DNA from: Streptomyces albogriseolus
GTDB taxonomy: Bacteria; Actinomycetota; Actinomycetes; Streptomycetales; Streptomycetaceae
Length of the DNA stretch: 64,000 nt
Assembly: GCA_014650475.1 (NCBI GenBank)
Contig: BMVA01000002.1
Location: 62,001-126,000, forward strand
Direction: 5' to 3'
Shown: positions 1 to 64,000 of the stretch, one piece after another
Position numbering within the stretch: the stretch's first letter is position 1
How the letters are laid out: every line of letters starts with the position of its first letter
Notes under the pieces: model-generated
What the model was told of the DNA's origin: nothing
Database searches by the model: none
The model's input: only the letters and a program-made list of their open reading frames with translations
Translations under genes and position numbers: made by a program

Positions 1-579
1 CAGGTCGGCCCACACCTCCTCGACGCGGCGTTCCAGCGCGTCGAGGGGCACGTCGTTGTCGACGACGATGTCGGCGACGGCGCGGCGCTGCTCGCGGGTG
101 GCCTGGGCGGCCATGCGGGCCCGTGCGTCCTCCTCGCTCATGCCGCGCAGCCGCACCAGCCGGTCGAGCTGGGTCCCGGGGCTCGCGTCGACGACGATCA
201 CGACGTCGTAGAGGGGGGCGAGGCCGTTCTCGGTGAGGAGCGGAACGTCGTGGACGACGACGGCGTCCTCGGGCGCGGCCTCCTCCAGCTCGCGCGACCG
301 GGCGCCCACCAGGGGGTGCACGATCGAGTTGAGCGTGGCCAGCTTCTCCGGGTCGCTGAAGACGAGGGCGCCGAGGCGGGGCCGGTCCAGGCTGCCGTCC
401 TCGGCGAGGATCTCCTCGCCGAAGGCCTTCACGACGGCGGCGAGCCCGGGCGTGCCCGGTTCCACGACCTCACGTGCGATGCGGTCGGCGTCGATCAGCA
501 CGGCTCCGTGCCGCACGAGCAGCCGTGACACCTCGCTCTTGCCGGCTCCGATACCGCCGGTCAGGCCCACTGTCAGCAT
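1..579 (-). CDS. coaE: Dephospho-CoA kinase CoaE (3' end outside window)
   Basis: Catalyses the last step of coenzyme A synthesis, ATP-dependent 3'-phosphorylation of dephospho-CoA in the cytosol. The first 193 residues are visible; the last few residues and the stop lie beyond the left edge (family length is about 200). The P-loop GGIGAGKS is at residues 8-15, and a DAD motif typical of the family is at residues 30-32. The ATG at 579 is the natural start because the protein begins directly with the beta strand before the P-loop. The Shine-Dalgarno sequence is weak. The gene lies 45 nt downstream of the PAC2-family gene on the same strand and is probably cotranscribed with it. Only the family identity is claimed; the missing end prevents a check of the full length. 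Confidence 0.93.
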
Positions 580-624
580 GGGCAGCAGCCTAAGCGTCCG
601 CTGTGACCGGCGGTCCGGCGGGCG

Positions 625-1563
625 TCAGCTGTCGCCCTCCCGTTCGGCGAGGAACTTCTCGAACTCGCGGCCGATCTCGTCCGCCGACGGGATGTCCACC
701 GGCTCGGCGAGCATGTTGCCCCGGGTCGCGGCGCCCGCCGCGGCGTCGTACTGGTGCTCCAGACCCTGGACGAGGGCGGTGAGCTCGTCGTCGCCCTCGC
801 GGATCTGGCGGTCGATCTCGGTCTGGGTGCGCTGGGCGTCGGTGCGCAGGGAGTGCGCGACGCCCGGCAGGACGAGCCCGGTGGCGGCCGTGACGGCCTC
901 CAGCGCGGTCAGCGCCGCGTCCGGGTACGGCGAGCGGGCGATGTAGTGCGGCACGTGCGCCGCGACGCCCAGGACGTCGTGCCCGGCCTGCATCAGCCGG
1001 TACTCGATCAGGGCCTCGGCACTGCCCGGGACCTGCGCCTCGTCGAAGACGCTGGTGCTGACCGGGACGAGGTCGGTGCGGTTGCCGTGCGGGGTGAGGC
1101 CGACCGGGCGGGTGTGCGGGACGCCCATGGGGATGCCGTGGAAGTTCACCGACAGGCGCACCTGGAGACGCTCCACGATCTGCTGCACGGCCGCGGCGAA
1201 GCGCTCCCACTCCACGTCCGGCTCGGGCCCCGAGAGCAGCAGGAAGGGCGCTCCGGTGGCGTCCTGCACGAGCCGCACGGTGATGGCCGGCACCTCGTAG
1301 TCGGTCCACCGGTCGCGGGTGAAGGTGAGCAGGGGCCGGCGCGCGCGGTAGTCGACGAGCCGGTCGTGGTCGAACCGGGCGACGACCTGGTGGGGCAGAG
1401 AGTCGAGCAGCCGGTCGACGATCTGGTCCCCGGTCTCCCCCGCGTCGATGTATCCGTCGAAGTGGTAGAGCATGACAAGTCCGGCCGACTCCTGGGCCAG
1501 CGCCATGTCGACGACGCTCAGACCCTTCGGCTCCCAGGCGTACACATCCTGCGGATCAAGCAC
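625..1563 (-). CDS. PAC2 family (proteasome assembly chaperone-like) protein
   Basis: A 312-residue protein of the PAC2 family, related to archaeal and eukaryotic proteasome assembly chaperones. Its role in actinobacteria is not established, although Streptomyces does have a 20S proteasome. The N-terminal part carries the family pattern of alternating strands and glycines ([28 protein letters not shown]), and the C-terminal ~70 residues are charged and helical. The GTG at 1563 is chosen because a GAGGAGGAG stretch lies 8 nt upstream; longer in-frame extensions run into a repeat element. It sits between the rpsA terminator and coaE, so it is likely transcribed from its own promoter with coaE downstream. 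The family call is firm; the function is unknown. Confidence 0.85.
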
Positions 1564-1631
1564 AGTGACCGCTCCTCCTCGTGTTTCACCCACCACAACG
1601 TGGCACGAAGCACAGGCATTCCCGCGTCCCG

Positions 1632-1688
1632 CAGGGGCGCGGGGAACTGCGGGGCGAACCCCCACCGGCCCGCGGCCGGCGACGAACC
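1632..1688 (+). repeat. Streptomyces intergenic repeat copy (GGGGCGCGGGGAAC type)
   Basis: The segment contains AGGGGCGCGGGGAAC (1633-1647) followed by a C-rich half ending in GACGAAC. The same 15-nt core appears twice, in the opposite orientation, at 54256-54270 and 54324-54338. In my experience this is a dispersed intergenic element of Streptomyces genomes. Here it lies between the rpsA terminator and the PAC2 gene start. No coding function is seen. Confidence 0.7.
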
Positions 1689-1700
1689 CACCGGGCACGC

Positions 1701-1736
1701 CTGAGGGGCCGCACCCCAAAAGGTGCGACCCCTCAG
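1701..1736 (-). terminator. rpsA transcription terminator hairpin
   Basis: A 15-bp stem (one G-T wobble) with a 6-nt loop begins 30 nt past the rpsA stop. It has no clear T tract, which is usual for Streptomyces terminators. It isolates rpsA from the downstream PAC2-coaE pair. Confidence 0.85.
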
Positions 1737-1765
1737 ATCAACCACTAACCCTCAGTGGAGAGCGT

Positions 1766-3259
1766 TCAGCTCTGGCCACCGGCCAGCTTCTCGCGAAGCG
1801 CGGCCAGCGCCTCGTCCGAAGCCAGGGCGCCGGACTGGTCGCCGCCCTCGGAGGAGTACGAACCGCCGCCGGACGCGGCCGGAGCGGCGGCCTCGCCACC
1901 CTCGGCAGCGGCCTTCTCGTCCGCCTCGCGGGACTTGATGACCTGCGCCTGGTGCTGCTCGAAGCGAGCCTGCGCCTCGGCGTACTGGCGCTCCCACTCC
2001 TCGCGCTGCTTCTCGTAGCCCTCGAGCCAGTCGTTGGTCTCGGGGTCGAAGCCCTCGGGGTAGATGTAGTTGCCCTGGTCGTCGTAGGACGCGGCCATGC
2101 CGTACAGGGTCGGGTCGAACTCGACCGCCGTCGGGTCGGCGCCGAAGGCCTCGTTGGCCTGCTTCAGCGAGAGGCTGATGCGACGGCGCTCGAGGTCGAT
2201 GTCGATGACCTTGACGAAGATCTCGTCGTTGACCTGGACGACCTGCTCCGGGATCTCCACGTGGCGCTCGGCCAGCTCGGAGATGTGGACCAGACCCTCG
2301 ATGCCCTCGTCCACGCGGACGAACGCACCGAACGGAACCAGCTTCGTGACCTTGCCGGGCACGACCTGGCCGATCTGGTGGGTGCGGGCGAACTGCTGCC
2401 ACGGGTCTTCCTGGGTCGCCTTCAGCGACAGGGAGACGCGCTCGCGGTCCATGTCGACGTCGAGGACCTCGACCGTGACCTCCTGGCCGACCTCGACGAC
2501 CTCGGAGGGGTGGTCGATGTGCTTCCAGGAGAGCTCGGAGACGTGGACCAGACCGTCCACGCCGCCGAGGTCCACGAAGGCGCCGAAGTTGACGATCGAG
2601 GAGACGACGCCGGAACGGACCTGACCCTTCTGCAGGGTGGTGAGGAACGTCTGGCGGACCTCGGACTGGGTCTGCTCCAGCCAGGCACGGCGGGACAGGA
2701 CCACGTTGTTGCGGTTCTTGTCCAGCTCGATGATCTTCGCCTCGAGCTCCTTGCCCACGTAGGGCTGGAGGTCGCGGACGCGGCGCATCTCGACCAGGGA
2801 GGCCGGGAGGAAGCCGCGGAGGCCGATGTCGAGGATGAGACCACCCTTGACGACCTCGATGACGGTACCGGTGACGATGCCGTCCTCTTCCTTGATCTTC
2901 TCGATGGTGCCCCAGGCACGCTCGTACTGGGCGCGCTTCTTCGAGAGGATCAGGCGGCCTTCCTTGTCCTCCTTCTGGAGGACCAGGGCCTCGATCTCGT
3001 CGCCGACGGCGACGACCTCGTTCGGGTCGACGTCGTGCTTGATCGAGAGCTCTCGGCTCGGGATGACACCTTCGGTCTTGTAACCGATGTCGAGCAGGAC
3101 CTCGTCCCGGTCGACCTTCACGATGACGCCGTCGACGATGTCGCCGTCGTTGAAGTACTTGATCGTCTCGTCGATCGCGGCGAGGAAGGCTTCCTCGTTA
3201 CCGATGTCGTTGACCGCTACCTGCGGGGTGGTGGCGGTGGTCTCGGTGCTGCTCGTCAT
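1766..3259 (-). CDS. rpsA: 30S ribosomal protein S1
   Basis: Ribosomal protein S1, which binds mRNA on the small subunit and helps initiation on structured messages. The protein has 497 residues with four S1 (OB-fold) repeats at roughly residues 35-105, 120-190, 205-277 and 290-362, each ending with the typical SLS or LSR strand. This is the short four-repeat actinobacterial form rather than the six-repeat E. coli form. The last ~130 residues are acidic and Ala/Gly-rich and look disordered. The start is ATG 3259, giving the usual MTSST N-terminus; an in-frame extension to 3358 is untranslated leader. Its Shine-Dalgarno GGAG lies inside a 9-bp inverted repeat, and a strong promoter lies at 3453-3481. 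Confidence 0.97.
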   Translation of the reverse strand: MTSSTETTATTPQVAVNDIGNEEAFLAAIDETIKYFNDGDIVDGVIVKVDRDEVLLDIGYKTEGVIPSRELSIKHDVDPNEVVAVGDEIEALVLQKEDKEGRLILSKKRAQYERAWGTIEKIKEEDGIVTGTVIEVVKGGLILDIGLRGFLPASLVEMRRVRDLQPYVGKELEAKIIELDKNRNNVVLSRRAWLEQTQSEVRQTFLTTLQKGQVRSGVVSSIVNFGAFVDLGGVDGLVHVSELSWKHIDHPSEVVEVGQEVTVEVLDVDMDRERVSLSLKATQEDPWQQFARTHQIGQVVPGKVTKLVPFGAFVRVDEGIEGLVHISELAERHVEIPEQVVQVNDEIFVKVIDIDLERRRISLSLKQANEAFGADPTAVEFDPTLYGMAASYDDQGNYIYPEGFDPETNDWLEGYEKQREEWERQYAEAQARFEQHQAQVIKSREADEKAAAEGGEAAAPAASGGGSYSSEGGDQSGALASDEALAALREKLAGGQS

Positions 3260-3267
3260 GTGGGAAA

Positions 3268-3316
3268 GGGCTCCGGTACGGACATTGAAGTCGTAGGTAC
3301 TGCTACGCCGGAGCCC
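3268..3316 (-). promoter_or_regulatory. rpsA leader hairpin overlapping the Shine-Dalgarno
   Basis: Two perfect complementary 9-mers (3268-3276 and 3308-3316) enclose 31 nt. On the mRNA the proximal arm reads CCGGAGCCC and contains the only good Shine-Dalgarno of rpsA. The interior also has a small hairpin (CGTAG/CTACG). Folding would hide the ribosome binding site. Autogenous control by S1 is known in E. coli; that it happens here is inference. Confidence 0.5.
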
Positions 3317-3452
3317 GTTTCGCTCTGCAGAAGCCGGACAGCCAAGGAAGCGCCACAAAAATCCGGTGGCGCCTCGAGAACCGAGGGGACATACAACAGA
3401 TGCGAGCGCAGCCTGCTACGTCTGAGGTGCGCAGGCTCGCAGCGCAACTTGT

Positions 3453-3481
3453 AGCATACGGGGGCGGCCGGGCAGGGTCAA
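3453..3481 (-). promoter_or_regulatory. Housekeeping (HrdB-type) promoter of rpsA
   Basis: On the minus strand a -35 TTGACC (3476-3481) is separated by exactly 17 nt from a -10 TATGCT (3453-3458). This is close to the vegetative consensus. Transcription would begin near 3446, leaving a leader of about 185 nt before the rpsA ATG. Between 3482 and 3611 I see no further signal. Confidence 0.85.
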
Positions 3482-3624
3482 TGCGCGAAGCCGCCCACCC
3501 GGGGCGGATCGCCGCATAACCGGCACAACTGCCGTCTCCCGAGGCCATGCAGGGGTGAAGAAGACCCCCTCGGCGACACACCGGGGACCCGGCTGGACGG
3601 AAGAGTACGACGAGGGAGCCGATC

Positions 3625-4434
3625 ATCCAAGAGCCCGAAGTCCCCGAACCGGAGGCCACCCGGCGGGAGGCCGGCGTCACGGAGAGCTCCCGGGCCAACC
3701 GGGGCTGGTGGGACCGCAACGCCGACGAGTACCAGAACGAGCACGGCACCTTCCTCGGCGACGACCGCTTCGTGTGGGGTCCGGAGGGCCTGGACGAGGT
3801 GGAGGCGGAGCTGCTCGGCCCGCCGGAGGAGCTGAAGGGGCGCGACGTCCTGGAGCTGGGCGCCGGCGCGGCGCAGTGCTCGCGCTGGCTGGCGGCGCAG
3901 GGCGCGCGGCCGGTGGCGCTGGACATCTCGCACCGCCAGCTCCAGCACGCGCTGCGCATCGGCGGGGCCTTCCCCCTGGTGTGCGCGGACGCGGGCGCGC
4001 TCCCCTTCGCCGACGCCTCCTTCGACCTGGCCTGCTCGGCGTACGGGGCGCTGCCCTTCGTCGCCGATCCGCGGCTGGTGCTGCGCGAGGTGCACCGGGT
4101 GCTGCGTCCGGGAGGACGGCTGGTGTTCTCGCTGACGCACCCGGTCCGCTGGGCGTTCCCGGACGAGCCGGGCCCGGAGGGGCTGAGCGTGTCCGGGTCG
4201 TACTTCGACCGCACGCCGTACGTGGAGCAGGACGAGAGCGGTCACGCCGTGTACGTCGAGCACCACAGGACGCTCGGGGACCGGGTCCGTGACGTGGTCG
4301 CCTCCGGTTTCCGGCTGGTGGACCTGGTGGAGCCGGAGTGGCCGGCCTGGAACACGGCCGAGTGGGGCGGCTGGTCCCCGCTACGCGGCAGTCTGATCCC
4401 GGGTACGGCGATCTTCGTGTGCGTACGGGACTGA
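3625..4434 (+). CDS. Class I SAM-dependent methyltransferase (non-canonical start)
   Basis: A methyltransferase of the Methyltransf_11 type, substrate unknown. The SAM-binding motif I is VLELGAGAAQCSRWLA, followed by motif II VALDIS and the usual LREVHRVLRPGGRLVFS segment. The conserved N-terminus ANRGWWDRNADEYQ lies upstream of the first in-frame GTG (3772), so translation must begin earlier. No in-frame ATG, GTG or TTG exists between that point and the preceding stop near 3554. The sequence GAGGGAG (3612-3618) stands 6 nt before an ATC at 3625 (an adjacent ATC is at 3622), which I take as the likely start, giving 269 residues. It ends 4 nt before hrpB. The family call is certain; the start is not. 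Confidence 0.8.
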   Translation: MQEPEVPEPEATRREAGVTESSRANRGWWDRNADEYQNEHGTFLGDDRFVWGPEGLDEVEAELLGPPEELKGRDVLELGAGAAQCSRWLAAQGARPVALDISHRQLQHALRIGGAFPLVCADAGALPFADASFDLACSAYGALPFVADPRLVLREVHRVLRPGGRLVFSLTHPVRWAFPDEPGPEGLSVSGSYFDRTPYVEQDESGHAVYVEHHRTLGDRVRDVVASGFRLVDLVEPEWPAWNTAEWGGWSPLRGSLIPGTAIFVCVRD

Positions 4435-4438
4435 GCGC

Positions 4439-6986
4439 GTGATCCGTCACGAGGCGCTGGAGTCCCTTCCGGTGCGCGGGGCCCTGCCCCGGCTCACCGA
4501 GGCGTTGGCGGCGCACGGCACGTCGGTGCTGGTGGCGCCGCCTGGCACCGGCAAGACCACCCTGGTGCCGCTGGCGCTCTCCGGTCTGTGGGGCGCTGGT
4601 CCCGCGCGGCGGGTGCTGGTCGCCGAGCCCCGGCGGATCGCGGCCCGCGCGGCGGCGCGCCGGATGGCGTGGCTGCTGGGCGAGCGGGTGGGCGCCTCGG
4701 TCGGTTTCACCGTGCGCGGGGAACGGGCCGTGGGACGGGACACGCGCGTGGAGGTCGTCACGACCGGTGTGCTGCTCCAGCGGCTCCAGCGCGACCAGGA
4801 GCTGGCCGGGGTGGACGCGGTGGTGCTGGACGAGTGCCACGAGCGGCATCTGGACGCGGACACGGCGGCGGCGTTCCTGTGGGACGTGCGCGAGACGCTG
4901 CGGCCGGACCTGCGGCTGGTGGCCGCGTCGGCGACGACGGACGCGGAGGGCTGGGCGCGGCTGCTGGGCGGCGCGCCCGTCGTCGAGGCGCGGGGCGCCG
5001 CGCACCCGGTCGACGTGGTGTGGGCGCCGCCCCCGCGCGCGGTGCGTCCGCCGCACGGCATGTGGGTGGACCCGGCGCTGCTCACGCATGTGGCGGCGGT
5101 GGTACGGCGGGCCCTGGCCGAGCGGGACGGCGACGTGCTGGTGTTCCTGCCGGGGGTCGGGGAGATCTCCCGGGTGGCCGGGATGCTGGGCGGTCCGCCC
5201 GGCGTGGACGTCCTCCAGGTGCACGGGCGGGCGCCGGCCGCCGTGCAGGACGCGGTGCTGTCGCCCGGGGAGCGGCGGCGGGTGGTGCTGGCGACGTCGG
5301 TCGCGGAGTCCTCGCTGACGGTGCCGGGGGTGCGGGTGGTGGTGGACTCGGGTCTCGCCCGCGAGCCGCGCGTCGACCACGCGCGGGGCCTGAGCGCGCT
5401 CGCGACGGTACGGGCCTCGCGGGCCGCGGGGCGGCAGCGGGCGGGCCGCGCCGGGCGTGAGGCGCCGGGCGCGGTGTACCGCTGCTGGGCGGAGGCGGAG
5501 GACGCGCGGCTGCCGTCGTACCCCTCCCCCGAGATCAAGGTGGCCGACCTGACGGCGTTCGCGCTCCAGGCGGCCTGCTGGGGCGATCCTGACGCCTCCG
5601 GCCTGGCGCTGCTGGATCCCCCGCCGGGCGGCGCGATGGCGGCGGCCCGGGACGTCCTCACGGCGATCGACGCGGTACGGCCGGACGGCCGCCCCACGGA
5701 ACGGGGCGCCCGCCTGACCCGGCTCGGTCTCCACCCGCGCCTGGGCCGCGCCCTGCTGGACGCGTCACCCCGCGTGGGCGCCGCCCTCGCCGCCGAGGTC
5801 GTCGCCCTTCTCTCCGAGGAGCCTCCCCGCGACCACGGCGACGACCTCCCCACCGCCCTCCGCACGGCACGCCGCGGCGGCGACGGCTACGCGGCCCGCT
5901 GGCGCACGGAGGTCCGGAGGCTGCGGAGGGCGGCGTCGGAGGCGGAGGGGGCGATACCGGCCGCTGGGCCTGACACGGGCGGCGGGACCCCGGCTCCCCG
6001 TGGCCCCGGCGCCGAGGAGCGGGCCGTCGGGCTGGTGGTGGCGCTGGCGTTCCCGGAGCGGGTGGCTCGGGCGGACGGCGGGTCGTATCTGATGGTGGGT
6101 GGGACGCGGGCCGAGGTGGGGGCCGGGTCCGCGCTGCGGGGGGCCGAGTGGGTCGCTGTCGCCGTGGCCGACCGGCCCGTGGGGCGCGGGCACGCGCGTG
6201 TGCTGCTGGGGGCTGCCGTGGACGAGGACGTGGCGCGCCGGGCGGCGGGGACGCTCCTCGATCGGCGCGAGGAGGTGCACTGGGCGGACGGGGACGTCGT
6301 GGCGCGCCGGGTCGAGCGGCTCGGGGCGGTCGAGCTGGCCGCGCGGCCGCTCACGGACGCCGGCCCCGGGCTGGTGCGCGCCGCACTGCTGGACGGGCTG
6401 CGCCGGGAGGGGTTCGGGCTGCTGCGGTGGCCGGCCGGGGCGGAGGTCCTGCGGCAGCGGCTGGCCTTCCTGCACGCGCGGCTGGGCGAGCCGTGGCCGG
6501 ATGTGTCCGACGGGGCGCTGCACGCGCGCGTGGACGAGTGGCTGGAGCAAGGAGCTGAGCCGGGCGCGGCGCCGGGCCGACCTCGCGCGGATCGACGCCG
6601 GGCAGGCGCTGGCGCGGCTGCTGCCCTGGGCGTCCGGCGAGGCGGCGCGCCTCGACGAGCTGGCGCCCGAGCGGATCACCGTGCCCAGCGGGTCGGCCGT
6701 CCGTGTCGACTGGTCCGACCCGGAGCGGCCGGTGCTCGCCGTGAAGCTGCAGGAGATGTTCGGGCTGCAGGAGTCGCCGACGGTGGCCGGGGTGCCGCTG
6801 CTGGTCCACCTGCTGTCCCCGGCCGGGCGGCCCGCCGCGGTCACCGCCGACCTCGCCTCCTTCTGGCGTGAGGGCTACCAGCAGGTGCGGGCGGAGCTGC
6901 GCGGCCGGTACCCGAAGCACCCCTGGCCGGAGGACCCGGCCGCCGCGCGGCCGACCCGCCACACCAACGCGCGGCTGCGCGGATAG
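4439..6986 (+). pseudogene. hrpB: ATP-dependent RNA helicase HrpB, broken by a frameshift
   Basis: A DEAH-box type superfamily 2 helicase of the HrpB family (about 849 residues if repaired). Walker A APPGTGKT is at residues 33-40 and the DECH box at 131-134, followed by the helicase C domain (motif VI region GRQRAGRAGR) and the HrpB C-terminal domain. The reading frame from GTG 4439 is intact to residue ~704, then changes at 6548-6551, where CAAGGAG should read CAGGAG. One extra A moves the true C-terminus (LARIDAGQALARLLPWA onward) into the next frame, which ends at 6984-6986. Without repair the original frame runs on to a stop at 6871. This may be a sequencing error or a real recent mutation. 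The gene follows the methyltransferase by 4 nt. Confidence 0.88.
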
Positions 6987-6995
6987 GGCGTCGGC

Positions 6996-8789
6996 TCAGG
7001 CGGCCGGGGTCTCCGACGGGTCGGTGGACGGGTCCGTCGAGGGGGCCGGGTCCGTCGAGGGGGCCGGGTCCGTCGACGGGTCAGGCTCGGGGCTCGGTGC
7101 GGCGGCCGGTTCCACGGTCAGCTTCACGTCGAGGGTCGCGCCGCCCGCCGTGGTGAGGCGGAGCAGGAACGTGCCGGCGGTGTCGTCCGCGTACAGCTTC
7201 GGCAGGGTCAGCTGCCCGTCCGCGTCGGTCTTCAGACCGGTCAGTGAGCGGACCGCCTTGCCGTCGGCGTCCTTGAAGTAGGGGCCCTTGTCGTTCTCGG
7301 CGGGGTCGTCGGCGGACGTCACGAGGGTCGCGGTGACGGCGACCTTCCCGGCGGCCTCGCCGCGGTACGTGGCCTTGACCTGGACCGGCTCGGCGAACTC
7401 GCCGCCCGCGACGCAGGTCGGTTCCTTCTCGCCGGCGAGGGCGAGGGCGTCGGCGGCGCGCGCGGTGACCGTCGCCCTGTAGGGGACGCCCTTGACCGAG
7501 CGGCCGACGACGGCGGCCTGGACGGCGAACGCGCCGGTCCTCTCCCCCGCCTGCAGCGCGGGCGCGACCGCGACACCGGACGCGTCGGTGGTCACGGTCG
7601 CCACCGTCTCACCGCCGGTGAAGGTGGTGTCCGTGTCGCCGACGAGCGTGAAGCGGATCCGCACCTTGGCGACCGCCTTGCCGGCCTCCGTCTCCGCGCG
7701 GGTGGAGACGCGCTCGGCGAAGGTGTGGCCCGCCATGGCGGTGAGGGTGCCGGTGCCGGCGTCCTCCAAGTGGTGCACCGTGTCGGTGGGCGTCGGCGGG
7801 GTGGCCGGCGGGGGCGTGACGGGCGGCGTGCTCGGACTGCCGCCGTTGCCGGGTGCGGCCGGGCTGGGCGACGGCCGGGAGCCGGAGGGCTTGCCGGGCC
7901 GTGCCGGCGGGGTGGTGCCCGGCGCGGACGGGGTGACGCCGGGGCGTGCCGTGTCGTCGCTGCGGTCCACGGGCAGGGCGCCGGTGCCGTCGGGGATCTC
8001 GTGGGTGCCCCTGCGGTAGAACTCCAGCCACGACAGGACGGTGTTCAGGTAGTCCGTCGAGTTGTTGTAGCTGAGGATCGCCTTGCGCAGGTCGCCCTGC
8101 TGGGACAGGTCCCAGTCGAAGCGGCACAGGTAGTGGCCGGCGGCGAGGGCGGCGTCGTAGATGTTGTTGGGGTCCTTGCGGCCGTCGCCGTTGCCGTCGC
8201 GGCCCGCCCAGTCCCAGGTGGAGGGGATGAACTGCATGGGGCCGACGGCCTGGTCGTACATCCGGTTGCCGTCGTAGGCGCCGTTGTCGGTGTCGCGGAT
8301 GAGGGCGAAGCCGTTGCCGTCGAGCTGGGGGCCGAGGATCGGCGTGACGGTGGTGCCGTCGGCGGTGACCCGGCCGCCGCGCGCCTGACCCGACTCCACC
8401 TTGCCGATGGCGGCGAGGAGTTGCCAGGGCAGGTTGCAGCCGGGCTTCTTCTCGCGCAGCGTGGCCTCGGCCTGCTTGTAGGCGTCGAGGACGGTCGCGG
8501 GTATGCCCGCCTCGCCGGCCCGCTGGTCGCCTGCGTCGCCGGAACCCGCGGAGGGCGACGGGTTGGGGCTGTTGAGGGGCGGCAGGTCCGTGTAGTACGG
8601 CGAGTTGCCGGTCGCGCTGTCGTCGGCTGCCGTGTCGGGCGCGGAGGTGGCGTCGCCGGTGCTCTGTCTGCCCTGGTCGTCGACCGTGGCGCCGGGTGCC
8701 TGGGACGCGGACAGGGCCGCCACCGCTGCCGCGGCCACGGCGGTGGTTGCCGCTCCCTTGCGCAGCCTCCTGCCGATGTGCGCCGCCAT
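6996..8789 (-). CDS. Secreted lytic transglycosylase with C-terminal repeat tail
   Basis: An exported murein hydrolase of 597 residues. It has an Ala-rich signal peptide (about residues 1-35), a Ser/Pro/Asp-rich linker, and an SLT/MltB-like lytic transglycosylase domain (about 95-260) with the putative catalytic Glu132 in GKVESG and the typical AVGPMQFIPSTW segment. A second low-complexity linker follows (about 280-345). The C-terminal ~230 residues hold beta-rich, Ig-like sequence and end in tandem STDPAP repeats. ATG 8789 has GGGGAGGGG about 6 nt upstream. It converges on hrpB with only 9 nt between stops. It presumably remodels peptidoglycan outside the membrane. The function of the C-terminal part is unknown. 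Confidence 0.85.
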   Translation of the reverse strand: MAAHIGRRLRKGAATTAVAAAAVAALSASQAPGATVDDQGRQSTGDATSAPDTAADDSATGNSPYYTDLPPLNSPNPSPSAGSGDAGDQRAGEAGIPATVLDAYKQAEATLREKKPGCNLPWQLLAAIGKVESGQARGGRVTADGTTVTPILGPQLDGNGFALIRDTDNGAYDGNRMYDQAVGPMQFIPSTWDWAGRDGNGDGRKDPNNIYDAALAAGHYLCRFDWDLSQQGDLRKAILSYNNSTDYLNTVLSWLEFYRRGTHEIPDGTGALPVDRSDDTARPGVTPSAPGTTPPARPGKPSGSRPSPSPAAPGNGGSPSTPPVTPPPATPPTPTDTVHHLEDAGTGTLTAMAGHTFAERVSTRAETEAGKAVAKVRIRFTLVGDTDTTFTGGETVATVTTDASGVAVAPALQAGERTGAFAVQAAVVGRSVKGVPYRATVTARAADALALAGEKEPTCVAGGEFAEPVQVKATYRGEAAGKVAVTATLVTSADDPAENDKGPYFKDADGKAVRSLTGLKTDADGQLTLPKLYADDTAGTFLLRLTTAGGATLDVKLTVEPAAAPSPEPDPSTDPAPSTDPAPSTDPSTDPSETPAA

Positions 8790-9112
8790 AGAGTGAACCC
8801 CTCCCCGTGGGCGCTGTCGCGCCCGTCACCGTGTGCTGTGTCCGCCCTCTTGTGACGATCTGCCCGCCCCGCCGGTTGCCCTGGGATGCGGGACCGGGTC
8901 GGCGACCCTCGCGACCCTACGACAACTTCCTTTGCACGGACACCCGTTGATGCCCGATATTCACCGGTTGACCACCTTCTTGTCCGACGGTTCACGGGGC
9001 GGCGGGCCGCCGCGGCCCCGGGTTGCCGAATACTGGGGTGCGCCCGGCGCCGGGGATCCGCCGGCCGACCTGCCCGGGCGTTCCCGGCCGATCCTTGCTG
9101 CGAGGAGTCCCG
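8790..9112. other. Intergenic region between divergent genes
   Basis: This stretch of 323 nt separates the transglycosylase (minus) from the DUF4184 gene (plus) and must carry both promoters. I see a hairpin GGGCGC/GCGCCC in the transglycosylase leader and a G/C-rich palindromic patch near 9000-9025. I see no convincing -10/-35 pair, riboswitch or small gene. Confidence 0.5.
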
Positions 9113-9976
9113 TTGCCCTTCACACTCAGCCACGCGGCGGCGGTGCTGCCGGCCGTCCGCACCGACGGCACGGGGCGCGGCCCGCTGGTCCCTGCGGTGC
9201 TGGTCGCGGGCAGCTTCGCGCCCGACATGACCTATTACGCGGCCAGTGTCGTGTCCGGGGCGATGGAGTTCGGCGATGTGACGCACGCGGGGTGGGGCGT
9301 GTTCACCGTGGACGTGCTGATCGCCTGGGCGCTGGTGGGGCTGTGGCTGCTGGTGCGGGAGCCCGTGGTGGCGCTGCTGCCGCGGGCCCGTCAGGGGCGG
9401 GTGGCGGCGCTGACGCGCTGCGGTGCGCCCCGGGCGCGGGTGCGGGCGCCGCTGGTGGCGCGCTGGTACCTGTCCGCCGTGCTGGGGGCCTTGACGCATG
9501 TGGTGTGGGACGCGTTCACCCATCACGACCGGTGGGGGACGCGGCTGATCCCGGTGCTGGGCGAGGAGATCGGCGGCTCACCGGTGTTCTGGTACGCGCA
9601 GTACGGGAGTTCGCTGCTGGCCGCGGTCGTGCTCGTGGTCTTCGCGGCGCGGGCGCTGCGGCGTGCGGTCCCCGGGGGTGCGGTGCCCCCGGGGGTGCCG
9701 GTGCTCTCGGCGGGCGACCGGTGGGGGGCGGTCCTGCTGCTCGGCGGGTGCGCGGTGGCGGCGGCGGTGCTGCGTGCCGTGCGGTGGTGGGACTACTGGG
9801 GCCACATGGCGAAGCCCTACGAGCTGATCCCGACCGTCTGTTTCGGCGCGGGCGCGGGACTGGTGGCCGCGCTGCCGGTGTACGCCGTCGCCGTCAGGGT
9901 GTGGCGTCGGGTCCCGGCCACGGAGGGCCCTGCGGACGTGGGTACGCGGGAGCCGGACCGTACGGCCGCACGCTGA
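9113..9976 (+). CDS. DUF4184 family integral membrane protein
   Basis: A 287-residue membrane protein matching the DUF4184 family, function unknown. The N-terminal PFTLSHAAAVLP motif and the later HVVWDAFTH motif (His/Asp-rich, at a membrane boundary) are the family hallmarks. About six hydrophobic segments can be seen. The start is the TTG at 9113, because GAGGAG (9102-9107) is 5 nt upstream and the family begins exactly at this proline-phenylalanine. An extension to 9023 has no ribosome site. The 3' end overlaps the convergent small gene at 9894-10331 by 83 nt. The conserved His/Asp residues suggest a metal or hydrolase site, but that is inference. Confidence 0.8.
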   Translation: MPFTLSHAAAVLPAVRTDGTGRGPLVPAVLVAGSFAPDMTYYAASVVSGAMEFGDVTHAGWGVFTVDVLIAWALVGLWLLVREPVVALLPRARQGRVAALTRCGAPRARVRAPLVARWYLSAVLGALTHVVWDAFTHHDRWGTRLIPVLGEEIGGSPVFWYAQYGSSLLAAVVLVVFAARALRRAVPGGAVPPGVPVLSAGDRWGAVLLLGGCAVAAAVLRAVRWWDYWGHMAKPYELIPTVCFGAGAGLVAALPVYAVAVRVWRRVPATEGPADVGTREPDRTAAR

Positions 9977-10331
9977 GGGTCTCGCTCGCCGCGACGAACA
10001 CGGTGACCGTGCGGACCGGGCGGGGCCGGGGCAGCAGGGTGAGGACGAGGGTGAGGTAGGCGCGGGCCAGCTCGGCCCACAGCCTCCACGGGGGCTGGTC
10101 CGTGCCGGTGTCCGGGGCGGCGGGGGTGCGGCCGGTTCTCCACCGGTTGGCGGTGACGCGCCGGCCGAGCCGGGCGGCGGCGCCGCGGAACGCGGCCGTC
10201 AGGCCGCCGGGGACGCGGGCGGTACTTGCGGCGGCCGCGAAGACCGGGACCGGCGGAAACGCCTGGGTGGTGGGTCCGTCGGCGTCGGCCCGCGGGGGTG
10301 CCGCTCTGCGGTGAAGCATGCGTATACCCAT
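9894..10331 (-). CDS. Hypothetical Streptomyces protein (MGIRMLHRR family)
   Basis: A predicted protein of 145 residues starting at ATG 10331 (alternative ATG 10340). The N-terminus MGIRMLHRRAA, a central [11 protein letters not shown] motif and the WRLWAELARAYL segment recur, as I remember them, in many Streptomyces proteins of unknown function. A single hydrophobic stretch (LTLVLTLLP, about residues 95-110) could be a membrane-associated helix; the rest is Arg/Pro/Ala-rich. It overlaps the 3' end of the convergent DUF4184 gene. It may be a real gene, but the high GC makes spurious frames common, hence the moderate score. Confidence 0.5.
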   Translation of the reverse strand: MGIRMLHRRAAPPRADADGPTTQAFPPVPVFAAAASTARVPGGLTAAFRGAAARLGRRVTANRWRTGRTPAAPDTGTDQPPWRLWAELARAYLTLVLTLLPRPRPVRTVTVFVAASETLSVRPYGPAPAYPRPQGPPWPGPDATP

Positions 10332-10362
10332 GCCTGGCATGCTCGCCGCCCACCGCGGCACG

Positions 10363-10380
10363 GGCCCCCCTGCGGGGGCC
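10363..10380 (-). terminator. Candidate polA terminator hairpin
   Basis: A 7-bp G/C stem (GGCCCCC/GGGGGCC) with a CTGC loop lies about 165 nt past the polA stop and just before the next minus-strand gene. It is the only compact hairpin in this gap. Confidence 0.45.
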
Positions 10381-10545
10381 ACGCGAGTGAAGAACCGAAG
10401 CCCGGCACACGCTGGGACACCCTCCCGGACCCGCTCCGACCTGGGGTGACGTCCTCACGCGGATGCTCCGGGACGGCGGTGCCTCATCACGGGCGCGCGG
10501 ATGCCGGGCGCGGCTCCAGGACCGCGCCCGGATGCACGTGCCGCG

Positions 10546-13272
10546 TCAGTGCGCCGCCGACTCCCAGTCCGGGCCCACGCCCACCGAGACGCCGAGGGGG
10601 ACCCTCAGCTCGACCGCGGAGGCCATTTCGCGGCGGACCAGGTCCTCGACCTGGTCGCGCTCGCCGGGGGCCAGTTCCAGGACGATTTCGTCGTGGACCT
10701 GGAGCAGCATGCGCGAGCGCAGGTCCGCCTCGCGCAGGGCGCGGTCGACGCGCAGCATGGCGATCTTGACGATGTCCGCCGCCGTGCCCTGGATCGGCGC
10801 GTTCAGCGCCATCCGCTCCGCAGCCTCGCGCCGCTGGCGGTTGTCGCTGTTGAGGTCGGGCAGGTAGCGGCGGCGGCCGAAGAGGGTCGCCGTGTACCCC
10901 GTCGCGCGCGCCTCGTCCACGACGTGGCGCAGATAGTCCCGTACGCCGCCGAAGCGCTCGAAGTAGGCGTCCATCAGGGCGCGCGCCTCCGCCGCCTCGA
11001 TGTTCAGCTGCTGGGAGAGGCCGAAGGCGGACAGTCCGTAGGCCAGGCCGTAGGACATCGCCTTGATCTTGCGGCGCATCTCCGCGTCCACCGCGGACCG
11101 CTCGACGGAGAACACCTGGGCGGCGGCCGTGGTGTGGAGGTCCTCGCCGGAGGTGAACGCCTCGATGAGGCCGGCGTCCTCGGAGAGGTGCGCCATCACG
11201 CGCAGCTCGATCTGGCTGTAGTCGGCGGTGAGCAGCGACTCGAAGCCCTCGCCGACCACGAAGCCGCGGCGGATGGCGCGGCCCTCGTCCGTGCGGACCG
11301 GGATGTTCTGCAGGTTGGGGTCCGTGGAGGACAGCCGGCCCGTCGCGGCGACGGTCTGGTTGAACGTGGTGTGGATGCGGCCGTCCGCGGCGATCGTCTT
11401 GATCAGGCCCTCGACGGTGACGCGCAGCTTCGCCTGCTCGCGGTGGCGCAGCATGATGACCGGCAGTTCGTTGTCCGTCTGGCCGGCGAGCCAGGCGAGG
11501 GCGTCGGCGTCCGTGGTGTAACCGGTCTTGGTCTTCTTCGTCTTGGGCAGGGCCAGCTCGCCGAAGAGGACCTCCTGGAGCTGCTTGGGCGAGCCCAGGT
11601 TGAACTCGTGTCCCGCCGCCGCGTGCGCCTCCTTCACCGCCTGCTGCACGGCGCCGGCGAACATCTGCTCCATGGCCTCCAGGTGAGCGCGGTCGGCCGC
11701 GATGCCGTGCCGCTCCATGCGGGAGAGCAGGGCGGAGGTGGGCAGCTCCATGTCGCGCAGCAGGTCGGAGGCGCCGACGTCCGCGAGGCGGCCCTCGAAG
11801 GCCTCACCCAGGTCGAGGACGGCGCGGGCCTGCACCATGAGCGCGTGCGCCTGGGCGCCGTCGTCGGCGCCGAAGGCGAGCTGCCCGTCGGGCGCCGCGG
11901 CGGGCGCCAGCTCCCGGTGCAGGTACTCGAGGGACAGCGCGTCCAGGTCGAAGGAGCGGCGGCCCGGCTTGACCAGGTACGCGGCGAGCGCCGTGTCCAT
12001 GGTGACGCCCTCGACCGTCCAGCCGTGCTCGGGGAAGACGCGCATCGCGCGCTTGGCGTTGTGGAACACCTTGGGGCGGGCCGGGTCGGCGAGCCAGGCG
12101 CGGAACGCCTGCTCGTCGGTCTCGTCCAGCTCGGCCGGGTCGAACCAGGCGGCCGGTCCCTCCGCCGTGGCGAGCGCGATCTCGGCGACGGAGCCGGTGC
12201 CGAGCGCCCAGGTGTCGACGGCGGCGACGCCGACCGGGCCGGCGGCGTGCTCCGTGAGCCAGCCGGCCAGCTCGCCGGTGCCCAGCACCGTGCCGTCGAT
12301 CTCCACGCCGTCGGCGACGACCGGGGTGGTCTCGGCCTCCTCGGCGCCCGGGTCGACGGCGAACAGCCGCTCCCGCAGCGACGGGTTCCTGATCTCCAGG
12401 GTGTCGAGGATCACCGCCACGCCCTTGCGGTCGTAGGCGGCGCGCTCCAGGTCGTGGACACCCTTCGGCAGCTCGACCCGGCGCTCCAGCTCGGTGAGCC
12501 GGCGGTTGAGCTTGACGGACTCCAGGTGGTCGCGGAGGTTCTGTCCGGCCTTGCCCTTGACCTCCTCGACCCGCTCGACCAGCTCGGCGAAGGAACCGAA
12601 CTGGTTGATCCACTTGGCGGCGGTCTTCTCGCCGACGCCGGGGATGCCGGGCAGGTTGTCCGACGGGTCGCCGCGCAGGGCCGCGAAGTCCGGGTACTGC
12701 GCGGGCGTGAGGCTGTACTTCTCGAAGACCTTCTCCGGGGTGAAGCGGGTCAGCTCGGAGACGCCCTTGGTCGGGTACAGCACCGTGGTGCGGTCGGAGA
12801 CCAGCTGGAACGAGTCGCGGTCGCCGGTGACGATCAGCACCTCGAAGCCCTCGGCCTCGGCCTGGGTGGCGAGCGTGGCGATGACGTCGTCCGCCTCGTA
12901 GCCCTCGACGGCGAAGCGCGGCACGCTCATCGCGTCGAGCAGCTCGCCGATCAGCTCGACCTGGCCCTTGAACTCGTCGGGGGTCTTGGAGCGGTTCGCC
13001 TTGTACTCGGTGAACTCCTCCGAGCGCCATGTCTTGCGGGACACGTCGAAGGCGACCGCGAAGTGCGTGGGCGCCTCGTCACGCAGGGTGTTGGCGAGCA
13101 TCGACGCGAAGCCGTAGATCGCGTTCGTCGGCTGGCCCGTCGCGGTGGTGAAGTTCTCCGCGGGCAGCGCGAAGAACGCGCGGTACGCCAGTGAGTGCCC
13201 GTCCATGAGCATCAGGCGCGGGCGACTCCCGCCGGAGGTCTGGTCGGTCTTCTTCGATGCTGTCTCTGCCAC
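10546..13272 (-). CDS. polA: DNA polymerase I
   Basis: A repair and Okazaki-fragment-processing polymerase of 908 residues. Domains in order: 5'-3' exonuclease with H3TH (about residues 12-300, including GDRDSFQL and GDPSDNLPGIPGVGEKTA), a degenerate 3'-5' exonuclease domain (about 320-500) in which the DxE metal motif of the proofreading site is missing (VAAVDTW in its place), and the family A polymerase domain. Motif A DYSQIELR begins at Asp684, motif B RRKIKAMSYGLAYG follows, and motif C VHDE has Asp861. GTG 13272 is chosen because the family begins with a short Ser/Lys-rich tail before MLMDGHSLAYRAFFA. It is transcribed divergently from the molybdopterin oxidoreductase gene. Confidence 0.96.
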   Translation of the reverse strand: MAETASKKTDQTSGGSRPRLMLMDGHSLAYRAFFALPAENFTTATGQPTNAIYGFASMLANTLRDEAPTHFAVAFDVSRKTWRSEEFTEYKANRSKTPDEFKGQVELIGELLDAMSVPRFAVEGYEADDVIATLATQAEAEGFEVLIVTGDRDSFQLVSDRTTVLYPTKGVSELTRFTPEKVFEKYSLTPAQYPDFAALRGDPSDNLPGIPGVGEKTAAKWINQFGSFAELVERVEEVKGKAGQNLRDHLESVKLNRRLTELERRVELPKGVHDLERAAYDRKGVAVILDTLEIRNPSLRERLFAVDPGAEEAETTPVVADGVEIDGTVLGTGELAGWLTEHAAGPVGVAAVDTWALGTGSVAEIALATAEGPAAWFDPAELDETDEQAFRAWLADPARPKVFHNAKRAMRVFPEHGWTVEGVTMDTALAAYLVKPGRRSFDLDALSLEYLHRELAPAAAPDGQLAFGADDGAQAHALMVQARAVLDLGEAFEGRLADVGASDLLRDMELPTSALLSRMERHGIAADRAHLEAMEQMFAGAVQQAVKEAHAAAGHEFNLGSPKQLQEVLFGELALPKTKKTKTGYTTDADALAWLAGQTDNELPVIMLRHREQAKLRVTVEGLIKTIAADGRIHTTFNQTVAATGRLSSTDPNLQNIPVRTDEGRAIRRGFVVGEGFESLLTADYSQIELRVMAHLSEDAGLIEAFTSGEDLHTTAAAQVFSVERSAVDAEMRRKIKAMSYGLAYGLSAFGLSQQLNIEAAEARALMDAYFERFGGVRDYLRHVVDEARATGYTATLFGRRRYLPDLNSDNRQRREAAERMALNAPIQGTAADIVKIAMLRVDRALREADLRSRMLLQVHDEIVLELAPGERDQVEDLVRREMASAVELRVPLGVSVGVGPDWESAAH

Positions 13273-13471
13273 GTGTCCGATCCTGCCACGCCGGACTGAC
13301 ACCGGGCTCCGCGCACGGCCTCGCGCACGACCGGCCCGGCCACCCGTGCCGCCCCGGCCGCGCACCGCGGGCGGCGGCATCCCGTCCGCCGCCCCGCGTT
13401 TCGCTCACCGTTTCCCTGCTCCTTCTCCTCCGTGGGGGCCCGCCTCGCGTGGGAGGATCGGAGATCCACCT

Positions 13472-13481
13472 CACACGTGTG
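13472..13481. promoter_or_regulatory. Palindrome CACACGTGTG upstream of the oxidoreductase gene
   Basis: A perfect 10-bp palindrome ends 18 nt before the ATG at 13500, just ahead of the Shine-Dalgarno AGGAG. It could be an operator or a chance palindrome. No regulator is known to me for it. Confidence 0.25.
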
Positions 13482-13499
13482 CGTGAACAGGAGTGCGCG

Positions 13500-15779
<2,280 letters not shown>

Positions 15780-15836
15780 GCGTTCGCTCAGGGCACAGAC
15801 GTACCGACGTACCGACGCACGATTGGAGCCGGGCCC

Positions 15837-16319
15837 ATGGGAGAGCCGCAGCAGGTGAAGTTCCCGCAGGAGGTCATAGACGAGTACGCCGCGCTCGGTG
15901 TGGACCTCCAGGCGCTGTTCTCGGCGGGCCACCTCGGCACGCGGATGGGCGTGCAGATCACGGAGGCCTCGGCGGAGCGTGTCGTCGGGACGATGCCGGT
16001 GGAGGGCAACACCCAGCCCTACGGCCTGCTGCACGGCGGCGCGTCCGCCGTGCTGGCGGAGACGCTGGGCTCGGTCGGCTCGATGCTGCACGGCGGCGTG
16101 AACAAGATCGCGGTCGGTGTGGACCTGAACTGCACGCACCACCGCGGGGTCCGTTCCGGCCTGGTCACCGGCGTCGCCACCCCGGTGCACCAGGGGCGGT
16201 CCACGGCGACCTACGAGATCGTGATCACCGACGAGGCCGGCAAGCGCGTGTGCACCGCCCGGCTGACCTGCCTGCTGCGGGACGTCCGCCCCGGCGACGC
16301 GGAGAAGGCGGCCGGCTGA
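15837..16319 (+). CDS. PaaI-type hotdog-fold thioesterase
   Basis: A cytosolic acyl-CoA thioesterase-like protein of 160 residues. The hotdog core holds the family motif QPYGLLHGGASAVLAETLGS (residues ~61-80), whose Gly-rich loop and Glu bind and attack the thioester, followed by the strands around VDLNCTHHRGVRSG. ATG 15837 is preceded by GGAG at a spacing of 8 nt. It lies 57 nt downstream of the oxidoreductase gene, and that gap contains an 8-nt direct repeat (GACGTACC twice, with a third diverged copy). The substrate is unknown. Phenylacetyl-CoA genes are absent nearby, so a housekeeping CoA-recycling role is as likely as a catabolic one. Confidence 0.88.
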   Translation: MGEPQQVKFPQEVIDEYAALGVDLQALFSAGHLGTRMGVQITEASAERVVGTMPVEGNTQPYGLLHGGASAVLAETLGSVGSMLHGGVNKIAVGVDLNCTHHRGVRSGLVTGVATPVHQGRSTATYEIVITDEAGKRVCTARLTCLLRDVRPGDAEKAAG

Positions 16320-16326
16320 CGGCGGC

Positions 16327-16350
16327 GGGGGTGCGGGAAGCCGCACCCCC
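16327..16350 (+). terminator. Terminator after the thioesterase gene
   Basis: A perfect 10-bp stem GGGGGTGCGG/CCGCACCCCC with a GAAG loop begins 7 nt past the stop. Confidence 0.85.
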
Positions 16351-16454
16351 GCACCGCCGAGCCCCCGCCTCCGCACCCCCGAGCCCCTCCTCCGCAGCAC
16401 CGCGCCCGTCGCCGCCATTGCCCGCGGCCGGCGGGCGCTCTAGCGTTCCGTGCC

Positions 16455-16868
16455 ATGGGACGGGGCAGCACCTCTCGCAGCGCCGGGGCGTTCCGCGCGC
16501 CCCTCCTGGCCGTGCTCGCGGCGGTCCTGACCGTGGCCGGGTGCGCGGCGGACGGCTCCCGCGCGGCCCGCGCCCCCTCTCCCTCCGCCGACTCCCCCTC
16601 GCCCCAGGTGACGTCCGACGTCGACCTGTGCACGAGCATCGTCAGTCACTGGTCGCGCGAGGTGCTGGACGGCCGCGGGTACGGCGACTACCAGTCCATG
16701 GGGATGTCCGGAGGCCAGTACGACATCCTGCGCGAGGTCGTGGACGCGGCGCGCGCCGCCCGCCGCCAAGGGGAGCGGGACATCGGCCCGTTGATGGAAC
16801 GTCAGGCGCGCGAAGGGTGCGCCGCCTGGTACCGCTCCGGCGGGCCCGGAGAGGGGCCGTGGCGGTGA
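16455..16868 (+). CDS. Putative lipoprotein, small secreted protein
   Basis: A 137-residue exported protein of unknown function. The signal sequence ends in a lipobox LTVAGC with the lipidated Cys near residue 31. A Ser/Pro linker follows, then a compact domain with Cys residues (DLCTSIVSHWSREVLDG, REGCAAW) that could pair in a disulphide. It probably sits on the outer face of the membrane. Its stop overlaps the start region of the next gene, so the two are translationally coupled and likely form a pair. Confidence 0.75.
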   Translation: MGRGSTSRSAGAFRAPLLAVLAAVLTVAGCAADGSRAARAPSPSADSPSPQVTSDVDLCTSIVSHWSREVLDGRGYGDYQSMGMSGGQYDILREVVDAARAARRQGERDIGPLMERQAREGCAAWYRSGGPGEGPWR

Positions 16869-17470
16869 GCGGGATCGGCCCCGTCGAACCGGACGGCGAC
16901 ACGCGCCCGTTGGACCCGCCCCCGGACGCCCCGCACCCCCGGAGCGGGCCTTCGGCCCGTACGACGAGACGTCACCGCAGGACCGCGGCCGCCACGTTCC
17001 TCGCCCTCGCCGTGCTCGCCGGCGGGGCGCTCCTCCACTTCACGCGCCCCCGTCCCGAACCTCCGCCCGAGTCCCGTTTCCCGAGCCAGACGACGTCCTT
17101 CCGGTACCTGTACATGCAGGTCAGGAACACGGGGGCGAGGTCGCCCGAATTTGAATTCACTATACAAGCGCTTACGGAATCCGACGCTCCGGTGACCGTT
17201 CTGGGCATTTCCCAGCCCTACGCCGGCCTGTCCCTGACCTCCACGCCGGCAACTCCTTTACGGGTAAACGGTGACGGCTCCCGCAAGATCGCCGTGACCG
17301 TCCGGGTGACGGAATGCGGAAGAGCGCCACGGAACGCCGGGCTCCCTTTCATGGACGTAACACTGCGTAACACGCGCGCAAAGGAGGCGCACAGCTACAT
17401 CCTCGGCGCCCGGTACGCAAGGGACCTGTCCACGGCCCTGGAGGTAGCCTGCGGCAACAGAAATCGGTAA
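16859..17470 (+). CDS. Single-pass membrane protein with a TTA (bldA-type) codon
   Basis: An unknown protein of 203 residues with a cytoplasmic Pro/Arg-rich N-terminus, one membrane segment (about residues 42-60, ATFLALAVLAGGALLHF) and an extracellular beta-rich domain resembling a C-terminal Ig-like fold. It contains one TTA leucine codon at 17258-17260, the only one found in frame in this window, so translation should depend on the bldA tRNA. From about 17140 on, codon use is clearly more AT-rich than in the neighbours. GTG 16859 and GTG 16865 are both possible; both overlap the lipoprotein gene. Function is unknown. Confidence 0.7.
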   Translation: MAVSGIGPVEPDGDTRPLDPPPDAPHPRSGPSARTTRRHRRTAAATFLALAVLAGGALLHFTRPRPEPPPESRFPSQTTSFRYLYMQVRNTGARSPEFEFTIQALTESDAPVTVLGISQPYAGLSLTSTPATPLRVNGDGSRKIAVTVRVTECGRAPRNAGLPFMDVTLRNTRAKEAHSYILGARYARDLSTALEVACGNRNR

Positions 17471-17757
17471 TCAGCAAAACGCCTGATACACCTGAACCTC
17501 CCCGGCCGGTTCCTGCGGTTTCTCACCATGCGGACAGGGCAAAACGGCGGGAATTCTGCTCTTCCCCCCACTCAGTACCGCTCTGCAATACGTCGTGTCA
17601 TAACAAGAGCGTCACAGCCTTGGCCAGAGTCTCCTCCGCATTCCCCACACACGCTTAGAGTCACGGCCAGTCACCGCGCCGCCTGATTCTCACTCGGCCC
17701 AGCGCTCGACTCGGCCGTTTCCACCGGGAAGCGGCTGTCAGGGGAAAGGACTGGATC
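17471..17757 (+). other. Promoter-bearing region upstream of livK
   Basis: This 287-nt gap is more AT-rich than its surroundings. It holds a short inverted repeat ATCAG/CTGAT near 17470-17490 and a -10-like TAGAGT at 17656-17661, about 95 nt before livK. I could not assign a -35 box. Confidence 0.4.
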
Positions 17758-18990
17758 GTGCGTCAACGTTCGCTCATCGCCATCACCGCCGCCCTGGCGG
17801 CGGGTGCACTCACCCTCACCGCCTGCGGCTCACGCGACGACAACGGCGGCGGCTCGGACTCGGGCAACGGTGACACCACCGTGGTCATCGGCGTCGACGC
17901 GCCGCTGACCGGCGACCTCTCCGCGCTCGGCCTGGGCATCAAGAACTCCGTGGACCTCGCCACGAAGATCGCCAACAAGGAGAAGTACGTCGAGGGCGTC
18001 ACCTTCAAGATCGAGGCGCTCGACGACCAGGGCCAGGCCTCCGTGGGCCAGCAGAACGCCACCAAGCTCGTCGCCAACAAGGACGTGCTCGGCGTCGTCG
18101 GCCCGCTGAACTCCTCCGTCGGCGAGGCCATGCAGAAGGTCTTCGACACGGCCAAGCTGGTCGAGGTCTCCCCGGCGAACACCAACCCCGCCCTCACCCA
18201 GGGCGTGAACTGGGCCAAGGAGAAGGAGCGGCCGTACAAGTCGTACTTCCGCACCGCGACCACGGACGCCATCCAGGGCCCGTTCGCCGCGCAGTACGTC
18301 TTCAACGACGCCAAGAAGAAGAAGGTCTTCGTCATCGACGACAAGAAGACCTACGGCGCCGGTCTGGCCGCCACCTTCACCGCGGAGTTCAAGAAGCTCG
18401 GCGGCCAGGTCGTCGGCACCGAGCACATCAACCCGGAGAGCAAGGACTTCAGCGCCGTCGCCACCAAGGTGAAGAACTCCGGCGCCGACGTCGTCTACTA
18501 CGGCGGTGAGTACCCGCAGGCCGGTCCGCTGAGCAAGCAGATCAAGGAAGCGGGCGCGAAGATCCCGCTGGTCGGCGGTGACGGCATCTACAGCGCCGAC
18601 TTCATCAAGCTGGCCGGCGCGGCCGGCGCCGGCGACCTCGCCACCTCCGTCGGCGCGCCCGTCGAGTCCCTGCCGTCCGCGAAGGAGTTCGTCGCGAACT
18701 ACAAGGCCGAGGGCTACAAGGACGCCTACGAGGCCTACGGCGGCTACTCCTACGACTCCGCCTGGGCCATCATCGAGGCCGTCAAGAAGGTCGTCGAGGA
18801 CAACGACGGCAAGCTGCCCGACGACGCCCGCGCCAAGGTCGTCGACGCCATGCAGGACGTCTCCTTCGACGGTGTGACCGGCCAGGTCTCCTTCGACGAG
18901 TTCGGTGACGCCACCAACAAGCAGCTCACCGTCTACACCGTCAAGGGCGGCGACTGGGCCACCGTGAAGTCGGGCACCTTCACCGGCTGA
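17758..18990 (+). CDS. livK: Branched-chain amino acid ABC transporter, substrate-binding lipoprotein
   Basis: Periplasmic-type binding lipoprotein of a HAAT-family (Leu/Ile/Val) importer, 410 residues. A signal peptide ends in the lipobox LTLTACG (Cys near residue 23), followed by a Gly/Asp/Ser linker and a Peripla_BP_6 domain beginning TTVVIGVDAPLTGDLSALG. The length is normal. GTG 17758 has AAGGA 7 nt upstream. It heads the livKHMGF cluster. A perfect hairpin separates it from livH, so livK mRNA is probably more abundant than the rest, as is usual for binding proteins. Substrate specificity within branched-chain or related amino acids is inferred from the family only. Confidence 0.93.
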   Translation: MRQRSLIAITAALAAGALTLTACGSRDDNGGGSDSGNGDTTVVIGVDAPLTGDLSALGLGIKNSVDLATKIANKEKYVEGVTFKIEALDDQGQASVGQQNATKLVANKDVLGVVGPLNSSVGEAMQKVFDTAKLVEVSPANTNPALTQGVNWAKEKERPYKSYFRTATTDAIQGPFAAQYVFNDAKKKKVFVIDDKKTYGAGLAATFTAEFKKLGGQVVGTEHINPESKDFSAVATKVKNSGADVVYYGGEYPQAGPLSKQIKEAGAKIPLVGGDGIYSADFIKLAGAAGAGDLATSVGAPVESLPSAKEFVANYKAEGYKDAYEAYGGYSYDSAWAIIEAVKKVVEDNDGKLPDDARAKVVDAMQDVSFDGVTGQVSFDEFGDATNKQLTVYTVKGGDWATVKSGTFTG

Positions 18991-19014
18991 TCTCCGCCGC
19001 ACCACTCACACGAG

Positions 19015-19050
19015 CCGCGCGGGGCGCTGTTCCACTGGCGCCCCGCGCGG
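19015..19050 (+). terminator. Hairpin between livK and livH (partial terminator or mRNA stabiliser)
   Basis: A perfect 13-bp stem CCGCGCGGGGCGC with a 10-nt loop begins 24 nt past the livK stop and 53 nt before livH. Because livHMGF must still be expressed, it likely acts as a leaky terminator or protects the livK 3' end. Confidence 0.75.
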
Positions 19051-19102
19051 ACTCGGTTCCGGCCCATCCGTCGAACATTCCGAAAGTCTCGGAGGACATG
19101 CG

Positions 19103-20035
19103 GTGAACGAACTGCCGCAGCAGCTGGTCAACGGCCTGCTACTGGGATCCATGTACGGCCTGGTCGCCATCGGCTACACAATGGTCTACGGCATTGTCCA
19201 GCTCATCAACTTCGCCCACGGCGAGATCTTCATGGTCGGCGCCTTCGGCGCCATCACCGTGCATCTGTACGTCTTGCCGGACGGCACCTCCATGTGGGTC
19301 GCGCTGCCGCTCATGCTGATCGGCGCCATGATCGCCTCGGTGCTGGTCGCCATCGGAGCGGAACGGTTCGCCTACCGCCCGCTGCGCGGCGCGCCCCGTC
19401 TGGCCCCGCTGATCACCGCCATCGGACTCTCCCTCGCGCTCCAGCAGGCCGTCTGGGCCTTCTACCCCGAGGCGAAGTCCAAGCTGGCCTTCCCGCAGAT
19501 CGAGGGCGGCCCCTTCTCCATCGGCGGCGCCACCATCCAGACCGGCGACATCTTCCTGATCGTCGCCGCCCCCATCAGCATGGCGTTCCTCGCCTACTTC
19601 GTGATGCGGACCCGCACCGGCCGCGGCATGCAGGCCACCGCGCAGGACCCGGACACCGCGAAGCTGATGGGCGTCAACACCGACCGCATCATCGTGATCG
19701 CGTTCGCCCTCGGCGCCGTCTTCGCCGCCGTCGGCGGTGTCGCCAGCGGTCTGAAGTACGGCCAGATCGACTTCAAGATGGGCTTCATCCTCGGCCTCAA
19801 GGCCTTCACCGCGGCAGTGCTCGGTGGCATCGGCAACATCTACGGGGCCATGATCGGCGGTGTGGTCCTCGGCGTCGTCGAGACCCTGGCCACCGCCTAC
19901 ATCGCGGACATCCCCGGCCTGGACCAGTTCGGCAGCCAGTCCTGGGCCGAGGTCTGGGCCTTCATCCTCCTCATCCTCGTGCTCCTGTTCCGGCCCCAGG
20001 GCCTGCTCGGCGAGCGCGTCGCGGACAGGGCGTGA
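19103..20035 (+). CDS. livH: Branched-chain amino acid ABC transporter permease LivH
   Basis: One of two membrane permeases of the importer, 310 residues with about eight hydrophobic segments. The N-terminus has the LivH signature LVNGLLLGSMYGLVAIGYTM, and the family segment INFAHGEIFMVGA follows. The EAA-like loop facing the ATPases is near residues 195-215 (DPDTAKLMGVNTDR). GTG 19103 has GGAGGA 6 nt upstream, and the intervening ATG is out of frame. Its stop is 5 nt before livM. It pairs with LivM to form the channel. Confidence 0.93.
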   Translation: MNELPQQLVNGLLLGSMYGLVAIGYTMVYGIVQLINFAHGEIFMVGAFGAITVHLYVLPDGTSMWVALPLMLIGAMIASVLVAIGAERFAYRPLRGAPRLAPLITAIGLSLALQQAVWAFYPEAKSKLAFPQIEGGPFSIGGATIQTGDIFLIVAAPISMAFLAYFVMRTRTGRGMQATAQDPDTAKLMGVNTDRIIVIAFALGAVFAAVGGVASGLKYGQIDFKMGFILGLKAFTAAVLGGIGNIYGAMIGGVVLGVVETLATAYIADIPGLDQFGSQSWAEVWAFILLILVLLFRPQGLLGERVADRA

Positions 20036-20040
20036 CACCG

Positions 20041-21867
<1,827 letters not shown>

Positions 21868-21872
21868 CCACC

Positions 21873-22934
21873 ATGACCACCGACACCACCACCAAGGACA
21901 CCGCCGCGGGCGCGCCCGCCCCCGGCACCGTCGTCCTCGACGCGCGCGGCGTCACCATGCGGTTCGGCGGCCTCACCGCCGTCCGGGACGTCGACCTCAC
22001 CGTGCGCAGCGGCGAGATCGTCGGTCTGATCGGCCCCAACGGCGCCGGCAAGACCACCTTCTTCAACTGCCTCACCGGGCTGTACATCCCGACCGAGGGC
22101 GAGGTCCGCTACAAGGACAAGGTGCTGCCGCCCAAGTCCTTCAAGGTGACCGCGGCCGGCATCGCCCGCACGTTCCAGAACATCCGGCTGTTCGCCAACA
22201 TGACGGTCCTGGAGAACGTGCTCGTCGGCCGCCACACCCGCACCAAGGAGGGCTTCTGGTCGGCCGTCCTGCGCGGGCCCGGCTTCCACAAGGCCGAGGC
22301 CGCCTCCCGCGCCCGCGCCATGGAGCTGCTGGAGTTCGTCGGGCTCGCCGAGAAGGCCGACCAGCTCGCGCGCAACCTCCCCTACGGCGAGCAGCGCAAG
22401 CTGGAGATCGCCCGCGCGCTCGCCAGCGAGCCGGGCCTGCTGCTCCTCGACGAGCCCACCGCGGGCATGAACCCCCAGGAGACCCGGGCGGCGGAGGAAC
22501 TCATCTTCGCCATCCGCGACCAGGGCACCGCGGTCCTCGTCATCGAGCACGACATGCGGTTCATCTTCAACCTCTGCGACCGGGTCGCCGTGCTCGTCCA
22601 GGGCCAGAAGCTGATCGAGGGCGACCCGGCCACCGTCCAGGGCGACGAGCGGGTCATCGCCGCGTACATCGGCGAGCCGCTCGCGGACGACCCCGGCGCC
22701 GCCGAGGTCGCCGAGGTCGAGGCCGCGGAAGCGGCGGCGGAGGCGGCCAGGTCGGCCCGCGCCACGGCGCCCGCGGCCGAGGAGACGGCCGACGCGGACC
22801 CGCGGCCGGAGACCGAGGCGGAGGCCGACGCCCCCGCGGACGCCGGGGCCACGGACGCCGAGACAGAAGCACAGGCGCAGACGGAGGCCGAGGCCCCCAC
22901 GGACGCCGCGCCCGGCAAGGAGAACGACCGATGA
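21873..22934 (+). CDS. livG: Branched-chain amino acid ABC transporter ATPase LivG with acidic tail
   Basis: ATP-binding subunit, 353 residues. Walker A GPNGAGKTT is near residues 52-60. The LivG form of the signature motif is LPYGEQRKLEIARAL, Walker B is LLLLDEPTAGMNP, and the H-loop is VIEHDM. The last ~85 residues are an Ala/Glu/Asp-rich tail with several AEA repeats, not part of the standard LivG (about 255-265 residues) and probably disordered. Its stop overlaps the livF ATG by 4 nt (ATGA), so the two ATPases are translationally coupled. Confidence 0.93.
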   Translation: MTTDTTTKDTAAGAPAPGTVVLDARGVTMRFGGLTAVRDVDLTVRSGEIVGLIGPNGAGKTTFFNCLTGLYIPTEGEVRYKDKVLPPKSFKVTAAGIARTFQNIRLFANMTVLENVLVGRHTRTKEGFWSAVLRGPGFHKAEAASRARAMELLEFVGLAEKADQLARNLPYGEQRKLEIARALASEPGLLLLDEPTAGMNPQETRAAEELIFAIRDQGTAVLVIEHDMRFIFNLCDRVAVLVQGQKLIEGDPATVQGDERVIAAYIGEPLADDPGAAEVAEVEAAEAAAEAARSARATAPAAEETADADPRPETEAEADAPADAGATDAETEAQAQTEAEAPTDAAPGKENDR

Positions 22935-23647
22935 CCGCACTCCTCGAGGTCGAGGACCTGAAAGTCGCCTACGGCAAGATCCAGGCCGTGAAGGGCATCT
23001 CGTTCAGCGTCGACGCCGGCGAAGTGGTCACCCTGATCGGCACCAACGGCGCCGGCAAGACCACCACCCTGCGCACGCTCTCCGGGCTGCTGAAGCCGGT
23101 CGGCGGCCAGATCAAGTTCAACGGCAAGTCGCTGAAGAAGGTCCCCGCCCACAAGATCGTCTCGCTGGGTCTTGCCCACTCCCCCGAGGGGCGGCACATC
23201 TTCCCGCGCATGACGATCGAGGACAACCTGCGCCTCGGCGCCTTCCTGCGCAGCGACAAGCAGGGCATCGAGCAGGACATCCGGCGCGCCTACGACCTCT
23301 TCCCCATCCTCGGGGAACGCCGCAAGCAGGCCGCCGGAACCCTGTCCGGCGGTGAGCAGCAGATGCTCGCCATGGGCCGGGCCCTGATGTCCCGTCCGCA
23401 GCTGCTCATGCTCGACGAGCCCTCCATGGGTCTGTCGCCGATCATGATGCAGAAGATCATGGCGACCATCGCCGAGCTGAAGTCCCAGGGCACCACCATC
23501 CTGCTCGTCGAGCAGAACGCCCAGGCGGCCCTGTCGCTGGCCGACCACGGCCATGTGATGGAGGTCGGCAACATCGTCCTCTCCGGCACCGGCCGCGACC
23601 TGCTCCACGACGAGTCGGTCCGCAAGGCCTACCTCGGCGAGGACTGA
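22931..23647 (+). CDS. livF: Branched-chain amino acid ABC transporter ATPase LivF
   Basis: The second ATP-binding subunit, 238 residues, of normal LivF length. It has Walker A GTNGAGKTT, signature LSGGEQQMLAMGRAL, Walker B LLMLDEPSMGLSP and the switch histidine replaced by the LivF-typical VEQN. It forms a heterodimer with LivG under the LivH/LivM channel. It is the last gene of the operon and is followed by a strong hairpin. Confidence 0.95.
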   Translation: MTALLEVEDLKVAYGKIQAVKGISFSVDAGEVVTLIGTNGAGKTTTLRTLSGLLKPVGGQIKFNGKSLKKVPAHKIVSLGLAHSPEGRHIFPRMTIEDNLRLGAFLRSDKQGIEQDIRRAYDLFPILGERRKQAAGTLSGGEQQMLAMGRALMSRPQLLMLDEPSMGLSPIMMQKIMATIAELKSQGTTILLVEQNAQAALSLADHGHVMEVGNIVLSGTGRDLLHDESVRKAYLGED

Positions 23648-23661
23648 CCGGACGGAAGCGA

Positions 23662-23696
23662 AAGGCCCGCACCCCCGTGCAGGGGGTGCGGGCCTT
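23662..23696. terminator. Bidirectional terminator between livF and the ANTAR regulator
   Basis: A perfect 15-bp stem AAGGCCCGCACCCCC with a 5-nt loop lies between the convergent stops of livF (23647) and the response regulator gene (23718). The A/T ends give a short T run in both directions. Confidence 0.92.
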
Positions 23697-23717
23697 CGTC
23701 GTCGGTGTGACGTCCGG

Positions 23718-24377
23718 TCAGCCGCCCTTCGCGGCCTTCTTCTCCTCGGCGTCGTCGATGACCGCCTGCGCGACCTGCTGCATCGACATGCGCCGGTCCA
23801 TCGAGGTCTTCTGGATCCAGCGGAACGCGGCCGGCTCGCTCAGCCCGTACTGCGTCTGGAGCACCGACTTGGCGCGGTCCACCAGCTTGCGGGTCTCCAG
23901 GCGCTGGCTGAGGTCGGCGACCTCGCGCTCCAGCTCCTTCAGCTCCGTGAACCGGGAGACCGCCATCTCGATCGCCGGCACCACGTCGCTCTTGCTGAAC
24001 GGCTTGACCAGGTACGCCATCGCACCCGCGTCCCTCGCCCGCTCCACCAGGTCGCGCTGTGAGAAGGCGGTCAGCATCAGCACGGGGGCGATGGACTCCT
24101 CGGCGATCTTCTCGGCCGCGGAGATGCCGTCCAGCTTGGGCATCTTCACATCGAGGATCACCAGGTCGGGGCGGTGCTCGCGCGCCAGCTCGACGGCCTG
24201 CTCACCGTCGCCGGCCTCGCCGACGACCGTGTACCCCTCCTCCTCGAGCATCTCTTTGAGATCGAGCCGGATCAGTGCCTCGTCCTCGGCGATGACGACG
24301 CGGGTCGTCATCGGCGGCACGTGCGACTTGTCGTCGTCGGGCACGTCTGCGGGCTGGGGCGACTCGGGGGCGCTCAA
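23718..24377 (-). CDS. pdtaR: PdtaR-like response regulator with ANTAR RNA-binding domain
   Basis: A two-component response regulator of 219 residues that probably works by antitermination or translation control. The receiver domain (about residues 25-140) has the acidic pair E31/D32, phospho-acceptor Asp76 in LVILDVKMP, and Lys125 in YLVKPF. A coiled linker follows, then an ANTAR domain (about 150-205, KLVDRAKSVLQTQYGLSEPAAFRWIQKTS split by its helices), which binds tandem RNA hairpins. It closely resembles mycobacterial Rv1626/PdtaR. The start is TTG 24377 with AAGGAG 6 nt upstream. No sensor kinase is adjacent, which is usual for this regulator. Confidence 0.92.
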   Translation of the reverse strand: MSAPESPQPADVPDDDKSHVPPMTTRVVIAEDEALIRLDLKEMLEEEGYTVVGEAGDGEQAVELAREHRPDLVILDVKMPKLDGISAAEKIAEESIAPVLMLTAFSQRDLVERARDAGAMAYLVKPFSKSDVVPAIEMAVSRFTELKELEREVADLSQRLETRKLVDRAKSVLQTQYGLSEPAAFRWIQKTSMDRRMSMQQVAQAVIDDAEEKKAAKGG

Positions 24378-24455
24378 CGTGGGCTCCTTGGGGCGAGGCA
24401 GGCCGGTACTGCTGCTTTGCAGCCTACCTAGAGGCGGCGGCCACGGCTGACCCGG

Positions 24456-24461
24456 TATGAT
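24456..24461 (+). promoter_or_regulatory. Candidate -10 box of the tRNA-Leu gene
   Basis: TATGAT, close to the vegetative consensus, stands 16 nt upstream of the tRNA 5' end. No good -35 is visible at the right distance, so this is tentative. Confidence 0.45.
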
Positions 24462-24477
24462 TCCGTGAGCCAGTCCT

Positions 24478-24560
24478 GCCGGGTTGGTGGAATGGCATAC
24501 ACGGATGTCTCAAACACATCTGCCCGTGAGGGCTTGCGGGTTCGAGTCCCGCACCCGGCA
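24478..24560 (+). tRNA. tRNA-Leu (anticodon CAA)
   Basis: An 83-nt class II tRNA that reads UUG codons. The acceptor stem GCCGGGT pairs with ACCCGGC, with discriminator A at 24560. The anticodon arm GATGT/ACATC encloses the loop CTCAAAC, giving anticodon CAA. A long variable arm follows (CCCGTGAGGG region), and the T arm is GCGGG-TTCGAGT-CCCGC. The CCA end is not encoded. The gene is intact, with no intron and no second copy of the 3' end nearby that would mark an integrated element. Confidence 0.97.
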
Positions 24561-24570
24561 CATCGCCGAG

Positions 24571-24605
24571 GCGGAGGATCACGTTCGCGTGGTTCTCCGC
24601 TTTTT
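24571..24605 (+). terminator. Intrinsic terminator of tRNA-Leu
   Basis: A 13-bp stem with two G-U wobbles, a TTCG tetraloop and a TTTTT tail begins 10 nt after the tRNA. It is a classic factor-independent terminator and lies just before the HTH-LAGLIDADG gene. Confidence 0.9.
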
Positions 24606-24643
24606 GCTGCATGGCGTCACGATGACTCACACACAGTGGCCGC

Positions 24644-25423
24644 ATGGAACAGCACAGTCCTTCGATCCGCGCACACGCTGTCGCTCTCGTGCGACAGGGC
24701 GTCCCCAACCGTGAGGTGGCGGAGCAACTGAACATCCCGCGAGGCACCATCGGCTGGTGGCGTTGCGAGGACCGCAAACTGCGCGGTGAGGTGTACCGGC
24801 AGCCGACAGACTGCCCAAAGTGCACAGGCCGCGACTTCGACAGAGCGGCGTATTCGTACCTGCTGGGTCTCTACCTCGGCGACGGCCACATCGTCTCGAA
24901 GCCGAAGCAGCGCCACCTGTCGATCTTCTGCAACGCCGAACAGACCGGCCTGGTCGCGGCCGCCGAAGAAGCAATGCGCAAGGTGATGCCCTCCCCCAGC
25001 GTCGGACGGAACCGCAAGCCCGGCTGCGTCGAGGTCAAGTCGTACACCCAGCACTGGACGTGCATGTTCCCCCAGCACGGCCCCGGCAAGAAACACACCC
25101 GCAAGATCGCCCTCGAATCCTGGCAGCAGGCCGTCGTCGATGAACACCCCTGGGAGTTCATCCGCGGGCTCATCCACTCGGACGGCTGCAGGATCATCAA
25201 CTGGACGACTCGCATGATCGCCGGCGAACGCAAGCGCTACGAGTATCCGCGGTACTTCTTCACCAACAAGTCGGACGACATCAGGAAGCTCTTCACGGAC
25301 ACGCTGGACAAGGTCGGCGTCGGGTGGACGACGCTGGCCCGCGGCAGCGACCCCTTCAACATCTCCATCGCCCGCAAGGGCTCCGTCGCCCTCATGGATC
25401 TCCACGTGGGCCCCAAGTACTGA
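24644..25423 (+). CDS. Stand-alone HTH plus LAGLIDADG endonuclease-like protein
   Basis: A 259-residue protein with an N-terminal helix-turn-helix (about residues 8-40, VPNREVAEQLNIPRGTIGWW), a CPKC pair (57-60) that may bind metal, and two LAGLIDADG-type motifs: LLGLYLGDG (73-81, Asp80) and FIRGLIHSDG (172-181, Asp180). Both acidic residues used for metal-dependent DNA cleavage in homing endonucleases are present, 100 residues apart, as expected for a single-chain enzyme. It lies 38 nt past the tRNA-Leu terminator and is not inside an intron or intein. Third-position GC looks lower than in the neighbours. Such genes are, as I recall, frequent beside Streptomyces tRNAs and usually annotated as regulators. 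Function is unknown: endonuclease, regulator or domesticated remnant. Confidence 0.82.
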   Translation: MEQHSPSIRAHAVALVRQGVPNREVAEQLNIPRGTIGWWRCEDRKLRGEVYRQPTDCPKCTGRDFDRAAYSYLLGLYLGDGHIVSKPKQRHLSIFCNAEQTGLVAAAEEAMRKVMPSPSVGRNRKPGCVEVKSYTQHWTCMFPQHGPGKKHTRKIALESWQQAVVDEHPWEFIRGLIHSDGCRIINWTTRMIAGERKRYEYPRYFFTNKSDDIRKLFTDTLDKVGVGWTTLARGSDPFNISIARKGSVALMDLHVGPKY

Positions 25424-25442
25424 CCCGGGAGGTCCCCTGCGG

Positions 25443-26879
25443 TCACTTCGGGCTGCCGTCCTCGCCGATGTGGTGGACGCGGACCATGTTGGTGGAGCCG
25501 GAGACCCCGGGCGGGGAGCCGGCCGTGATGACGACCGTGTCGCCCTTCGCGCAGCGCGCGTACCGCAGCAGCAGCTCGTCGACCTGGTCGACCATCGCGT
25601 CGGTGGACTGGACGTACGGCCCCAGGAAGGTCTCCACGCCCCAGGACAGGCTGAGCTGGGAGCGGGTGGCCGGGTCCGGGGTGAAGGCGAGCAGCGGGAT
25701 CGGCGAGCGGTAGCGGGAGAGACGGCGGGCGGTGTCGCCCGACTGGGTGAAGGCGACCAGGAAGCGGGCGCCCAGGAAGTCGCCCGTCTCCGCGGCCGCG
25801 CGGGCCACGGCGCCGCCCTGGGTGCGGGGCTTGTTGTGCTCGGTCAGCGGCGGCAGACCGCGGGCGAGGATGTCCTCCTCGGCGGCCTCGACGATGCGGG
25901 CCATGGTGCGCACGGTCTCCACGGCGTACTTGCCGACGCTGGTCTCGCCGGAGAGCATCACGGCGTCGGTGCCGTCGATGACGGCGTTGGCGACGTCGGA
26001 CGCCTCCGCGCGGGTGGGCCGGGCGTTGTCGATCATCGAGTCGAGCATCTGGGTGGCGACGATGACCGGTTTGGCGTTGCGCCGGGCGAGCGTGACGGCG
26101 CGCTTCTGGACGACGGGCACCTGCTCCAGCGGCATCTCGACGCCCAGGTCGCCGCGGGCCACCATGATCCCGTCGAAGGCGGCGACGATCTCGTCGAGGG
26201 CCTCGACGGCCTGCGGCTTCTCGATCTTGGCGATGACGGGGAGCCGGCGGCCCTCCTCGTCCATGATGCGGTGGACGTCCTTGATGTCGCGTCCGCTGCG
26301 GACGAAGGAGAGGGCGACGACGTCGAAGCCGGTGCGCAGCGCCCAGCGCAGGTCGTCCTCGTCCTTCTTGGAGAGGGCGGGCACGGAGACGGCGACGCCG
26401 GGGAGGTTGAGGCCCTTGTGGTCGGAGATCACCCCGCCCTCGACGACGGTGGTGTGCACCCGGGGGCCGTCGACGGCGGTGACCTCGAGGGTGACCCGGC
26501 CGTCGTCGACGAGGACGCGCTCCCCCGGGGTGACGTCCTCGGCGAGGCCGGCGTGGGTGGTGCCGCACATGTGGCGGTCGCCTTCGACGCCCTCCTCGAC
26601 GCTGATGGTGAAGGAGTCCCCGCGTTCAAGGAGTACGGGGCCTTCGGCGAAGCGGCCGAGGCGGATTTTCGGGCCTTGAAGGTCGGCGAGGAGTCCCACG
26701 CTGCGGCCGGTCTCGTCGGCCGCCTCGCGCACCCTTCGGTACCGCTTCTCGTGCTCGGCGTGCTCGCCGTGGCTGAGGTTGAAGCGGGCCACGTCCATTC
26801 CGGCGTCGACCAGGGCCTTGATCTGGTCGTACGAGTCCGTCGCGGGTCCCAGGGTGCAGACGATTTTCGCTCGGCGCAT
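25443..26879 (-). CDS. pyk: Pyruvate kinase
   Basis: Converts phosphoenolpyruvate and ADP to pyruvate and ATP at the end of glycolysis. It has 478 residues, of full length. The N-terminal barrel strand is AKIVCTLGPAT, substrate and metal ligands include RFNLSHG and MVARGDLGVE, the signature IAKIEKPQAVEALDEI spans the catalytic Lys, and the TQMLDSMI helix precedes the C-terminal allosteric domain (AVARAAAETGD onward). ATG 26879 is the only sensible start. The 239-nt gap upstream separates it from the divergent nucleotidase gene and must contain both promoters. Streptomyces usually has two pyruvate kinases; which one this is cannot be decided here. Confidence 0.96.
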   Translation of the reverse strand: MRRAKIVCTLGPATDSYDQIKALVDAGMDVARFNLSHGEHAEHEKRYRRVREAADETGRSVGLLADLQGPKIRLGRFAEGPVLLERGDSFTISVEEGVEGDRHMCGTTHAGLAEDVTPGERVLVDDGRVTLEVTAVDGPRVHTTVVEGGVISDHKGLNLPGVAVSVPALSKKDEDDLRWALRTGFDVVALSFVRSGRDIKDVHRIMDEEGRRLPVIAKIEKPQAVEALDEIVAAFDGIMVARGDLGVEMPLEQVPVVQKRAVTLARRNAKPVIVATQMLDSMIDNARPTRAEASDVANAVIDGTDAVMLSGETSVGKYAVETVRTMARIVEAAEEDILARGLPPLTEHNKPRTQGGAVARAAAETGDFLGARFLVAFTQSGDTARRLSRYRSPIPLLAFTPDPATRSQLSLSWGVETFLGPYVQSTDAMVDQVDELLLRYARCAKGDTVVITAGSPPGVSGSTNMVRVHHIGEDGSPK

Positions 26880-27118
26880 GGTTCGACCCTAGGGCTTACC
26901 GGCGGGTAGTGATGTGGGGGCGCATGACGACTCAACGGCGTGCGGGTGAAGGGGTATTGACAAGCGTTGAAGTGCGCGCGGGGCCGCTCGGACGAGCGGG
27001 CGGCCGCGGTCACCGGATCGAAACCTGTCAGAGCTGTTCCGGATCGACGTGTTCAGGTCAGAATCATCGGGCGAATCTACGCGCGTTGTGCGCCGTCGCC
27101 GTACAAGGAGAGCCTGAT

Positions 27119-28927
27119 ATGCCGTTGGACCGCCGGAAGTTCCTGAAGAAGTCCGCCGTCACGGGGGCGGGGGTGGCGCTGGCGGGTACGGTGGCCACCC
27201 CGGCGGCCGAGGCCGCGCCGCATGCGGGACGGGGGAAGAAGCCGGTGAAGCGGTACGCACTGACCGTGATGGGCACCACGGACCTGCACGGTCACGTCTT
27301 CAACTGGGACTACTACAAGGACGCCGAGTACCAGGACCCGGCGGGCAACGCGCAGGGGCTGGCCCGCGTGTCCACGCTGGTGAACCGGATCCGCCAGGAG
27401 CGCGGCCGGGAGAACACCCTGCTGCTGGACGCGGGCGACACCATCCAGGGCACCCCGCTGACGTACTACTACGCCAAGGTGGACCCGATCACCGCCGAGG
27501 GCGGTCCGGTGCACCCGATGGCGCAGGCGATGAACGCCATCGGGTACGACGCGGTGGCGCTCGGCAACCACGAGTTCAACTACGGCATCGAGACGCTGCG
27601 GAAGTTCGAGGAGCAGTGCGACTTCCCGCTGCTGGGCGCCAACGCGCTGGACGCGAAGACGCTCAAGCCCGCCTTCCCGCCGTACTTCATCAAGACGTTC
27701 CGGGTGAAGGGCGCGCCGCCGGTGAAGGTGGCGGTGCTGGGGCTGACCAACCCGGGCATCGCGATCTGGGACAAGGCCTATGTGCAGGGGAAGCTGACCT
27801 TCCCGGGCCTGGAGGAGCAGGCGGCGGCGTGGGTGCCGAAGCTGCGTTCGATGGGCGTGGACGTCGTGGTGGTCTCCGCCCACTCGGGCACCTCCGGCAC
27901 GTCCTCCTACGGCGACCAGCTGCCGCACGTGGAGAACGCGGCGGCGAACGTGGCGCGGCAGGTGCCGGGCATCGACGCCATCCTGGTCGGTCACGCGCAC
28001 GCGGAGATCGCGGAGCTGCGGGTGACCAACGAGAAGACCGGCAGGGAGGTCGTGCTGTCGGAGCCGCTGTGCTACGCCGAGCGGCTGACCCTCTTCGACG
28101 TGGAGCTCACCTTCGAGCGGGGCCGCTGGCGGGTGGAGTCCGTCAGGGCGTCGCTGCGGGACGCGGCGACGGTGGAGGACGACCCGCGGATCACCCGGCT
28201 GCTGGGCGACGAGCACGCGCAGGTCGTGGCGTACGTCAACCAGGTGGTGGGGACGGCGACCGAGACGCTGACGACGGTGGAGGCGCGGTACAAGGACGCG
28301 CCGATCATCGACCTGATCAGCAAGGTGCAGGAGGACGTGGTCCGGGAGGCGCTGGCGGGCACGGAGTACGCGTCGCTGCCGGTGCTGTCGCAGGCGTCGC
28401 CGTTCTCGCGGACCAGTGAGATCCCGGCGGGCGAGGTGACGATCCGGGACCTGTCGAGCCTGTACGTGTACGACAACACGCTGGTGGCGAAGCTGCTGAC
28501 GGGCGCTCAGGTGCGGGCGTACCTGGAGTACTCGGCGGCGTACTTCGTGCAGACCGCGGCGGGCGCGCCGGTGGACGTCGACAGGCTGACGAACGCGAAC
28601 GGCCGTCCGGACTACAACTACGACTACGTGTCGGGCCTGCGGTACGACATCGACATCGCCCAGCCGGCCGGGTCGCGGATCAGGAACCTGACGTTCGACG
28701 GCGCCCCGGTGGACGACGCGCAGCGGTTCGTGTTCGCGGTGAACAACTACCGGGCCAACGGCGGCGGTGCGTTCCCGCACGTGGCGTCGGCGCCGGAGCT
28801 GTGGGCGGAGTCGACGGAGATCCGCACCCGGATCGCGGAGTGGGCGACGGCCAAGGGCGTGCTGGACCCGAAGGACTTCGCGTCGGAGGACTGGCGGCTC
28901 ACCCGGGACGGCACGCCGGTGTTCTGA
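27119..28927 (+). CDS. Tat-exported 5'-nucleotidase / 2',3'-cyclic phosphodiesterase family protein
   Basis: A secreted metallophosphoesterase of 602 residues that likely removes phosphate from extracellular nucleotides. A twin-arginine signal (DRRKFLKKSA) starts at residue 4. The N-terminal metallophosphatase domain has the five family blocks: TTDLHGHV, LLDAGDTIQG, ALGNHEFNYG, VVSAHSG and ILVGHAHAE. The C-terminal 5'-nucleotidase domain (about residues 370-575) has the substrate-binding segments VLSQASPFSR and YNYDYVSGLRYD. ATG 27119 has AAGGAG 8 nt upstream. A PhoP-type operator would be expected by analogy, but I did not find a proper direct-repeat PHO box. Confidence 0.9.
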   Translation: MPLDRRKFLKKSAVTGAGVALAGTVATPAAEAAPHAGRGKKPVKRYALTVMGTTDLHGHVFNWDYYKDAEYQDPAGNAQGLARVSTLVNRIRQERGRENTLLLDAGDTIQGTPLTYYYAKVDPITAEGGPVHPMAQAMNAIGYDAVALGNHEFNYGIETLRKFEEQCDFPLLGANALDAKTLKPAFPPYFIKTFRVKGAPPVKVAVLGLTNPGIAIWDKAYVQGKLTFPGLEEQAAAWVPKLRSMGVDVVVVSAHSGTSGTSSYGDQLPHVENAAANVARQVPGIDAILVGHAHAEIAELRVTNEKTGREVVLSEPLCYAERLTLFDVELTFERGRWRVESVRASLRDAATVEDDPRITRLLGDEHAQVVAYVNQVVGTATETLTTVEARYKDAPIIDLISKVQEDVVREALAGTEYASLPVLSQASPFSRTSEIPAGEVTIRDLSSLYVYDNTLVAKLLTGAQVRAYLEYSAAYFVQTAAGAPVDVDRLTNANGRPDYNYDYVSGLRYDIDIAQPAGSRIRNLTFDGAPVDDAQRFVFAVNNYRANGGGAFPHVASAPELWAESTEIRTRIAEWATAKGVLDPKDFASEDWRLTRDGTPVF

Positions 28928-28961
28928 CGGTCCCTGTTCCGACCGTCACACGGGTGCCCGC

Positions 28962-28996
28962 CGGGGGCGCCGCCGGTCCGTCCGGCGGCGCCCCCG
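28962..28996. terminator. Bidirectional terminator between the nucleotidase and pepN
   Basis: A perfect 15-bp stem CGGGGGCGCCGCCGG with a 5-nt loop lies between convergent stops 28927 and 29017. Confidence 0.9.
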
Positions 28997-29016
28997 CGCC
29001 GTTCTCCCGCCCGGTC

Positions 29017-31545
29017 TCAGGCCTCCTGGACGCGCAGGGCGCGGGCCAGGTCGTCGAGCCGGTCGGTGAACTGGCGGCGCAGGGCCGGCACGGGGTCGGC
29101 CTTGCGCAGCGTCTTCTCGCCGAGCTTCAGGGTCTCGGCGTCCACGGCGTGGGCGGGGAAGGCCCAGCGTCCGGCGGCCGTGGCGATGGCGGGGCCGCGG
29201 CGCGCGGCGACGGCCACGGCGTCCTTGAAGTAGCGCGCCACGTACGGGCGGACCAGTTCGGCCTGCTCGGGCTGCCAGAAGCCCTGCGCGGTGGCGGTGA
29301 ACAGATAGGCGGACAGGTCGTCGGAGCCGAACATGGCGTCCCAGGCGCGGGCCTTGGCGTCCGGGTCGGGCAGGGCGGCCCGGCAGCGGGCGGCGCCCTC
29401 CTGGCCGGCGGCGCTGGGGTCGCGGCGCAGCTCCTCGGCGACGGCGCTCTCGTCGGCCGCGCCCAGCACGGCGAGCCGGGCGAGGATCCGCCAGCGCAGC
29501 TCCGGGTCCAGCTCGGGCCCGCCGGGGACGGTGCCGTCGGCGAGCCAGGCGGCGATGGTCTCGGGGCGGGCGGCGGCGTCGATGCAGTGGCGCACCGCGA
29601 CCAGGCGCAGGCCCGGGTGGTCGCCGTCCTCGGTGCGGCGGATGAGGGCGCGGCACAGGTCGGTGAGGGTGGCGAGCGCGGCGGGCCGACGGTCAGGGGC
29701 GAGGTAGTGGTCGGCGACCTCTCCGGAGGCGAAGGCGAGGACGCCCTGGACGAGGGCGACGTCGGTCTCCTCGGGCAGATGGGCGGCGGCGGTGGCCAGG
29801 TAGGCGGAGGGGGCCAGGTCGCCGTCGCGGACCATGTCGCGCAGGCTGTTCCAGACGACGGCCCGGGTGAGCGCGTCGGGGACGCCCGACAGGCCGCGCA
29901 GGGCGGTCTCCAGGGAGGTCTCGTCGAGGCGGATCTTCGCGTAGGTCAGGTCCAGGTCGTTGGGGACGACCAGGGCGGGGCGGGTGCCGGGGCGCGGCTC
30001 GGGGGCGGCGGTCCCCGGCACGTCGGTCTCGTAGCGCTCGCGCAGGGTGAGGGTGCGTCCGTCGCTGAGGTCGCGGTCGTAGACCCCGACGGTCACCCGG
30101 TGCGGGCGGCCGCCCTCGCGGTCCAGGGTGAGGGTCCACCGGCCGGGCACCGCGTCGACGGAGGCGGTGAGCGTGTCGACGCCGCTGGTGCGCAGCCAGG
30201 CGTCGGCCCAGGCGTGCACGTCCCGCTCGGTGGCGGAGGCGAGGGAGCCGATGAACTCGGCGAGGCCGGCGTTGCCGAAGCGGTACCGCTCGAAGTGGGT
30301 GTTGATGCCGGCGAGGAAGTCCTTCTCGCCGAGCCAGGCGACGAGCTGACGCAGGGCGGAGGCGCCCTTGGCGTAGGAGATGCCGTCGAAGTTGAGCAGC
30401 GCGGAGGCGGTGTCCTCGACGTGCTCCGGGGCGACGGGGTGGGTGGAGGGCCGCTGGTCGGCGTCGTAGCCCCAGGTCTTGCGGGAGACGCCGAAGTCGG
30501 TCCAGGTGTCGGCGCCGCGCCAGCGGGGCGGCTGTCCGCCGGGGCTCGCGGGAGTGACCTCGTTGAGGGTCTGGTAGCCCATGTACTCGGCGAAGGACTC
30601 GTTCAGCCAGATGTCGTCCCACCAGCGCAGGGTGACGAGGTCGCCGAACCACATGTGGGCCATCTCGTGGGCGACGACCATGGCGCGCCGCTGCCGCTCG
30701 GTGTCGGTGACGGCGGAGCGGTAGACGAACTCGTCGCGGAAGGTGACGAGGCCGGGGTTCTCCATGGCGCCCGCGTTGAACTCGGGCACGAAGGCCTGGT
30801 CGTAGGAGTCGAAGGGGTACGGCTCCTCGAACTTCTCGTGGTAGCGGTCGAAGCAGGCGCGGGTGATCTCGAGCAGCTCCTCGGCGTCCGCCTCCAGGTG
30901 GGGGGCGAGGGAGCGGCGGCAGTGCAGGCCGAACGGCAGGCCGCGGTGCTCGGTGCGCACGGAGTGCCAGGGTCCCGCGGCGACGGCGACCAGGTAGGTG
31001 GAGACGGGCGGGGTGGGCGCGGCCTTCCACACGCCGCCGCCGGTGTGCTCGGTGACGCCGTTGGCGAGGACCGTCCAGTGGTCGGGCGCGGTGACGGTGA
31101 GCTCGAAGACGGCCTTGAGGTCGGGCTGGTCGAAGGCGGCGAAGACGCGCTGCACGTCGTCCAGGAAGAGCTGGGTGTAGACGTAGGTCTCGCCGTCGGT
31201 GGGGTCGGTGAAGCGGTGCATGCCCTCGCCGGTGCGGGAGTAGCGCATGCGCGCGTCGACCAGCAGCTCGTGCTCGCCGGCGGTGAGGTTCTTCAGCGGG
31301 AGCCGGCCGTCGTCGAGCAGGGCGGGGTCCAGGGGCTGTCCGTCGAGCGTGACGGAGCGCAGCTCGGCGGGCTTGATCTCGACGAAGGTGTCCGCGTCCG
31401 CGCGGGCGCCGAACCTGATGAGGGTGCGGGAGTCGAACGTCTCGTCCCCGGCGGTCAGATCGAGGGCGATCGTGTAGCGGTGGACGTCGATGAGCTGTGC
31501 TCGGTTCTGCGCTTCGTCGCGCGTCAGTACGGACATGCACGCCAT
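29017..31545 (-). CDS. pepN: Aminopeptidase N (M1 zinc metallopeptidase)
   Basis: A cytosolic M1 aminopeptidase of 842 residues. The substrate-recognition motif GAMEN is followed by the zinc site HEMAH near residue 293 and the third ligand in WLNESFAEY, about 20 residues later. The C-terminal half is the ERAP1-like helical domain. The length fits the actinobacterial PepN type. ATG 31545 has AGG about 5 nt upstream; ATG 31536 (MSVLTRDEAQ) is the alternative and matches many family N-termini. It removes N-terminal amino acids from peptides, completing proteasome or protease products. The gene converges on the nucleotidase. Confidence 0.94.
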   Translation of the reverse strand: MACMSVLTRDEAQNRAQLIDVHRYTIALDLTAGDETFDSRTLIRFGARADADTFVEIKPAELRSVTLDGQPLDPALLDDGRLPLKNLTAGEHELLVDARMRYSRTGEGMHRFTDPTDGETYVYTQLFLDDVQRVFAAFDQPDLKAVFELTVTAPDHWTVLANGVTEHTGGGVWKAAPTPPVSTYLVAVAAGPWHSVRTEHRGLPFGLHCRRSLAPHLEADAEELLEITRACFDRYHEKFEEPYPFDSYDQAFVPEFNAGAMENPGLVTFRDEFVYRSAVTDTERQRRAMVVAHEMAHMWFGDLVTLRWWDDIWLNESFAEYMGYQTLNEVTPASPGGQPPRWRGADTWTDFGVSRKTWGYDADQRPSTHPVAPEHVEDTASALLNFDGISYAKGASALRQLVAWLGEKDFLAGINTHFERYRFGNAGLAEFIGSLASATERDVHAWADAWLRTSGVDTLTASVDAVPGRWTLTLDREGGRPHRVTVGVYDRDLSDGRTLTLRERYETDVPGTAAPEPRPGTRPALVVPNDLDLTYAKIRLDETSLETALRGLSGVPDALTRAVVWNSLRDMVRDGDLAPSAYLATAAAHLPEETDVALVQGVLAFASGEVADHYLAPDRRPAALATLTDLCRALIRRTEDGDHPGLRLVAVRHCIDAAARPETIAAWLADGTVPGGPELDPELRWRILARLAVLGAADESAVAEELRRDPSAAGQEGAARCRAALPDPDAKARAWDAMFGSDDLSAYLFTATAQGFWQPEQAELVRPYVARYFKDAVAVAARRGPAIATAAGRWAFPAHAVDAETLKLGEKTLRKADPVPALRRQFTDRLDDLARALRVQEA

Positions 31546-31593
31546 GCTGCCTGATGGCGTCGGCGCGGCACAGAGGAGGATGGGGTACGCGGC

Positions 31594-32136
31594 CTATGTC
31601 CGGTCCCCGCCGAGCCCCGCGGTGTGCGCCCCCGGAGGCCGTGCGGGGGGCACGTGCGCGTGCGGCGGGGGCGGCGCGGGGCGGGCGGCGGGGGCGCCGG
31701 CCGCGTCGAGCCGGGCGCGCAGGGAGCGCACCTCGGCCTCCAGGGCGAGCCTGTGCTGGTGGGTGTCGTGGAGGTGGCGCACCTTGGTGCGCAGCGCCCA
31801 GGGGTCGACGGGGGTGGTGACGAGGTCGGCCACGCCGAGGCGGTAGGCGGCGGCGCCGAGCCGGTGGTCGCGGGCGAAGCCGGTGAGCAGGACGACGGGT
31901 ATGTGCCGGGTCTGCTCCAGGCGGCGCATCCAGCGCACGACGTCGAGGCCGCCGGCGCCGGGCATGTGGACGTCGAGCAGGAGCACGCCGACGTTGCCGC
32001 GCAGCAGCTGCTTGAGCGCCTCGTCGCCGCTGGTGGCCCGGCCCAGCGGCTGTCCGAGCGGGGCCAGGGCGCTCTCCAGGGCGAACAGCGTGTCCTCGTG
32101 GTCGTCGACGAGGAGGATGCGGGCGGTGGGCGGCAT
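31594..32136 (-). CDS. Orphan receiver-domain protein lacking the conserved lysine
   Basis: A 180-residue protein with a single receiver domain (residues ~5-120) and no DNA-binding output. The acidic pair D11/D12, phospho-acceptor D55 in LLLDVHMPG and T85 are present, but the invariant Lys before the cis-proline is replaced by Thr108 (VTTPVDPW). After the receiver come a short coiled-coil-prone helix (HRLALEAEVRSLRARLDA) and a Pro/Ala/His-rich tail. ATG 32136 has AAGGA at a 9-nt spacing. Loss of the Lys usually weakens phosphorylation-driven switching, so it may act as a phosphate sink or a phosphorylation-independent partner. No kinase is adjacent. Confidence 0.8.
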   Translation of the reverse strand: MPPTARILLVDDHEDTLFALESALAPLGQPLGRATSGDEALKQLLRGNVGVLLLDVHMPGAGGLDVVRWMRRLEQTRHIPVVLLTGFARDHRLGAAAYRLGVADLVTTPVDPWALRTKVRHLHDTHQHRLALEAEVRSLRARLDAAGAPAARPAPPPPHAHVPPARPPGAHTAGLGGDRT

Positions 32137-32295
32137 GGCGCACGTCCTTCCTCGTCAGGGCCGGACGGGGGGTCCGGGCGCTGACGGACGGTGCTCGTGG
32201 GCCGACAACGCGTGCACAGCGAGCATGCACCGCGCGGGCCGCCCTGTCACTCCCCGCCGCGCCCCGGGCCCGCCCCCGACCCGCTCACGACCCGC

Positions 32296-32634
32296 TCACG
32301 ACGCGGCGCCCGCGGTGTCGTCCGCGATGCGCTCGTGGTGGCGGATCACCTCGGCGATGATGAACGTCAGGAACTTCTCCGCGAAGGCCGGGTCGAGCTT
32401 GGCGCTCTCGGCGAGGGCGCGCAGCCGGGCGATCTGGCGGGCCTCACGCCCCGGGTCGGCGGGCGGCAGCCGGTGCTCGGCCTTGAGCCGGCCGACCTGC
32501 TGGGTGCACTTGAAGCGCTCGGCGAGCATGTGGACGACGGCCGCGTCGATGTTGTCGATGCTGTCGCGCAGACGGGTCAGTTCCTCGAGGACCGCGGGGT
32601 CGGTGCCGGGAGTGGCGGCGTTGCTGGTGGTCAT
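32296..32634 (-). CDS. Chorismate mutase (AroQ type)
   Basis: A 112-residue all-helical chorismate mutase, converting chorismate to prephenate for phenylalanine and tyrosine. The first helix has LRDSIDNIDAAVVHMLAERF with the active-site Arg, the second GRLKAEHRLPPAD with the catalytic Lys, and the last helix FLTFIIAEVIRHHE. It is monofunctional, with no prephenate dehydratase or dehydrogenase domain and no signal peptide, so it is cytosolic. In actinobacteria such short enzymes are often activated by DAHP synthase. It draws on the same chorismate pool as trpE further right in the window. It stands alone between divergent neighbours. Confidence 0.92.
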   Translation of the reverse strand: MTTSNAATPGTDPAVLEELTRLRDSIDNIDAAVVHMLAERFKCTQQVGRLKAEHRLPPADPGREARQIARLRALAESAKLDPAFAEKFLTFIIAEVIRHHERIADDTAGAAS

Positions 32635-32719
32635 GGCGGCTCAGCCTACGGCGGGGCGGACCCGCGGCGGGGGCACGGCCCGTACAGTGGACGGTGTCCA
32701 GGCGCGGCGGGGGTGCGAC

Positions 32720-33619
32720 GTGGCGAACGGCGGACCGGTGGAGCACGGTTATCCGCATCTGCGGACGGTGCGGGAGTCGGTCACGGCGCTGTACCGGCGG
32801 CTGTCGTACGACACGGTGCGCACCTTCTCGGCGAGCGTGGCGCCGGCCGACGTGGCGTTCGCGGACGTGGACGACCTGCATCTGGGGGCGCAGCGGGTGG
32901 CGCGTGAGATGGTGGCGCACTACCGGCTGCCGGACGCGCGGCTGATCGTCGGGTTCCGTGAGATGACGCATGCGGCGAACGTCGAACTGACGGCGGGCCC
33001 GGAGTACTTCGTCGAGCTGAACGACCGGTTCCGGGACCATCGGCGGGACATCGGGGCGGCGCTGGCGCACGAGGTGGCGCACGTGTACCTGCACCGGCTG
33101 GGGCTGTCGTTCCCGTCGACGCGGGAGAACGAGATCCTCACGGACACGGCGGCGGCGTACCTCGGGGCGGGGTGGCTGCTGCTGGACGCGTTCCGGGAGG
33201 ACCGGGACTCGTCGCAGAAGCTCGGATATCTCACGCCGGAGGAGTTCGGGTACGTGCTGGCGAAGCGGGCGCTGCTGTTCGGCGAGGACCCGTCGGTGTG
33301 GTTCACCAGTCCGCAGGCGTACACGGCGTACCGCGAGGGGCTGGCGCTGGCGCGGCGGGACGCGGAGCAGCCGCCGTTGCGCGCGGCGGGGTGGGCCGGA
33401 CGGCGCCGGTACGCGCGGGACCGGCGGCACGCGCAGGGGGACGCGGAGGCGCCGGAGGCGGGGCGGGAGACGGTCTACCGGTTCTCGGCGGACGATCACG
33501 GCCCGCTGCGGGTGTCGTTCCCCTGTCCCACCTGCCACCAGCGGATCAGGGTGCCGGTGGCCGGGCGGGTGCGGGCGCGGTGCGGTCTGTGCCGGTCCGT
33601 GCTGGAGTGCGACACCTGA
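32720..33619 (+). CDS. Zinc metallopeptidase-like protein (HEVAH) with C-terminal zinc ribbon
   Basis: A 299-residue soluble protein of unknown substrate. A gluzincin-like HEVAH motif at residues 117-121 is followed by ENEILTD (about 136-142), which could give the third ligand. A central helical part follows, and the C-terminus has two Cys pairs (CPTC, CGLC) arranged as a zinc ribbon. No signal peptide is visible. GTG 32720 is chosen because the conserved region starts soon after and a G-rich stretch precedes it; a GTG at 32687 is possible. It lies 85 nt from the divergent chorismate mutase gene. The peptidase activity is inferred from the motif alone. Confidence 0.75.
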   Translation: MANGGPVEHGYPHLRTVRESVTALYRRLSYDTVRTFSASVAPADVAFADVDDLHLGAQRVAREMVAHYRLPDARLIVGFREMTHAANVELTAGPEYFVELNDRFRDHRRDIGAALAHEVAHVYLHRLGLSFPSTRENEILTDTAAAYLGAGWLLLDAFREDRDSSQKLGYLTPEEFGYVLAKRALLFGEDPSVWFTSPQAYTAYREGLALARRDAEQPPLRAAGWAGRRRYARDRRHAQGDAEAPEAGRETVYRFSADDHGPLRVSFPCPTCHQRIRVPVAGRVRARCGLCRSVLECDT

Positions 33620-33785
33620 CGGCCGGCTCCCGCGCACCACCTTCCACGGCCGGCACAAGGACGGCATTTCACCCCGGCGCTCGCCCATGTCCCAGGTGTT
33701 CGCTATTTTGTTCGCCGCTGTCGTTCTGTGCGCCGCCGTCCCCCGCCGGCCGTTTTCGTTCCGACCCCCGCCGAGGAGCCGGCCT

Positions 33786-34712
33786 GTGGAGCCCGAGTCC
33801 GCCGTCACCACCTGCTACCGCCATCCGCGGGTGGAGTGCCGTGTGCGCTGCGTCCGCTGCGAGCGGTACATCTGCCCCGACTGCATGCGCGAGGCCGCCG
33901 TGGGCCACCAGTGCCCCGACTGCGTGCGGGAGGGCGCCCGGTCGGTGCGCCAGGCGCGCACCCTGGTGGGCGGCCGGGTCTCCGTGGTGCCCGTCGTGAC
34001 GTACGCGCTGATCGCCCTCAACGTGCTGGCGTACCTGGCGGAGGTGGTCCGGCCGGAGGTCGTGGACCGGTTCGCGATGGTGGGCGCGGGGCTGCTCGGC
34101 CCGGACGGCGGCCACTACGTGTGGACGCAGCCGTACCCGGCGGACTTCACCCCGGAGGGGGTCGCGGGCGGCGAGTGGTACCGGCTGCTGACCGGCGCCT
34201 TCCTGCATCTGCCCCCCACCGAGGGGACGTTCGGCGTCCTCCACGTGGTGATGAACATGGCGCTGCTGTGGAACCTGGGCCGGGTGGTCGAGCCGATGCT
34301 CGGCCGGGTCCACCACCTCGCCCTGTATCTGCTGTCGGCGCTGGGCGGTTCGGTGCTGGTGCTGCTGCTCGCGCCCTCGGTCCCCACGGTCGGCGCCTCC
34401 GGCGCGCTGTTCGGGGTCGGGGCCGCCTACTACGTCGTGTCCCGGCGGGTGGGCGCCGACATGCGCAGGGTGAACCGCTTCATGACCGGGCTGCTGCTGT
34501 GGCTGGTGGTCTCCGCGGTCTTCACCTCGTGGCAGGGCCACCTGGGCGGTCTGCTGACCGGCGGGCTGGTGGCGCTCGCGTTCGCCTGGGCGCCGCGCGA
34601 CGGACGCCGGGTGTGGGTGCAGGCCGGCGCGTGCGCGGGGCTGGTGGTGCTGCTCGCCGTCCTGGCGGTGGCCAAGGTGTCGGAACTGACAGGTGGAGGG
34701 ATCCCCCAGTGA
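33786..34712 (+). CDS. Rhomboid family intramembrane serine protease with N-terminal zinc finger
   Basis: A polytopic membrane protease of 308 residues. The N-terminal ~46 residues form a B-box-like zinc-binding module with Cys/His pairs (CYRHP, CVRC, CPDC, CPDC). The rhomboid domain follows with the catalytic Ser205 in GASGALFG and His252 in WQGHLGG. The oxyanion-side Asn is within VVMNMALLWNLG. About six or seven hydrophobic helices are visible. GTG 33786 has GAGGAG 8 nt upstream; an in-frame extension to 33687 lacks this. Its TGA overlaps the GTG of the chitosanase gene, so the two are translationally coupled. Natural substrates are unknown. Confidence 0.9.
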   Translation: MEPESAVTTCYRHPRVECRVRCVRCERYICPDCMREAAVGHQCPDCVREGARSVRQARTLVGGRVSVVPVVTYALIALNVLAYLAEVVRPEVVDRFAMVGAGLLGPDGGHYVWTQPYPADFTPEGVAGGEWYRLLTGAFLHLPPTEGTFGVLHVVMNMALLWNLGRVVEPMLGRVHHLALYLLSALGGSVLVLLLAPSVPTVGASGALFGVGAAYYVVSRRVGADMRRVNRFMTGLLLWLVVSAVFTSWQGHLGGLLTGGLVALAFAWAPRDGRRVWVQAGACAGLVVLLAVLAVAKVSELTGGGIPQ

Positions 34713-35623
34713 AACGTGCCGGTGTGCTCTTCCTCGCGGGCGTCCCCGTGATCGCCACGGCGGTGTACTTCGTCCTGCCGTCGGGAGCCGCCGACGCCCC
34801 GGCCGCCCCGTCCTCGGTCAGCGCGCAGTCCTCCCGCGACGACGCCAAGGACCGGGCCGAACAGGACCACGAACGGCAGCGGGAGAAGGACGACGAGATC
34901 ATCGCCTCCCTGCCGCCCGGCCTCGCCGCCCCCGCCAAGAGGGACCTGGCCCACCGGCTGGTGTCGAGCGCCGAGCACTCCACCACCGACTGGCGCTCCA
35001 CCTACGGGATCATCGAGGACCGGGACGACGACTGCGGCTACACCGCGGGCATCATCGGCTTCTGCACCGGCACCCACGACCTGCTGACCCTGGTCGAGCA
35101 CTACACCGAGAGCCGCCCGGACAACGGCCTCGCGCGCTATCTGCCCGCCCTGCGGAAGGTCGACGGCACCGACTCCCACGAAGGGCTGGACCCCGGCTTC
35201 ACCGACGCGTGGAAGGCGGAGTCGGAGGTGCCGGAGTTCCGCGCCGCCCAGGAGGAGGAGCGCGACCGCGTCTACTTCGAGCCGGCGGTCCGCCTCGCCA
35301 AGCTGGACGGCCTGGGCACCCTGGGCCAGTTCGTGTACTACGACGCGATGGTCTTCCACGGCACCGGCACCGACGAGAACGGCTTCTACGCCCTGCGCGA
35401 GCGCGTCCTGGAACGGGCCGGGACGCCCGCCGCGGGCGGCTCGGAGAAGGCGTACCTGGACGCCTTCCTCGACGTCCGCCGCGCCACCATGCTCGCCCGC
35501 TACCCGGACCGCGACACCTCCCGCATCGACACCGCGCAGCGGCGCTTCCTCCAGGCCGGGAACCTGGACCTGGACACGCCGCTGACCTGGGAGATGTACG
35601 GGGACTCCTACACCCTGTCCTGA
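34709..35623 (+). CDS. csnB: GH46 chitosanase
   Basis: An endo-chitosanase of glycoside hydrolase family 46, 304 residues, that cleaves chitosan outside the cell. The N-terminus has one hydrophobic segment (about residues 5-24) and then a charged linker to ~75. The catalytic domain matches the Streptomyces N174 enzyme closely: Glu89 in SSAEH corresponds to the general acid E22 and Asp107 to the general base D40, with the following GYTAGIIGFCTGTHD. The hydrophobic N-terminus may be a cleaved signal or a membrane anchor. GTG 34709 overlaps the rhomboid stop (GTGA) and has GGAGG 8 nt upstream. The symbol follows my memory of the S. coelicolor locus. Confidence 0.92.
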   Translation: MKRAGVLFLAGVPVIATAVYFVLPSGAADAPAAPSSVSAQSSRDDAKDRAEQDHERQREKDDEIIASLPPGLAAPAKRDLAHRLVSSAEHSTTDWRSTYGIIEDRDDDCGYTAGIIGFCTGTHDLLTLVEHYTESRPDNGLARYLPALRKVDGTDSHEGLDPGFTDAWKAESEVPEFRAAQEEERDRVYFEPAVRLAKLDGLGTLGQFVYYDAMVFHGTGTDENGFYALRERVLERAGTPAAGGSEKAYLDAFLDVRRATMLARYPDRDTSRIDTAQRRFLQAGNLDLDTPLTWEMYGDSYTLS

Positions 35624-35630
35624 ACATGGT

Positions 35631-35679
35631 GCGGCGCCTGCCCAGTCGGTCCGGTCGGGGACTGGCGGGCAGGCGCCGC
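35631..35679. terminator. Terminator between the chitosanase gene and gltD
   Basis: A perfect 13-bp outer stem GCGGCGCCTGCCC/GGGCAGGCGCCGC with partial inner pairing starts 7 nt after the chitosanase stop. The gltD stop converges from 35720, so it can serve both. Confidence 0.85.
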
Positions 35680-35719
35680 GGTGTTCCGCACGCCGTTGTA
35701 CGGGACGTTCTCGGGGGTG

Positions 35720-37175
35720 TCAGACCGCCAGGGCGCGGTCCGTCGGGCGGATCGGGGCGGGCAGGGCGCTCGCCCCGGTCAGGTACCGGTCGCAGCCGCG
35801 GGCGGCCGAGCGGCCCTCGGCGATCGCCCACACGATGAGCGACTGGCCGCGGCCGGCGTCACCGGCCACGAACACGCCGGGCACGTTGGTCTGGAAGTCG
35901 GCGTCGCGGGCGATGTTGCCGCGCGCGTCCAGCTCCAGGCCGAACTGCTCGACCAGGCCGTTCTCCCGGTCGGTGCCGGTGAAGCCCATGGCGAGGGTCA
36001 CCAGCTGCGCGGGGATCTTGCGCTCGGTGCCCGGCTTCTGCGTCAGCTTGCCGTCGACGAACTCCACCTCGGTCATGTGCAGCCACTGGACGTTGCCGTC
36101 CTCGTCGCCCTCGAAGTGGGTGGTGGAGACGGAGTAGATCCGCTCGCCGCCCTCCTCGTGCGCGCTGGTGACCTTGTACAGCATGGGGAACGTCGGCCAG
36201 GGCTGGGCGACCGGGTCCCGCTCGTCGTTCGGGCGGGGCATGATCTCCAGCTGGGTGACGGACGCGGCGCCCTGGCGGTGGGCGGTGCCCACGCAGTCGG
36301 CGCCGGTGTCGCCGCCGCCGATCACGACGACGTGCTTGCCCTCGGCGGTGATCGGCGGGGAGACGTAGTCGCCCTCCTGCACCTTGTTCGCCAGCGGCAG
36401 GTACTCCATGGCCTGGTGGATGCCCTTGAGCTCCCGGCCCGGCACCGGCAGGTCGCGCGCGGTCGTGGCGCCGACGGCGAGGACCACGGCGTCGTACCGC
36501 TTGCGCAGCGCGGTGGCGGGCATGTCGCGGCCGATCTCGATGCCGGTGCGGAACTTGGTGCCCTCCGCGCGCATCTGCTCGATGCGGCGGTTGATGTGCC
36601 GCTTCTCCATCTTGAACTCGGGGATGCCGTACCGGAGGAGGCCTCCGATGCGGTCCGCGCGCTCGTAGACGGCGACGGTGTGGCCGGCCCGGGTCAGCTG
36701 CTGGGCGGCGGCCAGGCCCGCGGGTCCCGAGCCGACCACCGCGACGGTCTTGCCGGACAGGCGCTCGGGGATCTGCGGCGCGACGTCGCCGGAGTCCCAC
36801 GCCTTGTCGATGATCGAGACCTCGACGTTCTTGATGGTGACCGGCGGCTGGTTGATGCCGAGCACGCACGCCGACTCGCACGGGGCGGGGCACAGCCGCC
36901 CGGTGAACTCGGGGAAGTTGTTCGTGGCGTGCAGCCGGTCGCTCGCCGCGCCCCAGTCCTCGCGGTAGGCGTAGTCGTTCCACTCGGGGATGAGGTTCCC
37001 GAGCGGACAGCCGTTGTGACAGAACGGGATGCCGCAGTCCATGCAGCGGCCGGCCTGCTTGCTGATGATGGGCAGCAGGGAGCCGGGGACGTAGACCTCG
37101 TTCCAGTCCTTCGTGCGCTCCTCGACCGGACGGGACGCGGCGACCTCGCGGCCGTGGTTCAGAAAGCCCTTCGGG

Positions 37176-37183
<8 letters not shown>
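35720..37183 (-). CDS. gltD: Glutamate synthase (NADPH) small subunit
   Basis: The beta subunit passes electrons from NADPH through FAD to the large subunit. It has 487 residues. N-terminal Cys clusters for the Fe-S centres are [14 protein letters not shown] and CPAPCESAC. The FAD-binding GxGxxG is [12 protein letters not shown] and the NADPH-binding motif [11 protein letters not shown], with the C-terminal [18 protein letters not shown] closing the FAD site. Its ATG overlaps the end of gltB by 8 nt, so the subunits are made in a coupled fashion. Confidence 0.97.
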
Positions 37184-41780
<4,597 letters not shown>

Positions 41781-42149
41781 CGGCTCTCCCGTCGTCGTCA
41801 ATTGGCATTTGTGCAAGTGCCGAGGGACGACGTTGGCCCTCTGCGTGGCTAAATTTCGTGCAGGTTACATGATGGAACGACTCTCGGGAACCGGGATAAT
41901 CCGTTCCAGCATGCGGACATCGACCGGGTCGCGGCGGGGTTCCGCGCCCTGCGGCGGAGGCTATGGGGGACCGGTCCGGACAGATCGGTGTCCGTCGGCC
42001 CGATGGCGGGAAGAGGACACGTGGCCTCCGCCGCCGAGCACGCCGTCGGCCTCGTTGCCTGCAGCGCGTACGGCTCATGCCCGCTGGTCACACATCCGAA
42101 ACCAGCAAGTAATGATTGTTTATGCGATGCTCCGCATAGACGCAAGGGG
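41781..42149 (-). other. gltB upstream region
   Basis: This 369-nt gap lies between two minus-strand genes, the VIT1-type transporter gene and gltB. It holds the candidate GlnR site (41853-41868) and a 6-bp hairpin TATGCG/CGCATA (42121-42138) that may terminate the transporter transcript. The rest shows no gene. I could not place the gltB -10/-35 with confidence. Confidence 0.5.
41853..41868 (-). promoter_or_regulatory. Candidate GlnR-binding box upstream of gltB
   Basis: On the minus strand GTAAC, six bases, GAAAT matches the actinobacterial GlnR half-site pattern gTnAc-n6-GaAAc with one deviation at the last base. It stands 73-88 nt before the gltB start, a normal promoter position. GlnR control of nitrogen assimilation is known in Streptomyces. 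Control of this gltB is inferred. Confidence 0.5.
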
Positions 42150-42881
42150 TCATCCTACGGCGGTACCGAAAAGCGATCCCAGGGCGTACGTCACACCGGC
42201 CGCCGCGCCGCCGAGGGCGAGCTGCCGCAGACCGCTGTACCACCAGGAGCGCGCCGTGACCTTCGCCACCACGGCCCCGCACAGGAAGAGCCCGAGCAGC
42301 GCCACCAGCACCGCCGGCCACAGGCTGCTCGCGCCGAGCAGGTAGGGCAGCACCGGCAGCAGCGCGCCCAGCGCGAAGGAACCGAAGCTGGAGACCGCGG
42401 CGACGGCCGGCGAGGGCAGGTCGCCGGGGTCGATGCCCAGCTCCTCGCGGGCGTGTATCTCCAGCGCCTGCTCGGGGTCGTGGGAGAGCTGCCGGGCCAC
42501 CTCGCGGGCCAGGCCGGGCTCGACGCCGCGCGACTCGTAGAGCGCGGCCAGCTCGGCCTCCTCGTCCTTGGGGTGCTTGCGCAGCTCCCGGCGCTCGACG
42601 TCCAGCTCGGCCTCGACCAGCTCACGCTGGGAGGCGACGGAGGTGTACTCGCCCGCGGCCATGGAGAAGGCGCCGGCGGCCAGTCCGGCGAGGCCGCTGA
42701 GGACGATCGTCTGCTGGCCGACGGCCCCGCCGGCGACGCCGGTCATCAGGGCGAGGTTGGAGACCAGTCCGTCCATGGCGCCGAACACCGCGGGGCGCAG
42801 CCATCCGCCGTTGACGTCGCGGTGGGAGTGGTTGTCGCGGTGCGCCTCGTGGAGCGTCGCCTCGGTCTCGATGATGGCCAT
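42150..42881 (-). CDS. VIT1/CCC1 family transporter
   Basis: A membrane protein of 243 residues from the VIT1/CCC1 family, which moves Fe(II) or Mn(II) out of the cytosol in eukaryotes and probably detoxifies them in bacteria. The first helix region has the family segment VFGAMDGLVSNLALMTG, then GAFSMAAGEYTSVASQ. A long charged cytoplasmic helical part (about residues 85-150, Glu-rich, possibly metal-binding) precedes the last three membrane segments. ATG 42881 starts an N-terminus rich in His and acidic residues. It diverges from the DraG operon, and an inverted repeat TTGGA-N5-TCCAA lies 61 nt upstream. Metal specificity cannot be read from sequence. Confidence 0.87.
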   Translation of the reverse strand: MAIIETEATLHEAHRDNHSHRDVNGGWLRPAVFGAMDGLVSNLALMTGVAGGAVGQQTIVLSGLAGLAAGAFSMAAGEYTSVASQRELVEAELDVERRELRKHPKDEEAELAALYESRGVEPGLAREVARQLSHDPEQALEIHAREELGIDPGDLPSPAVAAVSSFGSFALGALLPVLPYLLGASSLWPAVLVALLGLFLCGAVVAKVTARSWWYSGLRQLALGGAAAGVTYALGSLFGTAVG

Positions 42882-42941
42882 GCCGGGTCCCCCTGGACTC
42901 TGCCGGGCGCCCTCGCCTCCGGACGCCCGCGCACACGTTGA

Positions 42942-42956
42942 TTGGACTCATTCCAA
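42942..42956. promoter_or_regulatory. Inverted repeat TTGGA-N5-TCCAA, possible operator
   Basis: A perfect 5-bp inverted repeat lies in the divergent region 42882-43175 between the transporter gene and the DraG operon, in a locally AT-rich patch. It does not match the DtxR/IdeR consensus. A second feature of the same gap is a GCGCT-AACC-AGCGC hairpin with TTTT (43014-43031). An 8-bp G/C hairpin (43139-43156) sits directly before the Shine-Dalgarno of the first operon gene. Confidence 0.3.
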
Positions 42957-43175
42957 CTTTTGACGTCAACCAGTCTACGCCGTGGCGAAACCCCCTGCCA
43001 GCAAGGAAAGGCTGCGCTAACCAGCGCTTTTGCCTCCCGCCCCGGTCCGCTCGGACGCCCCGCGCATCTCGTCCGGGTGACGCTCCGGCGCACAAGGCTG
43101 CGGCGGACACGGCGCCGGGGACAGTTCCGCAAAGGGCCCGCGCCCCACGGGGCGCGCCTGAGAGGAGAGCCGCGT

Positions 43176-44180
43176 ATGGCATCGACCGCCCGCATCCCCT
43201 CGGCGCCCGCGCCCGGGGACGCCCCCGGGCTCCGTGAACGGGCCCGCGGCGCGCTGCTCGGCCTGGCCGTCGGCGATGCCCTGGGCGCTCCCGCCGAGAA
43301 CATGAAGCCCTCCGAGATCCGCGCGAAGTGGGGCCGCATCACGGGCTACGTGAGCGACCCCCCGGCCGGCACGGACGACACCGAGTACGCGATCTTCTCG
43401 GGTCTGCTCGCCGCCCGGCACGGCTCCGCGCTCACCCCCGCGCACGTCGAGGCGGCCTGGCACGAGTGGATCGCGGACCGCGCCGAGGGCCCCTTCCGCG
43501 GCGCCGGCTTCAGCGAGCGCGGCACCCTGGAGAATCTGCGCCGGGGCCTGGCCGCGCCCATCTCCGCCCAGCACCGGCACGCCTGGAGCGACGGACTGGC
43601 GATGCGGGCGGCGCCGTACGGCGTGCACGCGGCCGGGCGTCCCGACGAGGCGGCCCGGCTCGCGGCGATCGACGGCTCGGTCAGCCACGACGGAGAGGGA
43701 ATCCACGGCGGGCGGGCGGTCGCGGCGGGCGTCGCGGCGGCCATGGCCGGGGCGCCGGTGGTCACGGTCGTGGCCTCGGCGCTGGCGGTGGTCCCGGAGG
43801 ACTCCTGGACCGCCCGCTCGCTGCGCCGTGCGGTGACCGCCGCCCACCGCGGCGAGCGGGCCGTCCGCGCCGCTGTGGTGATCGGCGGCTACCCCTGGAC
43901 CGACCTCGCCCCGGAGGCGGTGGCCCTGGCCTTCGGCGCCTACGCGGCAGCCGACGGCGACTTCGAAGAGGCGGTGCTGACCGCCGTGAACATGGGCCGC
44001 GACGCCGACACCACGGCGGCCGTGGCCGGCGCGCTGGCCGGAGCGACCCAGGGGGTCGCCGCCGTCCCCGAGCACTGGGCCGCGGCCATCACCCCGGCCC
44101 GCGGCACCTGTCTGCCCGCCATGGCCGGCCACCACGTCCTCGACATCGCGGACCTGCTGACCCCGGAGACCCCCACATGA
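43176..44180 (+). CDS. ADP-ribosylglycohydrolase family protein, paralogue A
   Basis: A cytosolic protein of 334 residues in the DraG/ARH family, whose members remove ADP-ribose from proteins, nucleic acids or small molecules using two Mg/Mn ions. The N-terminal helix has LLGLAVGDALGAPAEN, the first metal motif TDDT is at residues 66-69 and the second DADT begins at Asp276, so the whole site is present. ATG 43176 follows AGAGGAG at about 8 nt. It is the first gene of a six-gene operon and overlaps the next gene by 4 nt (ATGA). The exact substrate is unknown. The family also includes enzymes acting on other glycosidic bonds. Confidence 0.88.
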   Translation: MASTARIPSAPAPGDAPGLRERARGALLGLAVGDALGAPAENMKPSEIRAKWGRITGYVSDPPAGTDDTEYAIFSGLLAARHGSALTPAHVEAAWHEWIADRAEGPFRGAGFSERGTLENLRRGLAAPISAQHRHAWSDGLAMRAAPYGVHAAGRPDEAARLAAIDGSVSHDGEGIHGGRAVAAGVAAAMAGAPVVTVVASALAVVPEDSWTARSLRRAVTAAHRGERAVRAAVVIGGYPWTDLAPEAVALAFGAYAAADGDFEEAVLTAVNMGRDADTTAAVAGALAGATQGVAAVPEHWAAAITPARGTCLPAMAGHHVLDIADLLTPETPT

Positions 44181-45409
44181 CCTCCACCACCCCCGCACCG
44201 ACCACGGACGACACCCTCACCCCCGCACCCGGGCGGGAGGACCCGGCCCCGGCGCCGCGCGCCCCCGCCGCGCCCGCACCCGCACCCCGTCCGCCCCGCG
44301 CAGCCGTCGAGGGCCTGCTCCTCGGACTCGCCGCCGGGGACGCCGCGGGCTGGCCCGCCGCCCGGCACCGGGCCGCCCGCATGCCCGAGTGGACCCGGCG
44401 TCTCACCCGCGAGCTGGACACCTTCGCGGAGCAGAACGCCACCACCACGCTCCCCGTCCCCATCGCCCTGAACCAGCCCCCCGAGCCGCTCCGCCTCGGC
44501 CCCTCCGACGACGCCGAGTGGGCCGCGTTCGCCGCCGAGGCGGTGCTGCGCGCGGGCGACGACACCGTGCTCGGCGACCTCAGCCGGGAGCGCCGCACCC
44601 GCGCCGCCATCGACCTCACCTGGAACGCGGTCGCGGCCGAGGTCGCCGCCGCCACCGAGCGGGCCCCCGAGACCGAGTCCGCCGTGCTGCCGCTGCGCGC
44701 CCGTATCTCCGTGCGCGCCGGACTCGGCAACCTCGCCACCGGGCTGCGCCCGCCCGCCTCCGGCCACGACAACCCGCACTACTTCGACGACGCGGCCTGC
44801 GTCCGGGCCTGCGTGCTGGCCGTGGCCCACCCCGGCGACCCCCGCGCCGCCGCCGACCTCGCCGAGTTCGACGCCCGCTACACCCAGGACGGCGACGGCG
44901 TGCACGGCGCCCGCGCCATGGCCGCCGCCGTGTCCCTCGCGCTCGCCGGGGCCGACCCGGACGCCTGCGCGGCCGCCGCCTGCGCCGAGCTGCCCGAGGA
45001 CACCGAGATCGGCCGCAACGCCCGGCACGCCCTGGCGCTCGCGGCGGACGCCGGCAGCGCCTTCGCCCTGGTACCGCCGCTGGAGCACCAGATCGTCGAC
45101 CACGTCTACAGCTACGGCGTCGCCGCCGCCGAGACCGTCCCCGTCGCCCTCGCCCTAACCACCGCCGCCCGCGGCCGGATCGCGGAGGCGGTCCCGGCGG
45201 CGGCCTGTCTGTCCCGGGTCGCGGACTCCGCCCCGGCGCTGGCCGGCGCCCTCACCGGCGCGCTGGGCGGGAGCACCGCGATCCCCGCGTCCTGGCGGGA
45301 GAGCTGCCGCACCCTGTCCGGCTGCGTGCTCCCCCGGCTCACCGGGACGGACCTGGTGGAACTCGCCGGGCTGCTGGAAGCCGCCCGACCGACCGCACCC
45401 GGAGGATGA
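44177..45409 (+). CDS. ADP-ribosylglycohydrolase family protein, paralogue B (degenerate site)
   Basis: A 410-residue DraG/ARH paralogue with a Pro/Ala/Thr-rich N-terminal leader of ~40 residues. The start helix GLLLGLAAGDAAGWPAA is recognisable. The first metal motif has become SDDA (residues 110-113), and at the second site the usual DxDT reads VADS, so the first of the two aspartates is a valine. One or both metals may be lost, suggesting a binding or regulatory pseudoenzyme, though residual activity cannot be excluded. It is coupled by ATGA to paralogue A and ends 7 nt before paralogue C. Its low similarity to A and C indicates old divergence rather than a fresh duplication. Confidence 0.8.
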   Translation: MTSTTPAPTTDDTLTPAPGREDPAPAPRAPAAPAPAPRPPRAAVEGLLLGLAAGDAAGWPAARHRAARMPEWTRRLTRELDTFAEQNATTTLPVPIALNQPPEPLRLGPSDDAEWAAFAAEAVLRAGDDTVLGDLSRERRTRAAIDLTWNAVAAEVAAATERAPETESAVLPLRARISVRAGLGNLATGLRPPASGHDNPHYFDDAACVRACVLAVAHPGDPRAAADLAEFDARYTQDGDGVHGARAMAAAVSLALAGADPDACAAAACAELPEDTEIGRNARHALALAADAGSAFALVPPLEHQIVDHVYSYGVAAAETVPVALALTTAARGRIAEAVPAAACLSRVADSAPALAGALTGALGGSTAIPASWRESCRTLSGCVLPRLTGTDLVELAGLLEAARPTAPGG

Positions 45410-45416
45410 TCCCGGC

Positions 45417-46598
45417 ATGACACGCGAAGACACCGGAAGAATCGAAAACATGCCCTCCTTGGACGAACGGGTCACCGGGGCGCTGGTGGGGGCGGCCGTG
45501 GGGGACGCCCTCGGCGGCCCGGTCGAGGGGTACTCCCCCGAGCAGATCGCCGAGCGCCACGGAGGCCGCGTCCACGGGATCGTCGGCCCGTGGCACGGCG
45601 ACGAATGGCGCACGGCCCGGCCGATCGCTCCGTACCACAAGGGCGACGGGCACGTCACCGACGACACCCTGATGACCCATGCGCTGGTCCGGGTGTACGC
45701 GCGGGTCCGCGACCACCTGGACGCCCACGCGATCGCCGACCACCTGGTCCCGGACCTGATGACCAACCCGCGCTGGATCCCGGAGCTGGAGGCGGAGACG
45801 ATCCCGCTGCACCGGATCTTCCTCGCCGAGAAGTGGCTGGTGGCCCGGCTGCACTACGGGCACGTCGACCCGCGCGAGGCGGGCGTCGGCAACATCGTCA
45901 ACTGCGGCGCCGCGATGTACATGGCCCCGGTCGGCCTGGTCAACGCCGCCCACCCGGCCGGCGCGTACGCCGAGGCCCTGGACGTGGCGGGCGCCCACCA
46001 GTCGTCGTACGGCAGGGAGGCGGCCGGGGTGTTCGCCGCGGCCGTGGCGGCGGCCTGCGCGCCGGGCGCGACCCCCGACTCGGTCGTCGCCGCGTGTCTG
46101 TCCCTGGCCAAGGACGGCACCCGGGAAGCGGTCGAGAAGGTCTGCGAGGAGGCGTCAAGGCACACCGACGTCGAGTCGGCGCTGCGCCCGCTGCGCGAGG
46201 CGGTCGCCCCGTACGACACCGTCGGACCCGACTACCGCTCCCCGTCGCTGGGCGCCCGGCGTCCCTCCCGGCTGCACGCGATCGAGGAACTGCCCGTCGC
46301 GCTGGGCATGGTGGTGGCGGCCCGCGGCGACTTCCGGCACGCGGTGCTGGGCGCGGTGAACTACGGCCGTGACTGCGACTCCATCGCCACGATGGCCGGG
46401 GCGGTGACCGGCGCGCTCGGCTCCCCGGTGCCCGAGGAGTGGGCCAAGACCGTGGCGGAGGCCAGCCGCCTCGACCTGTGGGAGCCTGCCGCCGCGCTCA
46501 CCGCGGTGGCCCGCGAGGTCTTCGCCCGGGACGTGGAGCGCCGCCGCGCCCACGAGCGGGCGTTCGCGCGGCTCGGAGGCGCCGGATGCTCCGACTGA
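45417..46598 (+). CDS. ADP-ribosylglycohydrolase family protein, paralogue C
   Basis: A 393-residue DraG/ARH protein and the most canonical of the four. It has VGAAVGDALGGPVEG at about residues 24-38, TDDT at 81-84, and the C-terminal metal motif DCDS starting at Asp319 in NYGRDCDSIATMAGA. A conserved central segment (IVNCGAAMYMAPVGLVNA) lines the ribose site in this subfamily. ATG 45417 has GGAGG 11 nt upstream; an in-frame ATG at 45450 is an alternative that starts just before the first helix. It overlaps the next gene by 13 nt. Activity is likely, but the substrate is unknown. Confidence 0.88.
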   Translation: MTREDTGRIENMPSLDERVTGALVGAAVGDALGGPVEGYSPEQIAERHGGRVHGIVGPWHGDEWRTARPIAPYHKGDGHVTDDTLMTHALVRVYARVRDHLDAHAIADHLVPDLMTNPRWIPELEAETIPLHRIFLAEKWLVARLHYGHVDPREAGVGNIVNCGAAMYMAPVGLVNAAHPAGAYAEALDVAGAHQSSYGREAAGVFAAAVAAACAPGATPDSVVAACLSLAKDGTREAVEKVCEEASRHTDVESALRPLREAVAPYDTVGPDYRSPSLGARRPSRLHAIEELPVALGMVVAARGDFRHAVLGAVNYGRDCDSIATMAGAVTGALGSPVPEEWAKTVAEASRLDLWEPAAALTAVAREVFARDVERRRAHERAFARLGGAGCSD

Positions 46599-47962
46599 CC
46601 TGGGTCCAGCCCGAGGACCTCGTCGGCCACGAGCTGCGCCAGGCCGCGCTGGACGGCCGGGAGGCGTCGGCGGTCGCCGCCCGCTGGCACGCGGCGGGCG
46701 GCCCCCCGGCCCCGCTCACCGCCGGCGCCTCCCCCCGCCCGGTCTCCCGCTACCTCCGTCTGCTGGCCTGCGATCTGCTGGACGAGCTGGCCGAGCTGCC
46801 CAGCACCCTCGCCGACGACGAGCCCTCCGACCTGGCCGCGATCCAGGCGCTGTGCCCCGAGTGGCCCGTCTCCCCCGGCTCCCCGGCCGTCTGGGACGGG
46901 CCCGTGTTCGAGGCGCGGCTCGAGGCGGCCTGGCTCGGCCGGGCGGCGGGCTGTCTGCTGGGCAAGCCGGTGGAGAAGCTGCCCCTCGCCGCCATCCGGG
47001 ACCTGGCCCGCGCCGCCGGCAACTGGCCGCTGAGCGGATGGTTCACCGCCCGGGGCGTCCCCGCCGAGCTGCTGGCCGAGCACCCCTGGAACCGGCGCTC
47101 CGCCGCCACCTCGCTCGCCGAGAACATCGACGGCATGCCCGAGGACGACGACCTCAACTACCCCCTGCTCGCCCTGCTGGTGCTGCGCCGCCACGGCCGC
47201 CGCTTCACCACCGCGGACGTGGCCCGCGTCTGGCTCGACGAGCTGCCCGCGGGCCGCACCTTCACCGCCGAGCGCGTCGCCTACCGCAATCTGCTCTGCG
47301 GACTCGAACCGCCGCTGACCGCCCGCCACCGCAACCCGTTCCGCGAGTGGATCGGCGCCCTGATCCGCGCCGACGTACACGGCTGGACCAACCCCGGCGA
47401 CCCGGGTGCCGCAGCCGAGCAGGCGTACCGGGACGCCGCACTCACCCACACCGCGGGCGGCGTCCACGCGGCCATGTTCACCGCCGCCGTCATCGCCGCC
47501 GCGGCCGGCGGCGAGCGGGACGTGCACACCTGTCTGCGGACCGGCCTCACCGTCGTCCCGCCCCGCTCCCGGCTCGCCCGGGCCGTGCGTCACGCCGTAC
47601 GGCTGGCCCGTGAGCACAGCGACTTCGACACCGTCGTCGACCTGCTGCACGAGACGTACGGCGCCACCCACCACTGGGTGCACGCCGTCCCCAACACCGC
47701 CCTGCTGGCCGCCGCCCTCACCCACGCCGACGGGGACTTCACCGCCTCGATCTGCCGCGCGGTGTCCGGCGGCTGGGACACCGACTCGGTCGGCGCCACC
47801 GCCGGCGGCGTCGCCGGGCTGCTCGCGGGCTCGCCCCGCGCCCTCCCCGAGCGCTGGACGGCCCCGCTGAAGAACCGCCTGTCCACCTCCGTCGGCGACT
47901 TCGACGGCACCGGCTTCGACACCCTGGCCCGTCTCACCCATCTGGAGGCGTCCCGCCCATGA
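46586..47962 (+). CDS. ADP-ribosylglycohydrolase family protein, paralogue D (long N-terminus)
   Basis: A 458-residue member of a divergent DraG/ARH branch. The first ~105 residues are an extra N-terminal region without a recognised domain. The catalytic core starts at EAAWLGRAAGCLLGKPVE. The first metal motif has the branch-specific form EDDD (residues 186-189, followed by LNY) and the second is DTDS from Asp398 in SGGWDTDSVGATAGG, so the site looks complete. ATG 46586 has GGAGG 6 nt upstream and lies inside the end of paralogue C. It is coupled by ATGA to the CoA-transferase gene. Confidence 0.86.
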   Translation: MLRLTWVQPEDLVGHELRQAALDGREASAVAARWHAAGGPPAPLTAGASPRPVSRYLRLLACDLLDELAELPSTLADDEPSDLAAIQALCPEWPVSPGSPAVWDGPVFEARLEAAWLGRAAGCLLGKPVEKLPLAAIRDLARAAGNWPLSGWFTARGVPAELLAEHPWNRRSAATSLAENIDGMPEDDDLNYPLLALLVLRRHGRRFTTADVARVWLDELPAGRTFTAERVAYRNLLCGLEPPLTARHRNPFREWIGALIRADVHGWTNPGDPGAAAEQAYRDAALTHTAGGVHAAMFTAAVIAAAAGGERDVHTCLRTGLTVVPPRSRLARAVRHAVRLAREHSDFDTVVDLLHETYGATHHWVHAVPNTALLAAALTHADGDFTASICRAVSGGWDTDSVGATAGGVAGLLAGSPRALPERWTAPLKNRLSTSVGDFDGTGFDTLARLTHLEASRP

Positions 47963-49179
47963 CACCCCCCGACCCGGCCACCGCCGCCCCCACCGCTCCC
48001 CCGCTGGCCGGCCTGCGCGTCCTGGATCTCGCCACGCTCTTCGCCGGCCCCCTCGCGGCCACCCTCCTCGGCGACTTCGGCGCCGACGTCGTCAAGGTCG
48101 AACACCCCAGGAGACCCGACCCGTCGCGCGGCCACGGCCCGTCCAAGGACGGCGTCGGCCTGTGGTGGAAAGTGCTCGGCCGCAACAAGCGCACCGTCAC
48201 CCTGGACCTGTCCACGCCGGGCGGCCGGGCCACCCTGCTGCGCCTGGTGCGCACCGCCGACGTGGTCGTGGAGAACTTCCGCCCCGGCACCCTGGAGAAG
48301 TGGGACCTGGGCTGGCCCGAGCTGTCCGCCGTCAATCCCCGGCTGGTGCTGGCGCGGGTCACCGGCTTCGGCCAGTTCGGCCCGTACGCGCACCGGCCGG
48401 GCTTCGGCACCCTCGCCGAGGCGATGAGCGGCTTCGCCGCGCTCACCGGCGAACCGGGGGCGGCGCCGACCCTGCCGCCGTTCGGCCTCGCCGACTCGAT
48501 CGCGGGCCTCACCACGGCGTACGCGATCATGACGGCGCTCGCGGCCCGTGACCGCACGGGTGAGGGGCAGGTCGTCGACACGGCGCTGATCGAGCCGATC
48601 CTCGCCGCCCTCGGCCCGCACCCCACCTGGTACGACCAGCTCGGGTACGTCCAGCCGCGCACCGGCAACCGGTCGCAGAACAACGCCCCGCGCGGCACCT
48701 ACCTCACCGCCGACGGCACCTGGGTCGCCGTCTCCACCTCGGCCCAGTCGATCGCCGAGCGGGTGATGGTCCTGGTGGGCCGCCCCGACCTGATCGACGC
48801 GCCCTGGTTCGCCACCGGCGAGGGCCGGGCCCGGCACGCGGACGTGCTGGACGAGGCGGTCGGCGGCTGGATCGCCCGGCACACCCGCGCCGACGTGCTG
48901 GCCGCGTTCGAGAAGGCGGAGGCGGCCGTCGCCCCCGTCCAGGACGTCCGGGACGTCATGGCGGACCCGCAGTACCAGGCCCTCTCCACCATCACCACCG
49001 TGGAGGACCCGGAGCTGGGCCCGCTGCGCATGCAGAACGTGCTGTTCCGGCTCTCCGCCACCCCGGGGTCCATCCGCTGGGCGGGCCGCCCGCACGGCGC
49101 GGACACCGAGGAGGTGCTGACCGGGCTGGGACTCACCCCGGCCGACCTGGCGGAGCTGCGGGCGGAGGGCGCCCTGTGA
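47959..49179 (+). CDS. CaiB/BaiF family (class III) CoA-transferase
   Basis: A 406-residue CoA-transferase of family III, moving CoA between carboxylic acids in the cytosol. The family start is LRVLDLATLFAGPLAATLLGDFGADVVKVEHP in pieces, and the catalytic Asp179 is in FGLADSIAGL. The C-terminal part has the usual VAPVQDVRDVMADPQ segment. The ATG overlaps paralogue D (ATGA) and the stop overlaps the next gene (GTGA). In other organisms such enzymes activate carnitine, formate/oxalate, mesaconate or citramalate. The partner lyase downstream suggests a C4-C5 acid such as citramalate or malate, which is inference. Confidence 0.9.
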   Translation: MTPPDPATAAPTAPPLAGLRVLDLATLFAGPLAATLLGDFGADVVKVEHPRRPDPSRGHGPSKDGVGLWWKVLGRNKRTVTLDLSTPGGRATLLRLVRTADVVVENFRPGTLEKWDLGWPELSAVNPRLVLARVTGFGQFGPYAHRPGFGTLAEAMSGFAALTGEPGAAPTLPPFGLADSIAGLTTAYAIMTALAARDRTGEGQVVDTALIEPILAALGPHPTWYDQLGYVQPRTGNRSQNNAPRGTYLTADGTWVAVSTSAQSIAERVMVLVGRPDLIDAPWFATGEGRARHADVLDEAVGGWIARHTRADVLAAFEKAEAAVAPVQDVRDVMADPQYQALSTITTVEDPELGPLRMQNVLFRLSATPGSIRWAGRPHGADTEEVLTGLGLTPADLAELRAEGAL

Positions 49180-50006
49180 GAAGCGTCCCGCTGACCTGGC
49201 TGTACGCCCCCGGCGACCGCCCCGACGTGGTGGCGAAGGCGCTGGCGGCCGGGGCGGACGTGGTGGTGGTCGACCTGGAGGACGCGGTCGCGCCGGACCG
49301 CAAGGCGTACGCCCGCGCGGCCACCGCCGAGCTGCTGCGCGACCCGCAGCCGGTGCCGGTGCACGTCCGCGTCAACGCCCTCACCGGGCCCTGGGGACCG
49401 GCCGACGTGACGGCGCTGGCCCCCGCGCCGGGTCTGTCGGGGCTGCGGCTGCCGAAGGTGTCCTCACCGTCCGACGTGGTGCGGGTCGCGCGCCGGGCCG
49501 TCTCCGCGCGCGGCGGCTCCCCGCCCCTGTACGCGCTGCTGGAGACCGCCCTGGGCGTCGAGCACGCCCACGCCGTGGCCACCGCGCACCCGGCGCTGCG
49601 CGGGATCACGCTCGGGGAGGCGGACCTGCGGGCCGACCTTGGGGTGCGCGAGGACGCCGGTCTTGACTGGTGCCGGGCGCGGGTGGTGGTCGCGGCGCGC
49701 GCGGCCGGGCTGGCCCCGCCCGCCCAGTCGGTGCACCCGGACATCCGCGACCTCGAGGGCCTGGAGGCGTCGTGCGTGCGCGGGCGCGCCCTGGGATTCC
49801 TGGGCAGGGCGGCGATCCATCCGCGCCAGCTCCCGGTCATCGAGCGGGCCTATCTGCCCACGGAGCGGGAGATCGAGCAGGCGGAGAGGGTCCTCAAGGC
49901 GGCGGCCGCCACGCAGGGCGCGCAGGCGCTGCCCGACGGCACGTTCGTGGACGCGGCGGTGGTGACGGCGGCGCACCGGACGCTGGCACTGGCGCACAAG
50001 CGGTGA
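49176..50006 (+). CDS. HpcH/HpaI aldolase/citrate lyase (CitE-like) family protein
   Basis: A 276-residue CitE-like protein forming the TIM-barrel fold of acyl-CoA lyases. Family motifs are WLYAPGDRPDVVAKALAAGAD in parts, VVDLEDAV (D33/E35/D36 region), Arg65 in HVRVN, the metal-ligand Glu in LLETALGV and the acidic GEADLRADLG. The isolated CitE type lacks the CitD/CitF partners of citrate lyase and usually cleaves malyl-CoA, citramalyl-CoA or acts as a thioesterase. GTG 49176 overlaps the CoA-transferase stop. It ends the operon before a very long hairpin. Confidence 0.9.
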   Translation: MRSVPLTWLYAPGDRPDVVAKALAAGADVVVVDLEDAVAPDRKAYARAATAELLRDPQPVPVHVRVNALTGPWGPADVTALAPAPGLSGLRLPKVSSPSDVVRVARRAVSARGGSPPLYALLETALGVEHAHAVATAHPALRGITLGEADLRADLGVREDAGLDWCRARVVVAARAAGLAPPAQSVHPDIRDLEGLEASCVRGRALGFLGRAAIHPRQLPVIERAYLPTEREIEQAERVLKAAAATQGAQALPDGTFVDAAVVTAAHRTLALAHKR

Positions 50007-50015
50007 CCGGGCCGG

Positions 50016-50060
50016 ACGCGCCGAGGGCGCCCGGGGTCTCCCCGGGCGCCCTCGGCGCGT
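50016..50060. terminator. 21-bp perfect hairpin between the DraG operon and lgt
   Basis: An uninterrupted 21-bp stem starting ACGCGCCGAGG with a 3-nt TCT loop lies 10 nt past the CitE-like stop and 20 nt before the convergent lgt stop. It is the longest perfect hairpin found in the window and surely terminates both units. Confidence 0.95.
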
Positions 50061-50079
50061 GTACGGCGGGCGGTCAGCC

Positions 50080-51111
50080 CTACTTGGCCGACCCGGCCCC
50101 GTCCTTGGACTCCTCCGGCTCGCCTGCGCCCTCCGGCTCCCCGGAGTTCTGGGGCTTCTCGGTCTTCTCGGGCTTCTCGGATGCGTCGGTGTCCGTGGCG
50201 TCGTCCGTCGTCGCGTCCCCGGCGGAGGCGTCCGCCTTCCCGGCCGCGTCGCCGTCGGTCTTCTTCGCGTCGGTCGCCGGGCCCTCGCCGTCGCCGGCGC
50301 CCGGCTCGACCACGGCCTCCCGGCCAGGACGCTTCCGCCCGGACAGCACGATGTACAGCACGGCCAGCAGGAAGACGAGGAGCGCCGTCCAGTTGTTCAG
50401 CCGCAGACCGAGAATGTGGTGGGCCTCGTCGACCCGCATGTACTCGATCCAGAAGCGGCCCGCGCAGTACCCGGCGACGTACAGCGCGAAGGCGCGGCCG
50501 TGTCCGAGCGTGAAGCGCCGGTCGGCCCAGATCACCAGCAGCGCCACGCCGACGCACCACAGCGACTCGTAGAGGAACGTCGGGTGGTAGGTGCCCGGCA
50601 TCCGGCCGTCGGCGGAGGAGGTGATCTCCACCGCCCACGGCAGGTCGGTCTCCCGTCCGTACAGCTCCTGGTTGAACCAGTTGCCCCAGCGGCCGATGGC
50701 CTGGGCGATCGCGATGCCGGGGGCGATGGCGTCGGCGTAGGCGGGCAGCGGGATGCCGCGGCGGCGGCAGCCGATCCACGCGCCGAGCGCGCCCAGGGCG
50801 ATGGCGCCCCAGATGCCGAGGCCGCCCTCCCAGATCTTGAAGGCGTCCACCCAGTCACGGCCCTCGCTGAAGTACAGCTGGTAGTCCGTGATCACGTGGT
50901 AGAGCCGGCCGCCGACCAGGCCGAACGGCACGGCCCAGACAGCGATGTCCGCCACCGTGCCGGCCCGCCCGCCCCGGGCGATCCAGCGCTTGTTGCCGAG
51001 CCAGACGGCAACGAAGACGCCGATGATGATGCAGAACGCGTAGCCGCGCAGCGGAACGGGGCCGAGGTACAGCACCCCGCTCGACGGGCTGGGAATGTAG
51101 GCAAGTTCCAT
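50080..51111 (-). CDS. lgt: Prolipoprotein diacylglyceryl transferase
   Basis: A membrane enzyme of 343 residues that attaches diacylglycerol to the lipobox cysteine of prolipoproteins, such as LivK and the lipoprotein at 16455 in this window. About seven membrane helices are seen. The Lgt signature GRWGNWFNQELYG and the conserved GGLGIWGAI and YEMR-like EYMRVDEAH segments are present. The last ~80 residues form a cytoplasmic Lys/Glu/Asp/Pro-rich tail absent from E. coli Lgt. ATG 51111 starts the usual MELAYIPSPSSG. Confidence 0.95.
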   Translation of the reverse strand: MELAYIPSPSSGVLYLGPVPLRGYAFCIIIGVFVAVWLGNKRWIARGGRAGTVADIAVWAVPFGLVGGRLYHVITDYQLYFSEGRDWVDAFKIWEGGLGIWGAIALGALGAWIGCRRRGIPLPAYADAIAPGIAIAQAIGRWGNWFNQELYGRETDLPWAVEITSSADGRMPGTYHPTFLYESLWCVGVALLVIWADRRFTLGHGRAFALYVAGYCAGRFWIEYMRVDEAHHILGLRLNNWTALLVFLLAVLYIVLSGRKRPGREAVVEPGAGDGEGPATDAKKTDGDAAGKADASAGDATTDDATDTDASEKPEKTEKPQNSGEPEGAGEPEESKDGAGSAK

Positions 51112-51198
51112 GGCAGGACCGACGCTACCGTGCCGGACCGCCCGCACGGCAGGCAGCCCGGCTACGGCTCCATAACAGGCCCCCGGGGAGGCGGCCCC

Positions 51199-51975
51199 CT
51201 AGGACTTGTTCGCCTCCTCGACCATCTGCTTGAGCTTCTCGGGGGTCATGGAACGGTCCTGGTAGATGTTCTGCCCCTCGAACAGCACCGTCGGGGTGCC
51301 GCTGAAGCCGCCCTTCTGGAAGGCCTCGTTGGACTTGACCACCCAGCTGTCGTGCGTGCCCTCCTCGACGCAGGTGCGGAACTCGGGGGTGTCGAGCCCG
51401 TCGACCTTGCTCGCCAGGTCGAACAGCTTCGCGTCGCTGGAGAAGGCGTCGTCGCTCTCCATCGGCTGGTTCTCGAACAGCACGTCGTGGTACGCGGTGA
51501 ACTTCCCCGCGTCCTGGGCGCACGCGGCGGCGTTGGCCGAGCTCAGCGAGCCGCTGCCGCCGAGACCGCCGTCGATCAGCGTGACCAGGTGGTACTCGAC
51601 CTTCAGCTTGCCCGCCTCGGTCAGCTCGTTCAGCGTCGAGCGGTAGGTCTGCTCGAAGGCCTTGCAGGCGGGGCAGCGGAAGTCCTCCCACACCGTGAGG
51701 GTGGCCTTGGCGTCCTCCTTGCCGACCGGGATGGCCAGGCCGTCCTTGCCCTGGGCTCCCGAGGGCGCCACCACCGGGCCGGACGCCTTGCTCTCGTCGT
51801 CCCCGCCGGAGTTGGCCGCGACGACGCCGATCACCGCCGCGAGCCCCAGGACGCAGACCACGCTCGCGCCCACGATCAGGGTGCGGCGCCGCTTCTCCGC
51901 CGACTTCTGCTTCTCGCGCTCTGCCGCCAGCCGCTCCCGGGCGGTGCGCTTTCCCTCACGGTTCTTGTCGCTCAC
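51199..51975 (-). CDS. Membrane-anchored DsbA-like thioredoxin-fold protein
   Basis: A 258-residue protein with a charged cytoplasmic N-terminus (Arg/Lys/Glu, ~31 residues), one membrane helix (about 32-54), and an extracellular DsbA/Thioredoxin_4 domain with active site CPAC at 101-104 (EDFRCPACKAFE). The cis-proline is in FSGTPTVLFEGQ. It probably oxidises or isomerises disulphides in exported proteins. GTG 51975 is chosen because it begins the SDKNREGKR N-terminus typical of this group; the Shine-Dalgarno is poor. It stands downstream of trpA beyond two hairpins, so it is likely a separate transcript. Confidence 0.88.
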   Translation of the reverse strand: MSDKNREGKRTARERLAAEREKQKSAEKRRRTLIVGASVVCVLGLAAVIGVVAANSGGDDESKASGPVVAPSGAQGKDGLAIPVGKEDAKATLTVWEDFRCPACKAFEQTYRSTLNELTEAGKLKVEYHLVTLIDGGLGGSGSLSSANAAACAQDAGKFTAYHDVLFENQPMESDDAFSSDAKLFDLASKVDGLDTPEFRTCVEEGTHDSWVVKSNEAFQKGGFSGTPTVLFEGQNIYQDRSMTPEKLKQMVEEANKS

Positions 51976-51989
51976 ACCCCGCAGAACGA

Positions 51990-52018
51990 ACCGGGGAGGC
52001 GCCCAGCGCCTCCCCGGT
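51990..52018 (-). terminator. Terminator downstream of trpA
   Basis: A perfect 13-bp stem ACCGGGGAGGCGC with a CCA loop lies 60 nt past the trpA stop and 15 nt ahead of the thioredoxin gene start. Confidence 0.8.
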
Positions 52019-52048
52019 CCCAGGTCCACCCGTACGAGGGACCCCGAC

Positions 52049-52070
52049 GGCCGGCCGCGGACGGCCGGCC
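52049..52070 (-). terminator. First hairpin after trpA
   Basis: A 9-bp stem GGCCGGCCG/CGGCCGGCC with a CGGA loop lies 8 nt after the trpA stop. It forms a tandem pair with the hairpin at 51990-52018. Confidence 0.6.
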
Positions 52071-52077
52071 GGTGCCG

Positions 52078-52893
52078 TCACAGCTGTCCGCGCACGCCCT
52101 TGGCCAGCTCACCGGCGAGGGTCCGGACCGCCTCGACGCCCGCGGCGTCGTCGGGCGCGTCCAGCATCCGCTTGACGAAGGCCGAGCCGACGATCACCCC
52201 GTCGGCGAACCGGGCGACCTCCGCGGCCTGCGCCGGGCTGGAGACGCCGAGTCCGACGCAGACCGGGATGCCGGTGGTGGCGCGGGTGCGCCGCACCAGG
52301 TCCTCGGCCTGCGAGCTGACCGACTCACGCGTGCCGGTGACGCCCATGAGCGAGGCGGCGTAGACGAAGCCGCTGCCGGCGGCGGTGATCTCGGCGAGCC
52401 GCTCGTCCTTGCTGCTGGGCGCGACCACGAAGACCGTGGCCAGCCCGTGCTTCTCGGCGTGCTCGCGCCACAGCGCGGACTCCTGGACCGGCAGGTCGGG
52501 CAGGATGCACCCGGCGCCCCCGGCCTCCGCCAGCTCGGCGGTGAACCGCTCCACGCCGTACCGGTCGATCGGGTTCCAGTACGTCATGACGAGGATCGGC
52601 GCGCCCGTGGCCGCGTGGGCCTCGCGCACCGTGCGCATCACGTCGGCGATGCGCACCCCGCCGCGCAGGGCGATGTCGTCGGCGGTCTGGATGACCGGGC
52701 CGTCCAGGACGGGGTCGCTGTGCGGCAGCCCCACCTCGACGACGTCCGCGCCGCCCTCCAGCGCCGCCTTGACCGCCTCGATGCCGCCGTCCACGGTCGG
52801 GAACCCGGCCGGGAGGTAGGCGATCAGGGCGGAGCGGCCCTCCTGCTTCGCCGCGGCGAGGGTGTCGCTCAGCAGCCGCACGTTCCCGCTCAC
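52078..52893 (-). CDS. trpA: Tryptophan synthase alpha chain
   Basis: Cleaves indole-3-glycerol phosphate to indole and glyceraldehyde 3-phosphate, then passes indole to TrpB. It has 271 residues. Catalytic Glu53 and Asp64 are in [15 protein letters not shown], and the phosphate-binding loop is [17 protein letters not shown] 52893 overlaps the trpB stop (GTGA), coupling the two subunits. It is the last gene of trpC-trpM-trpB-trpA and is followed by two hairpins. Confidence 0.97.
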
Positions 52894-54173
52894 TTCGCGT
52901 CCCCCTCGATCTCGGCGGTGCCGGAGGCGTTCTCCTCGACCTCGGCGTCCGTGTCGTACAGCCCGAAGTAGCGGGCCGCGGTGTCCATGTCCTTGTCGCC
53001 GCGCCCGGACAGGTTGACGACGATCAGCCCGTCCTTGCCCAGCTCCTTGCCGACCTCCAGAGCGCCGGCCAGGGCGTGCGCGGACTCGATGGCCGGGATG
53101 ATGCCCTCGCTGCGCGACAGCAGGCGCAGGGCCTGCATGGCGGCGTCGTCGGTGACCGCGCGGTACTCGCCGCGGCCGCTGTCCTTGAGGTAGGCGTGCT
53201 CGGGGCCGATGCCGGGGTAGTCCAGGCCGGCGGAGATCGAGTACGGCTCGGTGATCTGGCCCTCGTCGTCCTGGAGGACGTAGGAGCGGGAGCCGTGCAG
53301 GATGCCGGGCTCGCCGGCGGTGAGGGTGGCGGCGTGCTCGCCGGTCTCGATGCCGTGTCCCGCGGGCTCGCAGCCGATCAGGCGGACGCCCTCGTCGGGG
53401 ATGAACGCGTGGAACAGGCCGATGGCGTTGGAGCCGCCGCCGACGCAGGCGACCGCGGCGTCGGGCAGGCGCCCGGCGCGCTCCAGGAGCTGGCGGCGGG
53501 CCTCGACGCCGATGACGCGGTGGAAGTCGCGGACCATCGCGGGGAAGGGGTGCGGTCCGGCGACGGTGCCGAACAGGTAGTGGGTGCGGTCGACGTTGGC
53601 GACCCAGTCACGGAACGCCTCGTTGATGGCGTCCTTGAGGGTGCGGCTGCCCGACTTCACGGCCACGACCTCGGCGCCGAGCATCCGCATCCGGGCCACG
53701 TTCAGGGCCTGGCGCCGGGTGTCGATCTCGCCCATGTAGATCGTGCACTCCAGGCCGAACAGGGCGCAGGCGGTGGCGGTGGCGACGCCGTGCTGTCCGG
53801 CGCCGGTCTCGGCGATGACGCGGGTCTTGCCCATGCGCTTGGTGAGCAGGGCCTGGCCGAGCACGTTGTTGATCTTGTGCGAGCCGGTGTGGTTCAGGTC
53901 CTCGCGCTTGAGGAAGATCCGGGCGCCGCCGGCGTGCTCGGCGAAGCGGGGGACCTCGGTGAGGGCGCTGGGGCGGCCGGTGTAGTGGGCCAGGAGGTCG
54001 TCGAGCTCACGGGCGAACTCGGGGTCGGCCTTGGCCTTGTCGTACTCGACGGCGACCTCGTCCACGGCGGCGACCAGGGCCTCGGGGATGAACTTGCCGC
54101 CGAAGGCGCCGAAGTAGCCCTCCGCGGAAGGGGTTCGACCCTCCGGGTCGGGGATGAAGAAGGTGCTGGGCAT
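52890..54173 (-). CDS. trpB: Tryptophan synthase beta chain
   Basis: A PLP enzyme joining indole and serine to tryptophan, 427 residues. The PLP lysine is Lys100 in [10 protein letters not shown]. The phosphate cup is [10 protein letters not shown], and Glu in [13 protein letters not shown] is the catalytic acid. It is of the TrpB1 type that complexes with TrpA. ATG 54173 has GAGG 8 nt upstream. The 114 nt between trpM and this gene contain one copy of the intergenic repeat. Confidence 0.97.
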
Positions 54174-54255
54174 GCGTGTACCTCACGGTGAGTGTGTTGA
54201 CGACACTGAGCGCCGTGGGGGCGGGGTGTCCGGGCTCGGTGCGGCTTGTCGCGCA

Positions 54256-54338
54256 GTTCCCCGCGCCCCTGTCCGGGGCGGGGGTGGTCAGGCCGCTGCG
54301 GGCCCGTGGTGGCTGAGCGCGCCGTTCCCCGCGCCCCT
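54256..54338 (-). repeat. Tandem pair of Streptomyces intergenic repeats within the trp operon
   Basis: The 15-nt core GTTCCCCGCGCCCCT occurs at 54256-54270 and again at 54324-54338, in the same orientation, 68 nt apart. The reverse complement occurs at 1633-1647. The right copy lies inside trpM and encodes much of its last 20 residues; the left copy is in the trpM-trpB gap. Confidence 0.75.
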
Positions 54339-54479
54339 GACGGGGCGCTGCCATCGCCGTCCGTTCACCTGGCCCGGTTCGTCGCCGATGACATAGCGGA
54401 CCCTGCGGCCGTGGACCCGGCGGGCGGGGGCACGGCAGCCGCGGGGCCGGCAGCCTCGTGCGAGTCGGGAGAGCGTCAT
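54288..54479 (-). CDS. trpM: TrpM, small modulator of tryptophan biosynthesis
   Basis: A 63-residue basic protein between trpC and trpB. Size and position match TrpM of S. coelicolor, reported to modulate tryptophan synthesis and differentiation. The central part GCRAPARRVHGRRVRYVIGD is Arg-rich, has paired Cys in the stretch before it (GCRPRGC), and is the likely conserved core. The last ~20 residues (from RPVRGAGNGAL on) are encoded by a dispersed repeat element and probably are not ancestral. ATG 54479 is 23 nt after the trpC stop, with a weak ribosome site. The mechanism of action is unknown. Confidence 0.75.
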   Translation of the reverse strand: MTLSRLARGCRPRGCRAPARRVHGRRVRYVIGDEPGQVNGRRWQRPVRGAGNGALSHHGPAAA

Positions 54480-54501
54480 CGGGGATCAGCCTGGCGAGGT
54501 C

Positions 54502-55308
54502 TCAGCGGCCGTGCCGGAGGGCCGGGTGCTCGCCCGCGGCCACCAGGTCGGCGACCGCCGTCTTCGGGTCCTTGCCGGTCACCAGGGACTCGCCGACCAG
54601 GACGGCGTCCGCCCCGGCGTTGGCGTAGGCGATCAGGTCGTGCGGGCCGCGCACGCCGGACTCGGCGACCTTCACCAGGTGCGCCGGGATCTCGGGGGCG
54701 ACCCGCTCGAAGGTGCCGCGGTCGACCTCGAGGGTCTTCAGGTTGCGCGCGTTGACGCCGATGACCTTGGCGCCGGCGTCGACCGCCCGCTCCACCTCGT
54801 CCTCGTCGTGCACCTCGACCAGCGGGGTGAGGCCGATCGACTCGGCGCGCTCGATCAGCGACTCCAGGGCGGACTGCTCCAGGGCGGCCACGATCAGCAG
54901 CGCCAGGTCGGCGCCGTACGCGCGGGCCTCCCAGAGCTGGTACGACGTGACGATGAAGTCCTTGCGCAGCACGGGGATGTCCACCCGGGCGCGGACGGCC
55001 TCCAGGTCGGCCAGCGAACCGCCGAAGCGGCGCTCCTCGGTGAGGACGGAGATGACGGCGGCGCCGCCCGCCTCGTAGTCGGCGGCGAGGCCTGCCGGGT
55101 CGGCGATCGCGGCGAGCGCGCCCTTGGACGGGCTGGAGCGCTTGACCTCGCAGATCACCTTGACGCCGTCGCCACGCAGGGCGGCCACGCCGTCCTTGGC
55201 GGCGGGGGCCTTGGCCGCGCGCTCCTTGAGCTCGTCGAGGCTGACGCGCGCCTGCCGCTCCGCGAGGTCGGCACGGACTCCGTCGATGATCTCGTCGAGC
55301 ACACTCAC
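54502..55308 (-). CDS. trpC: Indole-3-glycerol phosphate synthase
   Basis: A monofunctional IGPS of 268 residues, with no fused PRAI (TrpF) domain. It closes the ring of CdRP to indole-3-glycerol phosphate. The catalytic lysine region is [12 protein letters not shown], with [10 protein letters not shown] and the phosphate-binding ESGVRG and [15 protein letters not shown] 55308 has a G-rich Shine-Dalgarno about 9 nt upstream. It starts the trpC-trpM-trpB-trpA unit. A 7-bp hairpin (55372-55388) lies in the 119-nt gap upstream. Confidence 0.96.
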
Positions 55309-55371
55309 GCGAGCGGCCCCCTTCCTGACGGTCGGGCTTGGCTGGTTCCTGCGATGGTATCCGGAGCAGGG

Positions 55372-55388
55372 CGGATGCCCCGCATCCG
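55372..55388 (-). other. Hairpin upstream of trpC
   Basis: CGGATGC and GCATCCG pair around a 3-nt loop, 64 nt before trpC and 40 nt after the DUF2752 stop. It could terminate the upstream transcript or belong to the trpC leader. No Trp-rich leader peptide is present, so classical attenuation is not supported. Confidence 0.4.
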
Positions 55389-55427
55389 GCTGACGCGACG
55401 TCCAGTACCTGGACGATCACCACTCGT

Positions 55428-55862
55428 TCACGGATGCAGCCAGCCGCCGAACGGCGTGTTCCTGAGCACCGTGAAGGCCAGCAGCAGCCCGCCCGCCGTC
55501 CACAGCACCGCGGGCGGCGGGTCGAGACGCAGCGGCCGGCCGCGCGCCGCCCGGATCACCCAGACGGTCCACAGCACGGCGAAGACGGCGTAGCCGAGGA
55601 CGGCGGGGGCGTTGGCCTGGAGGGCGGCGGCCAGGTCGCCGTGGGCGACGGCGTGGGCGCTGCGCAGTCCGCCGCAGCCGGGGCAGTACAGGCCGGTGAG
55701 GCCCAGCAGCGGGCAGACCGGGTAGTGCCCGGGTTCGTTGGGGTCGACGGCGGCGACGTAGGCGAAGGCCGCGGCCACCGCGGCGAGCAGGCCGGCGGGG
55801 GCGGCCAGCCGGGCCGCCCGGCCGGGCACCGCGTGAGGGCTCGGGGCGTTCACAGGAGGCAT
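55428..55862 (-). CDS. DUF2752 family membrane protein
   Basis: A small membrane protein of 144 residues with about three or four hydrophobic segments. The family hallmark CPLLGLTGLYCPGCGGLRSAHA (a Cys-rich loop with CPGCG, shown here in its two parts CPLLGLTG and YCPGCGGLRS) is present. Function is unknown, though the CxxCG suggests metal or redox chemistry. ATG 55862 has GGGGGA just upstream. A hairpin (55881-55918) separates it from the preceding gene. Confidence 0.85.
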   Translation of the reverse strand: MPPVNAPSPHAVPGRAARLAAPAGLLAAVAAAFAYVAAVDPNEPGHYPVCPLLGLTGLYCPGCGGLRSAHAVAHGDLAAALQANAPAVLGYAVFAVLWTVWVIRAARGRPLRLDPPPAVLWTAGGLLLAFTVLRNTPFGGWLHP

Positions 55863-55880
55863 TGTCCCCCGGACACGCCG

Positions 55881-55918
55881 CGGGGGCGGCTCCGGCTCAC
55901 GGCCGGCCGCCGCCCCCG
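55881..55918 (-). terminator. Terminator after the HGxxPAAW gene
   Basis: A perfect 10-bp stem CGGGGGCGGC/GCCGCCCCCG with an 18-nt loop lies in the 76-nt gap between the HGxxPAAW gene and the DUF2752 gene. Confidence 0.7.
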
Positions 55919-55938
55919 TACGGAGTGGTCCGCGGGGC

Positions 55939-56190
55939 TCAGCCCTGGGCGCGGGCCGGCTCGCGGTCGCCGGCGGTCGCGTGCACCGGGTGGTCGCTCT
56001 TCGGCTGGCCCAGCCCCATCGAGCGCATGACGGCGCCGACCACGCCGCCGAGGAGGACGACGCCCATGCTGGCCCAGAAGCCCACGGGCTGGTCCATCAC
56101 CATGAACGCGCCCGCGGCGCAGAAACCGATGAAGGCGATGATGACACCGGTCCAGGCGGCCGGGGTGTGACCGTGGCTGCTGCCCGCCAT
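55939..56190 (-). CDS. HGxxPAAW family protein
   Basis: An 83-residue membrane protein of the actinobacterial HGxxPAAW family, named for its N-terminus (here HGHTPAAW at residues 6-13). Two hydrophobic helices follow (about 14-34 and 40-60), then a short polar tail. Function is unknown; the gene is regularly found among trp genes in Streptomyces. ATG 56190 has GAGGAG 6 nt upstream. Confidence 0.88.
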   Translation of the reverse strand: MAGSSHGHTPAAWTGVIIAFIGFCAAGAFMVMDQPVGFWASMGVVLLGGVVGAVMRSMGLGQPKSDHPVHATAGDREPARAQG

Positions 56191-56299
56191 TGCTTGCTCC
56201 TCGTTGCCGTGTGCGTGGGTGAGCGGGACGCTCGTCCCCATTGTCCCGCACACGCCGGGCCGCCGTGCGCCGGGGTCGGCCGCGGGCGGGTCGACCGGC

Positions 56300-56932
56300 T
56301 CAGGCGCCGGTGGGGTCCTCACCTCGGTCGAGGGCCTTCCAGAGCTCCTCGGGGCGGTCCGCGTCGGCGGGGGCGGCCGCCCGGCGCGGACGAGGGGCGC
56401 CGCTCCGCTCGTAGCGGCCGGACATGGCGGGCCACAGGCGTCCGTAGCGCAGCGCGAGCAGTCCGGCGACCAGGAGCAGCAGTCCGCCGACGGCGGCGAC
56501 GTACGGCCACGCGGTGTGGGAGAGGGCGCCGACGGTCGCGGAGGCGTCGCCGGAGGCCTGTGCGGCCTTCTCGTCGAGGGCGGTGGAGTCCGAGGCGCCG
56601 AGCAGCGCGGCGGCGACCGTGCCGGCCCCGGAGAGGGCGAGCACGGCGGCGACGGCGAGCCGTCCGGCGCGGCGCACGGCGAAGACGGCGACGAGGGCGG
56701 CGAGCCCGACGACGGCCAGGGCGGCGGGCACGCCGGTGACGTCGCTGCCCTTGGCGGTCAGCGGGAACGCGCCGCCGGCCACCGTCGCGGTGCCCTCCGA
56801 CCACTCCTGCCGGGTGGCGAGCAGGGCCACGGCCGCGCCGAGGGCGCCGCTCAGCAGGGCGGCGGCGAGGCTCGTACGGCCGGCCCGGGAGGGGCCGGCG
56901 GGCTCGGGACGGGGGCTGGGTGCGGCAGTCAC
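56300..56932 (-). CDS. TIGR02234 family Trp-operon-associated membrane protein
   Basis: A conserved membrane protein of the TIGR02234 (Trp_oprn_chp) family, 210 residues from GTG 56932. Four hydrophobic segments are seen: near residues 20-40, 60-85, 90-110 and 140-165. The loop between the first two contains the family segment RQEWSEGTATV and FPLTAKGSDVTG. The C-terminal ~45 residues are Arg/Pro-rich and cytoplasmic. Function is unknown despite its constant linkage to trp genes. GTG 56941 and GTG 56965 are alternative starts; the first is preferred from remembered family N-termini. Confidence 0.85.
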   Translation of the reverse strand: MTAAPSPRPEPAGPSRAGRTSLAAALLSGALGAAVALLATRQEWSEGTATVAGGAFPLTAKGSDVTGVPAALAVVGLAALVAVFAVRRAGRLAVAAVLALSGAGTVAAALLGASDSTALDEKAAQASGDASATVGALSHTAWPYVAAVGGLLLLVAGLLALRYGRLWPAMSGRYERSGAPRPRRAAAPADADRPEELWKALDRGEDPTGA

Positions 56933-56983
56933 GCCCTCCACTATGGCGCGGACCCCGCGTGTCACGGCATCCGGGGGGCTGTG

Positions 56984-58477
56984 TCAGCCGTCACCCAGAC
57001 GGTTCGCGGTGTGGACGGCGCGCAGCACCGCGGCCGCCTTGTTGCGGCACTCGGTGTCCTCGGCGACCGGGTCGGAGTCGGCCACGACCCCCGCTCCGGC
57101 CTGCACGTACGCGGTGCCGTCGCGCAGCAGGGCGGTGCGGATGGCGATGGCCGTGTCGGAGTCCCCGGCGAAGTCGAGGTAGCCGACGCAGCCGCCGTAC
57201 AGACCGCGCCGGGAGGGCTCGAGCTCGTCGATGATCTGCATCGCACGGGGCTTGGGCGCGCCGGAGAGGGTGCCGGCCGGGAAGCAGGCGGTGAGCACGT
57301 CGAAGGCGGTGCGGTCGGCGGCGACCCGTCCGGTGACGGTGGAGACGATGTGCATCACGTGCGAGTAGCGCTCGATGGACATGAAGTCGACGACCTCGAC
57401 GGAGCCGGGCTCGCAGACCCGGCCGAGGTCGTTGCGGCCGAGGTCGACGAGCATCAGGTGCTCGGCGCGCTCCTTGGGGTCGGCGAGCAGCTCGTCGGCG
57501 AGCGCCTGGTCCTCCTGCGGGGTGGCGCCGCGGTGCCGGGTGCCGGCGATGGGGTGCACCATCGCCTGCCCGTCCTCGACCTTCACCAGCGCCTCGGGCG
57601 ACGAGCCGGCCACGTCGAAGCCGTCGAACCGGAAGAGGTACATGTACGGCGACGGGTTGGTGGCGCGCAGCACCCGGTAGACGTCCAGGGCGCTCGCCGT
57701 GCAGGGCGTCTCGAACCGCTGGGAGGGCACGACCTGGAAGGCCTCCCCGGCGCGGATGCGCTCCTTGACGTCCTCCACGGCCGCCTGGAAGTCGGGGCCG
57801 CCCCACAGCGCGGTGTACTCGGGCAGCTCGGACGGCGGCAGCACGGCCGGGGGCTGGGCGACCGGGCGGGCGAGGTCGGCCTCCATGGCGTCCAGGCGGG
57901 CCACGGCGTCCCCGTAGGCCTCGTCGACGCCGGTCTCCAGGTCGTTGTGGTTGATCGCGTTGGCGATCAGCCAGACGGAGCCCTCCCAGTGGTCCATGAC
58001 GGCGAGGTCGCTGGTGAGCAGCATGGTCAGCTCGGGGAGTCGCAGGTCGTCCCGCTCGCCGGGGCCGATCTTCTCCAGGCGGCGCACGATGTCGTAGCCG
58101 AGGTAGCCGACCAGGCCGCCGGTGAAGGGCGGCAGGCCGAGGTCCTGGGCGAGGTCGCGCGGGGTGTGCAGGGTCTGGAGGGTGGCGCGCAGCGCGGCGA
58201 GCGGGTCGCCGCCGAGGGGCACGCCGACGGGCGGGGTGCCCTCCCAGTGGGCCTGCCCGTCGCGTTCGGTCAGGGTGGCGGCGCTGCGCACGCCGACGAA
58301 GGAGTAGCGGGACCAGGAGCGCCCGTTCTCGGCCGACTCCAGCAGGAAGGTGCCGGGGCGCTCGGCGGCGAGCTTGCGGTAGAGCGCGACCGGGGTGTCG
58401 CCGTCGGCGAGGAGCTTGCGGGTGACCGGGATGACCCGGCGGTCGGTGGCGAGCTTGCGGAACGTCTCGAGGTCCAT
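56984..58477 (-). CDS. trpE: Anthranilate synthase component I
   Basis: Makes anthranilate from chorismate using ammonia supplied by a TrpG-type glutaminase, which is not in this window. It has 497 residues with no fused amidotransferase domain. The tryptophan feedback site LLES is at residues 45-48. The chorismate-binding domain includes IAGTRHRG, HLMLVDLGRNDLGRV and GTLSGAPKPRAM. ATG 58477 lies 11 nt after the hisI stop. There is therefore no room for a leader peptide or attenuator, and expression must come through hisI or a promoter inside it. Confidence 0.96.
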   Translation of the reverse strand: MDLETFRKLATDRRVIPVTRKLLADGDTPVALYRKLAAERPGTFLLESAENGRSWSRYSFVGVRSAATLTERDGQAHWEGTPPVGVPLGGDPLAALRATLQTLHTPRDLAQDLGLPPFTGGLVGYLGYDIVRRLEKIGPGERDDLRLPELTMLLTSDLAVMDHWEGSVWLIANAINHNDLETGVDEAYGDAVARLDAMEADLARPVAQPPAVLPPSELPEYTALWGGPDFQAAVEDVKERIRAGEAFQVVPSQRFETPCTASALDVYRVLRATNPSPYMYLFRFDGFDVAGSSPEALVKVEDGQAMVHPIAGTRHRGATPQEDQALADELLADPKERAEHLMLVDLGRNDLGRVCEPGSVEVVDFMSIERYSHVMHIVSTVTGRVAADRTAFDVLTACFPAGTLSGAPKPRAMQIIDELEPSRRGLYGGCVGYLDFAGDSDTAIAIRTALLRDGTAYVQAGAGVVADSDPVAEDTECRNKAAAVLRAVHTANRLGDG

Positions 58478-58488
58478 GGCGGCAGACC

Positions 58489-58881
58489 CTACTGATCGTC
58501 GGCGGGCACGCCGGTACCGGCGTCCTTCAGCAGCACGTCGGCGTCGAAGCAGGTGCGGTCGCCGGTGTGGCAGGCGGCGCCCACCTGGTCGACCTTCACC
58601 AGCACGGTGTCGGCGTCGCAGTCCAGCGCGACCGACTTCACCCACTGGAAGTGGCCCGAGGTGTCGCCCTTGACCCAGTACTCCTGGCGGCTGCGCGACC
58701 AGTAGGTGCAGCGGCCGGTGGTGAGGGTGCGGTGCAGCGCCTCGTCGTCCATCCAGCCCAGCATCAGCACCTCTCCGGTGTCGTACTGCTGGGCGATCGC
58801 GGGGAGGAGGCCGTCCGGGGTGCGCTTGAGACGCGCGGCGATCTCCGGGTCGAGGCCGCTGGGCCGGGGGGTGCGGGTCAT
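58489..58881 (-). CDS. hisI: Phosphoribosyl-AMP cyclohydrolase
   Basis: The third step of histidine synthesis, opening the purine ring of PR-AMP. It has 130 residues and is monofunctional, without the HisE pyrophosphohydrolase domain. Zinc and magnesium ligands are within [14 protein letters not shown] and [12 protein letters not shown], and the substrate loop is [19 protein letters not shown] 58881 is divergent from the TIGR03085 gene with an 83-nt gap. It heads the hisI-trpE transcript, separated from the main his operon by two opposite-strand genes. Confidence 0.96.
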
Positions 58882-58927
58882 GGGTCCATTCTGCCGCGCG
58901 CCCTCGGTCCTCCAGCGCGGTCGTCCA

Positions 58928-58957
58928 CTGTCCGGACATGACGGCCCGCCGTAGGCT
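58928..58957 (+). promoter_or_regulatory. Candidate promoter giving a leaderless TIGR03085 transcript
   Basis: A -35-like CTGTCC (58928-58933), an 18-nt spacer and a -10 TAGGCT (58952-58957) end 7 nt before the ATG at 58965. Transcription would start at or next to the ATG. This agrees with the lack of a Shine-Dalgarno there. Confidence 0.4.
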
Positions 58958-58964
58958 GGCTGGC

Positions 58965-59600
58965 ATGTCGACCCATGCCAAGCGTGAACGACTCCTCCTG
59001 GCCGATCTGCTGGAGACCGCGGGCCCCGAGGCCCCCACCCTCTGCGAGGGCTGGACGACCCGGGACCTGGCCGCGCACGTGGTGGTGCGCGAGCGCCGCC
59101 CGGACGCGGCGGGCGGCATGCTGGTGAAGCAGCTCGCGTCGCGTCTGGAGCGGGTGACGGCGGAGTTCCTGGCGAAGCCGTACGACGAGCTGATCGGGCT
59201 GATCCGCACGGGCCCGCCGCGGTTCTCCCCGTTCTCGCTCAAGCAGATCGACGAGATGTCGAACGTGATCGAGTTCTACGTCCACGCCGAGGACGTCCGC
59301 CGGGCGCAGCCGGACTGGACGCCGCGCGAGCTGGACCCGGTGTTCCAGGACGCCCTGTGGTCGCGCCTGGAGCGTTCGGCCCGGCTGATGGGCCGCGGGG
59401 TGCCGACGGGTCTGGTGCTGCGCCGCCCGGACGGCCAGACCGCGGTGGCGCGCCGCGGGGCGCCGGTGGTGACGGTGACCGGGGAGCCGTCCGAGCTGGT
59501 GTTGTTCGCGTACGGCAGGCAGAGCGCCGCGAAGGTGGAGCTGGACGGCGACGAGAAGGCGATCGCCGAGCTGCGTGCCACCAAACAGCTCGGCATCTGA
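58965..59600 (+). CDS. TIGR03085 family metal-binding protein (DinB/maleylpyruvate isomerase-like)
   Basis: A 211-residue protein of the TIGR03085 family, related to the mycothiol-dependent maleylpyruvate isomerase/DinB fold. The N-terminal helix bundle has the typical [23 protein letters not shown] start (in parts) and metal-ligand histidines in [11 protein letters not shown] and [12 protein letters not shown]. The C-terminal SCP2-like part follows. Mycothiol or metal-dependent transfer chemistry is possible but unproven. ATG 58965 is the family start. It is followed by the VOC gene 23 nt later. Confidence 0.85.
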
Positions 59601-59623
59601 TCCGCTCCGGAGAGGCGCAGCTC

Positions 59624-60022
59624 GTGATCAAGGTCGCCATGACGAGTGTGTACGTGGAGGACGTGGCCAGGGCGCACGCCTTCTACACCGGGGTGCTCGG
59701 TTTCGAGACCCGCACCCATGTGGACCCCGGCGGCGGCACGCCGTTCGTCACCGTGGGCGCGCGGGACGGCGCCCAGCCGGATCTGGAGCTGCTGCTGGAG
59801 CCGGGCGACGGGCCGATCGCGGAGCCCTACCGCCGCGCGGTGCGGGAGGCGGGGCTGCCGTCGATCGTGTTCTCGGTGGACGACCTGCGCGCGGAGTTCG
59901 AGCGGCTGCGCGGGGAGGGCGTCCACTTCGTCCGGGAGCCGGAGAAGCAGGGCCCGGTGCTGACCGCGCTGCTGGACGACACGGTCGGCAATCTGATCCA
60001 GCTCACGCAGCCGCTCGGCTGA
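59624..60022 (+). CDS. VOC family (glyoxalase/dioxygenase superfamily) protein
   Basis: A 132-residue vicinal oxygen chelate protein with two beta-alpha-beta-beta-beta modules. The first is MTSVYVEDVARAHAFYTGVLGF and the second begins SIVFSVDDLRAEFERL and ends DTVGNLIQLTQP. Possible metal ligands are not fully conserved, so it could be an enzyme, a resistance binding protein or a carrier. GTG 59624 has GGAGAGG 8 nt upstream. It converges on hisF with 3 nt between the stops. Confidence 0.85.
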   Translation: MIKVAMTSVYVEDVARAHAFYTGVLGFETRTHVDPGGGTPFVTVGARDGAQPDLELLLEPGDGPIAEPYRRAVREAGLPSIVFSVDDLRAEFERLRGEGVHFVREPEKQGPVLTALLDDTVGNLIQLTQPLG

Positions 60023-60025
60023 GGC

Positions 60026-60781
60026 TCACCGCACCGGGTGGCCGGCGTCCTTGAGGGTCTGCTTGACCTCGCCGATGCGCAGGTCGCCGAAGTGGAACAC
60101 CGAGGCGGCCAGCACCGCGTCCGCGCCGGCGGCGACCGCGGGCGGGAAGTCGGCGAGCTTGCCGGCGCCGCCGGAGGCGATCACCGGGACCGTGACGTGC
60201 TTGCGCACGGCGGCGATCATCTCCAGGTCGTAGCCGTCCTTGGTGCCGTCGGCGTCCATGGAGTTCAGCAGGATCTCGCCCGCGCCCAGCTCCGCCGCGC
60301 GGTGCGCCCACTCGACGGCGTCGATGCCGGTGCCGCGGCGGCCGCCGTGCGTGGTGACCTCGAAGGTCCCGCCCTCGGCGCGCCGGGCGTCGACCGAGAG
60401 GACGAGCACCTGGCGGCCGAACCGCTCGGCGATCTCACGGATGAGGTCGGGCCGGGCGATGGCGGCCGTGTTCACACCGACCTTGTCGGCGCCGGCCCGC
60501 AGCAGCTTGTCGACGTCCTCGGCGGTGCGCACGCCGCCGCCCACGGTGAGCGGGATGAACACCTGCTCGGCGGTGCGGCGGACCACGTCGTAGGTGGTCT
60601 CGCGGTTGCCGGAGGACGCGGTGATGTCCAGGAACGTCAGCTCGTCGGCGCCTTCGGCGTCGTACACCTTGGCCATCTCGACGGGGTCGCCCGCGTCGCG
60701 CAGGTTCTGGAAGTTGACGCCCTTGACGACCCGGCCGCCGTCCACGTCCAGGCAGGGGATGACTCGGACCGCCAGGGTCAT
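60026..60781 (-). CDS. hisF: Imidazole glycerol phosphate synthase subunit HisF
   Basis: The cyclase subunit, a TIM barrel of 251 residues, uses ammonia tunnelled from HisH to form imidazole glycerol phosphate and AICAR. The N-terminal catalytic Asp12 is in [17 protein letters not shown]. The second catalytic Asp lies in VLSVDARR. Phosphate sites are GGGVRT and ASGGAGK. Its ATG overlaps the stop of the RidA-family gene by 4 nt. Confidence 0.97.
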
Positions 60782-61182
60782 GAATTCACGGCTCCTCTGA
60801 ATGCTTCGAGTTCCACTGAGACCAGTACGCGCGAGTCGACGAAGCCCTCGACCACCAGCAGCGTGGTGACCGGACGGACCGCGTCGAACAGCTCCTTGTG
60901 CGCGCGGCAGGCCGCGTCCACGTCCCGCGCGTGGGCGAGATGGAGGCGGGTGCGGATCACCGACCCGGCGTCGAGCCCGAACTCCGCGATCGCCTCCAGC
61001 GCGCTGGTGAAGGCCACCTTGGCCTGTTCGTACGGGTCGCCCTCCCCGTACAGCACGTCGCCCCGGAACGCGGTGGTGCCCGCGACCAGGACCAGGTCGC
61101 CGGCCGCGACGGCGCGCGCGGAGCCGAGGATCTCCTCCCAGGGGTTCCCGCTCTGCACGCGCCGCACGGATTCCGACGTCAT
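60778..61182 (-). CDS. RidA/YjgF family protein in the his operon
   Basis: A 134-residue RidA-family protein. RidA enzymes hydrolyse reactive enamine/imine intermediates. The core has [10 protein letters not shown], the trimer-interface motif [23 protein letters not shown] (in parts), and ends with LVSVELEAF. The arginine before the last strands typical of the archetypal RidA subgroup is not clearly placed (DSRVLVSVE), so deaminase activity is uncertain. It is inserted between hisA/priA and hisF with 4-nt overlaps on both sides, showing a stable place in the operon. Confidence 0.87.
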
Positions 61183-61904
61183 CGGGACACAGCCTCCAGG
61201 GCCTCTTCCAGGGTGAAGGCCTTGGCGTACAGGGCCTTGCCGACGATGGAGCCCTCGACGCCCAGCGGGACCAGCTCGGCGATCGCCCGCAGGTCGTCCA
61301 GCGAGGACACCCCGCCGGAGGCGACGACCGGGCGGTCGGTGGCGGCGCACACGTTCTTCAGCAGCTCCAGGTTGGGGCCCTGGAGGGTGCCGTCCTTGGC
61401 GATGTCGGTGACGACGTAGCGGGCGCAGCCCTCCTTGTTGAGACGGTCCAGCGTCTCGTACAGGTCGCCGCCGTCGCGGGTCCAGCCGCGGCCGCGCAGG
61501 GTGGTGCCGCGCACGTCGAGGCCGACGGCGATCTTGTCACCGTGCTCGGCGATGACCTTGGCGACCCACTCGGGGGTCTCCAGGGCGGCCGTGCCGAGGT
61601 TGACCCGGGTGCAGCCGGTGGCGAGGGCGGCGGCGAGGGTGTCGTCGTCGCGGATGCCGCCGGACAGCTCCACCTTGATGTCCATCGCCTTGGTGACCTC
61701 CGCGATCAGCTCGCGGTTGTCGCCGGTGCCGAACGCGGCGTCCAGGTCGACCAGGTGCAGCCACTCGGCGCCGGAGCGCTGCCAGGCGAGCGCGGCCTCC
61801 AGGGGCGAGCCGTAGGAGGTCTCGGTGCCGGACTCACCGTGCACGAGGCGGACGGCCTGGCCGTCGCGGACGTCGACGGCGGGGAGGAGTTCGAGCGTGG
61901 CCAT
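61179..61904 (-). CDS. priA: PriA, bifunctional HisA/TrpF phosphoribosyl isomerase
   Basis: A TIM-barrel isomerase of 241 residues that, in Streptomyces and mycobacteria, serves both histidine (ProFAR isomerase) and tryptophan (PRA isomerase) synthesis. Catalytic Asp11 ([10 protein letters not shown]) and Asp130 (AVGLDVRG) are present, as are Arg19 and Trp141 in GRGWTRDGG, which are typical of PriA. No trpF gene occurs in this window, in agreement with the dual role. The stop overlaps the start of the RidA gene (ATGA). It follows hisH by 4 nt. Confidence 0.95.
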
Positions 61905-61908
61905 GTCT

Positions 61909-62550
61909 CTACAGGGTTCCGATCCAGTTGTGGAGGAGCTGGGCGCCGGCGTCGCCGGACTTCTCGGGGTGGAACTGGGTGGCCCACAGGGAGCCGTTCT
62001 CCACGGCGGCCACGAAGGGCTTGCCGTGGGTGGTCCAGGTGACGAGCGGGGCCTCCATGGCCGGGTTCGTGGTCTCGAGCGACCAGTCGTGGACGGCGTA
62101 GGAGTGCACGAAGTAGAAACGCGCGTCCTTGTCCAGACCGGCGAACAGCCGGGAGCCCTCCGGGGCGTCCACGGTGTTCCAGCCCATGTGGGGGACGACG
62201 TCGGCCTGGAGCGGCTCGACGGAGCCGGGCCACTCGTCGAGGCCCTCGGCCTCGACGCCGTGCTCGACGCCCCGGGCGAAGAGGATCTGCATGCCGACGC
62301 AGATGCCCATGACCGGGCGGCCGCCGGCCAGGCGGCGGTCGACGATCCAGTCGCCGCGGGCCTCCTTGAGGCCCTTCATGCAGGCGGCGAAGGCGCCGAC
62401 GCCGGGCACCAGCAGCCCGTCGGCGTTCATCGCCGTGTCGAAGTCGCGGGTGATCTCGACGTCGGCCCCGGCGCGCGCGAGGGCGCGCTCGGCGGAGCGG
62501 ACGTTGCCGAAGCCGTAGTCGAAGACCACGACCTTCCTGGTGGTGCTCAA
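61909..62550 (-). CDS. hisH: Imidazole glycerol phosphate synthase subunit HisH
   Basis: The glutaminase subunit, 213 residues, feeds ammonia to HisF. The class I amidotransferase triad is Cys84 in MGICVGMQ and the His/Glu in QFHPEKSG near residue 195. The start is TTG 62550 with GGAGG 9 nt upstream; this ribosome site lies inside the end of the preceding 52-residue ORF. The gene begins 4 nt after that ORF's stop. Confidence 0.96.
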
Positions 62551-62554
62551 GGGC

Positions 62555-62713
62555 TCACACCTCCATTTGCAGCAGGCCCGTGACGATGCACAGCGCGGCG
62601 CCGACGGACATCAGCGTGATCAGGCTCGTGGGCATCTTCTGCTTCACGAAGGAGATGATCCCGCCGACGAAGAACAGGCCGACGACGATCAGGACGGTGG
62701 ACAGCCCGTTCAC
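62555..62713 (-). CDS. Small two-helix membrane protein in the his operon
   Basis: A 52-residue protein beginning GTG 62713 with GGAGGG 5 nt upstream. It has two hydrophobic helices (residues ~4-22 and 31-48) joined by a basic loop [10 protein letters not shown]. It lies between hisB and hisH, and its 3' end carries the hisH ribosome site. Its codon use and ribosome site support a real gene. Function is unknown. I recall similar ORFs at this position in other Streptomyces. Confidence 0.75.
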
Positions 62714-62805
62714 CGTGTCCCTCCGTTCGCTTCTCCGCCCGCGCGGCGCAGAGGTGCGGCCATCGTCGTCGTCTGCGGCCCGGCGGCCGCGCGTGCGTCG
62801 CTCAC
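62710..62805 (-). CDS. Possible 31-residue ORF between hisB and the small membrane protein
   Basis: An open frame of 31 codons. Its GTG overlaps the hisB stop (GTGA) and its TGA overlaps the GTG of the next small gene. The product would be a basic Ala/Gly/Arg-rich peptide with no recognisable motif. Third-position GC is moderate, with several A-ending codons, which is weak support. It may only be a re-initiation bridge that keeps ribosomes moving between neighbours. Confidence 0.35.
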   Translation of the reverse strand: MSDARAAAGPQTTTMAAPLRRAGGEANGGTR

Positions 62806-63395
62806 AGCGCGCCCTTCGTGGAGGGCAGGATGCCGGCCGCGCGCGGGTCGCGCTCGGAGGCGTAGCGCAGGGCGCGGGCGAGGGCCTTGAACTGGCACTC
62901 CACGATGTGGTGGGCGTTGCGCCCGTAGGGCACGTGCACGTGGAGCGCGATCTGCGCCTGGGCGACGAAGGACTCCAGGATGTGCCGGGTCATCGTCACG
63001 TCGTACGCGCCGATCATCGGCGCCATGTTCTCGGGCTCGGTGTGCACGAGGTAGGGGCGGCCGGAGAGGTCGACGGTGACCTGGGCGAGGGACTCGTCCA
63101 GCGGGACCGTGCAGTTGCCGAAGCGGTAGATGCCCACCTTGTCGCCGAGCGCCTGCTTGAAGGCGGCGCCGAGCGCGAGGGCGGTGTCCTCGATGGTGTG
63201 GTGGGAGTCGATGTGCAGGTCGCCCTCGGTCTTCACGGTGAGGTCGAACAGACCGTGCCGGCCGAGCTGGTCGAGCATGTGGTCGTAGAAGCCGACCCCG
63301 GTGGAGATCTCGGTCTTCCCGGTGCCGTCGAGGTCGATCTCGACGAGCACGGAGGTTTCCTTGGTGGTGCGTTCCACGCGTCCTACGCGGGTCAT
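62802..63395 (-). CDS. hisB: Imidazoleglycerol-phosphate dehydratase
   Basis: The monofunctional IGP dehydratase of histidine synthesis, 197 residues, without the phosphatase domain of E. coli HisB. The two His-rich manganese sites are visible: [16 protein letters not shown] with [15 protein letters not shown], and the repeat-related [18 protein letters not shown]. It forms 24-mers in other species. ATG 63395 overlaps the hisC stop (ATGA). Confidence 0.97.
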
Positions 63396-64000
63396 GCGCT
63401 GTGCTCCTTCTTGATCTCACGTACCGCGTCGAGGAACGCGTCGTTCTCGGCCGGGGTGCCCGCGGTGACCCGCAGCCATCCCGGTACGCCGTTGTCCCGG
63501 ACCAGGACGCCCCGGTCGAGGATCTGCCGCCATACGGCGTGGGAGTCCTGGAAGCGGCCGAACTGGACGAAGTTGGCGTCGGAGTCGGTCACCTCGTAAC
63601 CCAGGGAGCGCAGTTCGGCGACCAGCCGGTCCCGCTCCGCCTTCAGCTGCTCGACGTAGCCGAGCAGGGTGCCGGTGTGCTCCAGCGCGGCCAGCGCGGT
63701 CGCCTGGGTGATCGCCGACAGGTGGTACGGCAGCCGCACCAGCTGGACGGCGTCGACGACCGCGGGGTGCGCGGCGAGGTAGCCGAGGCGCAGTCCGGCC
63801 GCGCCGAACGCCTTGGACATGGTGCGGGAGATCACCAGGTGGGGGCGTCCGTCGAGCAGCGGCAGCAGCGAGTCGCCGTGGCTGAACTCCACGTACGCCT
63901 CGTCGACGACCACGATCGACGGCCGGGCGGCCTGCGCGGCGTCGTACAGCGCGCGCACCGTGTCGGCGGGGACCGCGTTGCCGGTGGGGTTGTTGGGCGT
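63392..64000 (-). CDS. hisC: Histidinol-phosphate aminotransferase (5' part outside window)
   Basis: A PLP aminotransferase converting imidazole acetol phosphate to histidinol phosphate. The C-terminal ~202 residues are present; the N-terminus continues past the right edge. Visible motifs are [16 protein letters not shown], the PLP-lysine segment [17 protein letters not shown] and the C-terminal [12 protein letters not shown] with the substrate-phosphate arginine. Overlap with hisB makes it the first visible gene of the main his operon, with hisD expected further upstream. Confidence 0.95.

What the first reader, a model, noticed from the sequence alone, without database searches (positions are those of the whole stretch)
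43176..50006. Six-gene coupled operon of four divergent DraG/ARH paralogues plus CoA-transferase and CitE-like lyase
Four ADP-ribosylglycohydrolase-family genes in a row, all strongly diverged, are joined by 4-13 nt overlaps or a 7-nt gap to a class III CoA-transferase and a CitE/HpcH lyase. The unit is closed by a 21-bp hairpin. Overlaps between unlike genes argue for one pathway or complex. A link between removal of ADP-ribose (or another glycosidic substrate) and acyl-CoA chemistry is not explained by any pathway I know. One hypothesis is salvage or detoxification of a nucleoside- or ribose-linked acid: hydrolases free the acid, CaiB activates it, and the lyase cleaves it.
Basis: partly seen in the sequence, partly recalled or inferred. 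Interest (0 to 1): 0.78.

Follow-up and report, generated by a model that had tools for sequence, protein, structure and literature searches.

The report
Ribose-conjugate breakdown operon using DraG-type hydrolases
Six overlapping genes in a soil Streptomyces look like the remaining core of an operon that imports a ribose-containing compound and breaks it down, which would give enzymes until now read as ADP-ribose signal erasers a quite different, nutritional job.

Summary
The six genes are real, coupled and conserved. Outside Streptomyces they are the catabolic part of a larger operon: LacI regulator, CUT1-type sugar importer, four DraG-fold proteins (A-D), ribokinase K, CoA-transferase E, CitE-type lyase F. 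K is near C in 55 of 66 loci and absent from the window. A LacI operator precedes the operon in 58 of 60 loci; in eight Nonomuraea genomes its only three perfect off-operon copies lie at genes of one esterase type. One Streptomyces keeps the whole operon at the window's gltB-VIT/lgt site, so the window holds a reduced version. Best reading: uptake and catabolism of an esterified ribose conjugate; DraG-fold enzymes free ribose, K phosphorylates it, E and F degrade a hydroxy-dicarboxylate part. Substrate and activities are inferred. Against a strict link, 21 of 66 loci lack E-F beside the hydrolases, and unlinked Nonomuraea E-F pairs carry no operator. The probable S. coelicolor counterparts SCO2028-2031 are discussed as ADP-ribosylation erasers, but two were inactive on U-ADP-ribose. 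A new variant of a known kind.

The parts
43176..44180 (+). Gene A, DraG-fold hydrolase, 334 aa; both metal motifs kept (D67 D68 T69; D276 x D278 T279)
   Evidence: PF03747 198 bits; motif residues invariant in 20 aligned rows; DraG 2woe as best solved relative, E 1e-20
44177..45409 (+). Gene B, DraG-fold protein, 410 aa, probably with an altered metal site: first Asp of the C-terminal motif replaced by V, L or T in all rows
   Evidence: PF03747 117.5 bits; alignment of 16 rows
45417..46598 (+). Gene C, DraG-fold hydrolase, 393 aa; metal motifs kept (T71 D72 D73 T74; D311 x D313 S314, numbering of the first row of alignment A1)
   Evidence: PF03747 164.9 bits; alignment of 7 rows
46586..47962 (+). 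Gene D, DraG-fold hydrolase with an N-terminal extension of about 110 aa, 458 aa; motifs E186 D187 D188 D189 and D398 T399 D400 S401 invariant
   Evidence: PF03747 166.3 bits; 23 rows; model pLDDT 91.5, best PDB matches DraG and ARH3
47959..47962 (+). D/E junction (ATGA overlap): place where many relatives carry the ribokinase gene K, absent here
   Evidence: close K within 5 kb of C in 74 of 111 Streptomyces genomes that have C
47959..49179 (+). Gene E, class III (CaiB) CoA-transferase, 406 aa; D179 invariant in 22 rows
   Evidence: PF02515 411 bits
49176..50006 (+). Gene F, CitE/HpcH-type acyl-CoA lyase, 276 aa (GTG start)
   Evidence: PF03328 118.9 bits; nearest NCBIfam model RipC/Ccl 166.4 bits, below its cut-off of 375; 22 rows and solved lyases
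50016..50060 (.). 21-bp perfect hairpin between the convergent genes F and lgt; probably a shared terminator
   Evidence: the T-run terminator scan did not list it

Best explanation
The six genes are the remaining core of an operon for uptake and catabolism of a ribose-containing conjugate, not an ADP-ribosylation signalling system. In the complete version an RbsR-like LacI repressor senses the substrate or a product. An apparently secreted esterase (in some lineages) works on an extracellular ester, and a CUT1-type ABC importer brings the conjugate in. DraG-fold enzymes (core pair C-D, extra pair A-B, with B perhaps a non-catalytic partner) cleave the ribosyl bond. Ribokinase K makes ribose-5-phosphate. 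The released acid, probably a small hydroxy-dicarboxylate of the malate/citramalate type, is converted to its CoA thioester by E and split by F into an acyl-CoA and an oxo acid. In the window regulator, importer and K are absent, so a general ribokinase and an unknown uptake route would have to serve. Shown by sequence: gene content, order, conservation, operator. Inferred: every catalytic step, that the sugar is ribose, and that the acid and the sugar come from one molecule.
For: (1) Operon context: of 80 C-type loci kept, 66 have enough flank; importer genes are near C in 58, K in 55, D in 65, A and B in 59 (never one without the other), E and F in 45 (never one without the other). (2) K passes the curated ribokinase cut-off in the two relatives tested (309.9 and 316.8 against 299.65 bits); the one LacI protein tested scores best against RbsR, below that model's cut-off (194 against 531 bits). 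(3) Operator G[TG]AAACG[TA]TT[AC]C at the LacI start in 58 of 60 loci, 3 elsewhere in 1.20 Mb of the same loci, two of these on the side of the divergent esterase gene; in 8 Nonomuraea genomes the only three off-operon perfect sites each lie at the same type of esterase gene, and that esterase adjoins the operon in 8 of 80 loci. (4) One Streptomyces (L138) holds the whole operon at the same gltB-VIT/lgt site as the window. (5) DraG + ribokinase + CUT1 importer without E-F on Agrobacterium, Mycolicibacterium and Deinococcus plasmids, and DraG + permease + ribokinase in staphylococci (passages of PMC3637587, PMC3321955). (6) E and F resemble succinate-, formyl- and mesaconate-type CoA-transferases and RipC/CitE lyases.
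Against: 21 of 66 loci lack E-F beside the hydrolases. In the 8 such genomes searched, E-F pairs exist elsewhere, but E there lies on a separate branch and the pair has no operator. 11 of 66 loci lack K, and 36 of 111 Streptomyces with C, the window included, lack a close K. Two plasmid loci (Pseudochrobactrum, Phyllobacterium) list no ribokinase in the stretch read, in a gene table that is incomplete. The window has no importer or regulator beside A and no operator. No equivalog cut-off is passed by A-F. No natural ribose conjugate with such an acid is named here, and no activity was measured.
Confidence: 0.58

Rival explanations
1. ADP-ribosylation reversal: A-D remove ADP-ribose from proteins, nucleic acids or O-acyl-ADP-ribose, as the literature assumes for SCO2028-2031.
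For: PF03747 family and kept metal motifs in A, C, D; the S. coelicolor genes are listed as putative ADP-ribosyl hydrolases (passages of PMC9411070 and PMC5087735).
Against: Importer, sugar regulator and ribokinase context; I recognised by eye no ADP-ribosyltransferase, macrodomain or NUDIX gene in the operon loci printed (their flanking genes were not run against a family library); SCO2028 and SCO2030 showed no activity on U-alpha-ADP-ribose (passage of PMC13036486), which is one substrate only.
Confidence: 0.12
2. Same kind of operon, but the sugar is not ribose: another furanoside or aldose, with K acting as a related kinase.
For: PfkB kinases vary in substrate (general knowledge); the one CUT1 solute-binding protein tested matches carbohydrate binders only weakly; some lineages add a protein with a glycosidase-like barrel, low-confidence model.
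Against: K passes the ribokinase equivalog cut-off and scores higher on the two ribokinase models than on the other PfkB models listed; DraG-fold enzymes of known function act on ribosyl bonds (general knowledge).
Confidence: 0.2
3. Two separate functions share one operon: A-D-K use a riboside, while E-F degrade an acid that arrives by another route (for example freed outside by the esterase, or from general dicarboxylate metabolism).
For: E-F pairs occur without DraG genes beside them, for example next to MmgE/PrpD, cyclase, allantoinase-like and methylisocitrate-lyase-like genes (L146); 21 of 66 C loci lack E-F.
Against: E and F with C and D in 15 of 15 C genomes, in several families and at different chromosomal sites; overlapping reading frames of unlike genes in the window.
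Confidence: 0.25
4. Salvage of a modified nucleoside: DraG enzymes split the N-riboside and E-F degrade an acid derived from the base.
For: E. coli yegTUV couples a DraG homologue to a putative nucleoside permease and a sugar kinase (passages of PMC10819704); staphylococci couple one to a cytosine/purine-family permease and ribokinase.
Against: The importer here is of the carbohydrate type by family match, not a nucleoside transporter; no deaminase or ring-opening gene recognised by eye inside the operon loci printed.
Confidence: 0.15

Closest known systems
DraG (ADP-ribosyl-[dinitrogen reductase] hydrolase) / ARH family, PF03747
   Same: Fold, metal motifs in A, C and D; D model matches DraG 3o5t/2woc and ARH3
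   Different: Equivalog cut-off not passed (80.4 against 337 bits for A); four paralogues in a sugar-type operon; B lost one metal-site Asp
E. coli yegTUV, regulated by YegW/GgaR
   Same: DraG homologue + putative nucleoside symporter + putative sugar kinase in one operon (PMC10819704, passages and abstract start)
   Different: Single DraG, GntR-family regulator, no CoA-transferase or lyase in the operon; gene functions stated as unknown
Staphylococcal SERP2216-2218 unit
   Same: DraG homologue + ribokinase + permease (PMC3637587, PMC3321955 passages)
   Different: Cytosine/purine-family permease, one DraG, no acid arm mentioned
LacI-CUT1-DraG-ribokinase loci of Agrobacterium, Mycolicibacterium and Deinococcus plasmids
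   Same: Regulator, importer, C- or D-like DraG, ribokinase
   Different: No E-F listed in the stretches read; in Agrobacterium and Deinococcus a DraG of about 700 aa; own UgpC ATPase listed in two of the three
Itaconate/citramalate degradation (Ict-Ich-Ccl, RipA-C; pathway recalled)
   Same: CaiB- or other CoA-transferase with CitE-type lyase; F's best NCBIfam model is RipC
   Different: Below the RipC cut-off; no hydratase seen in the operon, so E would act on a ready-made hydroxy acid
SCO2028-2031 of S. coelicolor
   Same: Four consecutive DraG/ARH tags two tags after gltB (SCO2026): inferred to be A-D, not checked by sequence
   Different: In print they are read as ADP-ribosyl hydrolases; the passages seen mention no operon, kinase, CaiB or CitE

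Membership tests
PF03747 (ADP_ribosyl_GH) superfamily | Pfam gathering score | tested here: met
   A-D 117.5-198 bits against 26.2
PF03747 (ADP_ribosyl_GH) superfamily | Both binuclear-metal motifs kept (motif roles recalled) | tested here: inconclusive
   Kept in A, C, D; B lacks the first Asp of the C-terminal motif in 16 of 16 rows
Dinitrogenase-reductase DraG (TIGR02662) or Tri1 (NF041672) | Equivalog cut-off | tested here: not met
   Best 80.4 against 337 and 46.6 against 490 bits
ADP-ribosyl hydrolases | Hydrolysis of an ADP-ribosyl bond | not testable with these tools
   Published: SCO2028 and SCO2030 inactive on U-ADP-ribose (passage)
Class III CoA-transferase (CaiB) | PF02515 and catalytic Asp (role recalled) | tested here: met
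   411 bits; D179 invariant in 22 rows and aligned with Asp in two solved relatives
Itaconate-pathway lyase RipC/Ccl | NF038242 equivalog cut-off | tested here: not met
   166.4 against 375 bits
HpcH/CitE acyl-CoA lyase superfamily | PF03328 gathering score | tested here: met
   118.9 against 25 bits; aligned over nearly full length with 8khl, 3qll and 6aq4
Ribokinase (TIGR02152) | Equivalog cut-off, for K of relatives | tested here: met
   309.9 (L047) and 316.8 (L039) against 299.65 bits, the two tested; the window has no K
CUT1 sugar-utilisation operon | SBP, two permeases, LacI regulator with conserved operator | tested here: met
   In relatives; absent from the window. No ATPase gene recognised by eye in the actinobacterial operon loci

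The most novel reading that the evidence does not exclude
A large part of the DraG/ARH superfamily in bacteria may be nutritional ribosidases rather than ADP-ribosylation erasers. This operon would be the most elaborate case seen here: a pathway for a still unknown, esterified conjugate of ribose with a hydroxy-dicarboxylic acid, in which two DraG pairs (C-D and A-B, one member of A-B perhaps non-catalytic) work in sequence.
Probability: 0.33. Interest if true: 0.85.

Novelty: new variant of a known kind. Interest (0 to 1): 0.62.

Why it matters
In S. coelicolor the probable counterparts are counted as evidence for a lively ADP-ribosylation metabolism, and some have been assayed on an ADP-ribosylated substrate. 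The operon context says to test ribosides instead. If right, it gives a candidate function to many unassigned DraG-family proteins (including E. coli YegU and the staphylococcal unit), predicts an undescribed natural ribose conjugate common enough to feed many soil actinobacteria, and names a regulated importer whose ligand can be found directly.

Tried and rejected
Rejected: reading the window's six genes as complete in themselves; relatives show further members. Rejected: using the unlinked Nonomuraea E-F pairs as proof of a link in trans; they lack the operator and their E forms a clade with the E of G037, whose contig carries A- and B-like genes about 8 kb away but no C or D. The looser operator pattern (GKAAACGTTTMC) is not specific: of nine off-operon places looked at, five stand beside another LacI-type gene and four do not; only the perfect GTAAACGTTTAC was used for the regulon statement. 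Inconclusive: the model of the extra FGE/barrel protein is poor (pLDDT 58.4), so its matches to amylase-type barrels, EgtB and FGE are only a hint. Substrate search by analogy (malate glycosides, methanopterin, orotidine, acylated polysaccharides and others, from memory) gave no candidate I would defend. The promoter scan found nothing. K against plasmids at E 1e-40 found only Nonomuraea. Papers (open-access holdings only): searches for ADP-ribosylglycohydrolase with Streptomyces + CoA-transferase + operon, with ribokinase + ABC transporter + gene cluster and with ribokinase + sugar ABC transporter found none; with ribokinase alone 4 papers, of which passages of three were seen and one, PMC3900703, only as a listing; the passages of PMC10434189 show no such unit. 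With Streptomyces and DraG 4 papers were listed (listing and abstract starts only). The 'SCO2028' in PMC5036795 looks like a slip for SCO2038.
Full report
What is there. Six genes run on the + strand from 43176 to 50006 with overlaps of 4, 13, 4 and 4 nt and one gap of 7 nt. Four encode PF03747 (DraG/ARH) proteins, then come a class III CoA-transferase and a CitE/HpcH lyase. A perfect 21-bp hairpin lies between F and the convergent lgt. On the - strand the flanks are gltB and a VIT-like membrane protein upstream, and lgt, a DsbA-like protein, trpA and trpB downstream (names by eye from the translations). The genome has 8.07 Mb, and the nearest E rows in a tree are Streptomyces. It holds eight PF03747 matches, four of them here.

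Conservation. In a sample of 118 genomes of the class, D has a match in 19 (E at most 1e-10) and C in 15 (E at most 1e-15). In all 15 C genomes, window included, D, E and F lie on the same contig within about 8 kb. Six Streptomyces relatives fetched from that sample all show gltB-VIT-A-B-C-D-E-F-lgt-dsbA-trpA-trpB in this order. In the genus, C is present in 111 of 150 genomes (E at most 1e-60).

The missing kinase. In 5 of these 6 Streptomyces relatives an extra gene K sits between D and E; G073, like the window, has none. K passes the curated ribokinase cut-off in the two relatives tested. Over the 150 genomes a close K occurs in 81; 75 of the 111 with C also have it, in 74 within 5 kb of C; 36 do not. 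The window genome has at best a 45% identical kinase elsewhere.

The complete operon. In seven non-Streptomyces genomes of the sample with enough sequence (L045-L049, L050 with L051 as two contigs of one genome, L052) the genes follow two permeases and a CUT1 solute-binding protein; a LacI regulator precedes these in six, and in the seventh (L046) none was called in the 1.6 kb before the permease. Of these 80, 66 have at least 6.5 kb upstream and 7 kb downstream; 14 were left out. Counting matches of at least 35% identity within 9.5 kb of C: D in 65, A in 59, B in 59, K in 55, importer genes in 58, LacI in 57, E in 45, F in 45, an FGE/barrel fusion in 13. A and B never occur apart, nor do E and F. 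The seven loci without A-B are Kribbella, Micromonospora and Microbacteriaceae; all keep C and D. So C-D looks like the core and A-B an added pair. Streptomyces sp. HNM0575 (L138) has the whole operon, regulator and importer included, between VIT and lgt, the site of the window. I infer that the window's version is reduced.

Regulon. A palindrome G[TG]AAACG[TA]TT[AC]C lies between 420 bp before and 30 bp into the LacI match in 58 of the 60 loci that have a LacI match over 45% identity and enough upstream sequence. Outside that stretch it occurs 3 times in 1.20 Mb of the same loci, two of them on the esterase side of the divergent promoter of L068 and L069 and one inside D of L117. In eight Nonomuraea genomes the perfect GTAAACGTTTAC occurs at the operon in all eight and at only three other places. 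All three lie at the same type of gene, a PF00756 esterase with a propeller-repeat tail (two of the three run against Pfam). In two of the three the site is just before a start codon followed by a signal-like stretch (by eye); in the third (L189) the esterase frame begins after the site without that stretch. The same esterase adjoins the operon in 8 of 80 loci, divergent from LacI with operators between them in L068, L069 and L076. In ten of fourteen further genomes the perfect site was found, only at the operon; the other four have only variant sites there. Of nine off-operon places with variant sites, five stand beside another LacI-type gene, so the variants are not counted. The window genome has no GKAAACGTTTMC site.

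The proteins. A, C and D keep both acidic motifs of the family; B lost one Asp of the second motif in 16 of 16 rows. A high-confidence model of D matches DraG and ARH3. E is nearest to succinate-glutarate-, formyl-CoA- and mesaconate-type transferases, below all equivalog cut-offs. F is nearest to RipC/CitE lyases, below their cut-offs. Relatives of E, some with F, stand in other loci: L146 with MmgE/PrpD, cyclase, allantoinase-like and methylisocitrate-lyase-like genes (Pfam and NCBIfam run on seven proteins of L146 and one of L147), and similar-looking genes in L147, L149 and L155 by eye. This suits an acid of the hydroxy-dicarboxylate kind, by inference only.

Results against a strict link. 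21 of 66 loci have no E-F: 19 Nonomuraea, one Marinitenerispora, one Thermoactinospora. Eight Nonomuraea genomes searched all have an E-F pair elsewhere, but its E forms a clade of its own with the E of G037, and it carries no operator. So the acid arm is optional, lineage by lineage. One locus (L119) has E-F without D or K. Of 26 plasmid records with C- or D-like proteins I read five. Importer plus DraG plus ribokinase without E-F is listed for Agrobacterium, Mycolicibacterium and Deinococcus. The Pseudochrobactrum and Phyllobacterium loci list importer and DraG but no ribokinase; that gene table is incomplete.

Literature. Passages of PMC5087735 list SCO2028-2030 and a passage of PMC9411070 lists SCO2028-2031 as uncharacterised DraG/ARH homologues; PMC5087735 takes the number of hydrolases as a sign of lively ADP-ribosylation metabolism. 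gltB is SCO2026 (passage of PMC9282665), so these tags are very probably A-D; this was not checked by sequence. A passage of PMC13036486 reports SCO2028 and SCO2030 as inactive on U-alpha-ADP-ribose. E. coli yegTUV (passages of PMC10819704) and a staphylococcal unit (passages of PMC3637587 and PMC3321955) pair a DraG homologue with a permease and a sugar kinase. In the listings and in passages of nine papers I saw none that draws the ribose-catabolic conclusion; no paper was read whole.

Mechanism and judgement. The most likely mechanism is import of an esterified ribose conjugate, release of ribose by the DraG-fold enzymes, phosphorylation by K, and CoA activation plus retro-Claisen-type cleavage of the acid by E and F. 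Gene content, order and the operator are shown; every catalytic step and the substrate are inferred. I rate the operon a new variant of a known kind (a sugar-utilisation operon) with an unexpected enzyme family as its glycosidases.

Noticed in passing
L059:8300-10851 (G000:C6); D-like gene with glycerate kinase also in L063, L064, L065: A stand-alone D-like DraG paralogue (44-48% to D) lies beside a glycerate-kinase-like gene; in L059, L063 and L064 also beside NUDIX- and Sir2-like genes, and L064 has a macrodomain-like gene about 6 kb away (names by eye). This could fit O-acetyl-ADP-ribose turnover.
   Followed up: partly
L060:8776-10526 (G000:C21): Another DraG-family gene overlaps a NUDIX-like gene by 4 nt in the script's gene calls (name by eye).
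   Followed up: no
L047:6523-8400 and 13 of 66 operon loci: An FGE/EgtB-like domain fused to a glycosidase-like barrel sits between K and E (Pfam PF03781; low-confidence model).
   Followed up: partly
L146, L147, L149, L155: Close E relatives (some with F) in loci with MmgE/PrpD, cyclase, allantoinase-like and FAD-reductase genes: an apparent dicarboxylate or cyclic-imide pathway of its own.
   Followed up: partly
L208:5937, L209:6055, L211:6044: In three Actinacidiphila genomes an operator-like GTAAACGTTTCC precedes a secreted-looking protein of about 1080-1100 aa with an F5/8-type start (by eye); possibly another regulon member.
   Followed up: no
window 44177-45409 (gene B): B accompanies A in 59 of 59 loci that have either and lacks one metal-site Asp in 16 of 16 rows; an A-B heteromer with a non-catalytic partner is a testable guess.
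   Followed up: partly
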